In this document: positions 1 through 64,000 of the stretch, piece by piece
How the letters are laid out: every line of letters starts with the position of its first letter
How positions within the stretch are numbered: position 1 is the stretch's first letter
Origin: Rhizobium leucaenae USDA 9039
GTDB lineage: Bacteria > Pseudomonadota > Alphaproteobacteria > Rhizobiales > Rhizobiaceae
Direction: 5' to 3'
Assembly: GCF_000426285.1 (NCBI RefSeq)
Contig: NZ_AUFB01000015.1
Coordinates: forward strand, 1 to 64,000
DNA: 64,000 nucleotides
Notes under the pieces: model-generated
What the model was told of the DNA's origin: nothing
What the model saw: the letters and a program-made list of their open reading frames with translations, nothing else
The model's database searches: none
Program-made: the position numbers and the translations under genes

Positions 1-270
1 AGCGACGGCAGGATGCCGATCGATAACAACATTCTGGAACGCGAGATCAGAGTTTTTGCCACCGGAAGAAAATCGTGGCTGTTCAGCGATACCGCTGACG
101 GAGCCAGGGCCAGCGCCGTGATCTACAGTCTCATGCTGACTTGCCGCGCCTGCGGCGTCGACCCGCTCGCTTGGCTGCGCCACGTGCTCACAGAGTTGCC
201 GCAGCGGGGCGAAGCGGCCGAAATCGTCGACCTGCTGCCGTTCAACTTCGCCAGAACCGAAGCCGCCTGA
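1..270 (+). CDS. IS66 family transposase (TnpC), C-terminal part
   Basis: The frame is open from the left edge and stops at 268-270, so this is the last 89 residues of a protein that starts outside the window. It carries the IS66 TnpC signature: a DGR..IDNN..ER segment, then GRK.WLFSD, GARASA, and the WLRHVL and LLPFNF tail. It would catalyse transposition of the IS66 element. The ATG at 13 is internal to the conserved motif and is not a real start. Whether the whole transposase is intact cannot be seen. Confidence 0.85.
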
Positions 271-345
271 CACAATACGGTTCCAAACGTTGAGCCGATG
301 CCAATCAACGCGTTGGCGTCAACGTGCGGCGAAAATCGCGCTTAC
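1..345 (+). mobile_element. IS66-family insertion sequence, right-hand end
   Basis: The transposase C-terminus is followed by about 75 bases of non-coding sequence that ends at 345. Read on the minus strand from 345, the end begins GTAAGCG, the usual start of an IS66-family terminal inverted repeat. Sequence homologous to an integrase gene begins immediately to the right. The rest of the element lies left of the window, so neither the other end nor the expected 8-bp target duplication (which would be 346-353) can be checked. Confidence 0.7.
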
Positions 346-515
346 CGTGTATCGCTTCAATGTCCGCAGTTCTTTGTGACCTGAGATGCTGCTCACCTCG
401 ATGACGTTCAGCCCGCGCTCGAAAACGCGACTGACGGCCTCGTGGCGGAGATTGTGGAAACATTTGCATGCACAAAAAGCTTGCTCAAGTGAACCTGCCA
501 CCATTGGGAAGAAGT
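346..515 (-). pseudogene. tyrosine recombinase (integrase) remnant, C-terminal part
   Basis: The minus strand encodes a piece closely similar to the C-terminus of the intact integrase at 3306-4298, including the LRHE box, the SGHKEL box and the KRYT tyrosine motif. Compared with the intact gene it lacks 24 bases between the SLEQA and LRHE segments, has no N-terminal half, and is cut just after the catalytic tyrosine codon, where the IS66 end begins. The reading frame runs on into IS66 sequence as junk. It is a relic of a second, related integrase. Confidence 0.75.
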
Positions 516-619
516 TCATCGGCGTTCGCTCGGATTTTCGAAAACCGGGCGCAAAATGCATATAGGCCTACCGAAAAGGACGTGAATCAATCCTCAGGCG
601 CAACAGCGGTGCCAGAAAT

Positions 620-1024
620 CTATTTTTTCAGTGCATCCAAAGTTGCGAGCGCGGTCTGTTGCTGGATCTGCGAACAGGTGTCTGCCTCCAGATAAATTCC
701 TCGCGACGCAACATCGCTTACATTTACTTGGATGCCAATGTTCCAGTCATTTCTATCAGTGGCAATCCTTGCCAGTATTGGACCGAACCAATCGATGAGC
801 CACGTCTTGTCGCCCTGCGAAAGATTTTTAGCGTTGGCCATCCAGTTGGAAAAGATAACAAGGAGAGCGGAGTTAATTATATGAAACTGCTGATAGCGTA
901 ACGATCTTGTGGCCTGATCATCATAATTATCAACCGCCGCTCTCACCAGGTTATGGTAGTCGCGCAAGTCGTCCGTTGCTTTCGATGCGCTATTTCCCAC
1001 ATCGGCGCTAGGTTGAATTGCCAT
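620..1024 (-). CDS. hypothetical protein, island-borne, 134 aa
   Basis: I do not recognise this protein. A clear GAGGAGG ribosome-binding site sits about 6 bases before the ATG at 1024, which supports expression and the start. The product is probably cytosolic: there is no signal peptide, the middle is helical and rich in aromatic residues (FSNW, WLIDWFGP), and the N-terminus is polar. It lies downstream of, and on the same strand as, the secreted protein at 1076-1675 with a 51-base gap, so the two could be co-transcribed. Its place between mobile-element relics marks it as accessory DNA. Confidence 0.55.
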   Translation of the reverse strand: MAIQPSADVGNSASKATDDLRDYHNLVRAAVDNYDDQATRSLRYQQFHIINSALLVIFSNWMANAKNLSQGDKTWLIDWFGPILARIATDRNDWNIGIQVNVSDVASRGIYLEADTCSQIQQQTALATLDALKK

Positions 1025-1075
1025 GGCATAGCCTCCTCGCTTTAGCCAGATTGATGGGATCCGGCATTATTGGAC

Positions 1076-1675
1076 CTATTTGCCTTCGTGCCAGACCCAG
1101 GTGTTGTCACCGGCGCAATTGTGATTCTGCTCAGTTCCAGCCTTTACATATTTGACGATAAAATCCACGTTGACCCAGTGACCTTCGGGTCGGTGCTTGG
1201 GGACGACGCTGTAGGTGCTAATATAGTCGCCATGCGAACCGCGAAAGACCTTCCCTTGCGCGGAGTCGCCCTTGTTCAGAGAGATTGTTTTGTGGTCGTA
1301 AGACGCGCTGCACGTCGTATACCCGGGGGGAGGCGGGAACGCGATATACCAGTCTTCGCCCCCGTGTTTATCAATGCGACCCGAGGTCGCGAAGTCGCCT
1401 CCAGACGTAATCTTTTCCGACGCGGCGATAGCAGCGAGCCCAGCCGTATCAAATCCCATACAATCATAGGCCACTGTGCAAACAGCCGTGACGAATGCAG
1501 CGAACTCCTCGGTATTTCCCTCGTGTAGAGTTTTTTCGAGGAAGCCTCCGCTTTCTCTAATGTGTATGAAATTTGGAACAAGCTTAACTTCGGAGGCATC
1601 TTCCGCAACCGCAGGAAGTGAAATAAAAATAGAGCATGCGGCAGCCGCATACATTGCGTGTCGCAGGATAGACAT
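1076..1675 (-). CDS. hypothetical secreted protein, 199 aa
   Basis: The N-terminus is a plausible Sec signal peptide: a short basic start, a hydrophobic stretch of about 15 residues, and an AVAED-type cleavage region near residue 24. The mature part has several cysteines (about residues 66, 72, 141 and 187), which fits disulphide bonding in the periplasm. It ends in a tryptophan-rich tail. A GGAGA ribosome-binding site precedes the ATG at 1675. I recognise no family. The neighbouring gene at 620-1024 is downstream on the same strand. Function unknown. Confidence 0.55.
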   Translation of the reverse strand: MSILRHAMYAAAACSIFISLPAVAEDASEVKLVPNFIHIRESGGFLEKTLHEGNTEEFAAFVTAVCTVAYDCMGFDTAGLAAIAASEKITSGGDFATSGRIDKHGGEDWYIAFPPPPGYTTCSASYDHKTISLNKGDSAQGKVFRGSHGDYISTYSVVPKHRPEGHWVNVDFIVKYVKAGTEQNHNCAGDNTWVWHEGK

Positions 1676-1865
1676 ATCGCGTCTCCAGTTTCCGATGATG
1701 ACGATTAGCTAAGCTTCGCCGGCTACATTAACCAGACTTCGCCTGTGATTGCTGCAGCTTTCATGACATCCCTCAGTCCGCAACTCCCACGGAAAATTAG
1801 AAATACCTCAGATTGCTGTGGCGACAAATAACTCGCTCCATCACCATTCTGGCTTACGCACTTGC
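1676..1865. other. intergenic, no recognised feature
   Basis: This stretch lies upstream of the secreted-protein gene and should contain its promoter on the minus strand. I see no repeat, tRNA or convincing open frame in it. Confidence 0.4.
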
Positions 1866-1991
1866 TTAATCCTCTCCTCTCGTGAGGCGCAGCAGCTCGT
1901 CGATGCTCGGCTCGTTGCCAACAGCCTTCAGGCGCGTCGTCAGACCCTCGACCTTTTCGTTCGGTGATAAGGCCGCTTCGCTCGCCCTCGA
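1866..1991 (-). pseudogene. orphan C-terminal gene fragment beside an IS5-like element
   Basis: A minus-strand frame of about 40 codons ends at TAA (1866-1868). It reads like a genuine protein tail, with charged helical sequence and an IDELLRLTRGED end that resembles the C-terminus of small antitoxin-type proteins. The frame is closed by a TAG at the IS insertion site, and that stop persists when the pre-insertion sequence is reconstructed across the target. It is therefore probably an older relic and not a gene cut by this IS. The family is not identified. Confidence 0.3.
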
Positions 1992-1995
1992 CTAG

Positions 1996-2655
1996 GCTCA
2001 GGACTCGTTAAATCAAAGCCAGAAGATGACGGCTGCTGCGATGCATATGCTTGAGAAGAAGGTATGGGCGCAACAGTCGTAGCGGGTTGCGATGCGCCGC
2101 CAGTCCTTAAGTTTGGCGAAGAGATTCTCGATCTTGTGCCGTTTCATGTATAGCCCCTTGTCGTAGGGATACGGGGCCTTCCTGCTTCGGCTGGGCGGGA
2201 TGCAGGGTTCGATGCCCTTTTTGGAGTTCAGTCCGCCTTTGGTTCGCCCGATACAACGGGGAACATCCCCTTTTTGAGCAGGCTTGCGGCCGTGCGATGC
2301 GCTTTCAGATGTGTGGCGTCGATCATGATGCGCTCGGGCCTTGGCCCTTCACCGGCCAGCGCCGCGAAGATGCGGTCGAACACACCAAGGCGGCTCCAAC
2401 GGATGAAGCGGTTATAAAGCGTTTTGTGCGGCCCGTATTCCTTTGGCGCATCCTTCCATTGCAGCCCATGCTTGATGACGTAGACAATGCCGCTGCCAAC
2501 ACGGCGATCATCGACGCGTGGAATACCATGGGCCAAAGGAAAATGCGGCTCGATCCGAGCCATCTGACGTTCGCTCAGCAAAAACAAATCACCCATCACG
2601 GTCTCCTTCCAGAAACCGTGAATCACATCTCAAACAAAATTAATAGGTCCTGAGC
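1996..2655 (-). mobile_element. IS5-family element, 660-bp internally deleted copy
   Basis: The ends are imperfect inverted repeats starting GCTCAGGAC on both sides. They are flanked by CTAG at 1992-1995 and 2656-2659, which fits either a 4-bp YTAR or a 2-bp TA target duplication. Transposases of this group are usually carried on elements of about 0.85 kb, so roughly 200 bp are missing. The gap falls in the second transposase frame. The copy cannot make an active transposase, but its ends look intact and might be mobilised in trans. Confidence 0.75.
2013..2596 (-). pseudogene. IS5-family transposase, two-frame, internally deleted
   Basis: The first frame starts at ATG 2596 behind a GGAG ribosome-binding site and ends at 2228. 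It carries the N-terminal DDE fold, including the first catalytic aspartate in MIDATHLKAH. The second frame overlaps it (GRTKGGLNSK) and runs to TGA at 2013, ending in the conserved KRHKIEN, LKDWRRIATRYD and CAHTFFS segments. Between GLNSK and GIEPCIPP about 65 residues usual for the family are missing, including the region of the second catalytic aspartate. The enzyme is therefore predicted dead. Confidence 0.75.
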
Positions 2656-3305
2656 CTAGATGACTGAATGTCCGACGCCACTCTTCCTTAATATCTTCCA
2701 ACGTCTACCTGATCATCGATCGGCCTCGTGCTCTCAATCGGCCCCTAAAGAGCAGCCGCAGGCAAGGATGACGATCTTGCTGCGAATGGTCATGAGAAAG
2801 CTACAAACCCCTTCAACGCTCCGGGCGCGCTCGACGGAGTCTGGCTCCAGGCACTTGGCGATCCGCTTACATGCAACGAGCATCGGCGCCGATCCGGTCG
2901 CCTCCGGCTGGTATAGTCTGACATGATTTCGAATGTGTCCGCTCGAACGCGGGATGCACCCTCATACAATCGCGGATCTGCAAAGCTTCCCCGCTCCTGC
3001 CGTGGCAGCGATTACGCGGCGTAAACTGTTAGAAGGGCCTTACCGTCGGCTCTCGTCCGGATGCTCGGAGGTCTGTCCCTAGTATTCGACCATGTTGCCG
3101 AACCGACCGGACTGTCGCTTCCATTCGTCCTCGACTAGTGCCCCACGTTACTTGCCTTGCACAGAAGCCCGCAACAACTTGGAGCGAATATGGGAGGATA
3201 CGACCCGAAAAGCTTGGTGGACACCCAAAGCATCCCCATCGAGGATGCTTGATTTTTCTAGGTCTTTGATTGTTGGAGACCGGTGTCGGAACCCGGTAGA
3301 TAAGT
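2656..3305. other. 650-bp stretch without a convincing gene
   Basis: Short open frames exist on both strands (about 2660-2926 plus, about 2715-2955 minus), but neither has a ribosome-binding site or recognisable motif. The region sits between the IS5-like copy and the 3' end of the integrase gene and is probably decayed island DNA. Confidence 0.4.
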
Positions 3306-4298
3306 CTACGATAGCTTCGCGACCAGATCGTCGGCAGAGAGGTGAGTATATCTCCTGAGCATCCGCAGCTCCTTGTGTCCTGAAATGCTGCTGACTTCGA
3401 TCACATTCAGTCCCCTCTCGAACAGCCGGCTGACACCTTCGTGGCGGAGATCGTGGAAGCGCAGCCCTTTGACATTTGCGCGCACGAGCAGACGATACCA
3501 CGCTTGCTCCAGTGAACCGGGGGTCATCGGAAAGACACGAGGCTGATCGACATCTGCGCATATCTTCCATTCCTTTAGGGCGTCGAATGCACGCTGAGAC
3601 AGCGGCACCTCGCGTCCGGACCCGTTCTTCGTCATCGCCAACGTGATGACGCGACGGTTGTGCGAGATGTCGCTCCATCGCAGCCCCAAGATCTCACCGC
3701 GGCGCATCCCGGTCTCGATCGCGAGGATGATCAGCATTTTGAAGAATAGGATCTTACCAGCGGCACAGCCATCAAGCAGGCGCTGCTCCTCATCACCTTC
3801 CAGACGACGCTTGCGTTCGTTCCGGATGACCGGACGACGAACCAGCTTCACGACGTTTCGGCTTAGAGGTAGCCCCCAGTCGCGGATCGCGACCTCTATC
3901 ACGTGACTGAGGATCGCGAGCTCGCGCACCGTCGTAGATGGAGCTACGGATCGAAGGCGTTCGTCACGAAATGATGAGATATCCTGCGGCGACAGACCTA
4001 CCATTGTCCGGTAGGCAAGCTCGTGGCGTCGGAGCACGTCGATCCGCTGAATCTCCTGGACTGATCCGCGCTTCATCGGTGAGACCTCGCGCTGGTAGCG
4101 CTCCAAGAGTTGTCCGAGCGTTGTTGTCTCCAGGATCTTCGTATCCGGCGCGGTGCCGTAGCGATCGACCTGGGTTTCCAGATCACGCGCCCACTTCTCG
4201 GCTTCGAGCTTGCTATCGAATGACTTGCAGCGAGGCTTCATACCGCGCCGGCGAACCTGTGCTTGCCAGCGTCCTCTAAGTTTCCGGATCGTCGCCAT
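3306..4298 (-). CDS. tyrosine recombinase / phage-type integrase, 330 aa
   Basis: This is a site-specific recombinase expected to integrate and excise the island, most likely at the tRNA-Ser gene at 7890-7979. It has an N-terminal arm-binding region (about 1-60), a core-binding domain (about 60-155) and a catalytic domain. The full catalytic set is visible: R199 in TGMRRGE, K224 in TKNGSG, H282 and R285 in HDLRH, H308 in SGHKE, and Y317 in RRYTH. The ATG is preceded by AGGAGA at 5 bases. It lies 59 bases downstream of the HNH endonuclease gene on the same strand, with a strong promoter in the gap. The length is normal, so the gene appears intact. Confidence 0.92.
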   Translation of the reverse strand: MATIRKLRGRWQAQVRRRGMKPRCKSFDSKLEAEKWARDLETQVDRYGTAPDTKILETTTLGQLLERYQREVSPMKRGSVQEIQRIDVLRRHELAYRTMVGLSPQDISSFRDERLRSVAPSTTVRELAILSHVIEVAIRDWGLPLSRNVVKLVRRPVIRNERKRRLEGDEEQRLLDGCAAGKILFFKMLIILAIETGMRRGEILGLRWSDISHNRRVITLAMTKNGSGREVPLSQRAFDALKEWKICADVDQPRVFPMTPGSLEQAWYRLLVRANVKGLRFHDLRHEGVSRLFERGLNVIEVSSISGHKELRMLRRYTHLSADDLVAKLS

Positions 4299-4364
4299 GT
4301 GATCTCCTATCGATACTGAAGATCACGCGTAGGATGCCCCTGGAGGGGTGCCAAGGATTATCCC
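4288..4364 (-). repeat. 77-bp direct repeat, copy 1 (integrase leader)
   Basis: This segment covers the integrase promoter, ribosome-binding site and first few codons. It matches 6866-6942 at 68 of 77 positions by eye, without gaps and in the same orientation. The two copies bracket the DUF6119-HNH cassette. Its outer end overlaps the stop codon of the HNH gene. Confidence 0.85.
4326..4354 (-). promoter_or_regulatory. predicted integrase promoter with dyad in the spacer
   Basis: On the minus strand a TTGGCA box (4349-4354) is followed by exactly 17 bases and TACGCG (4326-4331). The spacer contains a short dyad, CCCC-N4-GGGG, that could be an operator. The spacing and dyad are retained in the second copy at 6904-6932. 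Confidence 0.6.
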
Positions 4365-5077
4365 GGCGCGAGTAGAGCGCGGGCTTCGGCAAGGCCGACC
4401 CATCTCGTTTTCGACACCATCACTCGATGAATAAGACGATGGCACGCGCACAGCAGCGCAAGATCAGCAAGCCTGGTCTTGCGCTCACCGGCCTCGGCAA
4501 GTGGGACCAAATGGTGCGCCTCGAAAATGGCCTCCTGCATCGATATCTCAAGAGTCGGGCGGGACAACTCGCAGATTTCGCACCGCAGCCCAGAGGGTCG
4601 TCGAGCATCTAAAAGTAGGCTCCGCACCTTCGGATTTCGTTCTCGACGAAGGTGAAGGGCTGTGAGGAGCCTACCTTCTGGCAGTTCCTGGTCGACATCC
4701 GGTAACTGCCCGGAACTGGCCGCCGCTATCCCCACTCTAATTGCGGTCGCTATTCTATGCACCTCGTCCGGGCGATGTCCGAACTCGGTCCAAACCTGGC
4801 GGTCCATATTTGAGACATTACCAAGCCCCTTTCCGGTTGCGACTTGGCGAATGTTCATCAGTTTGAAGCCGACGCCATCGGGATTTCGAAATGTCGGCTG
4901 TTTCGCTGCTTCCGCATGGTAGGGCAGCGATCGAAGCAGCGAAGAAAGCTCCCTGATTGCCTCAGACTTCGGTGAGGGGACATCGCCATTGAGCTTTAGA
5001 TAGAGGTCCAGAGCGAGAATCGTCTCGTCACGGGTCCAATTCGGATTGCCATGCCCTTGCGTTCTAGCCATCCGCAT
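4358..5077 (-). CDS. HNH endonuclease (McrA-like), partner of DUF6119 protein
   Basis: This 239-residue protein has two parts. Residues 13-80 form a domain starting NWTRDETILALDLY and containing RNPDGVGFKLMN, an N-terminal module seen on HNH enzymes of restriction-like systems. Residues 160-220 form a zinc-supported HNH nuclease: C166 and C169, EAHH at 187-190, then C210 and C212 with HRLIH at 213-217. It is expected to cut DNA. The start overlaps the end of the DUF6119 gene by 14 bases, so translation is probably coupled; an ATG at 5071 is an alternative. The genomic target and trigger are unknown. A role in restriction or phage defence is inferred from context and domain type. Confidence 0.85.
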   Translation of the reverse strand: MRMARTQGHGNPNWTRDETILALDLYLKLNGDVPSPKSEAIRELSSLLRSLPYHAEAAKQPTFRNPDGVGFKLMNIRQVATGKGLGNVSNMDRQVWTEFGHRPDEVHRIATAIRVGIAAASSGQLPDVDQELPEGRLLTALHLRRERNPKVRSLLLDARRPSGLRCEICELSRPTLEISMQEAIFEAHHLVPLAEAGERKTRLADLALLCACHRLIHRVMVSKTRWVGLAEARALLAPG

Positions 5078-6725
5078 CGGCCAATTGTGGTTGAGGGGGA
5101 TCCAACTTCTCTATGAGATGCATTTCGACTCCATATCCATATTTGGCCAATAGCGAAGCTGGCGCTTGAAGGCTCACCTTGCTGAAAAATGGAATATCTA
5201 CCGCGCCACTTCTGCGATTCCTGCGGCGAAGAATGCCGTAAATCACCGTGTATGCTGTCGTGTCGACGCGCCCTTGTCGGCCGGGGGGCAGCAGTGACTC
5301 GAAGCCAACTTTAACTGGTTCCTCAGCCTGCCGTCGCCGGGCTTGGCGTCGCACGCCATTCCGGAAGGTCGCATCTGACATCAAGGCATCGCAGCTTGTG
5401 ACTGCCTGCATCCATAGATGACTGATCGACGACGATGAGTGGCCGTCCTTAAGATGTATGAGCTGCCGCTGAAGTGAGAAAAAGTCACATACCTCGAGAT
5501 TTCCATTATTCACCCCGCGAGGATTCACTTTGGTCTTGTCCATAATCAACAATTCGGGGCGTTGATTTAGCTCGCCAATAAGTTCCTGTTCGTTTTTCGC
5601 GGAGCTCTGACGAAGAAAGGACGGTCTGACTAAGGATTGAAAAATGGCCTCAACGCGATCCTTGTAGACCCGGCTTATCTGATACCACGTTCCAGCATAG
5701 AGAACGTAGGCCTGTTCATTGAGCTGACACTCATAAATAAAACAATCATAGACTTTCCATTTCGGTTTTGATCGAGTCTCTTCGTCCTCATGCATATGGA
5801 CATAGTGATCAGCTTTGATCACTTCGAACGCTTCATTGAAGGCAATGGCATTAAGCTCGGCGGCGTATTCGAGAATATCTAATTGAGAATACCAATTCTT
5901 CTCCCGGGAGAAACCCTTTCCATAATAGGCGACGTCCTGGCCTTCAACATAGTCGACAATCTCAGGTGGACACATATGGAGGTCGCTTTGTTCTCCAGCG
6001 CGAATTGATGCAATTTCTTGAGCTAGCGATGCATCTAGCGATCCGATTTCCGCCGCATCGGTCACGATCTGAACATTGTCGATCCATTCGTAATCCTGCC
6101 GGTAATTACTGTCATCAAATGCTTGGAGACATTGTGCCAATTTGCCTTGGAGCCCTCCGGGCTGGATCGAGCATGTAATTGTCAGGCTATCTCGGCCAGC
6201 GACAAATTTGGCGAAAGCACGGTCGGTTGGAGAACCGGCAGCAACACGCAACAAGTCACGCTGAATATCTATACCGAACCCGGCGAGATCTGCATTTCTG
6301 CTAGCCTGAGTTCGTCGTTGAAACACGGTGGCGTCGAGCGTTGCGCTATCCAGACTCCTAAGATTACGTCGGGAAACCCTGTTCACGACGACCTTCAATC
6401 CGAAATTCCGCTCTATCTTCGCCGGATCGATGAGGAAATGTCCTGCGCCGAAGCACAAAACGAAAAGCCGTTGAACTCCCGCTTGTCCTTCCACCGGCAC
6501 GGCGAGCACGGCGGAGGAGGACTCAGTCCATAAATCAGGTTCATGGGCGGTGAGATCGGTTAGGAGCGGCATCCAAGAGGGTCGACCTCGCGAAGAAGCG
6601 ATGAACAGCCTACTCCCCGGAGGAGTCTCGGTCACAACTTCATCAGTATCCGCAGTATTTCTAAATGCATCTTCGATATGAACGCCCAGCTTTAGGAGCC
6701 GCACGTTTAATGTGACTGCCGCCAT
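5064..6725 (-). CDS. DUF6119 / TIGR04141-like sporadically distributed protein, 553 aa
   Basis: I place this in the DUF6119 (TIGR04141) family from several features. There is an N-terminal RLFVLCFGAG-HFLID segment followed by NFGLKVVVN (about 86-115) and a LRSLDS step. A mid-protein block has KVYDCFIYE and a GTWYQIS strand. A C-terminal half has an EVCDFFS and IHLKDG segment followed by a serine run. No known catalytic motif is obvious to me. The start at 6725 (MAAV) has GGGGGA 8 bases upstream and is better than the ATG at 6761. Base composition is lower in GC than the core genome, and the gene is coupled to the HNH gene. Families of this kind are patchily distributed and tend to sit in variable islands; function is unproven. 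Confidence 0.8.
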   Translation of the reverse strand: MAAVTLNVRLLKLGVHIEDAFRNTADTDEVVTETPPGSRLFIASSRGRPSWMPLLTDLTAHEPDLWTESSSAVLAVPVEGQAGVQRLFVLCFGAGHFLIDPAKIERNFGLKVVVNRVSRRNLRSLDSATLDATVFQRRTQASRNADLAGFGIDIQRDLLRVAAGSPTDRAFAKFVAGRDSLTITCSIQPGGLQGKLAQCLQAFDDSNYRQDYEWIDNVQIVTDAAEIGSLDASLAQEIASIRAGEQSDLHMCPPEIVDYVEGQDVAYYGKGFSREKNWYSQLDILEYAAELNAIAFNEAFEVIKADHYVHMHEDEETRSKPKWKVYDCFIYECQLNEQAYVLYAGTWYQISRVYKDRVEAIFQSLVRPSFLRQSSAKNEQELIGELNQRPELLIMDKTKVNPRGVNNGNLEVCDFFSLQRQLIHLKDGHSSSSISHLWMQAVTSCDALMSDATFRNGVRRQARRRQAEEPVKVGFESLLPPGRQGRVDTTAYTVIYGILRRRNRRSGAVDIPFFSKVSLQAPASLLAKYGYGVEMHLIEKLDPPQPQLADADG

Positions 6726-6774
6726 TGATAAGTCCCCCGCCAGAAGGGGATTTTCCAACAATTTTAGTAGACCG

Positions 6775-6876
6775 TCAACTTTGCGTCGAAATCTGAGCGA
6801 ACATTAAAAAACTCAAAGCTGCAAGACGACAAACCCAACATTGCTGGCGTCCCTCCAGCCGACGAATCGTCGCCAT
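6775..6876 (-). pseudogene. integrase 5' remnant (start codon and about 12 codons)
   Basis: From the ATG at 6876 the minus strand reads MATIRRLEGR, nearly identical to the start of the intact integrase (MATIRKLRGR), behind the same GGAGA ribosome-binding site. Similarity then stops and the frame continues as unrelated codons to TGA at 6775. It is the 5' end of an integrase gene and not a functional gene. It lies 50 bases upstream of the DUF6119 start. Confidence 0.7.
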
Positions 6877-6942
6877 GTAATCTCCAATGAAAAATGAAGA
6901 TCACACGTAGGATGCCCCCGAAGGGGTGCCAAGGATTATCCC
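6866..6942 (-). repeat. 77-bp direct repeat, copy 2 (integrase leader)
   Basis: The second copy of the integrase leader has 9 differences from 4288-4364 and no length change. The promoter boxes and the dyad between them are preserved. It lies upstream of the DUF6119 gene, so the cassette is bounded by direct repeats. Confidence 0.85.
6904..6932 (-). promoter_or_regulatory. duplicated integrase promoter, candidate promoter of the DUF6119-HNH operon
   Basis: A TTGGCA box (6927-6932) and TACGTG (6904-6909) are 17 bases apart on the minus strand, with a CCCC-N4-GGGG dyad in the spacer. No terminator is visible between it and the DUF6119 start at 6725, so it could drive the cassette. Confidence 0.5.
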
Positions 6943-7010
6943 TGCACCTCGTAATTTGTCCGCGCAGCCGATGACGCGTCATGAAAAGCTGACCGAGACG
7001 CGATCAGCCG

Positions 7011-7697
7011 CTAATGCGTGAATTGTAGGCGCAATATTTTGCGTTCACAGCTCTGGAGTTCTTTCTTCATCGCCGACAGACGCCAACGAGCTACAAAAGC
7101 AAAGAAAAATGACAAAAACACGGGAGTAAAATTTAGTATAGCAAACGCAGAGAATGCGCATGCTGAAGCGAACGCCGCGATATCAACCACTTTTTGATTG
7201 GCATATATGGTTGAATACCCAAGACAAAACAAAGACAAAAAGAAAAATACAACAGCTGAAGTTTCTATAAAACCATCAGTTTCTGTCCAGTTACCTATTT
7301 TATATTTAATGTCCGATGATAGCTGCTGAGCGTCTAACTCCAACACCGAAAGCTCTACCATTTTCTCAGTAGCTTTCGAGTGATCGTTCTGGTCCAGGTA
7401 TTTAGGAAATTCTACGTCAGGGTTCTGATTCTTTCCAGATCTGAGACATTTGTCTCTAGCGGCTTGCTCCATCAACTGCATTTTCGAAGCGGCCAAATTC
7501 GAAGAGTTTCTGGCAAGCTCAAGAAGGGCTCTGGTTTGGTCGATAACCTTCTCCTGCGCAGGCTGCCGCAACACTCTGAATATGCTTAGTCCGAAATTGA
7601 GCGCAGCCGCGAGCTGAAATGCGGACTGATATTGGCCGGCGGTAAACTCATAAATAGCGCTTGACATCCAAAGGTGAACTCCGTTTTCAAAGAACAC
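7011..7697 (-). CDS. hypothetical membrane protein with C-terminal membrane segments, 228 aa
   Basis: I recognise no family. The first 140 residues are mainly helical and polar, with a likely coiled coil around 50-85 and 105-135. A hydrophobic region at about 143-165 and another at about 170-205 would form two or three membrane spans, followed by a short basic helix. The start at 7697 is GTG; an ATG at codon 11 is an alternative, and neither has a strong ribosome-binding site. Base composition is clearly AT-richer than the flanking core genes, which points to transfer. It lies between the tRNA-Ser gene and the DUF6119-HNH cassette and could be cargo of the same island. Confidence 0.6.
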   Translation of the reverse strand: MFFENGVHLWMSSAIYEFTAGQYQSAFQLAAALNFGLSIFRVLRQPAQEKVIDQTRALLELARNSSNLAASKMQLMEQAARDKCLRSGKNQNPDVEFPKYLDQNDHSKATEKMVELSVLELDAQQLSSDIKYKIGNWTETDGFIETSAVVFFFLSLFCLGYSTIYANQKVVDIAAFASACAFSAFAILNFTPVFLSFFFAFVARWRLSAMKKELQSCERKILRLQFTH

Positions 7698-7889
7698 GTA
7701 TGGGATGAAAATAAATAGGGAATTAATTCGTCTGCTGGGAGTGTCGAATTATGTAAAGCGCGCCTTAAACGAGCCGGGACGTGGCGCGACTGTGCCCCTC
7801 TTGCTGGAGAGGTGACCAACGAATTGCCCGGTTACTGACAATTAATCCTAAGAAAATGCAAAGCTGTAAGGCAACTACGGTCTATAGGA
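7698..7889. other. island-tRNA junction, intergenic
   Basis: This AT-rich stretch lies between the membrane-protein gene and the 3' end of tRNA-Ser. It is where an attachment site would be expected. I found no second copy of the tRNA 3' sequence elsewhere in the window, so the far end of the island probably lies left of position 1 or has decayed. Confidence 0.4.
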
Positions 7890-7979
7890 TGGCGGAGAGG
7901 GTGGGATTTGAACCCACGATGCCCTTGCAGGCATGCCGCATTTCGAGTGCGGTGCATTCGACCACTCTGCCACCTCTCC
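7890..7979 (-). tRNA. tRNA-Ser (anticodon CGA)
   Basis: The minus strand folds as a 90-base class II tRNA. It has a GGAGAGG acceptor stem paired with CCTCTCC, a D arm, an anticodon stem with CGA in the loop, a long serine-type variable arm (CATGCCTGCAAGGGCATC region), a TTCAAAT T-loop, and an encoded CCA at 7890-7892. It decodes UCG serine codons. Its 3' end faces the island, and serine tRNA genes are common integration sites for tyrosine recombinases. Confidence 0.95.
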
Positions 7980-8077
7980 GGTTATGCTGGTCGGCGCGTT
8001 TCTCAGCGCGGGCGTTCTCATAGCGAGAGAAGGATGGGATGGCAAGGGTGAATATTCAAGGTTTTCATCCTTTTGCC

Positions 8078-8104
8078 TTGACAGATCACAGGCCCTTATA
8101 TATC
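8078..8104 (+). promoter_or_regulatory. predicted promoter of rplU-rpmA
   Basis: A perfect TTGACA (8078-8083) is followed by an AT-rich TATATATC stretch around 8097-8104, at 15 to 17 bases spacing depending on the hexamer chosen. It lies about 185 bases upstream of rplU with no other gene between. Confidence 0.55.
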
Positions 8105-8287
8105 CCGTGCGACGCAATAGGTGTGGATAAGTCCGTGCCCTTGGCCGCCTCGCTCTGTGCGGGGTTTCACCGGCAGATCTTTTTCGAGGCCGCAAACCTT
8201 TGAAATCCCTGCTAAACTTAGACTGATAAAAAGACGGCCGCTTGCCTTTGTGGCGAGAGAGCCGGAACGAACATGAAAGGATAAAAA

Positions 8288-8605
8288 ATGTTCGCAGTCA
8301 TCAAGACCGGCGGTAAGCAGTACCGTGTGGCAGCAAACGACGTGCTGACCATCGAGAAGCTGGAAGTCACCGCCGGCGACACCGTAGAATTCACCGAAGT
8401 CCTCGTTATCGGCGAAGGCGCCGACGCTGCGATTGGTGCTCCCTTCGTCAAGGGCGCTTCCGTCAAGGCCGAAGTGGTCGAGCATAACCGCGGCAAGAAG
8501 GTCATCGCCTTCAAGAAGCGCCGTCGTCAGAACTCGAAGCGTTCGCGCGGCCACCGCCAGCATCACACGGTCGTCCGTATCACGGACATCGTGGCTGCCA
8601 AGTAA
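8288..8605 (+). CDS. rplU: 50S ribosomal protein L21
   Basis: This 105-residue protein of the large ribosomal subunit binds 23S rRNA. It starts [14 protein letters not shown], the L21 signature, and ends in the basic [12 protein letters not shown] region that contacts rRNA. Length is normal for the family. It is followed after 32 bases by rpmA, the usual partner, and the pair is upstream of obgE as in most bacteria, here separated from it by two acetyltransferases and a minus-strand gene. An AAGGA-like site precedes the ATG. Confidence 0.97.
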
Positions 8606-8637
8606 GTAACGGGATCAAGGTTTAAAGGAGAACTCCA

Positions 8638-8907
8638 ATGGCACACAAAAAAGCTGGCGGTTCCTCGCGCAACGGTCGCGATTCTGAATCCAAGCGCCTT
8701 GGCGTGAAGAAGTTCGGCGGCGAAGCCGTCCTCGCAGGCAACATTATCGTGCGTCAGCGCGGCACGCAGTGGCATCCGGGTTCCAACGTTGGCCTCGGCA
8801 AGGATCACACGATTTTTGCGCTTACGGCGGGCAACGTGAACTACCGTACGAAGGCCAATGGCCGCGTGTACGTCTCTGTAATGCCGAAAGCGGAAGCAGC
8901 GGAATAA
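8638..8907 (+). CDS. rpmA: 50S ribosomal protein L27
   Basis: This 89-residue protein sits near the peptidyl-transferase centre. It starts [16 protein letters not shown], the conserved L27 N-terminus that reaches the tRNA acceptor end, and has the GSNVG and HTIFAL segments. There is no N-terminal leader to be cleaved, as is usual outside Firmicutes. A GGAG ribosome-binding site lies about 8 bases upstream of the ATG. A strong terminator follows at 8973-9010. Confidence 0.97.
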
Positions 8908-8972
8908 GCCGGTAGCGCTCTAAAACAGCCGGCGTCTCATCGACCCGGCTGACCGCAACAGGTTCAGTCAAG

Positions 8973-9010
8973 AAAAAAGGGGAGATGGGGCGCCATCTCC
9001 CCTTTTTCTT
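8973..9010 (+). terminator. Rho-independent terminator after rpmA
   Basis: A perfect 10-base stem (8979-8988 with 8993-9002) is followed by a T run. Because an A run precedes the stem, it could act in both directions. Confidence 0.85.
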
Positions 9011-9036
9011 TACCCTCAACCAAGGAGGACTGAACC

Positions 9037-9672
9037 ATGCAAGGCGAATTGTTAAGGGAAGACCAATCGAGGTCTCCCGAAGAACGGCTGAGGCCGGAGC
9101 GGTTAAGGACCGATTGCCCTGTCTTGTTATCGGAAAGGCTCGTCATGCGCGCGCCCCACGAAGAAGACATCGACGCCCTTGCCCATCTCGCCAACAACGC
9201 CAACGTCGCCACAATGGTATCGCGTATGCCGCACCCGTATACGACCAATGATGCCGCCGATTTCGTGCGACGCACGAAGCTTGGCGAGATCGGCAAGTGC
9301 GTCTATGCGATCACCAAAGCCGACAACGGCGCCTTTCTCGGTTGCTGTGGCGTCGAGCCGACGGCCGATCCGTGCACCGTCGAGATCGGCTATTGGCTGG
9401 GCGAGCGCTATTGGAACCAGGGCTACACGACGGAAGCAGCCCATGCCCTGATCGACATGGTCTTCCGGACGCGCGAAAACGTCGCCCAGATCGATGCCCG
9501 TTGCCGGGTGATGAACGTCGCCTCCAGGCGGGTCGTACAGAAGTGCGGCTTCCAGTTCCAGGGATCCGGCCTTGCCGCATCGCTGGCGCTCGGCAGCACG
9601 GTATCGGTCGAATGGTACCGGCTCGACCGCAAGACCTGGATGTCACTCAGAAGCTGGGGAGGTCTGAGATGA
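9037..9672 (+). CDS. GNAT family N-acetyltransferase (RimJ/RimL-like), 211 aa
   Basis: This protein transfers an acetyl group from acetyl-CoA to an amine; the substrate is not known. It has the usual start of the RimJ-type domain (SERLVMRAP at about 31-39), the LGCCGVEP strand, the IGYWLGERYWNQGYTTEA acetyl-CoA-binding motif A (about 110-127), and the ASRRVVQKCGF helix near the end. An AAGGAGG-like site precedes the ATG. It overlaps the next acetyltransferase gene at an ATGA junction, so the two are co-translated. They look like a tandem pair of related genes. Confidence 0.9.
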   Translation: MQGELLREDQSRSPEERLRPERLRTDCPVLLSERLVMRAPHEEDIDALAHLANNANVATMVSRMPHPYTTNDAADFVRRTKLGEIGKCVYAITKADNGAFLGCCGVEPTADPCTVEIGYWLGERYWNQGYTTEAAHALIDMVFRTRENVAQIDARCRVMNVASRRVVQKCGFQFQGSGLAASLALGSTVSVEWYRLDRKTWMSLRSWGGLR

Positions 9673-10256
9673 ACGCCGCCATCCTGCCCCGCCGTGACGT
9701 CAGGCCCCTGGCGCCCGGGCCGACGCCGATCATCCGGACCGAACGGTTGACCCTGCGCCCGCACCGGCTCGGCGACGCCGACGCGATGACGGAATCCCTG
9801 TCGGATTTCGCCGTCACCCGCATGCTGGCCCGCGTGCCGGTGCCTTACGACCGACAGGATGCGCTGGATTGGCTAATTCCGCGCACCGCCGGCTTCGAGA
9901 GCGACTGGATGCTGGCCATCACTGAGCGGGACGACGTCCATATCGGCTGCGTCGGTATCGATGTCAGGCATGGCCGCTGGCATCTCGGCTACTGGCTGAA
10001 CCGCTATTACTGGCGGCGCGGCATCATGAGCGAGGCTGTCGCGGCCGCGCTCGAGCGCTTCGCCCGTCGCATGCCCGAAGTCGCCGTGTTCTCCGGCGTC
10101 TTCGCCGACAATCCGGCGTCGTTGAAGCTGCAGCAAAAGCTCGGCTTCGACATCATCGGCTGCGCGGAGGTCTACAGCTTCGCCCGCAACACCATGGTTC
10201 CGCATATCGAAACCGTGTTGAAGCCGGGCGCGCTGCGGCTCTCGCAGGCGGCGTGA
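9669..10256 (+). CDS. GNAT family N-acetyltransferase, second of a tandem pair, 195 aa
   Basis: The start at 9669 overlaps the stop of the preceding gene (ATGA), which is preferable to upstream in-frame starts that lie inside it. It has the same layout: RTERLTLRPHRLGDAD near the N-terminus, an IGCVGID strand, the LGYWLNRYYWRRGIMSEA motif A, and an ASLKLQQKLGF helix. The substrate is unknown. Paralogy with the upstream gene is evident from matching motifs in the same order. The gene is followed by a RIME-type repeat. Confidence 0.9.
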   Translation: MNAAILPRRDVRPLAPGPTPIIRTERLTLRPHRLGDADAMTESLSDFAVTRMLARVPVPYDRQDALDWLIPRTAGFESDWMLAITERDDVHIGCVGIDVRHGRWHLGYWLNRYYWRRGIMSEAVAAALERFARRMPEVAVFSGVFADNPASLKLQQKLGFDIIGCAEVYSFARNTMVPHIETVLKPGALRLSQAA

Positions 10257-10261
10257 GGCCT

Positions 10262-10364
10262 AAGCATGTCGCGCAAAAGTGCGCAGCGGTTTGCGATGGC
10301 GACACGCGCAAAATCAAAGACCTAAAGCGCAAGCAGCGAATCTGAAAGATCGCGATGCGCTTTA
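10262..10364 (+). repeat. RIME-type intergenic repeat, copy 1
   Basis: A roughly 100-base element contains two imperfect palindromes, one around GTCGCGCAAAAGTGCGC and one around AAAGCGCAAGC and GCGCTTT. Similar copies lie at 25563-25663 and 56595-56700. It resembles the Rhizobium-specific intergenic mosaic element RIME1. Confidence 0.75.
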
Positions 10365-10403
10365 AAGACCAGTCATCGCCGGCGCTGTCCGGCGATGACA
10401 CCT

Positions 10404-11255
10404 CTATCCATTGATCTCGATCCACACAGGAAAATGATCGGACGCTTCCGCATCGATATCCACATGGGCCGATCGCAGACGATCACTCAGCCCGCAACTG
10501 ATGAAGCAGTAGTCGAGATGCATGCGCTTGCTACGATCGTTTGGATCCATCCAGCTATAGGCTTCCGGCTTCAGCCAGCCGGCTGCATCGAGCGCGTCGG
10601 TCGGTGTGTCGAAGCGCGGCGTACGTCCATAGAAAGCGTCCTTCAGGCCGGCCAGCGCGCAATATTCCGGCGATTCCGGCACCATGTTGAAATCGCCCAT
10701 CAGGACAAAATCCTCCGGCAGCGGCGGATCGGGAAGGTCTATCTCCATCGCGCCGGTCAGCGAACCGCCGTCGCGCGCAAAGTTGATCGCATGATCCCGA
10801 AGATAGTGGATCTGGCGGATGCGCTCGTCCGGAGAGACGTGGTCGAGCTGCAAGGAATAGACCCGGATGGCGCCGCCGGGCGCGTGGATCACCGCTTCGA
10901 CGGCAGCGCGCTGCAGATTGAGTTTGGAAAGCGTGCGGCTGCGCGGCAGAAGCAGCGTACGCGTCGCAACAATCGGCCAACGCGACAGCACCATGTTACC
11001 GAATTGGAAGCGAAGATCGCGTGGACCGGCGCCGAGCGGCAGCAGGTCCATCCCTACCCCATAGATAGAGTAATAGCCGGGCAACGACGCTTCGATCGCC
11101 GCGACCATGTCGATGCCGCCGTTGCGGGCGAAGCCGCGGGTTACCTCCTGCAAGGCGATAATATCGGCGCCCGCAAGGTTTGCGACGATACGTTCGAGAT
11201 CATATCTGCCGTCGAGGCCGAAGCCGTACTGGATGTTATAGCTCACCAACTTCAC
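10404..11255 (-). CDS. endonuclease/exonuclease/phosphatase family protein, 283 aa
   Basis: This metal-dependent phosphodiesterase or phosphatase has the EEP (DNase I-like) fold. It has the SYNIQYGFG start, the LQEV glutamate motif, a GDFN motif late in the protein, and the SDHFPV C-terminal histidine motif. The substrate could be nucleic acid, phospholipid or sugar phosphate. The start is taken as GTG at 11255, where the conserved domain begins; a GGAGG lies 12 bases upstream. A much longer frame running to 12473 is rejected, because the extension is antisense to obgE. The gene is convergent with the acetyltransferase pair and divergent from obgE. Confidence 0.85.
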   Translation of the reverse strand: MKLVSYNIQYGFGLDGRYDLERIVANLAGADIIALQEVTRGFARNGGIDMVAAIEASLPGYYSIYGVGMDLLPLGAGPRDLRFQFGNMVLSRWPIVATRTLLLPRSRTLSKLNLQRAAVEAVIHAPGGAIRVYSLQLDHVSPDERIRQIHYLRDHAINFARDGGSLTGAMEIDLPDPPLPEDFVLMGDFNMVPESPEYCALAGLKDAFYGRTPRFDTPTDALDAAGWLKPEAYSWMDPNDRSKRMHLDYCFISCGLSDRLRSAHVDIDAEASDHFPVWIEING

Positions 11256-11375
11256 GATAATCTTTGACCTCCGGCTGAACGGCCTATATCGAAGGCGACA
11301 TGACGGGCAAATGACCGCGCCGCCTGTCCTGGCGGACATGCGGAGGACGCGGTAACAATTGAAAAGAGCGCATAG

Positions 11376-13685
<2,310 letters not shown>

Positions 13686-13693
<8 letters not shown>

Positions 13694-14969
13694 TACCGTC
13701 GCACAAAGCCCCGACATCGACACTTTGATGAACGATATCGGCCGCAAGGCCCGGGCTGCGTCGCGACCTCTGGCCTTCGCTTCGACCGAGAGCAAGAACA
13801 AGGCCTTGGAAGCCATGGCGGATGCCATTCTGGCTCGCAAGGATCATATTCTTGCCGAAAACGCCAAGGACCTGAAAGACGTCGAGGGCACGGATATGCT
13901 CGCCTCCTTCGTCGACCGCCTGACCCTGAACGACAAGCGGGTCGCCGAGATGGCCGAAGGCATTCGCGCCATCGCCGCCCTGGCCGATCCGGTGGGCGAA
14001 GTCATCGCCGCCTGGGATCGTCCGAACGGCCTGAAGATCGAGCGCGTTCGCACGCCGCTCGGCGTCATCGGCGTCATCTTCGAAAGCCGACCGAACGTCA
14101 CCGCCGATGCCGGTGCGCTGTGCCTGAAGGCTGGCAATGCAGTAATCCTGCGCTGCGGCAGCGATTCGCGCCGGTCGTCCCAGGCGATCCATGAATGTCT
14201 GGTCGAGGGGCTGAAGGTAGCTGGCTTGCCGGAACATGCCATCCAGCTCGTCCCGGTCAGCGACCGCGCCGCCGTCGGCGCCATGCTGCGCGGCCTCGAA
14301 GGCAATATCGACGTTATCGTGCCGCGCGGCGGCAAGAGCCTAGTTGCTCGCGTCCAGACCGAGGCGCGCGTGCCGGTCTTCGCGCATCTGGAAGGCCTCT
14401 GCCACATCTATATCGATGCCTCGGCCGATCTGGAAATGGCGAAATCCATTGTCATCAACGCCAAGATGCGCCGCACGGGCATCTGCGGCGCGGCCGAAAC
14501 GCTGCTGGTCGATTCGAAGGTCGCTTCCACCCATCTGAAACCGCTGCTTGACGGGCTTGCTGCGGCAGGCTGCGAAATCCGCGGTTCCGGCGATGTGCTC
14601 AAGCTCGCGCCCAGCGTGAAGGCGGCAACGGAGGAGGACTGGTCGACGGAATATCTGGCCGCGATCATCTCGGTCGCGCTGGTCGACGGCATTTCCGGCG
14701 CCATCGCCCATATCGGTAAATATTCGTCGAACCACACCGAAGCCGTGATTGCCGAGGATCCCGCGGTCGTCGAGCGCTTCTTCACCGAGATCGATTCGGC
14801 GATCCTGCTGCACAATGCCTCGACGCAATTTGCCGATGGCGGCGAATTCGGCATGGGCGCGGAGATCGGCATCGCCACCGGCAAGATGCACGCGCGCGGA
14901 CCAGTGGGCGTCGAGCAGCTCACCTCCTTCAAATATCGCGTGCGCGGCACCGGACAGATACGGGCCTGA
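13686..14969 (+). CDS. proA: gamma-glutamyl phosphate reductase
   Basis: It catalyses NADPH-dependent reduction of glutamyl phosphate to glutamate semialdehyde, the second step of proline synthesis, and belongs to the aldehyde dehydrogenase fold. The catalytic cysteine is C267 in [10 protein letters not shown]; the [13 protein letters not shown] segment and the IVPRGGKSL motif are present. I prefer the ATG at 13686 (427 residues, usual length) over 13677, because AGAAGG sits at a suitable distance. Either start overlaps the end of proB. Confidence 0.96.
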
Positions 14970-14970
14970 C

Positions 14971-15588
14971 GTGCATAAAGAAGAGATCGATTACCGCTAT
15001 CTGCGCATGCCCCATGCCGAGCGCGGCATGGTAGTCGGTCTTTTCGGCGGCTCCTTCAATCCGCCGCATCAGGGCCATGCGCTAGTCGCCGAAATAGCAC
15101 TCCGCCGGCTTGGCCTCGACCAACTCTGGTGGATGGTGACGCCTGGCAATCCGCTGAAGAGTCGCAATCATCTCGCGCCGCTTGCTGAACGCATCGCGCT
15201 CAGCGAGGCGATCACCCATGATCCGCGCATCAAGGTGACGGCTTTCGAACAGACGCTCGGCATGAGCTACACGGCCAATACGCTCGCCTACGTCAAGGCG
15301 CGCAATACCCACGTTCATTTCATCTGGATCATGGGCGCTGACAGTCTCAATACGTTTCACCGCTGGCAGAAATGGCAGGAGATCGCCCGCGCCTTTCCGA
15401 TCGCCGTCATCGACCGGCCGGGATCGACGCTATCCTATTTATCTGCAAAGATGGCGAAGACGTTTCACTATGCGCGCGTCGATGAAGACGACGCCCGGGT
15501 CTTGTGGAAAAAGCCGGCACCCGCCTGGACCTTCATTCATGGCCGGCGCTCGACACTAAGTTCGACGGCCTTGCGCGCCGCGCAATGA
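14971..15588 (+). CDS. nadD: nicotinate-nucleotide adenylyltransferase
   Basis: It transfers AMP from ATP to nicotinate mononucleotide in NAD synthesis. The nucleotidyltransferase motif GGSFNPPHQGH is near the N-terminus, followed by WWMVTPGNPLK, an IMGADSL motif and a late SSTALR motif (family ISST.IR). The start is uncertain: GTG at 14971 follows the proA stop by one base but has no clear ribosome-binding site. ATG at 15007 and 15028 would give shorter proteins nearer the usual length of about 190. In many alphaproteobacteria rsfS follows directly; here it is nearly 4 kb away. Confidence 0.93.
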   Translation: MHKEEIDYRYLRMPHAERGMVVGLFGGSFNPPHQGHALVAEIALRRLGLDQLWWMVTPGNPLKSRNHLAPLAERIALSEAITHDPRIKVTAFEQTLGMSYTANTLAYVKARNTHVHFIWIMGADSLNTFHRWQKWQEIARAFPIAVIDRPGSTLSYLSAKMAKTFHYARVDEDDARVLWKKPAPAWTFIHGRRSTLSSTALRAAQ

Positions 15589-15629
15589 GTGATTTGCGAT
15601 ATCGCGCCTGATTTTCCGGAAAAACCTCC

Positions 15630-15755
15630 AAAAATGAAAAAGCCCGACGGGGGAGGAGATCCGTCGGGCTTCAATCCTGATCAGCAACTGGGAGGAGGAG
15701 AGTTGCCGATCCATATCGAAAGGCATTGGGAGGAGGAGATCGCCGTTTCGATGAT
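15630..15755 (-). ncRNA. alpha-r14-like small RNA with three anti-Shine-Dalgarno hairpins
   Basis: On the minus strand three consecutive hairpins each display CTCCTCCC in the loop. Hairpin 1 (15752-15714) has stem ATCGAAA/TTTCGAT. Hairpin 2 (15710-15678) has an 11-base stem with one mismatch. Hairpin 3 (15669-15640) has perfect stem AGCCCGACGG/CCGTCGGGCT and is followed by a T-rich tail, so it doubles as a terminator. This is the architecture of the alpha-r14 (NfeR1-type) family of rhizobial trans-acting sRNAs, which block ribosome-binding sites. The 5' end is not mapped; the coordinates cover the structured part. No coding frame fits better. Confidence 0.75.
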
Positions 15756-15759
15756 CATG

Positions 15760-16115
15760 TTTTAGCAGATTTGACCAAATGATAAAACGCTGATAGCGCA
15801 ATGCAGCAATGTGTTTTCATCATAGCTATGCAAACGATCTGCCTAAAAAACGCTTCTTTTACATGATCTGAGCGAGACCCTGGGCAGCTTTAAGAACAGC
15901 ACGCCTGAAAATTTCCGTGAAATTGCACGATTCTTAACGTTACGTCTTACGGCGTGAGCGTTCGCCAGCGCCTTGAGCGAATCGAGCCATGCATTTCCGC
16001 GGCAACAGAGCATCGCAATATGCGCCCCAAAGGCAAATCCCTATAAAATTCGTAGAGTTACGTCCCTCAATGACGCTATGTTTCCCAAATATATCCCTAG
16101 CCAAGCTTCTTTGGC
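15760..16115. other. intergenic region upstream of the sRNA and modA
   Basis: This AT-richer region should hold the sRNA promoter (minus strand, around 15765-15810) and the modA promoter (plus strand). I see no open frame with support and no further hairpin of note. Confidence 0.4.
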
Positions 16116-16139
16116 CGTTATATCTCTCGCAATATGACG
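16116..16139 (+). promoter_or_regulatory. ModE-like operator upstream of modABC
   Basis: CGTTATAT (16116-16123) and ATATGACG (16132-16139) form an inverted repeat with one mismatch and an 8-base gap, matching the general layout of molybdate-responsive ModE boxes. It lies 19 bases before the modA start at 16158, so bound ModE would block transcription or initiation. Confidence 0.65.
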
Positions 16140-16157
16140 ACACCTTTTGGGAGAAGC

Positions 16158-16958
16158 ATGATGGCCTCGAGCCGCCGCCAATGGATCAAACTTGCAACCG
16201 CCGCCCTTTCCGCCGCCTGGCTTGGCATATCCGCCATTCCTGCGCCGGCCTTTGCCGCCGATAAAATCACCGTTTTTGCCGCTGCGAGCATGAAAAACGC
16301 GCTGGATAACATCGACGCCGCCTTCACTAAGGAAACCGGCAAGCAGGTCACCGTCTCCTATGCGGCAAGCGGGCCGCTGGCCAAGCAGCTCGAAAACGGC
16401 GCGCCGGCCGATGTCTTCATCTCCGCCGATACCGACTGGATGGACTATGTCGCCAAGAAAAAGCTGATCAAGGACGGCAGCCGCGTCAACCTGCTCGGCA
16501 ACAAGATCGTTCTCGTTTCCGCCAAGGACAAGGCCAAACCCGTCGAGATCAAGCAGGGCATGGACCTTGCCGACCTTCTCGGCGACGGACGCCTGGCGAT
16601 CGGGCAACCGGAATCGGTGCCGGCAGGCAAATACGGCAAGGCGGCGCTGGAAAAACTTGGCGTCTGGTCTTCCGTCGAGAAGAAGGTTGCCGGTGCTGAA
16701 AGCGTGCGCGCGGCGCTCGCGCTGGTTTCACGCGGCGAAGCGCCCTACGGCATCGTCTACCAGACCGACGTTTCCGCCGATCCAGCCGTCACCGTCGTCG
16801 GTACCTTTCCGGAAGACAGCCATCCGCCGATCATCTATCCGATCGCGATCACGGCCAACAGCACCAATCCCGACACACAAGCCTATGTCGATTATCTGAA
16901 ATCGGCTAAGGCTGTTCCGTTCTTCGAGCATGAAGGCTTCACGGTTTTGAAGCGTTGA
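16158..16958 (+). CDS. modA: molybdate ABC transporter, substrate-binding protein
   Basis: This periplasmic protein captures molybdate for the ModBC transporter. It has a signal peptide of about 34 residues ending PAFAAD; the SRRQWIK start is close to a Tat motif, so export by Tat is possible. The mature protein begins ITVFAAASMKNALD, the usual ModA start, with later ASGPLAKQ, GAPADVFIS and VSRGEAPYGIVY segments. The ATG at 16158 has GGGAGA 3 bases upstream and is preferred to the ATG at 16134, which lies inside the ModE-like operator. It is first in the modABC operon. Confidence 0.95.
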   Translation: MMASSRRQWIKLATAALSAAWLGISAIPAPAFAADKITVFAAASMKNALDNIDAAFTKETGKQVTVSYAASGPLAKQLENGAPADVFISADTDWMDYVAKKKLIKDGSRVNLLGNKIVLVSAKDKAKPVEIKQGMDLADLLGDGRLAIGQPESVPAGKYGKAALEKLGVWSSVEKKVAGAESVRAALALVSRGEAPYGIVYQTDVSADPAVTVVGTFPEDSHPPIIYPIAITANSTNPDTQAYVDYLKSAKAVPFFEHEGFTVLKR

Positions 16959-17045
16959 GCGTCATCGCTCGACCGTAGGCAAGAAGCGCATCTTTGCGGG
17001 CTCGCCGACTAATGGCGGGCCTGACATGTCTTTACGAGGTCGGAC

Positions 17046-17747
17046 TTGGACGCATTAGGTTTGAGCAGCGACGAATGGACGGCGATCGAGCTGAGCCTGC
17101 GCGTCTCGACCGTCGCCATGCTGGTGAGCCTGCCCTTCGGCATTGCCGCCGCGATGTTGCTCGCGCGCGGTAAATTCTGGGGCAAATCGATCGTCAACGG
17201 CATCGTCCACCTGCCGCTGATCCTGCCGCCCGTCGTCACCGGCTTTATCCTCCTCATCCTCTTCGGCCGCAAAGGCCCGATCGGCGCCCTGCTCGACCAA
17301 TATCTCGGTATCGTCTTCTCTTTCCGCTGGACCGGCGCCGCCCTTGCCTGCGGCGTGATGGGATTTCCGCTGATGGTCAGAAGCATCCGCCTGTCGATCG
17401 AAGCGGTCGATCGCAAGCTTGAAGAGGCCGCCGGAACGCTCGGGGCCAGTCCGCTCTGGATATTCCTCACCGTGACCTTGCCGCTGATCCTACCGGGCAT
17501 CATCGCCGGCATGATCCTGTCCTTCGCGAAGGCGATGGGCGAGTTCGGCGCCACCATTACCTTCGTCTCCAACATTCCCGGCGAAACACAGACCCTGTCG
17601 TCGGCGATCTATACCTTTACGCAAGTGCCCGGCGGCGATGCCGGTGCGCTGCGATTGACGATCGTCGCGATCGTCATTTCCATGGTGGCGTTGCTCGCCT
17701 CCGAATTCCTCGCCTATCTCGCCGGCAAGAGGGTGGACTGGGAATGA
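17046..17747 (+). CDS. modB: molybdate ABC transporter, permease
   Basis: This inner-membrane channel subunit has about five membrane helices. The binding-protein-dependent transport loop reads [22 protein letters not shown] near residues 133-155, the contact site for ModC. The start is TTG at 17046 with GAGGT 5 bases upstream; the next ATG would cut the first helix. Length 233 is usual. It overlaps modC by four bases (ATGA). Confidence 0.94.
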
Positions 17748-18817
17748 CGCTGACCGTCGACATCCGCCACCGATTGGGCGCTTTCGTACTCGACGCAGCC
17801 TTCACGTCGGATGGCGGCGTCACCGCCCTGTTCGGCCGCTCCGGCTCCGGCAAGACGTCAATCATCCGCATCATCGCCGGCCTGATCCAGCCCGATTATG
17901 GCCACGTCAGCCTCGATGGCATGGTACTCGCGGACACCAACGCTCAGCTTTTCGTTCCGCGCCACCGCCGCCGTTTCGGCTATGTCTTCCAAGAGGCACG
18001 GCTCTTTCCGCATCTTTCCGTGCGGCAGAACCTGAACTACGGCCGCTGGTTCGCGCCGAAAAACAGCCATGGCGAAAGCTTTGATGGGGTTGTCGATCTC
18101 CTCGGCATCGAAGCGCTTCTCGATCGAAAGCCCGCAAAACTTTCCGGCGGCGAGAAACAGCGCGTCGCCATCGGCCGCGCCTTACTATCGTCACCGCGGC
18201 TGCTGCTGATGGACGAACCTCTGGCCGCGCTCGACGAGGCGCGCAAAGCCGAGATCCTGCCTTATCTCGAACGGCTCCGTGACGAGACGAAAGTGCCGAT
18301 CATTTATGTCAGCCATTCCATCGCCGAGGTGGCGCGCCTGGCCAACCGTGTCGTCGTGATGCGCGACGGCAAGGTGGAGGCAACGGGACCGGCGGTCGAG
18401 ATCTTCAGCCAGCTTTCCGGCCCGCAGCCGATCGACCGCCGCGAAGCCGGCGTTCTGCTCGAGGGCCATGTGGCACATATAGACCGTCAGCACCACCTGA
18501 CCATCGTAGCGCTGAAAGCGGCCAAGCTCTTTGTCCCCGGCGAAGTGGCGGGAGTTGGCAAAACCGTCCGCGTCCACATCCCCGCCCGCGACGTCATGCT
18601 GGCGACGGCGCGGCCCGAGGGTCTGAGCGCCCTCAATATTCTCGAAGGCCGGGTGGCTGCCATCGACACGGCGGCCGACGGTACTGTGGAAGTCAAGGTG
18701 GATTGCGACGGCGAAGGCGTGCTTGCCCGCATTACGCAGTTTTCGTCTGAACGGCTGGGTCTGCGGATCGGACTACCGATTCATGCGGTCATAAAGACCG
18801 TAGCGCTCGAATCCTAG
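17744..18817 (+). CDS. modC: molybdate ABC transporter, ATP-binding protein
   Basis: This ATPase powers molybdate import. The ABC domain has Walker [10 protein letters not shown] at 31-39, signature LSGGEKQR at 133-140, and Walker B LLLMDEP ending with D157 and E158, followed by YVSHS. A C-terminal MOP (TOBE) domain at about 290-352 binds molybdate and can give feedback control. Length 357 is standard. The gene ends 6 bases from the stop of the convergent ModE-type regulator. Confidence 0.95.
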
Positions 18818-18823
18818 GACCGA

Positions 18824-19216
18824 TCACGACTCCGCCTGCGGTTCTGCAACCGCGTCGCCCGGGTTGCGATTGGCCTCAAGCCATTCGAGGTCGCTGGCAA
18901 TGGCTGCCCGGACAGAGTCCTCCATGCCGCGGAACCGCCGGAGCAATTCCTCCCCGAAGGGCGTCAATGCCGCGCCGCCGCCGTTCTGACCGCCGCGCTG
19001 GGATTCGACGACCGGTTCCTGGAACATATGGTTCAACTCGCTGATCAGCAGCCAGGCGCGGCGATAGGACATGTCCATGGCTCGGCCGGCGGCCGAGATC
19101 GAACCGGTTTCGCGAATATGCTCAAGGAGTTCCATCTTGCCGCGTCCAAGCCGGTCCTGCCCCGGGAAATTGATGCGGAGGATGGGTTTCAGGGGCTGTT
19201 GCAGAACTTTGGTCAT
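18824..19216 (-). CDS. ModE-type winged-helix regulator lacking the molybdate-binding domain
   Basis: This 130-residue protein is equivalent to the N-terminal DNA-binding domain of ModE. It has a LGRGKMELLEHIRETGSISAAGRAM helix-turn-helix (about residues 21-46), the SYRRAW recognition region, a wing with RGGQNGGGAALT, and a helix for dimerisation. The C-terminal MOP domains of full ModE are absent, so molybdate sensing would need another protein or be lost. It converges on modABC and probably acts at the operator at 16116-16139. Confidence 0.88.
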   Translation of the reverse strand: MTKVLQQPLKPILRINFPGQDRLGRGKMELLEHIRETGSISAAGRAMDMSYRRAWLLISELNHMFQEPVVESQRGGQNGGGAALTPFGEELLRRFRGMEDSVRAAIASDLEWLEANRNPGDAVAEPQAES

Positions 19217-19494
19217 GGCGTCGGAACGTTTCGGTCTGCTCTTGTCTATACGCGCCCCGGGCTCGCCTGTACATGGGAGGCGGGGAAGGTGGCGGCGGGG
19301 CAGGGTTTTACATCACCTAGCGTAACCTGATGCTCTCTGAGGGAGCCACGCGAACAATTCGCCCATATATGGTGCGAAAGAGACGGGAATTACCACAAAA
19401 GCTTGTCTTTACGTCCAATAGATGACAGGCAGCGTCTTGAAACCTTAACGCTTTGGTGCCTATCTTTAAGATGTGATCGACTCAGATCACCGAA
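19217..19494. other. intergenic, promoter region of rsfS
   Basis: This 278-base gap lies between the ModE-type regulator and rsfS, which are divergent. It must carry both promoters. No repeat, RNA or small open frame stands out. Confidence 0.4.
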
Positions 19495-19941
19495 GTGCAT
19501 GTTCTGTTACTGAAGGAAGGAAAAGCACTGACAACAGTACACGCCAAGGGAAGAACGCCTGTCGTTGTCCCGAAGAGCCCGGAACGTGGCGTTGATGCCG
19601 CTGCCCGCGCCCTGCAAGCCGTCCTCGTAAGCCTCGAGGACTCCAAGGCCGAAAATATCGTCACCATCAACATTGCTGGCAAGTCCGCGCTTGGAGACTA
19701 CATGGTCGTCGTCTCCGGACGCTCGAACCGGCATGTCCTGGCGATTGCCGACCATCTGATCACCGACCTCAAGGACGAAGGCCTGGGCACCGCCCGCGTC
19801 GAAGGCCTGGAAGGCGGCGACTGGGTGCTGATCGACACGGGTGACATCATCATTCACGTGTTCCGCCCCGAGATCCGCGAGTTCTACAACATCGAAAAGA
19901 TGTGGGCTGCGCCCGATCTTGAGGAAGGCACGCTGCACTAA
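19495..19941 (+). CDS. rsfS: ribosome silencing factor RsfS
   Basis: It binds protein L14 on the 50S subunit and blocks joining with 30S in starvation. The DUF143/Iojap core is clear: SLEDSKAENIVTINI, the GDYMVVVSGRSNRHV segment, RVEGLEGGDWVLIDTGDIIIHVF and REFYNIEKMW. The annotated GTG start at 19495 has no ribosome-binding site. An in-frame CTG at 19528 is preceded by AAGGAAGG at 7 bases and would start at LTTVHAKGRTPV, which looks like the true N-terminus. rlmH follows, the usual partner. Confidence 0.93.
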   Translation: MHVLLLKEGKALTTVHAKGRTPVVVPKSPERGVDAAARALQAVLVSLEDSKAENIVTINIAGKSALGDYMVVVSGRSNRHVLAIADHLITDLKDEGLGTARVEGLEGGDWVLIDTGDIIIHVFRPEIREFYNIEKMWAAPDLEEGTLH

Positions 19942-20056
19942 CCTGTTCCGGGCATGATTCCCGGTCCCGGTTATTAGTATCGAATCGCCGGACATGTTTG
20001 TCCGGCAACGATCTATATCTGTGCCGCCATAATGGCGGGTATGCTTGGGAGCGGGA

Positions 20057-20539
20057 ATGCGGATAGGTCTTTTTGCGGTGGGACGGTTGAAAACCGGCCC
20101 TGAAAAGGATCTTGCGGCCCGCTATCTCGACCGTTTCGCCAAGGCTGGTCCGGCAATCGGCCTCGAACTGACACGCATGACCGAAGTTGCCGAAAGCCGC
20201 GCATCCAACGGCGAGACGCGCAAGCGCGAAGAAGCGGTCCTGTTGCACAAAGCGCATCCGGACGGCGGCGTTCTCGTTCTGCTCGACGAGCGCGGCAAGG
20301 CGCTGGACAGTGAAGCCTTTGCTGCTTTGCTCGGCACATTCCGGGATCAGGGCAAGCGCGATCTCACAATTGCCATTGGCGGTGCCGACGGTCTCGACCC
20401 CTCGCTTTACGACAAGGCCGATGCCACCATCTGCCTCGGCAAGATGACCTGGCCGCACCAGCTTGTGCGCATTCTCATCGCCGAACAACTCTACCGCGCC
20501 GTCACGATCCTGTCCGGGCACCCCTACCATCGGGTTTGA
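20057..20539 (+). CDS. rlmH: 23S rRNA pseudouridine-1915 N3-methyltransferase RlmH
   Basis: It methylates pseudouridine 1915 in helix 69 of 23S rRNA using S-adenosylmethionine. This SPOUT-family protein has 160 residues, the usual length. It has a MRIGLFAVGRLK start, a LLDERGKALDSE segment, the IAIGGADGLD SAM-binding knot region and the ICLGKMTWPHQLVRILIAEQ tail with final HPYHR. The ATG at 20057 has a GGGAGCGGGA site directly upstream; a TTG at 20045 is inferior. Confidence 0.96.
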   Translation: MRIGLFAVGRLKTGPEKDLAARYLDRFAKAGPAIGLELTRMTEVAESRASNGETRKREEAVLLHKAHPDGGVLVLLDERGKALDSEAFAALLGTFRDQGKRDLTIAIGGADGLDPSLYDKADATICLGKMTWPHQLVRILIAEQLYRAVTILSGHPYHRV

Positions 20540-20720
20540 AGTCTATTGCCAGGAAGCGAAACGCTCGAAAACAGTTGGGCTTTCCGGTATTTTGCGTTAA
20601 CGGATCGCTCACACAGGCGTGTTTTGATTCCCGCCGCAAAATTGATGATGCTTCCTGGATAATCGCGGCAAATCGGTTTAATTTCACGCGATTTCAAAGG
20701 GGCTGAGCCCAAACGACTGG
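20540..20720. other. intergenic upstream of the envC-like gene
   Basis: This is a 181-base gap without a convincing open frame. It should hold the promoter of the envC-like gene and ctpA. Confidence 0.35.
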
Positions 20721-22202
20721 ATGAGAAAAACCCCGCCCACACTTTTCCGCTTGCTGCTGCCCTCCCTGGCAGTGTGCCTTGGCGTCGGTGTCTATCTGGA
20801 AAGTCCGTTTCAGTTCCGGGACATGGCTCAGGCTCAGGAAGATGGCGGCACCTCACCCGCGCAGCCCCCCGCGCAGACCAAGGACGGTCAGTCCGTCGTC
20901 ACATCGACCGCACCAACGGCGCAGCAGCCGGAACAAGCGCCTGATCCTGCCGCCGACCTTGCCCGGAAGCGCGATCAAACCCGCGCCGAGTTGCAGGAAT
21001 TGTCAAAGACGATCAGCCTTTCCTCCGACAAGACGAAAGCGCTGGAAGACAGCATCGCCTCGCTCGACAAGAGCACCGCCAGCCTACGCCAGGCGCTGAT
21101 CGACAGCGCCGCCCGCCGCAGGGATATGGACCGCAAGATTCAGCAGAGCGAGAAGACGCTGACCGATCTCGCGGTCAAGGAAGACAAGATCCGCAAATCC
21201 TTGCACGAGCGCCGGGCGCTGCTGGCCGAAGTTCTGGGCGCGCTGGAACGCATGGGCCGCAACCCGCCGCCGGCGCTGCTGGTAACGCCGGACGATGCGC
21301 TTGCTTCCGTGCGCAGCGCCATCCTGCTCGGCGCCGTCGTTCCTGGCATGCGCAAGGAGACGGATAAGCTCATCGCCGACCTTAACGATCTCACCAAGCT
21401 GCATGCCTCCACTGCGGCGGAAAAAGCCGACCTCACCGCCACCATGACCAATAGTCTGGAGGAGGAACGGCGCATGGATATGCTGATTGCCGAAAACGAC
21501 AAGCACAGCCATGAGAACGCCGCCGAACTGGATGCCGAGCGCAAGCGTTCCGAAGAATTGGCGGGACAGGCGACCAGTCTCGAGGGACTCGTCGCGTCGC
21601 TGGAAAGCCAGATCGGTTCGGTGCGCGACGCCGCTGCCGCAGCCCGGGCGGAAGAGGCCCGCCGCGAGCAGATGACCGATCAGCAGCGCGAGCAGGCAAG
21701 GGCATTGGCCGAAAACGGCGTGCCCGATAAAAACCGCATTACGCCCGCATATCCGTTTTCCGACCTCAAACAGAAATTGGAGCTGCCTGTGGCGGGTGAT
21801 ATTCTCCGCCAGTTCGGCGACGATGACGGTACGGGACATACGGCGATGGGTATGACCGTTGCAACCGGCGCCGACGCGCTCGTCACCGCTCCCGCCGACG
21901 GCACGGTCGTTTACGCCGGCGCGTTTCGCAGCTATGGCCAGATGGTTATTCTTGATACCGGCGACGGCTATCATATGGTCCTGTCGGGAATGGACGCGAT
22001 CAAGACGCGTCTCGGCAAATTTGTCTTCGCTGGCGAGCCGCTCGCTACGATGGGCCTAAAAAGAGTCGCGAGCGCGACTGCATTGGCGCTGGAAACGGAT
22101 CGGCCAACGCTCTACATTGAATTTCGAAAAGATGGGAAGCCGGTCGATTCTCGGCCTTGGTGGACCTCCAAAGACACTGGAAAGGCACGCAATGATACGT
22201 AG
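20721..22202 (+). CDS. EnvC-like murein hydrolase activator with degenerate LytM domain
   Basis: This 493-residue exported protein is expected to control amidases that split septal peptidoglycan. It has an N-terminal membrane or signal segment (about 8-28), a proline- and alanine-rich linker, long coiled coils (about 75-340), and a C-terminal M23/LytM domain (about 375-470) with GTVVYAGAFRSYGQMVIL. Zinc ligands of active M23 enzymes are largely missing: the usual H-x3-D site reads GHTAMGM and the HxH site reads YHMVL. It is therefore probably an activator and not a hydrolase. It overlaps ctpA by 11 bases, a pairing typical of alphaproteobacteria. Confidence 0.88.
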   Translation: MRKTPPTLFRLLLPSLAVCLGVGVYLESPFQFRDMAQAQEDGGTSPAQPPAQTKDGQSVVTSTAPTAQQPEQAPDPAADLARKRDQTRAELQELSKTISLSSDKTKALEDSIASLDKSTASLRQALIDSAARRRDMDRKIQQSEKTLTDLAVKEDKIRKSLHERRALLAEVLGALERMGRNPPPALLVTPDDALASVRSAILLGAVVPGMRKETDKLIADLNDLTKLHASTAAEKADLTATMTNSLEEERRMDMLIAENDKHSHENAAELDAERKRSEELAGQATSLEGLVASLESQIGSVRDAAAAARAEEARREQMTDQQREQARALAENGVPDKNRITPAYPFSDLKQKLELPVAGDILRQFGDDDGTGHTAMGMTVATGADALVTAPADGTVVYAGAFRSYGQMVILDTGDGYHMVLSGMDAIKTRLGKFVFAGEPLATMGLKRVASATALALETDRPTLYIEFRKDGKPVDSRPWWTSKDTGKARNDT

Positions 22203-23520
22203 GGCTTCTCTTGTTCTCGTTGGCGCATTGATGGGTGCGACCGCGATGAGCGTTATCTACACGGCGGTAGCGCCGGCGGAAGCCGCAGGCGCTTCCACGT
22301 ACAAGGAATTGTCGATTTTCGGCGATGTCTTTGAACGTGTGCGCGCGCAGTACGTAACGCCGCCCCAGGAAGACAAGCTCATCGAAGCCGCCATCAACGG
22401 CATGCTGTCCTCGCTGGATCCGCATTCGAGCTATATGAACGCCAAGGACGCCGACGACATGCGCACCCAGACCAAGGGTGAATTCGGCGGTCTCGGCATT
22501 GAAGTGACCATGGACAACGACCTGGTCAAGGTCATCACCCCGATCGACGACACGCCCGCCGCCAAGGCCGGTGTTCTCGCCGGCGACTATATCACCGCCA
22601 TCGACGGCCAGTCGGTCCGCGGCCTGAAGCTGGAAGACGCCGTCGAGAAGATGCGCGGCGCCGTCAAGACGCCGATCAAGCTGACGCTGTTGCGCAAGGG
22701 CGCCGATAAGCCGATCGAACTCACCATTATCCGTGACGTTATCGCCGTTGCCGCCGTCAAGTCGCGCGAAGAAGGCGGCGATGTTGGTTATCTCCGCATC
22801 ATCTCCTTCACCGAAAAGACCACGCCGGACCTGGAAGCCGCGATCGCCAAGATCAAGAAGGATATCCCGGCCGACAAGCTGAAGGGCTATGTCCTCGACC
22901 TGCGCCTCAATCCGGGCGGTCTGCTCGACCAGGCGATCAACGTTGCCGATGATGTGCTGGAGCGCGGCGAAGTCGTCTCGACCCGCGGCCGTAATCCGGA
23001 CGAAACCCGCCGCTTCAACGCCGGCCCGGGCGATCTGACCGACGGCAAGCCGATCATCGTGCTCATCAACGGCGGTTCGGCATCGGCATCGGAAATTGTT
23101 GCCGGCGCCCTGCAGGATCTGCGCCGCGCCACCGTTCTCGGCACCCAGTCCTTCGGCAAGGGCTCCGTACAGACGATCATCCCGCTTGGCGATGGCAACG
23201 GCGCGCTGCGTCTGACGACGGCGCTCTATTACACGCCGTCGGGCCGTTCGATCCAGGGCACCGGCATCACGCCTGACGTCAAGGTCGACGAGCCGCTGCC
23301 GGATGACTTGAAGGGCAAGCTGGTGACCGAAGGCGAATCCAGCCTGCCGGGCCACATCAAGGGCCAGAGCGAAACCGACCAGGGCTCCGGCTCGGCCGCC
23401 TATGTGCCGCCGGATCCGAAGGACGACGTCCAGCTCAACTATGCGCTCGACCTGTTGCGCGGCGCCAAGACCGATCCGGCCTTCCCGCCGAACCCGGAAA
23501 AGGCGGTTTCCGCCAAGTAA
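22192..23520 (+). CDS. ctpA: C-terminal processing peptidase, S41 family
   Basis: This periplasmic serine protease trims or degrades envelope proteins. It has a signal segment (about 1-32), a PDZ domain (about 95-185, GLGIEVTM with AGVLAGDYITAIDG) and the S41 catalytic domain. The Ser-Lys dyad is S298 in GGSASASE and K323 in SFGKGSVQ. The start at 22192 overlaps the end of the envC-like gene; the upstream in-frame ATG at 22117 lies inside it and is not preceded by a site. A terminator follows. Confidence 0.96.
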   Translation: MIRRASLVLVGALMGATAMSVIYTAVAPAEAAGASTYKELSIFGDVFERVRAQYVTPPQEDKLIEAAINGMLSSLDPHSSYMNAKDADDMRTQTKGEFGGLGIEVTMDNDLVKVITPIDDTPAAKAGVLAGDYITAIDGQSVRGLKLEDAVEKMRGAVKTPIKLTLLRKGADKPIELTIIRDVIAVAAVKSREEGGDVGYLRIISFTEKTTPDLEAAIAKIKKDIPADKLKGYVLDLRLNPGGLLDQAINVADDVLERGEVVSTRGRNPDETRRFNAGPGDLTDGKPIIVLINGGSASASEIVAGALQDLRRATVLGTQSFGKGSVQTIIPLGDGNGALRLTTALYYTPSGRSIQGTGITPDVKVDEPLPDDLKGKLVTEGESSLPGHIKGQSETDQGSGSAAYVPPDPKDDVQLNYALDLLRGAKTDPAFPPNPEKAVSAK

Positions 23521-23527
23521 GGAAACG

Positions 23528-23557
23528 GCGCCGGGCTGGAAACAGACCCGGCGCTTT
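23528..23557 (+). terminator. terminator after ctpA
   Basis: The stem GCGCCGGG/CCCGGCGC (23528-23535 and 23547-23554) has an 11-base loop followed by a short T run. Confidence 0.6.
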
Positions 23558-23714
23558 CATATCAGGGGCGAGGTGACTTATCTCATCTCGCTCCAAAATC
23601 CATTTTGAATCACGCTTGGGCGTTTTGAATTTGGAGCATCACGCTGCTTTAATGGCGACAGGAAAGCGGAATGCTCTGGGGCAGACAGTTTCCCGTTTGG
23701 GGTGGATACGGACT

Positions 23715-24905
23715 TTGGGAACGGATTTGCATGCACCGCTGGGCCAGAACCGCGGCTCTGGCCGCAAACGGCGGCGTCCGCCCTTCGGGCGCATCCTCGG
23801 CGGCTTATGCCTGATTGCGATCGCCAGTTTTTCCCTTTATTCGGCGCTGCTGCGTGACAATCTGCAGAAAACCCCTCCGGTCGAAACCGCAGAGAAGGCC
23901 TCATCATCACCAGCGCCTGCCAGTGACAAGCCGGCCATGGCCAATCAAACGACGGGCCTGACGCAGGTCGATCCGCAATCCGGCGCCGATACGCATCGCA
24001 TCGTCACCAGCGACGGCTCCGTCGTGACCATGTTCAGCCCGAATACGCGCGACGGCGACGGCCCGGTACTGATCAATGCCAATCAGGTCGGCCAGGACCC
24101 GCGCATGGCGGCAACGCCGAACAATGCCCTGCTGGAGGATTCGCCTTTCGGCAAGCTGCCTATCATCGCGCCGAGCGGATTGAGGCCGATGGATCAATAT
24201 GCGCGGCCCTGGTCCGGCGCCCGCGGCACGCGCGTCGCCATCGTCGTCAGCGGTCTCGGTCTCAGCCAAACCGGCACCCAGCGCGCCATCGAGAAACTGC
24301 CCGAGGAGATCACGCTCGCCTTTGCCGCCAGCGGCAACAGTCTGCAGCGCTGGATGCAGGAGGCGCGGCGTGGCGGCCACGAGATCCTGATCCAGGTGCC
24401 CTTCGAGCCCTTCGATTATCCCAGCAATAATCCCGGACCGGATACGCTTCTGACCTCGCAGCCCGCGGCCAAGAATATCGAGGACCTGCACAAGGCCATG
24501 GCCGAAATCACCAATTACACCGGCGTGATGAACTATCTCGGCGGACGGTTCCTGTCGAATGCCGACGCCATGGAGCCTGTCATGCGCGATATCGGCAAGC
24601 GCGGTCTGCTGTTTCTCGATGACGGCTCCTCGGCGCAGTCGAAATCCGGTACCGTCGCCAAGACGCTGGAGGTGCCGCATGCCTTTGCGGATATGCAGCT
24701 CGATGGAGAATTGCAGCAGGATGCGATTTTGAAGAAACTTGACGAGCTGGAGCGCATCGCCCGGCGCAATGGCTCGGCAATCGGCGTTGCGTCGGCTTTC
24801 GACGAGAGCGTCGACGCCATCAGCAAATGGAGCGAGGAGGCAGCCATGCGCGGCATCGAGATCGTCGCCGTCTCGGCCCTCGCCGACGACCCGAAACATC
24901 CCTGA
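23715..24905 (+). CDS. divergent polysaccharide deacetylase family protein
   Basis: This membrane-anchored protein of the DUF610 / divergent deacetylase group is related in fold to NodB-type deacetylases; its substrate is unknown. It has one membrane helix (about 25-45 from the TTG start), a variable linker, and a domain starting RVAIVVSGLGLS with ITLAFAAS, ILIQVPFEP, GVMNYLGGRF and LLFLDDGSS. The TTG at 23715, giving LGTDLHAPLGQNR, is chosen because that sequence looks like the family N-terminus; ATG 23652 is an alternative. It follows ctpA and precedes rppH on the same strand, a common rhizobial order. Confidence 0.87.
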   Translation: MGTDLHAPLGQNRGSGRKRRRPPFGRILGGLCLIAIASFSLYSALLRDNLQKTPPVETAEKASSSPAPASDKPAMANQTTGLTQVDPQSGADTHRIVTSDGSVVTMFSPNTRDGDGPVLINANQVGQDPRMAATPNNALLEDSPFGKLPIIAPSGLRPMDQYARPWSGARGTRVAIVVSGLGLSQTGTQRAIEKLPEEITLAFAASGNSLQRWMQEARRGGHEILIQVPFEPFDYPSNNPGPDTLLTSQPAAKNIEDLHKAMAEITNYTGVMNYLGGRFLSNADAMEPVMRDIGKRGLLFLDDGSSAQSKSGTVAKTLEVPHAFADMQLDGELQQDAILKKLDELERIARRNGSAIGVASAFDESVDAISKWSEEAAMRGIEIVAVSALADDPKHP

Positions 24906-24921
24906 GGCTTAGAGAACAACC

Positions 24922-25461
24922 ATGAGCAAGAGCCACTTCCCCGTCAGAGCTGAAGACCTGCCCTATCGCCCCTGCGTCGGCATCATGGTGCTCAACCGCG
25001 AAGGGCTGGTCTGGGCCGGCAAACGCATTCCGGACGGCAACTCCGAATATGACGGCTCGCCGCAGCTCTGGCAGATGCCGCAGGGCGGCATCGACGAGGG
25101 CGAAGACCCGCTGGAGGCAGCCTATCGCGAGCTCTACGAAGAGACCGGCATGAAGAGCGTGACGCTGCTCGCCGAAGCGAAGGACTGGATCAATTACGAT
25201 CTGCCGCCGCAGTTGATCGGCATCGGCCTCAGGGGAAAATTCCGCGGCCAGACCCAGCGCTGGTTTGCTTTCCGCTTCGACGGCGACGAGAGCGAAATCG
25301 CCATCAATCCGCCGCCGGGCGGCCATGAGCCGGAATTCGAGGCCTGGGATTGGAAGCCGATGGCCAATCTTCCTGGCCTGATCGTCGCCTTCAAACGCTC
25401 CGTCTACGAACAGGTCGTCGCCGAATTCGAACATTTGGCGGGTCTGGAGGCGGAAGATTGA
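24922..25461 (+). CDS. rppH: RNA pyrophosphohydrolase
   Basis: This Nudix hydrolase removes pyrophosphate from the 5' end of mRNA and so triggers decay; the family also cleaves dinucleoside polyphosphates. The complete Nudix box lies at 55-77 (G55, E61, R69, E70, E73, E74, G76). The N-terminal [11 protein letters not shown] and WQMPQGG segments are typical. Length 179 is usual. It starts 16 bases after the deacetylase stop. Confidence 0.95.
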
Positions 25462-25499
25462 GGGCGTCCCGGCCGCGTGAAAATGCGGCCGGAATCAAT

Positions 25500-25553
25500 A
25501 GAGCGGTTCAGCTTTTCACGGCATTCAGAACCGCTCTATCTCTTTGTTTTTTT
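25500..25553 (+). terminator. terminator after rppH
   Basis: The stem AGAGCGGTTC/GAACCGCTCT (25500-25509 and 25528-25537) is followed by a T-rich run ending TTTTTTT. A second GC-rich hairpin lies just upstream at about 25470-25492. Confidence 0.7.
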
Positions 25554-25562
25554 GCAATTCTA

Positions 25563-25663
25563 ATGCATGTCGCGCAAAAGTGTGCGGCGGTTTTGCGAAA
25601 ACGACATGCAAAAACACGAGCTAAAGCGTGGGAGCGAATCTGAAAGGTCGCGACGAGCTTTAG
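25563..25663 (+). repeat. RIME-type intergenic repeat, copy 2
   Basis: This is the second of three related elements of about 100 bases, in the same orientation as the copies at 10262-10364 and 56595-56700. It lies between the convergent rppH and bfr genes. Confidence 0.75.
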
Positions 25664-25668
25664 GCGAA

Positions 25669-26154
25669 TTATTCAGCAGAATCAGCGGAATCGGCGTTGA
25701 GTTGGCCGTATTTCGCTTCGCCGATCTTTTCGAGCAGGTCGATCTGTGTTTCCAGGAAGTCGATATGACCTTCCTCGTCTGCCAGCAATTCTTCGAACAG
25801 CTTCATCGAGACATAGTCGCCGGCATCATGACAAATGTCGCGCGACTTCTTGTAGGCGGTGCGGGCGTCATATTCGCCGGCGAGATCGGCCTCCAGCACT
25901 TCCTTGACATTCTGACCGATGCGCAGCGGCGCCAACGTCTGCAGGTTCGGATGTCCCTCAAGGAAGATGATCCGGGCGACAAGGCGATCGGCGTGGTGCA
26001 TCTCTTCGATGGATTCGGCGCGCTCCTTCTTGGCAAGCTTGGTATAGCCCCAATCTTCCAGAAGCCGGTAATGAACCCAATATTGATTGACTGCACCGAG
26101 TTCGAGAAATAGGGCCTCGTTAAGCCGCTCGATGACTTTTTTGTCGCCTTTCAA
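25669..26154 (-). CDS. bfr: bacterioferritin
   Basis: This iron-storage protein forms a 24-mer shell with haem between subunits. The four-helix ferritin fold shows the ferroxidase residues in [28 protein letters not shown], and [12 protein letters not shown]. The best start is TTG at 26154 with AGGAGAG 6 bases upstream, giving the family N-terminus [12 protein letters not shown] and 161 residues. The ATG at 26178 lacks a site. The start lies inside the end of bfd (35-base overlap), so translation of the two is probably coupled. Confidence 0.95.
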
Positions 26155-26431
26155 TGTCCGCTCTCCTGTTGTCTTCATGAAATTTTTTCAGGCGGGACAT
26201 GAAATCAAATATTTCCGCCTCAGTCGAGTGGCGGCGGGCATGATAGTCCTCGGTCGTCTGTATAATGATGTCGACGACATTCGGGAAACAGCCGCAGCAG
26301 CGGCCGCGCTTCGACATGGCGTGGTAGACCTTGGCGGGAACGATGAGCTGCCAACAATCCTGATCGAGGAGTTCGGTGATGACCTCGCGGATTTCCTTGT
26401 CGGTGATGTAATTACAACTGCAAACCAGCAT
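26120..26431 (-). CDS. bfd: bacterioferritin-associated ferredoxin
   Basis: This [2Fe-2S] protein docks on bacterioferritin and gives electrons that release stored iron. The cluster ligands are C4, C6, C45 and C48 (MLVCSC and RCCGCFP). The N-terminal 60 residues match the BFD domain; the charged C-terminal extension is longer than in E. coli and its sequence overlaps the bfr start. It is upstream of bfr on the same strand. A likely promoter is at 26471-26500. Confidence 0.92.
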
Positions 26432-26470
26432 TCTTCGCTCAGCCCGTCAAACATGACATCTGCTGTCTTG

Positions 26471-26500
26471 TTATCTGCGAAAGAAGACGATCTTTGTCAA
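26471..26500 (-). promoter_or_regulatory. predicted promoter of bfd-bfr
   Basis: On the minus strand TTGACA (26500-26495) is followed after 18 bases by AGATAA (26476-26471), 40 bases before the bfd start. Iron control by Irr or RirA is usual for this operon, but I see no operator I would defend. Confidence 0.5.
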
Positions 26501-26572
26501 GAAAAATCGATTCATTTTTCATCGGGCGAGGCGGATAGGGTCATTTCGACGTGAGACCTAACGTACTGCGCC

Positions 26573-29500
26573 TCAATGGAAGTTACGGCCTCGCGGCATG
26601 ACGCTTGCCGTCGCGGCGACAGTGCTGCGGCCATCTGCCGCTGTCTCGGCAGCCTGCTCCGGCATCGGCCGACTTGCCTCGGCAAGCCTCTTCTTTTGCC
26701 GGTGATCCATGGTCGGACGCAGGGCCTCATCCGCCCGATCGCTGACCCCAAACCGCCTGGCTTCGCGCTGCAGGATTCCCAGCGCCGAGGTCATATCCTC
26801 GATATAGTCGACCACCACATGGATGACGCCGCTTTCGCTCTGCAGGCGGCCGCGAATCTTGACCAGCCGGGCGCCCATGACGATGGCGCGGTATTTGTCG
26901 AACATCTTCGGCCAGACGATCGCATTCGAAACACCGGTCTCGTCCTCCAGCGTCATGAAGATCACGCCCTTCGCCGAGCCCGGCCGCTGCCGCACCAGCA
27001 CCAGCCCGGCAATCGTCACTATCCGGCCATTTGCCACATTGGGCAAATCGCGGTTCTGCACGATGCCCATTTTAGAGAAATCCGCACGCAGGAAGGACAT
27101 CGGATGCGCCTTCAGCGATAGCGAAAGATAGCGATAATCCTCGATCACCTGCTCGCCGGGCATCATTTCCGGCAACAAAACCGCAGGCTCGACTTGCAGA
27201 TCCCTGCGGTCGGCAAGATCGAAGAGGGGAAGCTTTTCGGCCGCACTGCCGGCATCGAGCGCCCGCACCGCCCATAGCGCCTCTCGTCGGCTGAGCCCGA
27301 TGGAGCCGAACGCATCCGCATCCGCCAGACGCTCGATCTGCGCCTTGGCAAGGCCGGAGCGCAGCCAAAGATCGCGCACGGAACTGTAGCCATTGCCGCG
27401 GCGCTCGACGAGCTGCACCATCTCATCCTCGGAAAGGCCTTTGACCTGCCGGAAACCGAGGCGGACGGCACATTGCGACTTGATGAGTTCGCGCATCGAT
27501 GCATGACGCGGCTCGACGGCGTCCCGATCGAAACGCGCCTTCTCCAGTAGGCAATCCCAGTTAGAATGATTGACATCCACAGGCCGCATCTCGACGCCAT
27601 GCTCGCGCGCATCGCGCACGAGCTGTGCCGGCGCATAGAAGCCCATGGGCTGGGAATTCAGGATCGCCGCACAAAAGACATCGGGATAATAGGTCTTGAG
27701 CCAGGAAGAGGCGTAAACGAGAAGCGCGAAGGAAGCCGCGTGGCTTTCGGGAAAACCATATTCGCCGAAGCCTTCAATCTGGCTGAAGCAGCGTTCGGCA
27801 AAGTCTTGAGGGTAGCCGTTCGCGACCATGCCCGAAACCAGGTCCTTCTTGAATTCATCGACCTTTCCCGTCCGCTTGAACGTCGCCATGGACCGGCGCA
27901 GCCGATCGGCCTTGGCCGCCGAAAATCCAGCCGCAGTAATGGCAATCTGCATCGCCTGTTCTTGAAACAGGGGAACTCCTAGCGTCCTTTCCAAAACTGC
28001 CTTCAATTCCGGACGATGGTATTCGATCGGTCGATTATGAAGTTTGTCATCCCGCCGCTTGAGATAAGGGTGAACCATATTGCCCTGGATGGGACCGGGC
28101 CGGACGATCGCCACCTCGATAACCAGATCGTAGAATCTGCGGGGCTTAAGGCGCGGCAGCATGCTCATCTGTGCCCGGCTTTCGATCTGGAAGACGCCGA
28201 CCGTGTCGGCGCGGCAGATCATGTCATAGACCGGTATACGGTCGGGATACTCGCCGCTGCCAAGATCGGCGAGCTGCTTCTTCACATCGTAATGCAGCAG
28301 CAACAGGTCGAAAGCCTTGGCGAGACAGGTCAGCATGCCGAGCGCAAGCACGTCGATCTTCAATATGTTGAGATTGTCGAGATCGTCCTTGTTCCACTCA
28401 ATCATGTAGCGATCGTCCATCGCCGTGTGCATGATCGGCACCACCTCATCCAATCGATCCCGGGTGATGACGAAACCGCCCACATGCTGCGTCAGATGCC
28501 GCGGAAAACCCATCAGCGTCGAGGCGTAGGAAAGGACGTTCCGTGTCGTCTTGTCCTTGAGATCGAGACCGGCAATCTTCGCCTCGCGCTCGGACAGCTC
28601 CTCCGTCGACCAGCCCCAGACGCCGCTCGCAAGGGCAGACTGCACATCCTCCGACAAGCCAAAAGCCTTGGCAACTTCGCGACCGGCCGAGCGCGCCCGA
28701 TAGCTGGTGACCGCCGCCGTCAATCCGGCATGCTCCTTTTTGTAATGCTTGTAGATAAACTGGATGACCTCTTCACGCTTCTCATGCTCGAAATCGACGT
28801 CGATATCAGGCGGTTCCTCGCGCTCCGTCGAGATGAAGCGCTCGAAGAGCAAGCTTGTTATTTCCGGATTGACCTCGGTAATTCGGAGACAATAGCAGAC
28901 CGTCGAATTGGCGGCCGATCCCCGTCCCTGACACAGGATATTCTCCTTACGAGCAAACTCCATGATGCGGTGCACCGTCAGGAAATAAGGCTCATATTGC
29001 CGCTCGTGAATGAGCTTGAGCTCATGCTCGATCTGCATCGAGACCTTTTCGGGAATCTCTTCAGGAAAGCGCCATCTGGCCCCCTTCCACGTCAGTCGCT
29101 TCAGCGTCTCCGCAACGGTCTCGCCATCAATGCTTTCGTCGGGATAATTGTGCTTCAGCTCATCCAGGGAAAAAGACAGCCGGCTAAAAAACTTCTGTGT
29201 ATTGGCGATCGCCTTCGGATAATCCTTGAAAAGGCGCGCCATCTCGGCAGCGTCCTTCATATAGCGCTCGGCATTGGCCGCCAGCTTGAAGCCGGCCTCG
29301 GCGATCGGCACATGCTCGCGGATCGAAACGACGATATCGGCAAGCGGCTTGCGTTCGGTCGCATGATAGAGCGGCTGGTTGCTGGCAATCAGCCGCACAC
29401 CGTTGCGCAATGCGATGATGGAGAGCGTAGCAAAGACCAGCCGGTCTCTACCATCATAGGCCGGCGACAAGACCATATGGAACTTCCTGCCGAAGCGCAT

Positions 29501-30049
29501 CCATAGCCGCTTCAGGCACTGTTCCAGCTTTTCCTGCCCCTCCGGCGTCTCGACGCTATCAGGATCGGGAACAAGGGCCAGCATCATCTCGTCGCCCCAT
29601 TCCACGAGATCGCTTTCATTGAGGATACAGACGCCTTTCTCGCCGCGCAGATTACCGGCGCTCAACAGCCGGCAGAGATGCGCCCAACCCTTGCGGTTCT
29701 GCGGATAGGCAAGAATATCGGGCGTACCGTCCGAAAACACCAGGCGAGCGCCAGGCTGGAAGGGAACCGGCTTCAGGAACGGTTTTTCGGGCGCCCCCTG
29801 AGTTCGAAGCGCAAGATTTTTCTTGATGACTTCTTCATATTTCGCCTGGAGAACTTTGGTATGCGCATGCGCCTTGACGACGCCTGCAACCGAATTGCGG
29901 TCGGCAATTCCAAACCCCGAAAGTTTCAGGATAGCGGCTTGCGCCACCATCTCTTCCGGATGCGAGGCGCCTTCGAGAAAGGAGAAATTCGTTCTCACCC
30001 CGATCTCGAAGAAGGGTATAGGTTCGTGAAAGCTCCGGCGCGCGTTCAT
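26573..30049 (-). CDS. dnaE2: error-prone DNA polymerase DnaE2 (ImuC)
   Basis: This second DnaE-type catalytic subunit is used in SOS mutagenesis with ImuA and ImuB. It has an N-terminal PHP domain (about 15-235), [10 protein letters not shown] at 373-382, the catalytic aspartates in DIDVDFEHE (D415, D417, D419), fingers with IEWNKDDLD and [11 protein letters not shown], and a C-terminal OB fold with [19 protein letters not shown]. The ATG at 30049 overlaps the imuB stop (ATGA) and is preferred to the GTG at 30073. Length 1158 fits DnaE2 rather than the replicative DnaE1. Confidence 0.95.
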
Positions 30050-31674
30050 GCGAAGACCCCATGCATATACCAATCCGGTCCCGTTCCGCCTCGACCGTAG
30101 AGACCTTTGCGGAACAGCCAGAAACGGTGGCCCTCTTCATCCTCCACTTGAAAATAATCGCGGGCAGGCTCTTCCTTTTCCTCGACCCACCATTCTGCCG
30201 AAAGCCGTTCCGGCCCTTCGGCCCGGCTGACCCGATGCATGACACGCCGCCAGCGGAACTGCCGGGGAGGGCCATCGGGTACTTCGGCGGCAACGGTTTC
30301 GATCGGCTCCGGCATGCGAAACAGCCGCAGCGGCCGCTCGCCGCGGAAGAAGCCAAACCCGGCATCTTCCTTACCCATCCGCCGCCGGGAAGCGAGAAGC
30401 CCCATGGCCGGGATCGGTCGCACGGCCCGCTCGGGAATATGGCTTTCCTGCAACTCGAAGCCCCGCAGGCAATCCGGCCCCAGCCGCGCGGCTACCCGGT
30501 CGACAAAAGCAGCGAGCGACCCGTCCTGGCGGCCTTCTCCGACAAAATCGTCCTGAGCCGCGTCGAAAGGCGCATGCTGCAGCACATTGAGACGAACGAT
30601 CTCGAAGCCGTAGCCGACATCGAGATCGTCATGAATGGCAGTGAAGCGCTCCGTGAACAGGTTGGCGATCCGGCTCGGCTCCCGCAGCGGCTGCGATGCG
30701 CCGGCGGCAATGCGGAAGACCGCCCCATCCACCCTGAACAACAGCAGTTCGAAGGAGCGGCCTCCGACGCCCCTTCCTTCCAGTCCCGGCTTCAGCGTTT
30801 CGGCAAGCTGGCGAGCCAGTTGCAGGATATCGGCCTCCGCCTGCACCGGTTCGGCAAGCCGCCGCTCGGCTGACAACTGCGCGACCGGCCGACGCGGCGA
30901 GATCGGCTCCTCATTCAGGCCGATGGCCTGATCAAGCCGCAAAAGCAGTTGCGCGCCAAAGCGGCGGGTCAGCGGCGCCCGCGGTGCGGCCAGGAGATCG
31001 CCCACCTCCTTCAGTCCCAGCTTCTGCAATGCGGCGGCGGTTTCATCGCCGAGCCTGAGCGCGGCGACCGGCAGCGGCGCCAGCGCCTCCTCCATGGCCG
31101 CGGGGGGAACGACGCGGCTGTCGTCGAAGCGGGCGACCGCCCAGGACAGGCCCGGCGCGGAGGAAATGGCGCCGCGGACATCGAGGCCAAGCCGGGAAAT
31201 CCGTATCAGAATATCCTCGAGCAGCGCCTCTTCGCCGCCGAAGAGATGGGCGCAGCCGGTAATATCGAGGAAGAGCCCGTCCTTGCCGTCGATCGCCACC
31301 AGCGGCGTATAGCGATCGCACCAATCGGCGATCGCCTCCAGCAATTTGCGGTCCGCGCCCGGATCCTCTTCGACGACGTCAAGGGCGGGACAGATCGCCT
31401 TCGCCTCGGCAACGCCCTGCGCAAGCTTCAGGCCGATCGTCTCGGCTCTTTCATTGAGCGCAGTGAGCCGCATGGCATTGTTCAGCTTGCCGGCACAGGC
31501 GAGCGGCGGCGCCTCAAGCCGACCGGCCAAACGCCAGGACAGACCCCATCGCTTGCGCGCGATCCGGTCGGTCGGCAGGTGCGGAAAGGTCAGCGCCAGA
31601 ATGCGCTGCGTATTCGCCGGGAAAGGCAGGGTGCTGAGCGTCGAGGACAGGGGCAAACTGGCGGTCATGGGCAT
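30046..31674 (-). CDS. imuB: ImuB, inactive Y-family polymerase-like protein
   Basis: This protein links DnaE2 to the beta clamp in translesion synthesis. It has the Y-family-like N-terminal region ([14 protein letters not shown], then [17 protein letters not shown], thumb-like helices with [16 protein letters not shown]) but lacks the full set of catalytic acids, as is typical. A little-finger-like region and a C-terminal domain with [17 protein letters not shown] and [10 protein letters not shown] follow. Its start lies 161 bases inside imuA. Its end overlaps dnaE2 by an ATGA. Confidence 0.93.
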
Positions 31675-32482
31675 TCCACTCCAGGGTTATGGAAAAGGGC
31701 GCCGGGTTGCGGCTTTTTTCCAGGGTGAGACGAAAGGCCGGATGACCGATGCTGCCGCCAAGCAGCGATCCATCCGGCAGGGGCCGCGCCAGGGCCGGCG
31801 CGGGTTCGACGGCGAGACGGAAGAGAGCGCTGCTCGCCTCCTCCTCGCCCGCTTGACGCAACAGAAACAAGGGCCGCCCCGCTGCCTTGGCCCGCAGCGC
31901 CAGCCGCCGGCTCTCGGTCAACCCGAAGCGGGCGGGATTACCACGCACCTCCAGAATGACGACCGAAAAGGCCGCACTGGCGAGCGCCGTCTCCCCCAGC
32001 CATAGCGCCTCTTCCAGCTTGCGCGGTGACGCCTGCAGAAAGCCGGCAGGCTCCAATCCAAAATCCCGAAGCCCGATCGCATAGGGCAGGCCCGCCTCCA
32101 TCCCCGCGACCGTATCGCCGATCCATAAAACCGGCAGTACGGCCGCGGTTTTGCCGGCGGCTTGCCCCCCAGGCCGCGCAGCGAGAACCCTGAGCCGTGC
32201 AGCAAGAGCAAGGGTGAAACCGCTAGCCGCTCCGGCATCACGCAAGGCGAGCGAACGGATCTCCGTCAGCGCATCGAGCGGCACGCCGCCCTGCATCGCC
32301 TCGTCGAGATCGGCAACGCCTGTCGCAAGCGGCTGAATGGCATCGGCCGAACCGGCCGCCGGCTCCGCCACCCGTGCCTCATGCGCCGCTGCTGCCAGCG
32401 CCGGTATCGGCCTGCCTTCCAGTCGGGCAATGGTTTCACGCAGGGCAAAAAGCGTCTCCCGCGCCACGGCAGCCTCAGCCAT
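31514..32482 (-). CDS. imuA: ImuA, SOS mutasome protein
   Basis: This RecA/SulA-like partner of ImuB and DnaE2 is needed for damage-induced mutagenesis. It has an N-terminal helix (ETLFALRETIARLEG), then the LATGVADLDEAMQGGVPLDALTEI start of the ATPase-like core, LWIGDTVAGMEAG and a LLRQAGEEEASSALFRL segment. A C-terminal [10 protein letters not shown] is where related proteins usually end. The roughly 40 residues beyond it are encoded in the overlap with imuB. GGAG lies 8 bases before the ATG. Confidence 0.92.
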   Translation of the reverse strand: MAEAAVARETLFALRETIARLEGRPIPALAAAAHEARVAEPAAGSADAIQPLATGVADLDEAMQGGVPLDALTEIRSLALRDAGAASGFTLALAARLRVLAARPGGQAAGKTAAVLPVLWIGDTVAGMEAGLPYAIGLRDFGLEPAGFLQASPRKLEEALWLGETALASAAFSVVILEVRGNPARFGLTESRRLALRAKAAGRPLFLLRQAGEEEASSALFRLAVEPAPALARPLPDGSLLGGSIGHPAFRLTLEKSRNPAPFSITLEWNAHDRQFAPVLDAQHPAFPGEYAAHSGADLSAPADRPDRAQAMGSVLAFGRSA

Positions 32483-32505
32483 GACGTTAGCTCCAGATCC
32501 ATTAT

Positions 32506-32520
32506 GTTCCTGTTATGTTC
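32506..32520 (-). promoter_or_regulatory. LexA (SOS) box upstream of imuA
   Basis: GTTC at 32506-32509 and GTTC at 32517-32520 are separated by exactly 7 bases (GAAC-N7-GAAC on the minus strand), the alphaproteobacterial LexA target. It is 24 bases upstream of the imuA start, as expected for a damage-induced operon. Confidence 0.85.
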
Positions 32521-32645
32521 TTATGGATTCCAGAGGTGGGAAGAAGAGTCAACACCATTTTATGAGAAAATATTCCTCTGCCTGATTCCACTCTCGAAAA
32601 ACCGAAACAAAGGCTCTATATGACCAGCTAAGGAAGGAAGCATTC

Positions 32646-33083
32646 ATGGCCCGCATTGACCAGAGCGAGGATTGGCGGGACCGCCATGCCCCCTCAATCA
32701 GCACATTCGAATCCCTGGCCATGGAGGCTTACAGCCACCTGCCGGACGAATTCCGTTCGCTCACCGGCAATCTCATCATCCTCATCGAGGACTTCCCCGA
32801 CGACGACGTGTTCGAGGACATGGCCCTGGAAACGCCCTTCGACCTGCTCGGCCTTTTCGAAGGCCGCGGCATATCGGAGCGTTTCACCGCCCAGACCGGG
32901 GAAATGCCGAACAAGATCCGCCTCTATCGCCGGCCGATCATCGATTATTGGGCGGAAAACGACGAAACCCTCGGCGACATCATCACTCATGTCCTGATCC
33001 ACGAGATCGGCCACCACTTTGGCCTCAGCGACGAGGACATGGAGCGCATCGAGGCGAGCGCCGAGGAAGCGACGGATCGCTAA
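32646..33083 (+). CDS. zincin-like metallopeptidase family protein, 145 aa
   Basis: This is a small cytosolic metallopeptidase-like protein of the DUF1025 type; its substrate is unknown. The zinc motif HEIGHHFG is at 119-126 (H119, E120, H123), followed by GLSDEDMERIE, where a third ligand (D or E) is expected. There is no signal peptide. AAGGAAG precedes the ATG. It is divergent from imuA with the LexA box between, so SOS control is possible but not needed. Confidence 0.9.
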   Translation: MARIDQSEDWRDRHAPSISTFESLAMEAYSHLPDEFRSLTGNLIILIEDFPDDDVFEDMALETPFDLLGLFEGRGISERFTAQTGEMPNKIRLYRRPIIDYWAENDETLGDIITHVLIHEIGHHFGLSDEDMERIEASAEEATDR

Positions 33084-33101
33084 GGAGCGATCCTGTTACG
33101 C

Positions 33102-33308
33102 TTACTGCTCCGAAAGCTTCATGTCCGGATCGTAATCCTTGCCTTCGACTTCCTTGACGACTGCCTGGCCGCACTGCATCAGGCCGGTCGCAGCATTGAA
33201 GGCATAGGTCGGGGCGCCCGAGAGTTCCCAATCCTTGTTGAGCGCTGCGGTCACCTTGTGACAGAAGGAAGCGTCGTCGGGACCGGTGAGGAAGCGATAA
33301 AGTTTCAT
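33102..33308 (-). CDS. DUF1737 domain-containing protein, 68 aa
   Basis: This small cytosolic protein of unknown function has an MKLYRFLTGPDD start, a FCHKVTAALN helix, the GAPTYAFN segment and a VEGKDYDPDMKL end. The family is common in Rhizobiales. I take the ATG at 33308 over the TTG one codon upstream. It ends 18 bases from the stop of the convergent metallopeptidase gene. Confidence 0.8.
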   Translation of the reverse strand: MKLYRFLTGPDDASFCHKVTAALNKDWELSGAPTYAFNAATGLMQCGQAVVKEVEGKDYDPDMKLSEQ

Positions 33309-33336
33309 CAAATCGTCTTTCGTAACATACCGCCCC

Positions 33337-34269
33337 TCATCCTGAGCTTGTCGAAGGACGAAGGCGTTCTGAAATCAGGCGCGCTTTATGGACCAGTCTT
33401 TCCGCCTCGACAAGATGCAGCCGCTCCACCATGCGGCCGCCGAGGTTCACGACATTGAGGCCGGCCGCCGCCGGGTCGGCGAAAGCGGCGATGATGGCTT
33501 CCGCCTCCGCAAGAGCGGCCTCGTGCGGCCCCAAATGCCGGTTGGCGGCTTCGATCTGGTTCGGATGGATCAGCATCTTGCCGGCAAAGCCCATGGCGCG
33601 GCCCTCCATACATTCGGCGTCGAAGGCTTCCACATCCTTGAAATCGTTGAAAACGCTGTCGATGGCGTCGAGCCCGTAGGCGCTGACGGCCAGGATCACC
33701 TGCATGAGCCAGGGCACGAGATAGGCGCGGCCCGGCTGCGGCAACACACCGGTTTCCTTGCGCAGATCGTTGAGGCCGACGGTTAAACAATCAAGCCGGC
33801 TTCCCGGCGTACGGCCGGCCTCGGCAATGGCCGCGGCATTCAGGACGCCGCGCGGCGTTTCGATCATCGCCCAGATGCGCAGGTTCTCCGGCGCCTCCGC
33901 TTCGGCAAACCTGTCGCTGACGCCAGTCACATCCTGCGGCTCATCGACCTTCGGCAGAAGAACCGCATCGGGCTCGAGCGCCAGCACCAGCTCCAAATCT
34001 TCGGCACCGAAGCCGGAGGACAGCGTATTGATGCGTATGATACGCTCCTTACCGGCCTCTTCTTTGCTAGTTGGTAGGCTGGAGAAAAAGGCGCGCAAAT
34101 TCTCGCGCGCTTCCGCCTTTTTTTCAGGCGCGACGGAATCCTCGAGATCGAAGATGACCGCGTCGCAATCGAGATCGGCTATCTTCTGAAGTGCACGGCG
34201 GTTGATCGCAGGGACACTCAGCACCGAGCGGCGCAGACGGACGGAACGGGGAGGGGCGGGACGGCTCAT
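33337..34269 (-). CDS. HpcH/HpaI aldolase / CitE-like CoA ester lyase
   Basis: This TIM-barrel lyase or thioesterase probably acts on a malyl- or citramalyl-CoA type substrate; the exact one is not determinable. It has RSVLSVPA at the start, DAVIFDLEDSV (metal-binding aspartate and glutamate), RINTLSSGFGAEDLEL, LLPKV, WAMIETPRGVLN and a late MGFAGKMLIHPNQI motif. The start at 34269 begins MSRPAPPRSVRLRR; upstream frame is shadow. The last residues (LRPSTSSG) are encoded by a dispersed repeat at about 33330-33360, so the C-terminus has been altered by repeat insertion. Confidence 0.88.
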   Translation of the reverse strand: MSRPAPPRSVRLRRSVLSVPAINRRALQKIADLDCDAVIFDLEDSVAPEKKAEARENLRAFFSSLPTSKEEAGKERIIRINTLSSGFGAEDLELVLALEPDAVLLPKVDEPQDVTGVSDRFAEAEAPENLRIWAMIETPRGVLNAAAIAEAGRTPGSRLDCLTVGLNDLRKETGVLPQPGRAYLVPWLMQVILAVSAYGLDAIDSVFNDFKDVEAFDAECMEGRAMGFAGKMLIHPNQIEAANRHLGPHEAALAEAEAIIAAFADPAAAGLNVVNLGGRMVERLHLVEAERLVHKARLISERLRPSTSSG

Positions 34270-34395
34270 GCTGCAGTTTTGCCGCGCTTTCCGCCGCCAA
34301 GCAAGACAACAACGGGCAAGACAACAAAAAGCCATGCTCCTCTTGCAGAGAGAAAGAGAGAGGACCACATTGCTGGGAGTAGAGAGGTCTCGACC

Positions 34396-34626
34396 ATGCA
34401 GAATATCCGTTCCTTGTTCATCGCGCTTGCCGGCATTACCGTGTTTGCAGCCCTGGCGCTGTTTACCGTTTCACTCACGCTCGCTGTCGGCGGCATTCTC
34501 ACCGTGCTTATGGTGGGCCGCGCGATTTCGTTGCGGATGAAGCCTGCTCCAGTGCGCGCTAAGGCGAACACTCGGCGCGAAATGCGCGTTTGGAACGACG
34601 GCCGCGGTACGATCATCGATCTCTAA
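34396..34626 (+). CDS. small membrane protein, 76 aa, hypothetical
   Basis: The ATG at 34396 begins MQNIRSLFIALAGIT. Two hydrophobic stretches (about 6-27 and 28-45) are followed by a basic tail ending WNDGRGTIIDL. It is probably an inner-membrane protein. No family is recognised. A weak site (GAGAGGT) lies upstream. It stands alone between the lyase and leuD, divergent from the lyase. Confidence 0.6.
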   Translation: MQNIRSLFIALAGITVFAALALFTVSLTLAVGGILTVLMVGRAISLRMKPAPVRAKANTRREMRVWNDGRGTIIDL

Positions 34627-34815
34627 GCCAAGATCAGGGCAGGGCGGCGCCTCGCCGCTCTCCAATGCGCTCATCCATGCGCAATTCCTGAATGGCGGAA
34701 CTGCGGCCGAAGCGCCCGGTTTCAGAGCATTTCCAAGATTCCCCTTCATTTTCGTCGGGATTTGCTCTATTGGCAGGATAATTCGTTCATAGACGAAAAT
34801 TGAAGGCAGGACCCC
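34627..34815. other. intergenic with imperfect palindrome upstream of leuD
   Basis: It holds the leuD promoter region and an imperfect inverted repeat with ends AGAGCA (34725-34730) and TGCTCT (34763-34768). The palindrome is similar in ends to one downstream of leuB near 38064-38113. Confidence 0.4.
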
Positions 34816-35424
34816 ATGGACAAGTTCGTGAAGTTGACCGGTGTCGCAGCACCCCTCCCGGTCGTCAATGTCGATACCGACATGATCATCCCGAAGGATT
34901 ATCTGAAGACCATCAAGCGCACCGGTCTTGGCACGGGATTGTTCGCCGAGGCCCGCTACAATGAGGATGGCTCGCCGAACCAGGATTTCGTGCTGAACAA
35001 GCCGGCCTATCAGAATGCCAAGATCCTGGTCGCCGGCGACAATTTCGGCTGCGGTTCCTCGCGCGAACATGCCCCGTGGGCGCTGCTCGACTTCGGCATT
35101 CGCTGCGTCATTTCGACCAGCTTCGCCGACATCTTCTACAACAACTGCTTCAAGAACGGCATCCTGCCGATCAAGGTCAGCCAGGAAGAGCTCGACAAGC
35201 TGATGGACGACGCCTCGCGCGGCTCCAACGCCATCCTGACGATCGATCTGGAAAACCTCGAGATCACTGGCCCGGACGGCGGCTCGATCAAGTTCGATCT
35301 CGACGAATTCAAGCGCCATTGCCTGCTGAACGGCCTCGACGATATCGGCCTGACGCTGGAAAAGGCCAAGGCGATCGACAGCTTCGAAAAGACGAACGCC
35401 GCATCCCGCCCCTGGGCTGCCTGA
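34816..35424 (+). CDS. leuD: 3-isopropylmalate dehydratase, small subunit
   Basis: With LeuC (not in this window) it isomerises 2- to 3-isopropylmalate in leucine synthesis. It has the swivelling domain of aconitases: [15 protein letters not shown] near the start, then [16 protein letters not shown] (about 76-91) and [18 protein letters not shown]. Length 202 is usual. A strong terminator follows at once, so it forms a single-gene unit, as in other rhizobia where leuC lies elsewhere. Confidence 0.96.
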
Positions 35425-35453
35425 TCGAATTCATCATCACATTTGCGTGTCGA

Positions 35454-35485
35454 AGCCGGGCTGAAAAGCCCGGCTTTTTCTTTTC
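35454..35485 (+). terminator. terminator after leuD
   Basis: A perfect 9-base stem AGCCGGGCT/AGCCCGGCT with a GAAA tetraloop (35454-35475) is followed by TTTTCTTTT. Confidence 0.9.
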
Positions 35486-35609
35486 ATGCCATTGCGGGCA
35501 GATGACCGTGCTGCCTGTAATATGCCCGACAAAAAGGGGGATATATAACCTCTGCGGAGCTTTCAGACCGCTCCCGCCCTCCATTTTCTCCTCCCGATCG
35601 GAGCATTCC

Positions 35610-36428
35610 ATGACTTCCCTTCCTATTGTCGGCGCCGCCATGACGCTTGCGGACGTCGAAACTCATCGTGAGTGGCTGCTTGAAAAGCCGCGCGATCTCG
35701 AACTGCAGAACTTCGTCGAAGCCGAAGTCTTGAATGGCGACTGGGCTCCGCTCGCCGAGCGCGCCCGCAAACTGCTCGACGGCCATCAGGGCCGCCTCGG
35801 CATCCATGGCCCGTTCTGAGACTTCATCATCGCCTCGCAGGATCCGGATATCCGTGCCGTCGTTTCAAAGCGCCTGATGCAGGCCCTGGACGTCTGCGCC
35901 AATATCGGCGCCACGCAGATGGTCATCCATAGCCCCTATACGTCCTGGTCCTACAACAACCTCGACAACAACAAGGGCGAACGCGAAAAGATCATCGAAT
36001 ATACGCACTCGACGCTCAAGGATGCCGTCAAGCGCGCCGAAGACATCGGCCTGACCATGGTCATCGAGAATATCGAGGACAAGGATCCCCATATCCGCGT
36101 CGGTCTCGCCGACAGCTTCAATTCGCCCGCCGTCGCCGTGTCGATCGACACCGGCCATGCCCATTACGCCCATGGCTACACCGGCGCACCGCCGGTCGAC
36201 TATTACGTCCACGCCGCCGGCAACCGCCTGCAGCATGTCCATCTGCAGGATGCAGACGGCTATGCCGATCGCCACTGGAGCCTCGGAGAAGGCAATATCC
36301 ACTGGCGCGCCGTCTTCGCCGCCCTTGCCAAGCTTAACAGCAACCCGCGCCTGATCATCGAGATCAAGGACAAGTCCAAGATCCCGGCATCGGCAGCCTA
36401 TCTCGCTTCGGTTGGATTGGCTGAGTAA
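35610..36428 (+). pseudogene. sugar phosphate isomerase/epimerase gene with in-frame TGA
   Basis: The gene starts at ATG 35610 behind GGAG and reads as a TIM-barrel (AP endonuclease 2-like) sugar isomerase for 69 codons to HGPF. It then meets TGA at 35817-35819, after which the same frame continues with DFIIASQDPDIRAVVSKRL and on to TAA-free sequence ending at 36428. The second part has MVIENIED, SIDTGHAHY, LQHVHLQDADG and LIIEIKD, the metal and substrate residues of the family. TGG (Trp) is expected at the TGA, so one base change explains the break. It could be a true nonsense mutation or a sequencing error. No other decay is seen. Confidence 0.8.
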
Positions 36429-36886
36429 GCGGACCAATTACCCGCCCTCGTGGTTCGAGACGGCCCTTTGGGCCTCCTCACCATGAGGGCTCATCCTCTC
36501 GTCTGGCTTATAGTTCCACCATCCTCAATCCTGAGCTTGTCGAAGGGTGGGCTTACCAAGGGATCGGAATGTGCGCCGTGATGGCGCGCACTCCCTCCGC
36601 CCTCATGGTGAGGTGCGAAGCCCAAAGGGCGCAGCCTCGAACCACGAGGGTCGGCCCCATAAATCCCGGTTATTTTCGCGTAGATCCACGCCGGAGCGGC
36701 CTTTGGCTATGCGTAAAAGATCAGCCCTCATGGTGAGGAGGCCCGAAGGGCCGTCTCGAACTACGAGGGCGGGTGGTTGCTCTCAAAAGCCCCAAACCGT
36801 ACCGTTTCCGCTCCTTCCTCGCTTGAAAAGCCGCATTTGCAGGTCTAAGAACCCGCAACCTATTTCTTTTGCGGAGGCTTTTTCCC
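36429..36886. repeat. repeat-rich intergenic region before leuB
   Basis: Three copies of a 45-51-base palindromic repeat occur at 36445-36489, 36600-36650 and 36725-36769. The first is inverted relative to the third and matches it almost perfectly. A fourth repeat type, with core CCTGAGCTTGTCGAAGG, lies at 36532-36548 and recurs at 33340-33356. No gene is present. The leuB promoter should be near 36800-36870. Confidence 0.7.
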
Positions 36887-37999
36887 ATGACAGTGCGCAA
36901 TCTCTTCCTCCTGCCGGGCGACGGCATCGGCCCCGAGGCCATGGGCGAAGTCCGCAAGATCATCGCCTATATGAACGAGGCGAAGAATGCCAGCTTCGTC
37001 ACGGATGAAGGCCTTGTCGGCGGCAGCGCCTATGATGCGCATGGCGTCGCCATCTCCGAAGAGGACATGCAGAAGGCGCTGGCGGCCGATGCCGTGCTCT
37101 TCGGCGCCGTTGGCGGCCCGAAGTGGGACGACGTTCCCTACGAAGTGCGCCCGGAAGCCGGCCTGCTGCGCCTGCGCAAGGATCTCAAGCTTTTCGCAAA
37201 CCTGCGCCCCGCCATCTGCTACCCGGCGCTGGCAGCGGCTTCCTCGCTGAAGCCGGAGCTGGTCGACGGCCTCGATATCCTCATCATCCGTGAGCTCACC
37301 GGCGGCGTCTATTTCGGCGAGCCGAAGGAGATCATCGACCTCGGCAACGGCCAGAAGCGCGGCATCGACACCCAGGTCTACGATACCTACGAGATCGAGC
37401 GCATTGCCGGCGTCGCCTTCGAATTGGCACGCACGCGCAACAACCGCGTCTGCTCGATGGAAAAGCGCAACGTCATGAAGTCGGGCGTGCTCTGGAACCA
37501 GGTCGTCACCGCGACGCACAAGGAAAAATATGCCGACGTGCAGCTTGAGCACATGCTTGCCGATGCCGGCGGCATGCAGCTCGTTCGTCAGCCGAAGCAG
37601 TTCGACGTCATCGTCACCGACAATCTCTTCGGCGACATGCTCTCCGACGTTGCCGCCATGCTGACCGGCTCGCTCGGCATGCTGCCATCGGCTTCGCTCG
37701 GCGCACCCGATGCCAAGACCGGCAAGCGCAAGGCGCTCTACGAACCCGTGCACGGCTCGGCGCCGGATATCGCCGGCAAGGGCATTGCCAACCCGATCGC
37801 GATGATCGCTTCCTTCGCCATGTGCCTGCGCTATTCCTTCGGCCTGGTGTCCGAAGCCGATGCGCTGGAAAAGGCGATCGCCAACGTGCTCGACAGCGGC
37901 ATCCGCACCGGCGACATCATGTCTTCCGGCAGCCGCCAGGTCGGCACAGCCGAAATGGGCGACGCCATTCTTGCCGAATTCAAGGCCCTGTCGGCATAA
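36887..37999 (+). CDS. leuB: 3-isopropylmalate dehydrogenase
   Basis: It oxidises and decarboxylates 3-isopropylmalate with NAD in leucine synthesis. It has [10 protein letters not shown] at the start, [17 protein letters not shown] (substrate-binding arginines), [17 protein letters not shown], the catalytic lysine and aspartates in [12 protein letters not shown], and [15 protein letters not shown] take ATG 36887 (MTVRNLF, 370 residues) with GGAGG 10 bases upstream. leuD is 1.5 kb upstream on the same strand but separately terminated. Confidence 0.96.
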
Positions 38000-38063
38000 T
38001 CGCTGCCTAAAGCGCTGCGCGTTCATCTGAACGCGCAAAGGTCGCTCTACTCTTTTGAATCTA

Positions 38064-38113
38064 GAGCACCTTATCCGCTTTCTGGCGATCCCACCTGAAA
38101 GCGGGATGCTCTA
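38064..38113 (+). repeat. imperfect palindrome downstream of leuB
   Basis: The ends are AGAGCA and TGCTCT, with an inner stem CCGCTTTC/GAAAGCGG. Another palindrome (TGCGCGTTCATCTGAACGCGCA region) lies just upstream. They may add to transcript ends of leuB. Confidence 0.5.
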
Positions 38114-38114
38114 G

Positions 38115-38130
38115 TATTTCACGTGAAACA
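38115..38130. promoter_or_regulatory. parS-like ParB-binding site 1
   Basis: TATTTCACGTGAAACA differs by one base from the palindromic parS consensus TGTTTCACGTGAAACA. It is intergenic, between leuB and a PAP2 gene. ParB would nucleate here to segregate the chromosome origin. Confidence 0.65.
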
Positions 38131-38138
38131 TCAAAGGC

Positions 38139-38171
38139 CCTCGCTCTCAGCTTGCAGAGCGAGGTCTTTTT
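38139..38171 (+). terminator. terminator downstream of leuB
   Basis: A perfect 9-base stem CCTCGCTCT/AGAGCGAGG (38139-38147 and 38156-38164) is followed by TCTTTTT. Confidence 0.8.
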
Positions 38172-38208
38172 GTTGAACTTGCCGCGACGGACTCCTATTT
38201 CCCGCTGC

Positions 38209-38988
38209 ATGAGCACGGAAACGACATCGTCGCAGGGCATAATCCAGAGGCAATCACGACCTTGGCAGAGGCTGGCACGGCGCTATGACATCCGCCGCAG
38301 CCGCCACCGCCACCTTCCTTGGCTCGGCTATACGCTGACCACCATCAATATCGTCATTCTCGCCTTTCTCGTGTTCGACACACCGCTTGGACAGGCTGCG
38401 AAAAACCTCTCGCCGCGATTGATCGAAGTCGCAGGGGCCGTCACCGATATCGGCAGGCTGGCTTGGATCCTCGCCATTATCGCCGTCGTGTTTGCCGTCG
38501 GCCTTTTCGTCGCACGACGTTCGCCGACATATGGCCGTTACCGGGCCGCCCTTCTCATTCGGATGGTCGCCTATGTCGGCCTCTCCGTGCTCACGACCAG
38601 CTTCATCGTGAATCTTCTGAAATACGCGATCGGCCGCGCCCGGCCCCTTCTTTATGACCAATACGGCATCGTCGGCTTCGCGCCGTTTCACGGCGACTTC
38701 CTGTTTGAAAGCTTTCCCTCGGCGCATTCGGCCAACGTGGGTGCGCTCTTTGGGGCGCTCGCTTTGCTTTTCCCACGGTTCCGGCTGCTGTTCATCGGCA
38801 TCGGCATCTGGCTTGGGGCTTCGCGCATCATCATCGGCGTCCATTATCCAAGCGATGTCGCTGCCGGCCTGGCGCTCGGTGCCTGGATTGCTTTCGCCGT
38901 TGCGGTCCTCTTTTCCCGGTTCGGCCTGGTCTTCTCGACGGGCCAAGACGCTTGGCCGCGGCCGCGGTTGAACCGTGGGCTTCGCTGA
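38209..38988 (+). CDS. PAP2-type membrane phosphatase, 259 aa
   Basis: This integral membrane acid phosphatase probably acts on lipid-linked phosphates such as phosphatidic acid, undecaprenyl pyrophosphate or lipid A. It has about six membrane helices. The three phosphatase motifs are KYAIGRARP, FPSAHSAN and SRIIIGVHYPSDVAAG. The ATG at 38209 (MSTETTSSQG) is preferred; upstream TTG at 38152 overlaps the terminator. A paralogue follows at 39078. Confidence 0.9.
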   Translation: MSTETTSSQGIIQRQSRPWQRLARRYDIRRSRHRHLPWLGYTLTTINIVILAFLVFDTPLGQAAKNLSPRLIEVAGAVTDIGRLAWILAIIAVVFAVGLFVARRSPTYGRYRAALLIRMVAYVGLSVLTTSFIVNLLKYAIGRARPLLYDQYGIVGFAPFHGDFLFESFPSAHSANVGALFGALALLFPRFRLLFIGIGIWLGASRIIIGVHYPSDVAAGLALGAWIAFAVAVLFSRFGLVFSTGQDAWPRPRLNRGLR

Positions 38989-39077
38989 GTTGCCGACCGT
39001 CTTAAATCTGTTAAAAAACTGTAGCAGGAGCCTGCTACGCGTGATCGTAGACAGGGGTGGAGTAGCGGCGACAGGCG

Positions 39078-39830
39078 GTGGATATGCTGCAGGAGATCTT
39101 GAGGTCTCTGGATAGGCGATGGCGGCGAAATAAGAGCGGTTTTGCTCCTTCGCATTGGAAAATATGCCTGTTTCTGACCGCCAACATCGTATTGCTCGCA
39201 GCCCTTCTGTTCGATTGGCCGGTCGGCGCGACCATCAAGAACATCGCGCCCCCTATTCATTTCTTCGGCAAGCTGCTCACCAATTTCGGTGAATCCGGCT
39301 GGATCATCATGGTCAGCGCCTTCCTGTTCTTCGAAGGCTGGGCCGGCAGCCGACTGCTGCAGTCGTCACGCTGCCGCTGCCAGGCCCTGCGCATCTGTCA
39401 GATCGGCGGCTATCTGCTGACGACCATTGCGCTTTCGGGTATCATCGCCAATCTCCTGAAGCGCGCCATCGGCCGAGCCCGCCCCATGCATTTCGAGGAT
39501 TGGGGTCCTTTCGGTTTCTCACCCTTCAACGGCCATGCTGCCTTCGAAAGCTTCCCGTCCGGCCATGCGACCACCATCGGCGCCTTCTTTGCAGCGCTTG
39601 CCTTCCTCTTCCCGCGCTATCGCTACATCTTCATCGCCTGTGCCCTCTGGCTGGCGACGACGCGGGTAATGATCGGCGCCCACTATCCGAGCGACGTCAT
39701 CGCCGGGCTCGCCCTTGGTGGCTGGTTTTCCTTTATGGTGGCGATCGTCTATTCTCGCTATGGCATGCTCTTCCGCATCGGGGAGACTGGTTGGCCGATG
39801 CCAAGATTGCCGCTGCTGAAGTGGAAGTAG
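39078..39830 (+). CDS. PAP2-type membrane phosphatase, second copy, 250 aa
   Basis: It has the same family and layout as the preceding gene, with motifs KRAIGRARP, FPSGHATT and TRVMIGAHYPSDVIAG and a similar run of hydrophobic helices. The start is GTG 39078, or ATG 39084 two codons later. The two genes share order and motifs and look like an old tandem duplication. Likely roles are recycling of polyprenyl phosphate carriers or lipid remodelling; the substrate is not readable from sequence. Confidence 0.9.
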   Translation: MDMLQEILRSLDRRWRRNKSGFAPSHWKICLFLTANIVLLAALLFDWPVGATIKNIAPPIHFFGKLLTNFGESGWIIMVSAFLFFEGWAGSRLLQSSRCRCQALRICQIGGYLLTTIALSGIIANLLKRAIGRARPMHFEDWGPFGFSPFNGHAAFESFPSGHATTIGAFFAALAFLFPRYRYIFIACALWLATTRVMIGAHYPSDVIAGLALGGWFSFMVAIVYSRYGMLFRIGETGWPMPRLPLLKWK

Positions 39831-40122
39831 GGATCGTTTCCCTCATCCGCCCTCGCCCTTCGAGGCTCCACCCTTCGGGTTCCGCTCCTCAGGGTGAGGG
39901 CTCTCCTTGGGCTGGCCGTGTTATCGCTCCGCCCTCATGGTGAGGTGCTTTGGTGTCAGAACGTCAGCGAAGGCAGCAAAGCCTCGAACCACGGTCCCCG
40001 CAGCTCTCGAAAAATCATTCGTGAACTACCTTGGTCCCATCCATCGCTACACCTAGAACGGTTGCCAAGCATCCCCCGCATTCATATATCTGAAGCGGCG
40101 AATTTGCGGGAGACGATCCCGT
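39831..40122. repeat. intergenic with diverged palindromic repeats
   Basis: It contains a degenerate copy (about 39932-39996) of the repeat found three times at 36445-36769, and a related GC-rich palindrome at about 39846-39900. No open frame is supported. Confidence 0.5.
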
Positions 40123-40434
40123 TTGAGTGTGGCGAAGACGATGACCGATGCAGGACAGACGCGACTGAGCGAAAGGCAACTCGGATTGATTTCCAGGGCG
40201 CTTGCCGAGCCGCGCCGCGTGCAGATTCTGAAGGAAATCGGCGGTCGCGCCGAACCCATGCCTTGCAGCGTGTTGACGCAATGTCACGCCGTTAGCGCCG
40301 CGACGATATCCCACCACATCAAGGAACTCGAAAACGCCGGTCTCATCGAGATCGTGCGGGAAGGCAAGTTTGCAAACCTCTTGCTTCGGCGTGATGTCCT
40401 GAATGCCTACATGGCGGAACTTGCCAACATCTGA
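40123..40434 (+). CDS. ArsR-family winged-helix transcriptional regulator
   Basis: This 103-residue repressor-like protein has the layout [20 protein letters not shown], then [26 protein letters not shown], a helix-turn-helix plus wing. No metal-binding cysteine motif of the ArsR/SmtB ELCVCDL type is seen, so the signal is probably not arsenite. The start is TTG 40123 (GGGAG 10 bases upstream) or ATG 40141. It probably controls the SDR gene downstream through palindromes at 40476-40491. Confidence 0.88.
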
Positions 40435-40475
40435 AATTCTTTTCTTTGCGCATCCGCCCGCTGCTCTTGTATCGG

Positions 40476-40568
40476 TTAGATGATTATCTAAATATCAAAG
40501 GGACGGGATGAGGGTCGCCGAACGCGGCTTCGTCTGCGCCAATAATTCGATAGTTATAAAATTATCTA
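40476..40568. promoter_or_regulatory. candidate operators between arsR-type gene and SDR gene
   Basis: TTAGATGATTATCTAA (40476-40491) is a near-perfect palindrome. A second, looser inverted repeat, GATA-N10-TATC, spans about 40549-40566. Both are AT-rich islands in GC-rich surroundings, and the second ends close before the SDR ribosome-binding site. Confidence 0.55.
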
Positions 40569-40592
40569 ACAACCTTCTCGACAGGAGATGAC

Positions 40593-41342
40593 ATGAGCAA
40601 GCTGGCAGGCAAGGTCGCAATCGTGACCGGAGCATCGAAGGGTATCGGCGCAGGCATCGCCAAGGCATTGGCCGAGGCGGGTGCGGCCGTCGTGGTCAAT
40701 TATGCATCAAGCCGCGAAGGCGCCGACAAGGTCGTGGCCGAGATCACCGCCAAGGGCGGCAAGGCGATAGCGGCGCACGGCGATGTCTCAAAAGCTGTCG
40801 ACGTGAAGCGGCTTTTTGCCGAAACCAAGGAGGCCTTCGGCGGCCTCGACATCCTCGTCAACAATGCCGGCGTCTATCAATTTCAGGCGCTGGAAGAGAT
40901 CACTGAAGAGGAATTCCATCGCGAATTCAACATCAACGTTCTCGGCACGCTGCTGACGACACAGGAAGCAATGAAGCATTTCGGCCCCGAAGGCGGCAAT
41001 GTCATCAACATCGCCTCGACCGCCGTCACCATGAACCTGCCGGCCACCGCAGTCTATACGGCGACCAAGGCCGCCGTCACCTCGATCACCCAAATCCTCG
41101 CCAAGGAGCTCGGTCCGCGCAATATCCGCGTCAACACCATCTCGCCCGGCGGCGTCGAGACCGAAGGCGTGATTGCAGCGGGTCTCATCGGCAGCGATTT
41201 AGAAAAGCATATGGTCTCACAGACGCCGCTTGGCCGCCTCGGCCAGCCGGGAGACATCGCGCCGATCGCGGTTTTCCTCGCCTCGAATGATTCCGGTTGG
41301 CTGACGGGTGAAACCCTCTATGCCGGCGGCGGTTTGAAGTAA
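40593..41342 (+). CDS. short-chain dehydrogenase/reductase (glucose 1-dehydrogenase-like)
   Basis: This 249-residue NAD(P)-dependent oxidoreductase has the classical SDR set: TGASKGIGAGIA (coenzyme), NNAGVY, the catalytic serine in NIASTAV, and YTATK. The C-terminus has SPGGVETEG and SGWLTGETLYAGGG. The substrate is unknown. AGGAGAT lies before the ATG. It follows the ArsR-type gene in the same direction, with palindromic sites in the gap, so regulation by that protein is likely. Confidence 0.92.
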   Translation: MSKLAGKVAIVTGASKGIGAGIAKALAEAGAAVVVNYASSREGADKVVAEITAKGGKAIAAHGDVSKAVDVKRLFAETKEAFGGLDILVNNAGVYQFQALEEITEEEFHREFNINVLGTLLTTQEAMKHFGPEGGNVINIASTAVTMNLPATAVYTATKAAVTSITQILAKELGPRNIRVNTISPGGVETEGVIAAGLIGSDLEKHMVSQTPLGRLGQPGDIAPIAVFLASNDSGWLTGETLYAGGGLK

Positions 41343-41352
41343 CCGTCTATCC

Positions 41353-41385
41353 CAGAGCCGCTTTCCTCTCGACGAGGGAAGCGGC
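41353..41385 (+). terminator. hairpin after the SDR gene
   Basis: The stem CCGCTTTCCTC/GAGGGAAGCGG has a short loop and is followed by only a weak T tract. Confidence 0.45.
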
Positions 41386-41636
41386 GTCCCTATGCCGTGG
41401 TCCGATCCGCTTGGCACCTCGGCAACAATTGCCAAACCGCCTCCGTCTTCATACTATCATTGCCGTTCGGGTTTTTCCGTAGATCCCGCAGCCGCTTTTG
41501 CTGCAACGACATCTTGACCGCGAAAATTTTCAAGACAGATCTTGTCTGCAATGCGATCCCTGGCGAGCGAACGCCATAAATTCCTGTGAAAGTCTCTGAG
41601 ATCGCTGTTGCGACCAACGAAACGGAGCACGTCATC

Positions 41637-42146
41637 ATGAATAACGCCAATACCAAATCGAAACTGGGCACGCGCACCAATCTCAGCGAAGAAGCGACAC
41701 GCGATATTTCCGCAGCACTGAATTCGCTGCTGGCCGACGTCTTTTCCCTTTATCTCAAGACCAAGAATTTCCATTGGCATATGAGCGGGCCGCATTTTCG
41801 CGATTACCACCTGTTGCTGGATGAGCAGGGCGAGCAGATCTTCGCCATGACGGACCCGATGGCCGAACGCGCCAGAAAGATCGGCGGCACCACGCTGCGT
41901 TCCATAGGCCACATCGCCAAGCTGCAGCGCATCCCCGATAATGATGCCGAATATGTCGACGCTCAGGACATGCTCGCCGAACTGGCCGACGACAATCTCA
42001 GGCTTTCCGCCGAAATCCGCGCTGCCCATGATGTCTGCGATGAATATGGTGATGTCTCCACCGCCAGCCTGCTTGAAGTCTGGCTGGACGAGACGGAACG
42101 CCGCACCTGGTTCCTGTTCGAATCCACGCGCAACAGCAATCGTTGA
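41637..42146 (+). CDS. dps: Dps family ferritin-like DNA-protection protein
   Basis: This 12-subunit iron oxidase and DNA-binding protein protects against oxidative stress. The ferroxidase site is read in KTKNFHWHMSGPHFRDYHLLLDEQ, with later GGTTLRSI and DEYGDVSTASLLEVWLDETERRTWFL. The ATG at 41637 has GGAG 8 bases upstream and gives 169 residues; the GTG at 41586 would add 17 unlikely residues. Confidence 0.94.
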   Translation: MNNANTKSKLGTRTNLSEEATRDISAALNSLLADVFSLYLKTKNFHWHMSGPHFRDYHLLLDEQGEQIFAMTDPMAERARKIGGTTLRSIGHIAKLQRIPDNDAEYVDAQDMLAELADDNLRLSAEIRAAHDVCDEYGDVSTASLLEVWLDETERRTWFLFESTRNSNR

Positions 42147-42246
42147 AGGCTTAAATCGATTCCGCGTTCCCGCCGCGGTGGGGACGCAAAATCCTTGACT
42201 CCTGTGGAAAACTCCGTAGAACCGGCGGCGGAAAAGGAAGACCTTC

Positions 42247-42363
42247 ATGGTTCGCTTCGAACAGATCGATAGTTTCGGTCACCTGGCAGAATTTGCCGGG
42301 CAGGAGTTCCGTTTTCCGGTTTCTTCCAAAACCAAGGCCAAAACGACGACGAAAACCGTCTGA
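42247..42363 (+). CDS. small hypothetical protein, 38 aa
   Basis: A short frame starts ATG 42247 with AAGGAAG 6 bases upstream and ends at TGA 42361-42363. It begins MVRFEQIDSFGHLAEFAG and has a lysine- and threonine-rich tail. The good ribosome-binding site and balanced composition make it a plausible gene, but there is no homology evidence. It lies between dps and asd. Confidence 0.4.
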   Translation: MVRFEQIDSFGHLAEFAGQEFRFPVSSKTKAKTTTKTV

Positions 42364-42473
42364 CGTCTCTGGCCTGCCGCTCTCTCCCCGGCCCGGCCGG
42401 GGACAGGAACCGGTCGTCATGGCCGTGGTTCCCCCCTCGCCGAAGAGGAGAGAAGAGAAAGAGAGCTTGAGAA

Positions 42474-43508
42474 ATGGGTTTCAAAGTTGCAGTAGCGGGC
42501 GCGACCGGGAATGTCGGCCGCGAAATGCTCAATATCCTGTCCGAACGCGGTTTTCCGGCTGACGAGGTCGTAGCGCTGGCATCGGCCCGCTCGCAGGGCA
42601 CCGAAGTTTCCTTCGGCGACCGGACATTGAAGGTTTCGAACCTGGAGAACTACGATTTTTCCGACACCGACATCTGCCTGATGTCGGCCGGCGGCGATAT
42701 CTCCAAGAAGTTCTCGCCGAAGATCGGCGCCCAGGGCTGCGTGGTCCTCGATAACTCCTCCGCCTGGCGCTATGATGCCGACGTGCCGTTGATCGTGCCG
42801 GAAGTGAACCCCGATGCCGTCACGCAGTTCACCAAGCGCAACATCATCGCCAACCCGAATTGCTCGACCGCACAGCTCGTCGTTGCGCTGAAGCCGCTGC
42901 ATGACTTTGCCAAGATCAAGCGTGTCGTCATCTCCACCTACCAGTCCGTTTCCGGTGCCGGCAAGGACGGCATGGACGAACTGTTCAACCAGACCCGCGC
43001 CGTCTTCGTTGCCGATCCGATCGAATCGAAGAAGTTCACCAAGCGCATCGCCTTCAACGTCATCCCGCACATCGATGTTTTCATGGAAGACGGCTACACC
43101 AAGGAAGAATGGAAGGTGCTGGCCGAAACCAAGAAGATGCTCGATCCGAAGATCAAGGTCACCTGCACCGCCGTGCGCGTGCCGGTCTTCATCGGCCATT
43201 CGGAATCGGTCAATATCGAGTTCGAAAATGAGATCACTGCCGACCAGGCTCGCGATATCCTGCGCGAAGCACCGGGCTGCCTTGTCATCGACAAGCGCGA
43301 AAACGGCGGCTACATCACGCCTTACGAGTCCGCCGGCGAGGACGCGACCTACATTTCGCGCATTCGCGAGGATGCCACGGTCGAAAACGGTCTCAACATC
43401 TGGGTCGTCTCCGACAATCTGCGCAAGGGCGCCGCACTGAACGCCATCCAGATTGCCGAACTCCTGATCAACCGTGGCCTAGTCAAGCCGCGCAAGCAGG
43501 CGGCATAA
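42474..43508 (+). CDS. asd: aspartate-semialdehyde dehydrogenase
   Basis: It reduces aspartyl phosphate to the semialdehyde, the branch point to lysine, diaminopimelate, threonine and methionine. It has GATGNVGREML (NADP), ALASARSQG, the catalytic cysteine C130 in NPNCSTAQ, and later VPVFIGHSES and HIDVFMEDG segments. Length 344 is normal. A terminator follows at 43566-43604. Confidence 0.96.
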   Translation: MGFKVAVAGATGNVGREMLNILSERGFPADEVVALASARSQGTEVSFGDRTLKVSNLENYDFSDTDICLMSAGGDISKKFSPKIGAQGCVVLDNSSAWRYDADVPLIVPEVNPDAVTQFTKRNIIANPNCSTAQLVVALKPLHDFAKIKRVVISTYQSVSGAGKDGMDELFNQTRAVFVADPIESKKFTKRIAFNVIPHIDVFMEDGYTKEEWKVLAETKKMLDPKIKVTCTAVRVPVFIGHSESVNIEFENEITADQARDILREAPGCLVIDKRENGGYITPYESAGEDATYISRIREDATVENGLNIWVVSDNLRKGAALNAIQIAELLINRGLVKPRKQAA

Positions 43509-43565
43509 ACGGTTTATAAACCATTTACGGTTTTTCAACCTTTGCGGGCTAAGCAGGATTCAAAG

Positions 43566-43604
43566 AAAAGCCTCGTCATTTCGGATCGAAAGACGGGGCT
43601 TTTA
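43566..43604 (+). terminator. terminator after asd
   Basis: The stem AAAGCCTCGTC/GACGGGGCTTT with one G-T pair spans 43567-43602. The A and T runs on both sides allow action in both directions. Confidence 0.75.
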
Positions 43605-43623
43605 CAAGATCCGTTAGGTACAA

Positions 43624-43639
43624 TGTTTCACGTGAAGCG
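43624..43639. promoter_or_regulatory. parS-like ParB-binding site 2
   Basis: TGTTTCACGTGAAGCG differs by two bases from the parS consensus TGTTTCACGTGAAACA. It is intergenic between asd and the transglycosylase gene, 5.5 kb from the first site. Confidence 0.55.
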
Positions 43640-43795
43640 AAAATATTGATCGCGGAACCGTGATAATGACAGAATTGCCGGATACTGGCATGGTCCGGTC
43701 ACAGTACGACCGCGCATAGGCCTGGAAAATCGAAGGCATATGCGCCATCAAAAACCGTTACCGCGTCTCGCGCGGTAAGAATTCGGGGACTCTGA

Positions 43796-44617
43796 ATGCG
43801 CATGACAAAGTCTGGAATGGCAGCTCTCGTAGCAGGCGGGTTGCTGTTGGTGACGCCGTTTGCCGCCAATGCTGCAGCTTGCGGCAACTCGTCGGCTGGT
43901 TTTGATAATTGGGTGCAGGAATTCAAGCAGGAAGCGCAGGCCCAGGGCGTCAGCGCCTCTGTTCTCGACCGAGCCTTTGCCAATGTGCACTACAATCAAC
44001 CCACCATCCGCGCCGATCGCGGCCAGAAGAGCTTCAAGCTCTCCTTCGAAGACTTCATGAGGAAGCGTGGCGGCCAGGCAATCATTACCCGCGGCAGAAG
44101 CATGAAGCAGGCCAACGCCGCACTGTTCTCGAGGATCGAGAAGCGTTATGGCGTGCCCGCCGGCCCGATCATTGCCATTTGGGGCATGGAAACCGGTTTC
44201 GGCGGCTTCATGGGCGACCAGCATACGCTTTCGGCCGTGTCGACGCTCGCTTATGACTGCCGCCGCTCCGATTATTTCACCGATCAGCTCTATGCTGCCC
44301 TCAAGCTCGTCGGCGAAGGCTATCTGAGCCCCACCGCCCGCGGCGCAGCCCATGGCGAAATCGGCCAGACACAATTCATGCCGAAGAACGTCGTCAATTT
44401 CGGTGTCGACGGCGATGGCGACGGCAGGGTCGATCTGGTCGGCTCCCGCGCCGACGCGCTGGCCTCGACCGCAAACTTCCTGAAGGGCCATGGCTGGCAG
44501 CCGGGTCTCGGGTATCAGCCTGGCGAGCCGAATTTCGCGGCGATCGGGGGCTGGAACGATGCAGCCGTCTACCAGCAGGCAATTGCCTATATCGGCAAGC
44601 AGATCGACGGCCAATAA
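43796..44617 (+). CDS. lytic murein transglycosylase (MltB-like)
   Basis: It cleaves peptidoglycan glycan strands to 1,6-anhydro ends. It has a signal peptide (about 1-27, cleaved near ANAAAC; a lipobox is not clear). The transglycosylase domain has the catalytic glutamate E132 in IWGMETGFGG and the later GEIGQTQFMPKNVVNFG segment. GGGGA lies 8 bases before the ATG. No C-terminal peptidoglycan-binding domain is present, so this is the short form (273 residues). Confidence 0.92.
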   Translation: MRMTKSGMAALVAGGLLLVTPFAANAAACGNSSAGFDNWVQEFKQEAQAQGVSASVLDRAFANVHYNQPTIRADRGQKSFKLSFEDFMRKRGGQAIITRGRSMKQANAALFSRIEKRYGVPAGPIIAIWGMETGFGGFMGDQHTLSAVSTLAYDCRRSDYFTDQLYAALKLVGEGYLSPTARGAAHGEIGQTQFMPKNVVNFGVDGDGDGRVDLVGSRADALASTANFLKGHGWQPGLGYQPGEPNFAAIGGWNDAAVYQQAIAYIGKQIDGQ

Positions 44618-44636
44618 TCACGGCGACAAATCAATA

Positions 44637-44676
44637 AAGGCGCTCGGCCGGATGGCGGAGCGCCTTTTCGTTTTTT
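44637..44676. terminator. terminator between transglycosylase and carbonic anhydrase genes
   Basis: The stem GGCGCTC/GAGCGCC (44639-44645 and 44658-44664) is followed by a long T run. It sits between convergent genes. Confidence 0.8.
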
Positions 44677-44687
44677 CTATCGCCGTT

Positions 44688-45332
44688 TCAGATTTCCGGC
44701 CGGATAAAATCGCGCGTCTCCGGGTCCATGACCCAAAGCTCACCGGTCGAGATATCGAACCACGCGCCGTGCAGGTGCAATTTCCCTTCCTTTTCCCGTA
44801 CTTTGATATCGGGAAAGCTGCGCAGATTGTCGAGGGAATTGCGGATAGAGATGCGCTCCAGCGCCGTCTGCCGCTCGGCCGGCGTCATGACGTCGTTGCT
44901 CTGGATCTGCTCGGCGGCCGGCTTTACGAGGCTCATCCAGCGGCCGATGAAATTGCCCGGCGACAGCGGCTCGGCATTCGGGTCCAGCGCCGCGCGAATG
45001 CCGCCACAGCGGCCATGCCCCATAACGACGATATCCGTGACCTTCAGTGACTGCACCGCGAATTCCAGAGCAGCGGACGTCGAGTGAAAATGGCCGTCAG
45101 GCTCGTGAGGCGGGACCAAATTGGCGACGTTGCGGATAACGAAAAGTTCTCCGGGACCAGCGTCGAAAATGGTTTCCGGGGCCGAACGGCTGTCGGAACA
45201 GGCAATCACCAGGGTTGAAGGCTTCTGCCCTTCCTCCGCCAGGCTGCGATAGCGCTCGCGCTCATCGACATAACGCCCGCTCATGAAGTTGCGATAGCCG
45301 TTCAGAAGGGAAGTAGGAAAGCTCAGCATCAT
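44688..45332 (-). CDS. beta-class carbonic anhydrase
   Basis: It interconverts carbon dioxide and bicarbonate. Zinc ligands are C45, H106 and C109, with the D47-R49 dyad (ACSDSRS and GHGRCGG). Length 214 is usual for the bacterial beta class. Two ATG codons in tandem give a one-residue uncertainty at the start. It is convergent with the transglycosylase gene and co-directional with the kinase gene upstream. Confidence 0.94.
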   Translation of the reverse strand: MMLSFPTSLLNGYRNFMSGRYVDERERYRSLAEEGQKPSTLVIACSDSRSAPETIFDAGPGELFVIRNVANLVPPHEPDGHFHSTSAALEFAVQSLKVTDIVVMGHGRCGGIRAALDPNAEPLSPGNFIGRWMSLVKPAAEQIQSNDVMTPAERQTALERISIRNSLDNLRSFPDIKVREKEGKLHLHGAWFDISTGELWVMDPETRDFIRPEI

Positions 45333-45402
45333 ATTGAATTACCGCGCGCTGCGGCCGATGGCAACTATTGCGCTGCAAAAACCTCTCGACATTGCCGATC
45401 CG

Positions 45403-46278
45403 CTATTTCTTCCGTCGCTGCGCCGGATGCAGCAGGCGCCGCATCTGCACCATTGCCATCGGCGTCGACAGGCTGGAAGCATCGGCGGCAAGCGTCAATT
45501 CGTCGCTGCCGCGCTTGACCGCTCGCGCCAGCACCTCGTAGACGCTAGCCGTTGTCAATTGCAAAGCCCGCTCTTCGTCCATCCCTGACAGCAGCCGCGA
45601 CAGAAAGACGGCCGAGAGCAGGTCGCCAAGTCCGTTCGGCGCATTGTCGATGCTGCGATGTTCGGCAAACAGCGCGTTGCGGCCGCTGAGATAGAGATTG
45701 CCGGTGCCGCCGGTCATCATCGGCACGGCCGATGTCACAAGCATGCGGGATGGCCCCAGCGCCAGGGCAGCATCCATGACGGCGTTATTGTCCTCCAGCG
45801 GCGCGCCCGCGAGCCAGGCAAGCTCGTGGCGGTTCGGCGTCGCCAACGATGCGAGCGGGATGAGGTGATCGCGGATCGCTTCGGCGGTTGCTTCGGGTAC
45901 ATAGAGCCCCCCTGAATCGCCGATGACGGGATCGCAGGCATAGAAGAGATCGGGGTGCTTCTCCCGCAGTGCCGTGATTAGCCGCGCGACGGAGCGTGCC
46001 TGTGGGGCATTGCCGAAATAACCCGATAGCACCGCCTTCACTTCCGCCAGCCAGGGCGCGGCGATGAGATCGTCGATCGCATGGTCGAAATCCGCCTCGG
46101 CGAAGGTCAGCCGCGTCGATCGGCCATGGCCGGGATGCCAGGGCAAAACGATGGTCGGCAGCGCCCACACGGGGTGACCCAAGGTTTCCAGCGCGAAGAC
46201 AGCAGCGCGATTGCCGACGGAGCCTCTGACGACATGGCTGGAGATGACGATAACGGCGCCCGCCGAAGTGTCCGACAT
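45403..46278 (-). CDS. pdxY: pyridoxal kinase
   Basis: It phosphorylates pyridoxal in vitamin B6 salvage and has a ribokinase-like fold. It has an ISSHVVRGSVGNRA start, LSGYFGN, DPVIGDSGGLYV, TPNRHELAWLAG and the catalytic NGLGDLLSA loop (family GTGD, here GLGD). Length 291 fits. Its start region is divergent from the glutamate dehydrogenase gene, with about 290 bases between. Confidence 0.9.
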   Translation of the reverse strand: MSDTSAGAVIVISSHVVRGSVGNRAAVFALETLGHPVWALPTIVLPWHPGHGRSTRLTFAEADFDHAIDDLIAAPWLAEVKAVLSGYFGNAPQARSVARLITALREKHPDLFYACDPVIGDSGGLYVPEATAEAIRDHLIPLASLATPNRHELAWLAGAPLEDNNAVMDAALALGPSRMLVTSAVPMMTGGTGNLYLSGRNALFAEHRSIDNAPNGLGDLLSAVFLSRLLSGMDEERALQLTTASVYEVLARAVKRGSDELTLAADASSLSTPMAMVQMRRLLHPAQRRKK

Positions 46279-46572
46279 GATGCTTGCTTCCAGTTCCGAT
46301 CTTCCGGCCTCGATGACGCGGTTGATGAGCCTTTTACCGTTACTCTGTCAATCACGCTTCACAGAGTCATGAAAACCTTTGTTGACGACGCAATATCCCT
46401 AATTCTGCGCCGATTTTCACGCGGTTTGCATCGAGATCACGCAAAGCAGCAAGATTCTTCAAAATTTGAAACCAAAACGGTCGAAAAGCGATCAAATCCG
46501 CATTCATTTTGCCAGTTTTTTCGATAAACCTTCTGATAAGGTCACCAAAATTCTGAATAGGGGAGGAATTTC
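46279..46572. other. intergenic between pdxY and the glutamate dehydrogenase gene
   Basis: This region is AT-rich toward its right end and holds two divergent promoters. I see no repeat, RNA or supported small gene. Confidence 0.35.
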
Positions 46573-49500
46573 ATGGCATCCAGGACCAATCCGAAACGGG
46601 AAAAACAGATCGAAGCGGCGCGTAAGATCGCCGCCGCGACCGGCGAGGCGCATCTCGATCCTGAAATCCTGTTCGGCCGGGCGAGCAATGACGATATGGA
46701 GCGCTACAGCCCGGAAATGCTCGCCCTTGCCGCCGTGCATGCGGCGGGCGAACTGGCGGCCTGGAGCGGCACTTCTCCCCGTGTCACCATTGAACAGGTG
46801 GCCAATATCGACCCCGAAGGCGCGCCCGTATCGATCCTGTCGATAACCGACCATAACATGCCGTTTCTCTACGAATCGGCCATGGGCGAGGTGACGAGCA
46901 GCTACCGCGACCTTTACATGGCAGTGCATCCGATCCTTGTCATCGAAGACGGCAAGCAGCCGACGCTCTATTCCGCTGACCATCCGAGCAACCCCGCCGA
47001 TCGCGTCAGCCATATTCAACTGCATCTGTCTCCGCTGACTGCAACGCAGGCGGCGGAGCTGATCAAGCGCGTGCAGACCGTGCTCGATCAGACGCATCTG
47101 ACCGTTTCCGACTGGAAGCCAATGCTGACGCGGCTTGATACGGTGATAGCCGAGCTTTCCACCTATGAGGCCACAGGTCGCCGCAAGACGGACCGTGATG
47201 AGGCGCTGGCCTTCCTCGCCTGGCTGCGTGACGGCAATTTCACCTTCCTTGGCATGCGCGAATATGTCTATTCCGGCAAGGGCGCCAACGCCAAGGTGGA
47301 GCGCGACCGTGGCGCTGGCCTCGGCATCCTCTCCAATCCCGACGTTCTCGTCCTGCGTCAAGGAAAGGACGCCGTCACCACCACGCCTGAAATCCTCGCC
47401 TTCCTCGACGGGCCGGATTTCCTGATCGTCACCAAGGCCAATGTGAAGTCGGTCGTTCATCGTCGTGCCTATATGGACTATGTCGGCGTCAAGCGTTTCG
47501 ATGCGGACGGCAAGGTCACCGGCGAACTGCGCATCGTCGGCCTCTATACCTCCACCGCCTATACCAGCGCCGCCGCCGAGGTGCCGCTGCTGCGTTCCAA
47601 GGTGCAGAAGGTCAAGGATCATTTCGGCTTCGACCCGGCCAGTCATTCCGGGCGCATGCTGGACAATACGCTGGAATCCTATCCGCGCGACGATCTCTTC
47701 CAGATCGACACGACGCTGCTCGCAAGCTTTGCCGAGCAGATCAACGACCTCGCCGATCGGCCCCGCGTCCGCGTACTGCCACGTATCGACCATTTCGACC
47801 GCTTCGTCTCGATCATCGTCTACGTTCCGCGCGAAGAATATGATTCCGTTGTCCGCGAGAAGATCGGCAATTACCTGAAGACCGTCTATGACGGCCGTGT
47901 CTCCGCCTACTATCCGGCCTTCCCGGAAGGTGGCGTGGCGCGCGTGCATTTCATCATCGGCCGCAGCGGCGGCAAGACCACACACATTCCGCAGGCCAAA
48001 CTGGAAGCGGCAATTCGCGCTATTACCGCCCGCTGGGACGATCGCTTCGAAATGCTGGCCGGTCCTAAGGCGCCGCATATCTCCGTCAGCCAGGCATTCC
48101 AGGAGGCGTTCTCGCCGGAGGATGCCGTTGCCGATTTGCCCGATATCACCGCCACGGTCGGCGCTGGACAGATCCGCATCGCCTTCTACGTCCGCAAGGA
48201 CGAAGCGGGCGATATCCTCTCTTTGAAGATCTTCCACGGCGAAGGCAATCTGGCGCTGTCGCGCCGCGTGCCGCTGCTCGAAAACCTAGGTTTCAACGTC
48301 CTCAGCGAACGGACCTTCGACATATACGTCACCGCCAAGGACGGCGCGAATGGCCATGTCGTTCTTCATGATATGGAGCTTGAAGCCCGCGGCGGCATGA
48401 CGATCGATCTCGCCCGGCACGGTGCGGCCCTGGAGGAAGCCTTCCTCGCAGCCTTCGGGGGTACCATCGACAATGACGGCTTCAATCGGCTGATCGTCTC
48501 GGCCGGCCTTTCCGCCCGCGAAACCAACGTCCTGCGCGCCTATGCCCGTTATCTCCGTCAGGCCGGTATCGCCTATTCGCAGGATTATATTGCCGCGACG
48601 CTGGACAAATATCCGCGCATCGCAAGCGCGATCTTCCGCCTCTTCCACGACACGCTCGACCCCAGGCTCAGCGAGAAGAACCGTACGAAGAAACTCAGCG
48701 AATTGCATGCGACGATCGAGACGGAACTTGCCGACGTTCCAAGTCTCGACGACGACCGCATTCTCCGCCGCTACGTCAACGCCGTCGACGCGACGCTGCG
48801 CACCAACTATTTCCAGAAAAACCCGGACGGCACGCCAAAGGCCATGCTTGCCTTCAAGCTCGATCCGAAACTCTTGGACGGCCTGCCGGAACCGCGGCCT
48901 TTCCGCGAAATCTTCGTCTATGGCGTCGAGGTGGAAGGCGTGCACCTGCGCTTCGGCAAGGTCGCGCGCGGCGGCCTGCGCTGGTCGGATCGCGCCGAAG
49001 ACTACCGCACCGAGGTTCTGGGTCTCGTGAAGGCGCAGCAGGTCAAGAATGCCGTTATCGTGCCCGTCGGCGCCAAGGGCGGCTTTTATCCGAAGAAGCT
49101 TCCGGTCGGCGGCAGCCGCGACGAAATCTTCAACGCCGGCCGCGAGGCTTACAAAACCTATATCCGCACCCTGCTGTCGATAACCGACAATATCTCGGGC
49201 AACGACATCGTCCCGCCGCCGGATACGGTGCGTCCGGACGGAGACGACCCCTATTTCGTCGTCGCCGCCGACAAGGGGACGGCTACTTTTTCCGACACTG
49301 CCAATGCCCTGGCGCAGGAAGCCGGTTTCTGGCTCGACGACGCCTTTGCCTCGGGCGGCTCGGCCGGCTACGACCACAAGAAGATGGGCATCACCGCGCG
49401 CGGCGCCTGGGAGACCGTCAAGCGGCATTTCCGTGAGATGGATATCGATATCCAAAGGACGCCCTTCACCGTCGCCGGCGTCGGCGACATGTCCGGCGAC

Positions 49501-51363
49501 GTCTTCGGCAACGGCATGCTGCTGTCACCGAAAATCCGCCTGCTTGCCGCCTTCGATCATCGCGACATCTTCATCGATCCCGATCCGGATATGAAAAAGA
49601 CGCTCGCAGAGCGGCAGCGGCTCTTCAATCTCGCCCGCTCGAGCTGGCAGGATTTCGACAAGAGCGTCCTATCGAAGGGCGCGATGATCATCTCGCGTTC
49701 GGCAAAATCGGCGACGCTGACGCATGAGGCCGCTGCCGCGATCGGCATCGACAAGACGGTGGCGACACCCTTCGAGATCATGACGGCGATCCTGAAGAGC
49801 CCGGTGGACCTGCTTTGGTTCGGCGGTATCGGCACCTATGTGAAGGCGCCGGCCGAAACGGATTCGGAAGTCGGCGATCGCGCCAACGATCCGATCCGCA
49901 TTACCGCGGAAGAGGTTCGCGCCAGGGTGATCGGCGAGGGCGCCAATCTCGGCGTTACCCAGAAGGGGCGCATCGCCTACGGCCTCCAGGGCGGACGCTG
50001 CAATTCCGACGCGATCGACAATTCCGCTGGCGTCAACACCTCGGACGTCGAGGTCAATATCAAGATTGCGCTGGCCTCCGCCATGTTTGATGGCCGTCTG
50101 AGCCGCGCCAAACGCGATACGCTGCTGGCCTCCATGACCGACGAAGTGGCGGCGCTGGTGCTACGCAACAACTATCTGCAGTCGCTGGCGATCTCGCTGA
50201 CGGAACGCAAGGGCACCGGCAACGGTCTGGAGCTCAGCCGCTTCATGAGCGTTCTCGAAGGCGCAAAGCAGCTCAACCGCAAGGTCGAGACGCTGCCGGA
50301 CGACCAGACCTTTGCTGAGCGCTATGCGAATGGCCGGCCGCTCAGCCGCGCCGAGATCGGTGTCCTGCTCTCCTATGCCAAGATCGTCCTGTTCGATGCC
50401 CTAGCGGCGAGCGATCTGCCGGACGACCCTTATTTTGCCGCGACGCTCAGCCGATATTTCCCGGCGAAGATGCAGCGCTCGCACGCCGCCGATATCGCCG
50501 GCCATCGTCTGCGCCGCGAAATCATCGCGACGGCATTGGCAAACGAAGCGATCAACCGCGGCGGACCGGGCTTTGCCGTCAGCATGATGGATGCAACGGC
50601 CGCATCTGCCGCCGAGGTGGTCAAGGCTGCCGTGCTCGCCCGCGACGGCTTCGATCTCGACAGGTTGTGGAACGAGACGGATGCGCTGGATGGGAAAGTT
50701 TCCGGCCAGACGCAGAACCGCGTCTATGGCGAAATCACCGAAGTCTATACGGTGCTGACCCGCTTGTTGCTGAAAACCGGAGCGGCCAAAGGCGATATCG
50801 AGGAAACCGTTAGCCGGCTTCAGGCAGCACTCAAGAGACTACGGCCGGTCTTCGTCGCCCAAATCCCGGCAGATTTCGCAGCCGAGATCGCGGCCCGGCA
50901 GGCGGATTATCAGACCGCCGACCTTCCGGAAAAGCTCGCTTCCGAGATCGCAACGATCTACGCGCTCGTCCTCGTGCCGGAGATCATGCAGATCGCCGAG
51001 CGCACGGGCGATACGCTCAACCGCGCCGCAGAAAGCTATTTCACGGTGTCGCAGACCTTCCGCGTCGGCCGCCTGCTGCTCGCCGGCAGCCGGATCATCA
51101 CCGGCGATCACTATGAAAGCCTGGCGCTGGCCCGCAGCCTCGATCAGATCGCCGGCGCCCGCCGCGACATCGTCATCTCGGCGCTCAGCAATCATCCCAA
51201 GGACAAGCAGCCGATCCTCGCCTGGCACGCCGAAGACCGCATCCGCATCAACCGCATTGCCGAAGAGCTTGCGGGCCTCAGCGAAAGCGGCGATCCGAAT
51301 CTTGCCCGGATCACCGTCGCCGCCGGCCTCCTGACCGACCTTGCGCATGATCGGGCGAGATGA
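46573..51363 (+). CDS. NAD-specific glutamate dehydrogenase, large (about 180 kDa) type
   Basis: It catalyses oxidative deamination of glutamate to 2-oxoglutarate. At 1596 residues it is of the L-GDH type with a long N-terminal ACT-like regulatory part (about 1-680) and a C-terminal part. The catalytic core around 740-1230 has GGLRWSDRAEDYRTEVLGL, KNAVIVPVGAKGGF, ADKGTATFSDTAN and GVGDMSGDVFGNGM. GGGGAGG precedes the ATG. It is a single-gene unit followed by a hairpin at 51388-51424. Confidence 0.95.
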   Translation: MASRTNPKREKQIEAARKIAAATGEAHLDPEILFGRASNDDMERYSPEMLALAAVHAAGELAAWSGTSPRVTIEQVANIDPEGAPVSILSITDHNMPFLYESAMGEVTSSYRDLYMAVHPILVIEDGKQPTLYSADHPSNPADRVSHIQLHLSPLTATQAAELIKRVQTVLDQTHLTVSDWKPMLTRLDTVIAELSTYEATGRRKTDRDEALAFLAWLRDGNFTFLGMREYVYSGKGANAKVERDRGAGLGILSNPDVLVLRQGKDAVTTTPEILAFLDGPDFLIVTKANVKSVVHRRAYMDYVGVKRFDADGKVTGELRIVGLYTSTAYTSAAAEVPLLRSKVQKVKDHFGFDPASHSGRMLDNTLESYPRDDLFQIDTTLLASFAEQINDLADRPRVRVLPRIDHFDRFVSIIVYVPREEYDSVVREKIGNYLKTVYDGRVSAYYPAFPEGGVARVHFIIGRSGGKTTHIPQAKLEAAIRAITARWDDRFEMLAGPKAPHISVSQAFQEAFSPEDAVADLPDITATVGAGQIRIAFYVRKDEAGDILSLKIFHGEGNLALSRRVPLLENLGFNVLSERTFDIYVTAKDGANGHVVLHDMELEARGGMTIDLARHGAALEEAFLAAFGGTIDNDGFNRLIVSAGLSARETNVLRAYARYLRQAGIAYSQDYIAATLDKYPRIASAIFRLFHDTLDPRLSEKNRTKKLSELHATIETELADVPSLDDDRILRRYVNAVDATLRTNYFQKNPDGTPKAMLAFKLDPKLLDGLPEPRPFREIFVYGVEVEGVHLRFGKVARGGLRWSDRAEDYRTEVLGLVKAQQVKNAVIVPVGAKGGFYPKKLPVGGSRDEIFNAGREAYKTYIRTLLSITDNISGNDIVPPPDTVRPDGDDPYFVVAADKGTATFSDTANALAQEAGFWLDDAFASGGSAGYDHKKMGITARGAWETVKRHFREMDIDIQRTPFTVAGVGDMSGDVFGNGMLLSPKIRLLAAFDHRDIFIDPDPDMKKTLAERQRLFNLARSSWQDFDKSVLSKGAMIISRSAKSATLTHEAAAAIGIDKTVATPFEIMTAILKSPVDLLWFGGIGTYVKAPAETDSEVGDRANDPIRITAEEVRARVIGEGANLGVTQKGRIAYGLQGGRCNSDAIDNSAGVNTSDVEVNIKIALASAMFDGRLSRAKRDTLLASMTDEVAALVLRNNYLQSLAISLTERKGTGNGLELSRFMSVLEGAKQLNRKVETLPDDQTFAERYANGRPLSRAEIGVLLSYAKIVLFDALAASDLPDDPYFAATLSRYFPAKMQRSHAADIAGHRLRREIIATALANEAINRGGPGFAVSMMDATAASAAEVVKAAVLARDGFDLDRLWNETDALDGKVSGQTQNRVYGEITEVYTVLTRLLLKTGAAKGDIEETVSRLQAALKRLRPVFVAQIPADFAAEIAARQADYQTADLPEKLASEIATIYALVLVPEIMQIAERTGDTLNRAAESYFTVSQTFRVGRLLLAGSRIITGDHYESLALARSLDQIAGARRDIVISALSNHPKDKQPILAWHAEDRIRINRIAEELAGLSESGDPNLARITVAAGLLTDLAHDRAR

Positions 51364-51387
51364 GACAGTCCGCCCCGATCGATAGAG

Positions 51388-51424
51388 CCATTCCAGGAAA
51401 ACTGCGAAGCGGTTTTCCTGGAAT
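51388..51424 (+). terminator. hairpin after glutamate dehydrogenase gene
   Basis: A strong stem ATTCCAGGAAAAC/GTTTTCCTGGAAT-type palindrome spans 51388-51424. It lacks a long T tract, so it may be a repeat and not a true terminator. Confidence 0.45.
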
Positions 51425-51509
51425 TTGCATATAAACAAAGCGATAGAGCGAGAAAGCGATTCCAAGAAACGCTGACCCTCTAGCCGCGCTGGGAATTAGG
51501 GGCAGGAAT

Positions 51510-52898
51510 TTGGTGGCCACAGACATAAGGGACGACGCGCCTGCAAAAGTGCCGGCGCGGGGCATCTGGGGGTGGATGTTCTTCGACTGGGCGGCACAGC
51601 CGTTCTTCACCGTCGTCACCACCTTCATCTTCGGCCCCTATTTCGTCGCGCGGCTGACTGCGGATCCCGACTCTGCGCAGATAGATTGGGCCAACATGGG
51701 AACGATCTCTTCGGTGATCATCGCCGTGTTGTCACCGGTACTCGGCTCGATTGCCGATCAATCCGGCGCTCGCAAGCCCTGGATTGCCTTCTTCGCCGTC
51801 ATCAAGATCGTAAGCCTCCTCTGCCTTTGGGGAGCCGCACCCGGCTCGCCGGTGATCTATCCCGTCATCTTCATGATACTCGCCTCGATCGCGGCCGAGT
51901 TCTCAATCGTTTTCAACGATTCCATGATGCCGCGGCTGGTCGGAAAGGACGATGTCGGCAAGCTGTCAAACGCTGCCTGGGGGCTGGGCTATCTCGGCGG
52001 CATGATCGTATTGATCACCGTCGTGGCACTGCTGGCCGGCGATCCGCAAACCGGCAAGACTATTTTCGGCCTGAGACCGCTCTTCGGTCTCGACGCGAGG
52101 CTCGGCGAGGATGCGCGCATCACCGGGCCAATCTCTGCTGTGTGGTATTTCATCTTTATCCTGCCGATGTTTTTATTCACACCAGACGCCCCGCGCGGCC
52201 TGCCGCTTTACGCAGCAGTGCGTTCGGGGCTGCGCGAGCTCTCGACGACCTTGGGTGAATTGAAGCGCCGGCGCGGCATCAGCCTCTTCCTCATTGCCCG
52301 CATGATCTATCAGGATGGCGTCAACGGCCTGCTGTTTCTCGGCGGCGCCTTTGCTGCCGGCATGTTCCATTGGACAACAATCGAGATCGGCATCTACGGC
52401 ATCATCCTCAATGTCATCGCGATTTTTGGCTGCTTTGCCGCTAGCTATGTCGACCGATGGCTGGGCTCGAAAACGACCGTCCTCATCAGCCTGACATTAT
52501 TGCTCATCGCAACCCTCGGCATCATCTCGACAGGCCCGGGCTTCACGCTCTTTGGCATCGTGCCGCTCTCGACGGTCAGCTCCGGCGGTCTGTTCGGCAC
52601 CGCAGCGGAAAAAGCCTATATCGGCTACGGCCTATTGATCGGCATCGCCTTCGGCCCCGTGCAGGCCTCATCGCGCTCCTATCTTGCCCGCAGCGTCAGC
52701 TTTCATGAGGCGGGCCGCTATTTCGGCATCTACGCGCTCTCCGGCCGCGCAACCAGCTTCATGGCGACGCTGTTTTTCTCTCTGGTGACCTATTGGAGCG
52801 GCTCAACGCGCCTCGGCATGGCGACGCTGATCATCTTCCTCGCCGGCGGGCTGCTGCTCTTGCTTCCGACACCCTATCCAGCCGACAAGGCGAAGTAG
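51510..52898 (+). CDS. MFS transporter, UMF1 (Atg22-like) family
   Basis: This 462-residue membrane protein has about 12 helices. It has WGWMFFDWAAQPFFTVVTTFIFGPYF at the start, the layout of the UMF1 family related to yeast Atg22 effluxers, and GAPGS, SIADQSGARKPWI and LLPTPYPADKAK at other points. The substrate is unknown. The start is TTG 51510 or GTG 51513, both close to CAGGA. The gene ends within 210 bases of convergent purH. Confidence 0.88.
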   Translation: MVATDIRDDAPAKVPARGIWGWMFFDWAAQPFFTVVTTFIFGPYFVARLTADPDSAQIDWANMGTISSVIIAVLSPVLGSIADQSGARKPWIAFFAVIKIVSLLCLWGAAPGSPVIYPVIFMILASIAAEFSIVFNDSMMPRLVGKDDVGKLSNAAWGLGYLGGMIVLITVVALLAGDPQTGKTIFGLRPLFGLDARLGEDARITGPISAVWYFIFILPMFLFTPDAPRGLPLYAAVRSGLRELSTTLGELKRRRGISLFLIARMIYQDGVNGLLFLGGAFAAGMFHWTTIEIGIYGIILNVIAIFGCFAASYVDRWLGSKTTVLISLTLLLIATLGIISTGPGFTLFGIVPLSTVSSGGLFGTAAEKAYIGYGLLIGIAFGPVQASSRSYLARSVSFHEAGRYFGIYALSGRATSFMATLFFSLVTYWSGSTRLGMATLIIFLAGGLLLLLPTPYPADKAK

Positions 52899-52928
52899 GG
52901 ATATCTCTCTATCCAAGTAGGGATATGC

Positions 52929-53096
52929 TCCTCCCCTTCTCCCCGGCGGGGAGAAGGTACCCGAAGGGCGGATGAGGGGGTCTCGCGGCATATTCGGAGC
53001 CAGTCTATGTCGTTGCGAACAATATATAACTGCCCGGTAACGCCCCCTCATCACCCCGCGCTCCGCGCGACCCTCTCCCCGACGGGGCGAGGGTAA
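52929..53096. repeat. GC-rich palindromic repeats between UMF1 transporter and purH
   Basis: Two hairpin-forming blocks are present: CTTCTCCCCGGCGGGGAGAAG (about 52938-52958) with flanking sequence, and a block at 53040-53095 containing CTCTCCCCGACGGGGCGAG. Sequences of this type are dispersed in rhizobial genomes; a related piece lies at about 42375-42395. Confidence 0.6.
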
Positions 53097-53101
53097 AGTC
53101 A

Positions 53102-54718
53102 TCAATGACGGAAATGACGTACGCCCGTGAAGACCATCGCAACACCGTGCTCGTCGGCGGCATCGATGACTTCCTGGTCCCGCATCGAACCGCCTGGCTG
53201 AATGACGGCCGTCGCACCTGCAGCAATCGCCGACAGCAGACCGTCAGCAAATGGTAGGAAGGCTTCGGAAGCGACAGCAGAGCCGCGCGTCAGCGGTTCG
53301 GCAAGCCCCATGGCCTTGGCGGCTTCCTCGGCCTTGAGGGCGGCGATACGGGCCGAATCGACGCGGCTCATCTGGCCGGCGCCGATACCCGCTGTCTGAC
53401 CATCCTTGGCATAAACAACGGCATTCGATTTCACATGCTTGGCGACACGGAAGGCAAACTTCATGTCTTCCAGCTCCTGTGCCGTCGGCGCCCGCTTGGT
53501 GACGACCTTAAGCTCCATATCTTCGACCAGCGCATTGTCGCGGTTCTGGACGAGCAAACCGCCGGAGACGGTCTTGGCCGTCAGGCCGGATGCCCGCGGA
53601 TCGGGCAGGGCGCCGACCGAAAGCAGGCGGAGATTCGGCTTGCGGGCGATGATTGCCTTGGCTTCCTCGCTGACCTCTGGCGCGATGATGACCTCGGTGA
53701 AGAGCTTGACGATCTCCTCTGCCGTTTCCGCATCGAGCAGGCTGTTCAGGGCGATAATGCCGCCGAAGGCCGAGACGGAATCGCAGGCAAGTGCCCGCTT
53801 GTAGGCCTCGACGAGGCTCGGACCGGTGGCAACGCCGCAGGGGTTGGCATGCTTGATGATCGCGCAGGCCGGACCGTTTTCCGGCAGGAACTCGGCGACG
53901 AGTTCATAGGCCGCATCGGTGTCGTTGATGTTGTTGTAGGAAAGCTGTTTGCCCTGGATGAGTGTCGCGGTGGAAACGCCCGGGCGGTCCTCGCCGGTGA
54001 CGTAGAATGCCGCCTTCTGATGCGGGTTTTCGCCGTAACGCATCTCCTCGCGCAATACACCACCGAGGACACGGTGACGCGGCGTGGCGATATCGAGAGC
54101 TTCGGCAAACCAGTTGGAGATCATCGCGTCATAGGCAGCGGTGCGGGCGAAAGCCTTGGCGGCCATGCGCTGACGGAAGGCGTAGGCCGTCTGGCCGGCA
54201 TCGGCCGAAAGCTGCTCCAGCAGCTCCGGATAATCGGCCGGATCGGTGAGGATCGTCACATAGGCGTGGTTCTTCGCCGATGCGCGGATCATTGCCGGGC
54301 CGCCGATGTCGATATTCTCGACGGTCGTCGGATAATCGCCGCCGGCCTTGCGGACATCTTCGAAGGGATAGAGGTTGATGACGGCGAGGTCGATGCCTTC
54401 GATCCCGTGTTCCTTCATTGCCGCCTGGTGCTCGGCATCATCGCGAATGGCGAGCAGACCGCCATGCACCTTCGGATGCAGCGTCTTGACGCGGCCGTCC
54501 ATGATCTCCGGAAAATTCGTCACTTCCGACACGTCGGTCACGGCAAGGCCGGCAGCCGCGATGGTCTTGTGCGTGCCGCCGGTCGACAGCAGGCGCACGC
54601 CCTTTTCGCTGAGTGCCCGGGCAAGCTCGACGATACCGGTCTTGTCCGAGACGGACAGAAGCGCGGTCTTTACCTTCACTTTGTCGGGGGCTGGGATTTT
54701 TTTGGAAACGACGGCCAT
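53102..54718 (-). CDS. purH: bifunctional AICAR formyltransferase / IMP cyclohydrolase
   Basis: It performs the last two steps of IMP synthesis. The N-terminal cyclohydrolase domain (about 1-205) has [24 protein letters not shown] and [15 protein letters not shown]. The C-terminal transformylase domain has [29 protein letters not shown] and SDGLLSA-type residues near the end ([11 protein letters not shown]). Length 538 is standard. It is last of a minus-strand run from htpX. Confidence 0.97.
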
Positions 54719-54807
54719 GGCTTTCTCCAGTCTAGCGTGAGGAGATGTCCGGCAAGAACGGCGCGGGACAATATGCCCGCCCCGTTAACACAGCTTAAGC
54801 ACTTAGC

Positions 54808-56466
54808 CTATGGCCGATGGGATAAAAACCAGCGGATTTCCGGCTTTTCGGCGATCGGGAAAACGATCTCGAGCTGGTCGGAGGAGCGCATGCCGGAAGC
54901 GTCGGCAAAAAAGATATCCTCAGCCACCAGCACCTCGTTGCCCGGCGAGGAGAATACCCAGGTCTCGCCGTCAGGCGCAATCAACAGCGCCGCGTCGGTC
55001 TCGGTCTGCAGCAGGCTGACGGAAGGATGAACATGAAAGCGGGCAGAGGCGAGGGCATCGCTCTTCAGCAGCGATTTCTTACCCTCGGGTACGAAAAAGC
55101 GGTCGCGGCCGGCAAGAATGGTGCCGCTGGCGTTCAGGCTCAGCTCGCGCTCATGGGCATAGCCGAAGGTCGAGAGATAACCGTCATGCACGGCCCGGAC
55201 ATAATCACGGCCATCTTCCGTCTCGGCGCGCTCGACGATCACCTTCTTCACGCCGCTGACCATCACGGGCCCGAGCGATTTGGACTTGGAAAACAAGCTC
55301 GACGACGTATCGTCGAGCGTCACGGTCGAGTGCGCCGCGGTGGCGCGCGCCGCCTGAACGTAGCGGTCACCAGCAAAATTCGGCGAGCCGGAATTGACGA
55401 TGAAGCGGGATTTGCCGGAAGACATTTCGAAGGACAGACAGCCCGCATGCGCCGTGCGGCTAAGATCCGCGGAAACCGGCGCCCCGGTATCGATGATGAC
55501 CACGGCCTGTCCGGCGGCCAGCCGGTGGTATTTGGTATGCGGCAGCGCCTTGAACACCTGGCCGGCGGTTTCGTCGTAACGCAGCACGGACATCAACTCA
55601 TTGGCAAGCGTCGACGTCGCACCATTGAACAGCGCCAAGTCGCCATCCTGATGCCGGAAGAAGCGCAGGGCAGGATACATGCGGTCGATGCCGGGGATCA
55701 GCCGCGCCGGCGCGTCATGACCCAAATTGACGTAGGTCTGGCGAAGCGGCAACAAATCGAGCAGCAGCTCCAGCGCCACGCGCGGATTTCGGGAGATATG
55801 TCCGCCATCGGGAAGAATCTGCCGGTCAATTTCGCGGTCGAGCGCCTGGCCGGCACGCTTCAGCGTCGAGGCGCCGTTGGGCATGGCGACCGAGGACATG
55901 GCGAGCGCGATCCGCACCCGGAACCGCGTCTCGCCATCCCGCGTCGTTGCCGCCACGCGGCGGAGATAGCGGACATGGAAGACCAGCATGCGCATGAAAC
56001 GGCGATAAAAGCCGCCATCCGTGCCTTGCAGGACGACGGGCGAATGCGACAGCCAGGCAATCAGCCGCTGGGCGGCGATATCGGGTCCCCAGGATATGCC
56101 CTGCAGCCGACGACCGTGAACAGCCATCCAGTCGTTGAGGATGGAGCGCGCCAAGGCGGAGGCCTGCTCGCTTTTTTCCGCTCGCAAATGCCGCAGCCAA
56201 CGGAAGCTATGCAGGCGGGCGGCGAAGGCCTGCGACGGCAGCTCCAAAGCGAAGGGAGATTTCCCCTCGGTTTCCAGCACCCGGCCGGCCAACAGGATGC
56301 GGCCGTTCAAAAGCTCTTCGACGAAAAACGGATCGATGCTGCGCAGGTCCGTCGGAGCCACGATCAACCGTTCCGGCACACGCATCGTGTGGCGGGTGAG
56401 ACGCAATCGCGTCAACGCCGCGCGGCGCGACATTCGCCGCCATGCTTCCCGCATGTGTAAACTCAC
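54808..56466 (-). CDS. heparinase II/III family protein
   Basis: This 552-residue protein resembles uronate-polysaccharide lyases. It has an alpha/alpha toroid N-terminal half (about 90-310, with WRAHRLIAWLSHS-like and GGHISRNPRVALELLLDLL) and a beta-sandwich C-terminal half (SGKSRFIVNSGSPNF, TAAHSTVTLDDTSSS, HDGYLSTFGYAHERELSLN). There is no clear signal peptide, so location is uncertain. It lies between rsmB and purH on the same strand. The substrate is unknown; a cell-surface polysaccharide is possible. Confidence 0.9.
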   Translation of the reverse strand: MSLHMREAWRRMSRRAALTRLRLTRHTMRVPERLIVAPTDLRSIDPFFVEELLNGRILLAGRVLETEGKSPFALELPSQAFAARLHSFRWLRHLRAEKSEQASALARSILNDWMAVHGRRLQGISWGPDIAAQRLIAWLSHSPVVLQGTDGGFYRRFMRMLVFHVRYLRRVAATTRDGETRFRVRIALAMSSVAMPNGASTLKRAGQALDREIDRQILPDGGHISRNPRVALELLLDLLPLRQTYVNLGHDAPARLIPGIDRMYPALRFFRHQDGDLALFNGATSTLANELMSVLRYDETAGQVFKALPHTKYHRLAAGQAVVIIDTGAPVSADLSRTAHAGCLSFEMSSGKSRFIVNSGSPNFAGDRYVQAARATAAHSTVTLDDTSSSLFSKSKSLGPVMVSGVKKVIVERAETEDGRDYVRAVHDGYLSTFGYAHERELSLNASGTILAGRDRFFVPEGKKSLLKSDALASARFHVHPSVSLLQTETDAALLIAPDGETWVFSSPGNEVLVAEDIFFADASGMRSSDQLEIVFPIAEKPEIRWFLSHRP

Positions 56467-56594
56467 CGAACCCTGCCGGAAAACTGCATATTTGCTTATG
56501 CTTACTCTCTATCTCTGTGGTTAAGAAGAGGTTAGGAATATGCCAAATAAGGACATTGTACCGTCCTTTTGGTCAGTTCGAGCGTAAGCGCTCC

Positions 56595-56700
56595 AAAGCA
56601 TGCCGCGCAAAAGTGTGCAGCGGTTTTGCGATAACGACATGCGCAAAATCAAAAGCCTAAAGCGCAAGAAGCGAATCCTAGCGATCGCGATGCGCTTTAG
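56595..56700 (+). repeat. RIME-type intergenic repeat, copy 3
   Basis: This is the closest match to copy 1 (10262-10364), including the CTAAAGCGCAAG block. It ends 9 bases before the stop codon of rsmB, in the gap before the heparinase-like gene. Confidence 0.75.
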
Positions 56701-56708
56701 CCTCGGCG

Positions 56709-58103
56709 CTATCGCGAGCGGCGAAGCACCACGGCGAAAAACCCGTCCAGTCCGGAAGCAAAGCCGTCGCCAAGCGGCAACATGTCGGGTGTGGTGCGGA
56801 AAGCGCCGAGAGGCGAGATCGCGGGTTCGAGACCAGGCCAATCCTCGGGTTTGATCGGCACGCGCTCGGCCATGTCCGTCTCGGCCAGAACGCGGGCGAC
56901 GAGATCCTCGCCCTCTTCGGGATCGAGCGAACAGTTGGAGAAGACCACCAACCCGCCGGGCTTGACCAGGGTCAAAGCATGACGAAGCAGGCGCTCCTGC
57001 AGGCCGGCAAGCTTGGCGATATCTTCGGGCCCCTTGGTCCAAAGCACATCGGGATGACGGCGCGTCGTACCCGTCGACGAGCAGGGAGCATCGAGAAGAG
57101 CCGCATCGAAGAGGTCGTCGGGCTGAAACTTGGCCATGTCGGCGACGATGGTTTCCGCCTCCAGCCCAAGCCGTGCCAGATTGGCGGAAAGCCGCTTGAG
57201 GCGATTGGCGGATTGGTCGAGCGCGGTCACCTTGCCGCCAGCGAGGATGAGCTGCGCAGTCTTGCCGCCCGGCGCCGCGCAGAGATCCACCACGGCGCGG
57301 CCGGCGACCGAACCGAACAGTTTTGCCGGAATACTGGCGGCAGCATCCTGAACCCACCATTCGCCGTCCGAAAATCCATCGAGCGAAGGAATGGAGCCTT
57401 CGAAGGCGGCAAGCCGCACGCCGCCCGTCGGCAAAACGACGCCGTTCAAGTGTTTCGCCCAGCCTTCGGCATCGGATTTCACCGTGACGTCGATCGCTGC
57501 CGGCTCCAGTTGCGTGTCCGAAATCCTCGACGCCGCATCAGCGCCATAGGCAGCTTCGAGACGCGCCAGGAACCAGGCCGGCATGGCGGGCACATCGGAA
57601 ACCCGGCTTAGGATCTCCTGCTTTTCTCGCCCGATTCGCCTGAGAATGGCGTTGACCAGCTTGGCAAAGCGGCGATTGCGCGGATCCTGGTTGGCCTGCT
57701 CGACGGCGATATCGACAGCGGAATGATCCGGCACGTCGAGATAGAGCATCTGTGCAGCCCCGACCACCAATACATGGTGCAGGGCACGCGCGCCTTCCGG
57801 CAGTGGCGAATCCAGCAGCGAAGCGATCGCCGCCTCGATACGCGGCAAATGCCGTAGTGCCGAATTCAGAATGGCACGCACCAGCGCCCGATCGCTCTCG
57901 CCAAGCGCTCTATAGGCGGGATTGCCGCCTTCGGCATCCAGCATGCCATCAAGCGGCGTCCTGCGGTCGATCACCGCCGCGAGAATCTTCGTCGCGGCGG
58001 CGCGCGCCGCAAATCCCGGCTTGACGGGAGCCGAATCACGTGGCGGGCGATTGCCGGATGGTCTTCTGTCTTTGTTGAAAGGCTTCTTATTGTTGGAATT
58101 CAA
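56709..58103 (-). CDS. rsmB: RsmB/NOP family rRNA cytosine-C5 methyltransferase
   Basis: It methylates a cytosine, probably C967 of 16S rRNA. The N-terminal NusB-like domain lies at about 30-170. The methyltransferase domain has [16 protein letters not shown] (SAM site), [17 protein letters not shown] with the first catalytic cysteine, and [15 protein letters not shown] with the second. Length 464 is usual. It overlaps the end of htpX by four bases. Confidence 0.94.
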
Positions 58104-59086
58104 GACCAGGGTCCCTTCGGCGGTTGCGAACCACCGCGGCCCGTATTTGGTACGGAGCGCGATTTGCGCACCGGATTAGCAGTCAGGATCGGTCCCGTCG
58201 AGCCAAAGCCGGAGGGCATGCCGGCGGCAGGCCCGCCGCCACCGCCGTAGCGGGCCATCTCGTGGAGCGCGGCGATACGGTTTTCCGTGTCCGGATGCGT
58301 GGAGAACAGATTGTCCATGCGTGCACCGGAGAGCGGATTGATGATGAACATATGCGCCGTCGCCGGATGGCCCTCGGCCTCTTCATTGGGGATATGCTCC
58401 GCTCCACGGGCGATCTTGCCGAGCGCCGAGGCGAGCCAAAGAGGATTGCCGCAGATTTCCGCACCGCGGCGGTCGGCCGAATATTCGCGCGTGCGGCTGA
58501 TTGCCATTTGCACCAGCATGGCGGCCAGCGGCGCAACGATCATCGCCACCAGCACGCCGATCACGCCAAGGGGATTGTTGTTGTCGCGGCGCCCGCCGAA
58601 GAAGAAGGCGAAATTGCCGAGCATCGAAATGGCGCCGGCCAGCGTCGCCGTGATCGTCATCGTCAGCGTATCCCGGTTCTGCACATGCGCCAGCTCATGC
58701 GCCATGACGCCGGCGACTTCCTCCGGTGTCAGGGCGTTGAGCAGGCCGGTCGAGGCGGCCACAGCGGCATTTTCAGGGTTGCGGCCGGTGGCAAAGGCGT
58801 TCGGTTGCGGGCTGTCATAGAGATAGACCTTCGGCATCGGCAGGCCTGCAGTACGCGCAAGGTCGCGGATGATGCGATAGAATTCCGGTGCGCTGCGCTC
58901 GTCCACCTCCTGGGCGTTATAGGTGGAGAGCACCATACGATCGGAATTCCAGTAGGAAAAGAAATTCATGCCCGCAGCGGCGACAAGCGCGATCATCATG
59001 CCGGCTTGGCCGCCGATCAAATAGCCGACGCCCATGAACAGGGCAGTCATGAAGGCAAGCAGCATGGCTGTGCGCATAAGGTTCAT
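58100..59086 (-). CDS. htpX: protease HtpX (membrane zinc metalloprotease)
   Basis: This inner-membrane M48 protease degrades damaged membrane proteins. Membrane helices lie at about 5-40 and 145-200. The zinc motif HELAH is at 130-134, with the third ligand expected in the YSADRRGAE segment. Length 328 with a C-terminal extension ([12 protein letters not shown]) is typical of rhizobia. It leads the minus-strand run htpX-rsmB-heparinase-purH and is divergent from the SDHAF4-like gene. Confidence 0.96.
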
Positions 59087-59194
59087 TTGATGTCTCCATC
59101 ACATCGTCAGTCCGAACCTTTCTCTTTGTGGCCGGACGCACTATGATTTGGCTATTCACATGCCTATTTCAACATTTCCAGGCCGCATCACGCC

Positions 59195-59413
59195 ATGCAG
59201 ACTGCAGATAACGATAATAAAAACGACGTCGACGCCCACACGGCGCCTCGCAAACCGCTCTCGCCAGCCGCCCAACGAGCGCTCGCGGAAGCCGAGGAGC
59301 GCCGCAAAGCCCAAGCGCAACCCGATCTTCCCCCTGAAACCGGCGGCCGCGGCGGCGCCGAGCCTTCGCGATTCGGCGACTGGGAAATCAACGGGCGCGC
59401 GATCGATTTTTGA
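59195..59413 (+). CDS. DUF1674 / SDHAF4-like succinate dehydrogenase assembly factor
   Basis: This 72-residue protein is related to eukaryotic SDHAF4, which helps flavinated SdhA join complex II. The C-terminal motif PETGGRGGAEPSRFGDWEINGRAIDF is the hallmark of the family. The N-terminal half is charged and helical. The ATG at 59195 gives a product of family length. The bacterial role is inferred from the eukaryotic protein. Confidence 0.85.
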   Translation: MQTADNDNKNDVDAHTAPRKPLSPAAQRALAEAEERRKAQAQPDLPPETGGRGGAEPSRFGDWEINGRAIDF

Positions 59414-59485
59414 AAGCGGGCTTTAAGAGCCGTTCGGCAGGGCCGTCTTCACGCCAATAATCAGGTGCCGCCGCAAAGGAAATCA

Positions 59486-60493
59486 ATGCCCGTAGGCTTC
59501 CGTCAGGGTCTATTTTTCGATGCGAACCGCACGAACTGGAATGGCAACGGTCCCCGCCCGCTCGCTTGGTCCGCCTGGTATCCCGCCGTCGATGGGGCAA
59601 TTGAGATTCCCTCTTCCGCGCCTTCGTGGTTTAAACACCAGGCCACTGCGCTTGACGCGGCGATCAAACCATCCCCTGATCCGCAAACTGTGGTGCTCTT
59701 GTCTCATGGCTCGGGTGGTGTCGTTGCCGGATTGGAATGGCTCGGCCATTATTTGGCGCAATTGGGCTTTGTGGCTCTGGGCGTCAACCATCACGGTCAT
59801 ACGGGCAGCGAGCCCTATAGACCAGAAGGTTTCCTGTGTCTTTGGGAGCGAGCAAGCGACCTCAGCGCCTTGCTCGACGCCAGCGATTGGAAAGAGGCTT
59901 TAGGAGGGACATTCGAGAACCGTGCCTATGTTGCCGGCTTCTCCGCCGGCGCCCATACCGCCATGCTGGTCTCAGGTGCGCGTATAGCCTATTCGCAGTT
60001 CGAGCCGGATAATCCCCGGAAGAGCCCCGTACGAGGTCCGAGAGAATTTCCTGATCTGGCCGACCATATTCCTTCACTGCTTCAGAACAGAATTTTTCTG
60101 GAATCATGGAGCCGGCGAAGGAACAGCTTCCAGGATGATAGATTCGAAGCTGCCTTGGCGATTGCGCCGGGTCGTTCGGTCCTGGGCTTTGCCGAGGAAA
60201 GCCTTCAGGAGATAAAGATACCCGTTCACATCATCGGAGGCGACGCGGACATAATCGCGCCCGCCGCCGAATGCTGTTCTTGGCTCCACAATAAAATGCG
60301 GTCGAGTTCGATGGATATTATGGAAGGGGGAGTGGGCCATTACACCTTTTTGCCGGAACCCACGCCTCAAGGCATGAAAGCGGAGCCGGAAATCTTCCGA
60401 GATGCCGCCGGCCTTGAGCGAAAGACGGTACACGATAGGGTCGCCCGCACAGCAGTCGCTTTTTTCAATCCTTCCAGACGAAGCGAGGACTAG
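59486..60493 (+). CDS. alpha/beta hydrolase (dienelactone hydrolase / PAF-acetylhydrolase-like)
   Basis: This 335-residue esterase-like protein has an HGSGG oxyanion-hole region, the nucleophile elbow GFSAGAH, an acid in IIGGDADIIAP and the histidine in GVGHYTFLP. There is no signal peptide. The start ATG 59486 has AAGGA 6 bases upstream and is better than the in-frame GTG at 59465. GC content looks a little lower than its neighbours. The substrate is unknown. Confidence 0.85.
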   Translation: MPVGFRQGLFFDANRTNWNGNGPRPLAWSAWYPAVDGAIEIPSSAPSWFKHQATALDAAIKPSPDPQTVVLLSHGSGGVVAGLEWLGHYLAQLGFVALGVNHHGHTGSEPYRPEGFLCLWERASDLSALLDASDWKEALGGTFENRAYVAGFSAGAHTAMLVSGARIAYSQFEPDNPRKSPVRGPREFPDLADHIPSLLQNRIFLESWSRRRNSFQDDRFEAALAIAPGRSVLGFAEESLQEIKIPVHIIGGDADIIAPAAECCSWLHNKMRSSSMDIMEGGVGHYTFLPEPTPQGMKAEPEIFRDAAGLERKTVHDRVARTAVAFFNPSRRSED

Positions 60494-60527
60494 GCGAGGG
60501 ATAGCGCTCGCCTAGTCCTAAGAAATC

Positions 60528-60553
60528 GCTATCTCGCCCTGAGGGCGAGATAA
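60528..60553. terminator. hairpin between convergent hydrolase and acs genes
   Basis: TATCTCGCCC-TGA-GGGCGAGATA is a perfect 10-base stem. No long T run follows, so it may be a bidirectional weak terminator. Confidence 0.5.
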
Positions 60554-60559
60554 TCGTGA

Positions 60560-62518
60560 TCAAGCCGCATCCGCCTTGTTCTGCCGATTGGCGATCAGAT
60601 CATCGACAACAGCCGGATCGGCCAGTGTCGACGTATCGCCGAGCGCGCCGAAATCATCTTCGGCGATCTTGCGCAGGATGCGGCGCATGATCTTGCCGGA
60701 GCGGGTTTTCGGCAGGCCGGGGGCGAACTGGATCTTGTCGGGCGAGGCGATCGGGCCGATCTCGGCGCGAACGTGTTTCACCAGTTCCTGCCGCAATGCA
60801 TCCGACCCTTCATGGCCAGCCATCAGCGTGACGTAGCAATAGATGCCCTGACCCTTGATGGAATGCGGATAGCCGACAACCGCGGCTTCAGAGACATGGT
60901 GGTGCGAAACGAGCGCCGATTCCACTTCGGCCGTACCCAGGCGGTGTCCGGAAACGTTCAGCACGTCATCGACGCGGCCGGTGATCCAATAGTAGCCGTC
61001 CTCATCGCGTCGGCAGCCGTCGCCGGTGAAATACTTGCCTTTATAGGTCGAGAAGTATGTCTGGATGAAGCGTTCGTGATCGCCATAGACCGTGCGCATC
61101 TGGCCGGGCCAACTATCGGCGATGACCAGATTGCCGTCGGCCGCCCCTTCCAGCAGATTGCCTTCATTGTCCACCAATTGCGGCTGGACGCCGAAGAAGG
61201 GCAGGGTTGCCGAACCCGGCTTCAGATCCGTGGCGCCCGGCAATGGCGTAATCATGTGGCCCCCGGTTTCCGTCTGCCACCAGGTATCGACGATCGGGCA
61301 TCGGCCGTCGCCGACGACATTATAGTACCATTCCCAGGCTTCCGGATTGATCGGTTCGCCGACCGTGCCGAGCAGTCGCAGGCTGGAGCGAGACGAGCGC
61401 TTGACGAAGTGATCGCCGGCACCCATCAGCGAGCGGATCGCCGTCGGCGCCGTATAGAAGATATTGACCTTGTGCTTGTCGATGACCTCCCAGAAGCGGC
61501 CCTGATCCGGGAAATTCGGCACGCCCTCGAACATCAGCGAGGTGGCGCCGTTCGCCAGCGGGCCGTAGACGATATAGGAATGGCCGGTCACCCAGCCGAC
61601 GTCGGCCGTGCACCAATAAATATCGCCGGGATGATAATCGAACGTATATTCATGCGTCATCGCCGCATAGACGAGATAGCCGCCCGTCGTATGCAGCACG
61701 CCCTTCGGCTTGCCGGTCGAGCCGGAGGTGTAGAGGATGAACAGCGGATCCTCCGCCTTCATCTTCACCGGCGGGCAATCCGCCTTTACCTTGGCAGTTT
61801 CCTCGTGGTACCAGAGGTCGCGGCCAGGCGCCCAGCCTGTCTTGCCACCGGTGCGGCGCACGACCAGAACCTTCTCGACATTGACATACTGCTTTGCCGC
61901 AATGTGGATCGCGGTGTCGGTATTGTCCTTGAGCGCAACCGGCTTGCCGCCGCGCAGGCCCTCGTCGCAGGTGATGACGAAGGTCGACTGGCAATCGATG
62001 ATGCGGCCGGCCAGCGCTTCCGGCGAGAAACCGCCAAAGACCACGGAATGCACCGCGCCGATGCGGGCGCAGGCGAGCATCGCATAGGCCGCCTCGGGGA
62101 TCATCGGCATGTAGATGGTGACGCGATCGCCCTTTTTGACGCCGTGCTTCTTCAAGACATTTGCAAGCCGGCAGACATGCTCGTAGAGCTCGTTATAGGT
62201 GATCTTCTTGTCGATATAGGGATTGTCGCCTTCCCAGATGAAGGCGACATTGTCGCCGTGCTTCTTCAGATGACGGTCGATGCAATTGTAAGAGACGTTG
62301 GTCAGCCCGTCTTCGAACCATTTGATCGAGACTTTGCCGGTGAAAGACGTGTTCTTGACCTTGGTATAAGGCTTGAACCAGTCGATCCGCTGGCCATGTT
62401 TGCCCCAGAACTTGTCGGGATCCTCGACGCTCTGCTTGTACCATTTCTGATATTTCGCCGCATCGATCAAAGCGTGTGCTTTAACCGGCTTTGTGACCGG
62501 ATGAATCTTTTCCGACAT
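60560..62518 (-). CDS. acs: acetyl-CoA synthetase
   Basis: It makes acetyl-CoA from acetate, ATP and CoA. It has an AMP-forming ligase core with [18 protein letters not shown], the TWWQTETGG motif, [31 protein letters not shown] hinge region, and the regulatory lysine in [11 protein letters not shown] near the C-terminus, which protein acetylation controls in many bacteria. The ATG at 62518 has GAGGAGG upstream and gives 652 residues, the usual length. Confidence 0.97.
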
Positions 62519-62634
62519 GATTTCCTCCTCAACCTTGGCACCCTCCGTCGAGATCACGGGTGCTCATTCCAAGCAATCAATAGCAGCTCAAGTTACGACA
62601 GCAATTAGACAAAGCGCATTTCATCGGCAAAGAA

Positions 62635-62663
62635 TTGCAATTCCGCAACGCTGCGGTTATATA
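62635..62663 (+). promoter_or_regulatory. predicted trcR promoter
   Basis: TTGCAA (62635-62640) and TATATA (62658-62663) are exactly 17 bases apart and 78 bases upstream of the trcR start. The region is shared with the divergent acs promoter. Confidence 0.6.
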
Positions 62664-62740
62664 GGGCCATATTTCCCGGACAATGTGGTGTTACACCCCG
62701 GACCGCGACACCGGCGCGGACTGACAGAAGGACTATATCC

Positions 62741-63448
62741 ATGGCTCAACAATTGCTCATGCCGAAGGCAACAGCCATCTGGCTTGTCGACAATACGGCC
62801 TTGTCGTTCGACCAGATTGCACAGTTCTGCAAGCTGCATCCGCTCGAAGTCAAGGCCATTGCCGATGGCGAAGCCGCCCAGGGCATCAAGGGCCTCGACC
62901 CGATTGCCACCGGCCAGCTCTCCCGCGACGAAATCGCCCGCGCCGAAGCCAATCCGAACCACAAGCTGAAGATTTCCGAACCGAAGGTTCGCGTGCCGGA
63001 ATCCAAGCGCCGCGGCCCGCGCTATACGCCGGTTTCCAAGCGCCAGGATCGTCCGAACGCCATTCTCTGGCTGGTGCGCAATCATCCGGAACTGAAGGAC
63101 GCACAGATTTCCCGACTCGTCGGCACCACCAAGTCCACCATCGAACAGATTCGCGACCGTACGCACTGGAACTCGACGAACCTCACGCCGATGGATCCGG
63201 TGACCCTCGGCCTCTGCAGCCAGATCGACCTCGACATGGAAGTCGAAAAGGCCTCCAAGGGCCGTCCGCTGCCGACCGCCGCCGAACTCGGCGCAACGCT
63301 GCAGCCGGCCCAGGAAACCGAGAAGCTCGGCTTCAGCTATGACCGCGACGACGAGAAGGAAAAGGAAATCGACGCCGACGCCGTCTTCGCCAAGCTGAAG
63401 TCGCTGAAGTCCACCACGCCGGACGATGACGACGACGACCGCTACTAA
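62741..63448 (+). CDS. trcR: cell-cycle transcriptional regulator TrcR (DUF1013)
   Basis: This 235-residue protein of the alphaproteobacterial DUF1013 family is annotated in the group as a cell-cycle regulator. It has MPKATAIWLVDNTALSFDQIAQFC at the start, a helix-turn-helix-like region, then RPNAILWLVRNHPELKDAQI and GTTKSTIEQIRDRTHWN. It ends in an acidic aspartate run. It is conserved and usually single-copy in the class. Terminator at 63473-63497. Confidence 0.92.
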   Translation: MAQQLLMPKATAIWLVDNTALSFDQIAQFCKLHPLEVKAIADGEAAQGIKGLDPIATGQLSRDEIARAEANPNHKLKISEPKVRVPESKRRGPRYTPVSKRQDRPNAILWLVRNHPELKDAQISRLVGTTKSTIEQIRDRTHWNSTNLTPMDPVTLGLCSQIDLDMEVEKASKGRPLPTAAELGATLQPAQETEKLGFSYDRDDEKEKEIDADAVFAKLKSLKSTTPDDDDDDRY

Positions 63449-63472
63449 GAGACGATCGATCCTATGATTCGA

Positions 63473-63497
63473 AGCCCCGGTGAGAGCCGGGGTTTTT
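63473..63497 (+). terminator. terminator after trcR
   Basis: The stem CCCCGG/CCGGGG (63475-63480 and 63487-63492) has a 6-base loop and is followed by TTTTT. Confidence 0.85.
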
Positions 63498-63612
63498 CAT
63501 ATCGGACTATGGCAATGCTTCTGATCCATCTTGCTGCGTCCTTATGCAGCGAGGACAACCTATGAGGCATTGTATATGCTCTCGCTGCACAATCACGCGA
63601 GATGAACCTGCA

Positions 63613-64000
63613 ATGTCGATCTTGGCCATCGGATACTACAACTACGCGTCCGGTTTGCTGACCGCCATGGTGGCCGCATTGCTGACAAGACGGAGGGTCC
63701 TGCAAGGGCGTTTTGGAAAATTCGCCGTATTCGAGCACATCATACTGCCGGCTATCTTTGTTATAGCTGGTATCGTCATCAGCTCGCTTGTCGAATCGAC
63801 AAGGTTACCGTCACCGGCATCATTTTCACATTGTCAGTTTATCTATTGGCCATGCTGTTCTTCTTCGGGCTACACCTGTTCATAGCGGGTGCATTTCTCG
63901 CCTATGCCTTCATCACCTCCTGGGAACAGATAGCACAGATTGCGGCCGCCTCCTTCGTCGGCGTAACGATAGGAAACATGATTGGCTTTGGATTGGGATC
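63613..64000 (+). CDS. membrane protein, partial, possible frameshift
   Basis: From ATG 63613 the frame encodes MSILAIGYYNYASG followed by two hydrophobic helices, reaching about 63795. Sequence in that frame then turns Cys-rich and stops at 63883. The next frame from about 63801 (KVTVTGIIFTLS) carries strongly hydrophobic, membrane-like sequence through the right edge. Either one gene carries a one-base shift near 63795 or two genes overlap. I do not recognise a family. The 3' end is outside the window. Confidence 0.4.

Follow-up and report, generated by a model that had tools for sequence, protein, structure and literature searches.

A predicted RdgC/RexA-like module and PD-(D/E)XK-like nuclease domain in a DUF6119 protein whose gene overlaps that of an McrA-like HNH protein in a tRNA-Ser island of Rhizobium leucaenae

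The DNA analyzed here (the window) is a stretch of 64,000 nucleotides from Rhizobium leucaenae USDA 9039 (contig NZ_AUFB01000015.1, positions 1 to 64,000). All of the features described below lie on its minus strand. A tRNA-Ser(CGA) gene (7890..7979), identified with ARAGORN and Rfam (RF00005), is the likely integration site of an island; in a sister island tRNA-Ser is duplicated at the two ends. Beside it lies a cargo ORF of 228 amino acids with a GTG start (7011..7697), for which family profile searches gave no significant match. There follow the gene for a DUF6119/TIGR04141 protein (5064..6725), the gene for an McrA-like HNH protein of 239 amino acids (4358..5077) and the gene for the island's tyrosine recombinase (integrase) of 330 amino acids (3306..4298; Phage_integrase, E 3.7e-28). 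The DUF6119 protein counts 553 residues from its ATG, while the mechanical ORF begins at a TTG at position 6761. Another integrase, related to it (67%), is represented at 346..510 by a C-terminal fragment, which belongs to repeat family D1. The ORF coordinates agree with the original prediction in that the DUF6119 and HNH genes overlap by 14 nt (5064..5077), next to an integrase and near a tRNA gene. If the HNH protein starts at the ATG used by its relatives, which corresponds to residue 3, the overlap becomes 8 nt, as in R. rhizogenes.

The two genes form an exact cassette flanked by two copies of an integrase-leader repeat of about 87 nt. One copy (4281..4367; nhmmer E 6.9e-26; alignment A7) overlaps both the HNH stop codon and the start of the integrase gene; the upstream copy (6861..6945; nhmmer E 2.3e-22; repeat family D2) has no integrase after it. 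The window and R. rhizogenes have this cassette in common as one unit. An Rfam scan of the repeat returned no match at E <= 0.5, and a search for a tRNA-like core within it gave nothing beyond short matches in the window and no evidence for one.

No function has been assigned to the DUF6119 family, which is often encountered in restriction loci. Assignment of the 553-residue protein to this family, proposed originally from the sequence, was confirmed with HMM profiles: PF19614 matches it over positions 1-524 of 524 (E 1.3e-123; 413.9 bits, cut-off 27), and TIGR04141 exceeds its curated cut-off of 35 with 384.3 bits (E 7.4e-115). In the open-licence literature DUF6119 receives only a passing mention, in work on wheat MADS-box genes, and no mention of TIGR04141 or of "sporadically distributed protein" was found there. 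A PDB sequence search with alignment A1 gave 0 matches at E <= 10.

A confident AF2 model of the whole protein was obtained (pLDDT 88.1, pTM 0.85). Foldseek found no PDB match at E <= 0.001 for this model or for the C-terminal domain; its top rows were unrelated (beta clamps, endoglycosidase H), and with the whole model HamA came up at rank 20 only (prob 0.33). In VIA-align, residues 1-209 of the whole-protein model (6099..6725) aligned with RdgC (2owy, Z 6.7, 168 aligned residues, rmsd 4.6; 2owl, Z 6.2), with human CCAN chain L, which we take to be CENP-L (Z 5.1 and 4.8), and with Iml3 entries (Z 4.5-4.7). These three proteins account for all seven of the rows spanning approximately this segment among the best 50, although Z is below 8 for every row of the DUF6119 protein, a range in which the tool warns of a possibly common arrangement. 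At the sequence level, hhalign detected no significant similarity between alignment A2 and RdgC (6 sequences; prob 0.5%). RdgC, Iml3 and the phage-exclusion protein RexA are placed in one fold in a 2024 paper, which also describes RexA and RdgC as binding DNA non-specifically (PMC11077077). We predict an RdgC/Iml3-like, hence RexA-like, fold for residues 1-209, which would constitute a DNA-binding module.

Residues 352-545 (5091..5672), modelled alone, gave a confident structure (pLDDT 96.4, pTM 0.92). Rows 1-13 of the best 50 VIA rows for this domain are all nucleases (Z 4.9-6.4), including HamA/Hachiman, EndoMS/NucS, CdiA-CT, EcoT38I, SduA (Shedu) and BstEII, all of which, as we understand it, share the PD-(D/E)XK fold. 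The first unrelated rows, decarboxylases, start at Z 4.8, so that several nuclease rows are tied with them, the gap being less than 1. In the viral library (BFVD) the sole Foldseek match at E <= 0.001 was a phage exonuclease (E 4.6e-4, prob 1.00, TM 0.22/0.38); hhalign of alignment A4 with HamA (5 sequences) was not significant (prob 0.2%). In an alignment of 54 diverse DUF6119 proteins, nine residues are the same in all 54: E379, E411, D414, H424, K426, S431, S435, H436 and Q440. They include a putative active-site motif, E411-x2-D414-x9-H424-x-K426 (5448..5495). The domain is predicted on these grounds to be a PD-(D/E)XK-like nuclease. It could, however, be inactive, since in all 54 proteins H424 occupies the usual (D/E) place, making the third motif HxK and not (D/E)xK.

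The HNH protein proved McrA-like, as had been proposed. Its match to Pfam PF01844 is weak (E 0.0037, below the cut-off of that profile), but the PADLOC HNH profile recognizes it at E 3e-7, and the HNH part of EcoMcrA (6ghc) is matched at E 9.4e-8 by a profile from alignment A3 (E 0.063 with the single sequence). Phmmer and hmmsearch reach the HNH part only, with no sequence match to the N-terminal specificity domain of EcoMcrA, which binds modified cytosine. The description of the site as intact, on the other hand, did not hold. The first CxxC and the catalytic motif are present (E186-A-H188-H189, at 4511..4522, and H213...H217), but the second zinc knuckle (4427..4450) reads C-x-C-H-R-x-x-H, as against C-x-x-C-H-R-x-x-H in 13 of 13 relatives examined. 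This loss of one residue, in frame, is seen in none of the 13. Because of the shortened knuckle, the HNH enzyme of this genome is probably weakened or dead. Comparison of the window with R. rhizogenes yields dN/dS values of 0.07 for the DUF6119 gene and 0.09 for the HNH gene, indicative of purifying selection.

Conserved adjacency of the two families had been set beforehand as a test of their pairing, and the answer differs with the depth of the comparison. At the family level adjacency is lacking: an HNH protein of this type, sought by phmmer (E <= 1e-3) in simple ORF calls, adjoins one of 77 DUF6119 loci and is missing from the other 76. Among 397 genomes of the order, with 7 candidates scored per genome, DUF6119 occurs in 13 and the HNH profile in 22, both together only in the window's own. 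These two results lead us to reject an obligate DUF6119-HNH pair as a general rule. Within one Rhizobiaceae lineage, adjacency holds. The search turned up just two further members of the window's DUF6119 subfamily, at 84% and 77%, and each has the HNH partner, so that the overlapping pair is kept in 3/3 close proteins (77-100% identity, the window's included) at synonymous divergence that is high to saturated. The HNH gene is present but DUF6119 absent in three of six sister islands, and the same holds for a Burkholderia relative (56%). Of six annotated neighbourhoods on plasmids, all devoid of DUF6119, four have C5-methylase genes no more than 8 kb from the HNH relative (7 of 18 non-Shinella records were covered, one without annotation). 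A query of viral contigs with the single HNH sequence gave four stretches, none of them confirmed; DUF6119 appears in one of 50,697 phage records.

Across the DUF6119 family as a whole, the gene nearest to DUF6119 most often encodes a type I subunit. In raw counts, HsdR is the nearest downstream gene in 15/69 cases and HsdS the nearest upstream gene in 12/71; DUF6119 genes can be sandwiched between those of HsdS and HsdR, the overlaps being short. Further neighbours include McrBC, GmrSD_N, C5-methylases, MamI and EcoRII-C. The 25 Pfam families listed of the 51 upstream and 75 downstream that these neighbours match include no HNH family, though such a listing could conceal a lone distant HNH neighbour. 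Many DUF6119 loci have no restriction gene next door, and stand-alone copies occur. By raw counts both families often reside in restriction or defence loci; no other known defence gene was identified around the window's pair (1-8300).

Taken together, the models and the neighbourhoods lead us to favour, with some reserve, a view of DUF6119 as a two-part DNA restriction factor, an RdgC/RexA-like grip joined to a PD-(D/E)XK-like cutter, that works with changing partners. The N-terminal module would grip DNA and the C-terminal domain would cut it, using E411, D414, H424 and K426 along with E379 and Q440. Partners would vary, with HsdR serving in type I operons and the McrA-like HNH enzyme in the Rhizobiaceae cassette. 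To judge by context and fold, the DUF6119-HNH pair is probably an antiviral module, and the cassette may be antiviral or anti-plasmid cargo of the tRNA-Ser island. With the HNH enzyme probably weakened or dead in this genome, DUF6119 would therefore be the working part.

The original prediction described a compact two-gene defence system in which the HNH protein is the effector and DUF6119 provides sensing or specificity. The division of roles finds no support in the DUF6119 model, which combines a DNA-binding module with a PD-(D/E)XK-like domain carrying an invariant motif; if DUF6119 is read as a nuclease with changing partners, the sensor-effector scheme is probably wrong or incomplete. What stands of the compact system is the overlapping pair kept in one Rhizobiaceae lineage, set against adjacency in one of 77 loci and an HNH site that is not intact. 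An obligate system of this kind strikes us as improbable: the overlap, the persistence of the pair in the close lineage at high synonymous divergence, the cassette common to R. rhizogenes and the McrA-like character of the HNH protein all speak for it, but each gene is found without the other (76/77 DUF6119 loci; three of six islands and the Burkholderia relative), DUF6119 has a predicted nuclease-like domain of its own, and it is the HNH protein, not DUF6119, that is damaged in the window. Somewhat less unlikely is that the two are independent restriction nucleases, sharing cassette and transcript with no joint action. Each is found alone elsewhere, the HNH relatives near C5-methylases and DUF6119 near many different neighbours; overlapping coding regions and the 3/3 co-occurrence in the close subfamily argue otherwise. 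We likewise give little credence to DUF6119 being a DNA-bound regulator or clamp with a non-cutting PD-(D/E)XK relative at its C-terminus, perhaps modulating HsdR or, like RdgC, recombination. Such a role would accord with H424 in 54/54 proteins, with genes set between HsdS and HsdR and with RdgC and RexA being described as DNA binders (PMC11077077), but not easily with nine absolutely invariant residues, a lysine and acidic ones among them as an active site would have, nor with stand-alone copies.

Extending the restriction-factor reading, it is conceivable, if a little doubtful as a whole, that DUF6119 defines a new type of restriction nuclease, made of an RdgC/RexA-like clamp and an HxK variety of PD-(D/E)XK-like cutter, present in several bacterial phyla, repeatedly located between HsdS and HsdR and pairing with other nucleases such as the McrA-like HNH enzyme; in Rhizobiaceae it would travel as an exchangeable cassette bounded by integrase-leader copies, beside other nuclease-like cassettes. 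Were DUF6119 a clamp plus nuclease, type I operons containing it would have a second, hidden nuclease, which work on phage-host interactions or transformation in these strains may have overlooked. The prediction points to single residues, D414, H424 and K426. The damaged HNH protein and the exchange of partners also counsel caution against naming neighbours a system from one genome. Among the matches listed from the open-licence literature, RdgC was absent from those on anti-phage functions, nucleases and type I restriction, and the titles and opening abstract lines of those on rhizobial tRNA-Ser islands contained nothing on this cassette arrangement.

With respect to known systems, the protein differs in nothing essential from the DUF6119/TIGR04141 family (PF19614), having the full-length profile match and the nine invariant residues. 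It may resemble RdgC and lambda RexA, which bind DNA in the course of recombination or phage exclusion, in the predicted fold of residues 1-209, without significant profile similarity to RdgC; we know of no nuclease domain in RdgC or RexA. Fold comparison of the C-terminal domain places the defence effectors HamA (Hachiman) and SduA (Shedu) near the top. HamA, however, has an ExK motif (E138 and K140, per the entry title) where DUF6119 has HxK, and shows no profile-level similarity to it; no HamB-like gene was noted beside the DUF6119 gene. The window's HNH protein has its HNH region in common with EcoMcrA (EcoKMcrA), an HNH type IV restriction enzyme, and like it consists of an N-terminal part followed by a C-terminal HNH domain, going by the EcoKMcrA description (PMC7145662); it departs from that enzyme in the unmatched specificity domain and the shortened zinc knuckle. 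Finally, the GmrSD-like defence pair TgvAB lies inside a type I restriction-modification cluster of Vibrio (PMC11411939). Its DUF262/DUF1524 proteins, both of whose genes are needed, belong to another family than DUF6119, and the window's pair, unlike TgvAB, has no type I genes beside it; what TgvAB has in common with DUF6119 is the position of an additional restriction module inside a type I operon.

The locus comprises three minus-strand genes which, in the order of transcription, encode a DUF6119/TIGR04141 protein (5064-6725; 553 aa), an HNH protein (4358-5077; 239 aa) and an integrase (3306-4298; 330 aa). The DUF6119 family match spans the full length of the first protein and lies well over the cut-offs. 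The DUF6119 and HNH genes have 14 nt in common, and the overlapping pair beside an integrase, as originally noted, was borne out by the gene calls; as a whole, that observation was largely right, except in calling the HNH site intact (see below). A tRNA-Ser(CGA) gene is found at 7890-7979. The contig starts at window position 1, which leaves the island's far end out of view. At 8217-8292, overlapping the start of an ORF at 8288, Rfam BSnc140 matches below threshold (35.5 bits; gathering 126).

The DUF6119 subfamily consists of three proteins, from the window, from R. rhizogenes (84%) and from a Shinella oryzae plasmid (77%), and the HNH gene lies directly downstream in all three cases. Within this lineage, dN is 0.09-0.15 beside far-diverged synonymous sites (DUF6119 pS 0.63-0.80, the Shinella comparisons being saturated); between the window and R. 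rhizogenes, dN/dS is 0.07 for DUF6119 and 0.09 for HNH. Of 77 DUF6119 loci from genome contigs, only the R. rhizogenes one has this HNH gene as a neighbor. In a search of 397 genomes from the order, DUF6119 turned up in 13 and a match to the HNH profile (1e-10) in 22, with only the window's genome having both; in the plasmid collection, the Shinella plasmid alone figures among both the 24 records with DUF6119 and the 19 with HNH. Three of six islands found with the same integrase family, in R. ruizarguesonis pRL10 (L021) and in genomes G046 (L120) and G669 (L178), carry the HNH gene (77-82%) without DUF6119, and a search of these three for DUF6119 remnants found none. DUF6119 is likewise absent from the 16.7 kb read around a Burkholderia HNH relative (56%). 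On this sequence evidence, the close lineage conserves the pair but relatives outside it do not: the predicted adjacency held in three of three subfamily members and failed family-wide (1 of 77 loci).

Repeats of about 87 nt, each made up of the integrase leader, start codon and first codons, precede the integrase (4281-4367) and DUF6119 (6861-6945) genes. Window positions 6945 to 4292 match positions 6782 to 9435 of the R. rhizogenes locus (L043) in a single gapped blastn alignment (75.9%, 2661 columns), the homology beginning and ending at leader copies; the integrase block aligns separately, to 10655-11702. Judged by these alignments, the DUF6119-HNH block is exactly one leader-bounded cassette in both strains. 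The R. rhizogenes locus, with leader copies at 6782, 9362 and 10655, holds one extra leader-bounded cassette (9519-10646) between the two blocks, encoding a DUF4268 protein whose match to NucS_C stays below threshold. Further copies are found at 10554, 12881 and 13566 in the G046 island and at 10355 and 11868 in another locus (L020); in Shinella one follows the HNH gene and none was detected before DUF6119. With three candidates scored per genome, the leader was found in 22 of 247 family genomes, the window's included. In a set of 25 distinct loci (20 regions from 19 leader-bearing genomes, the window and four further islands), seven have at least two copies (E < 1e-5), which in one case (L183) belong to two separate islands, and 21 have a tRNA-Ser within the stretch read. 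The pRL10 island, 10 kb of plasmid DNA with HNH and integrase genes and no DUF6119, is flanked by full tRNA-Ser copies (3847-3940 and 13977-14070; 94% alike). Comparison of these loci indicates that cargo in the tRNA-Ser islands of Rhizobiaceae is delimited by leader repeats, which may be either recombination sites or scars left by elements whose integrase has been deleted.

The best PDB match of the HNH protein is EcoMcrA (6ghc), at E 0.063 with the single sequence and 9.4e-8 with a ten-sequence profile. The match is confined to the HNH region, identifying this part, by sequence, as McrA-like. In the alignment of these ten proteins, the second zinc knuckle reads C-x-x-C-H in all nine other rows and C-x-C-H in the window's protein. 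A script count gave two residues between the knuckle cysteines in 13 of 13 relatives versus one in the window, contradicting the intact site of the original prediction. In Gmet_0936, another HNH enzyme, the last zinc cysteine is described as immediately preceding an active-site residue, and its authors see a close coupling between zinc binding and the active site (PMC3765158). The knuckle deletion has likely cost the window's protein its activity. At the DNA level the residue is lost cleanly and in-frame; conceivably, its absence could instead be an assembly error. The HNH relative in the G046 island (L120 9863-10560) is split into two parts that occupy different frames, a second damaged HNH gene among the six islands.

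An alignment of 54 DUF6119 proteins (the window's and 53 from the 77 loci; identities from 84 down to 21%) shows E379, E411, D414, H424, K426, S431, S435, H436 and Q440, among others, to be invariant. AF2 modeled the full-length protein with a pLDDT of 88.1 and a pTM of 0.85. In the best 50 rows of a VIA-align comparison limited to Foldseek's 1000 candidates, where Z below 8 can reflect a commonly occurring arrangement and rows lying within one Z unit of each other count as tied, RdgC ranks top for residues 4-209 (Z 6.7, 168 aligned, 4.6 Å). Seven of the 50 rows span residues 1-209 approximately: two RdgC, two human CCAN chain L and three Iml3; one further N-terminal row is an unrelated kinase fragment (5-107 only, Z 3.2). 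Iml3 is reported to be structurally related to RdgC, and their fold is shared by lambda RexA, a DNA-binding phage-exclusion protein (PMC11077077). On the same scale, residues 360-545 of the whole model match HamA (6.5), FokI (6.4), CdiA-CT (6.2), EcoT38I (5.5) and OkrAI (4.9). When the C-terminal domain was modeled singly (pLDDT 96.4, pTM 0.92), the first 13 rows were HamA/Hachiman, EndoMS/NucS, CdiA-CT, EcoT38I, SduA and BstEII (Z 6.4 to 4.9); from Z 4.8, unrelated proteins mix with the restriction enzymes PfoI (4.5) and BsmI (4.3). A phage exonuclease is the sole match of this domain at E <= 0.001 in the viral structure library BFVD. Foldseek searches of the PDB with the DUF6119 models gave nothing significant, the top rows being unrelated proteins, and profile comparisons with RdgC and HamA were negative. 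Taken together, the models make an RdgC/RexA-like N-terminal part and a nuclease-like C-terminal part likely rather than proven. With a nuclease-like domain predicted in DUF6119 itself, the proposed division of labor between a DUF6119 sensor and an HNH effector is probably mistaken. The window's genome also carries a HamA-family (Hachiman) gene elsewhere (contig C13, 138626-139351).

Neighbors were surveyed at 71 of the 77 loci, leaving out five partial or small ones (L092, L096, L117, L118, L119) and the R. rhizogenes locus itself. The first ORF of 100 aa or more to either side of DUF6119 was taken, whichever its strand (71 upstream, 69 downstream). In raw counts, with which PADLOC agrees, HsdR is the nearest downstream gene in 15 of 69 loci and HsdS the nearest upstream gene in 12 of 71. 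By phmmer labels, all 12 of the latter fall within the 15 HsdR loci, one additional locus (L102) has HsdR upstream, and the nearest neighbors at the remaining loci include no type I subunit. Plasmids of Mesorhizobium and Paracoccus are annotated with the order HsdM-HsdS-DUF6119-HsdR-SprT-family peptidase, and Actibacterium with S-DUF6119-R-SprT; most of these genes overlap slightly. Other neighbors include McrBC (3), C5-methylases (2 upstream, 2 downstream), GmrSD_N, AspBHI, MamI, EcoRII-C, NERD and Abi_2, as well as a HATPase protein that matches Shedu below threshold. Ordinary genes also adjoin DUF6119 (for example three LysR regulators, MFS and UbiD), and some of the nine plasmid neighborhoods inspected, of 24, have no restriction gene nearby. 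These raw counts support the predicted defense setting across the family. At six loci (L084, L086, L087, L089, L090, L091), an ORF of 446-464 aa directly upstream overlaps the DUF6119 start by 4 nt, in some cases following HsdS and in others with no type I genes; neither of the two scanned singly matched Pfam. Pseudomonas phage vB_PaeS-D14B has a DUF6119 relative (L198 4728-6437) between two integrases near its genome end.

The favored interpretation is that the RdgC/RexA-like part of DUF6119 would grip DNA and the C-terminal part would cut it, the protein backing up, or being licensed by, an adjoining restriction nuclease. This partner would be HsdR in type I operons and the McrA-like HNH enzyme, here probably crippled, in the window's cassette. 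For a second restriction system embedded in a type I cluster, TgvAB of Vibrio provides a tested precedent (PMC11411939). DUF6119 is of general interest because it is predicted to be a clamp-nuclease associated with restriction loci.
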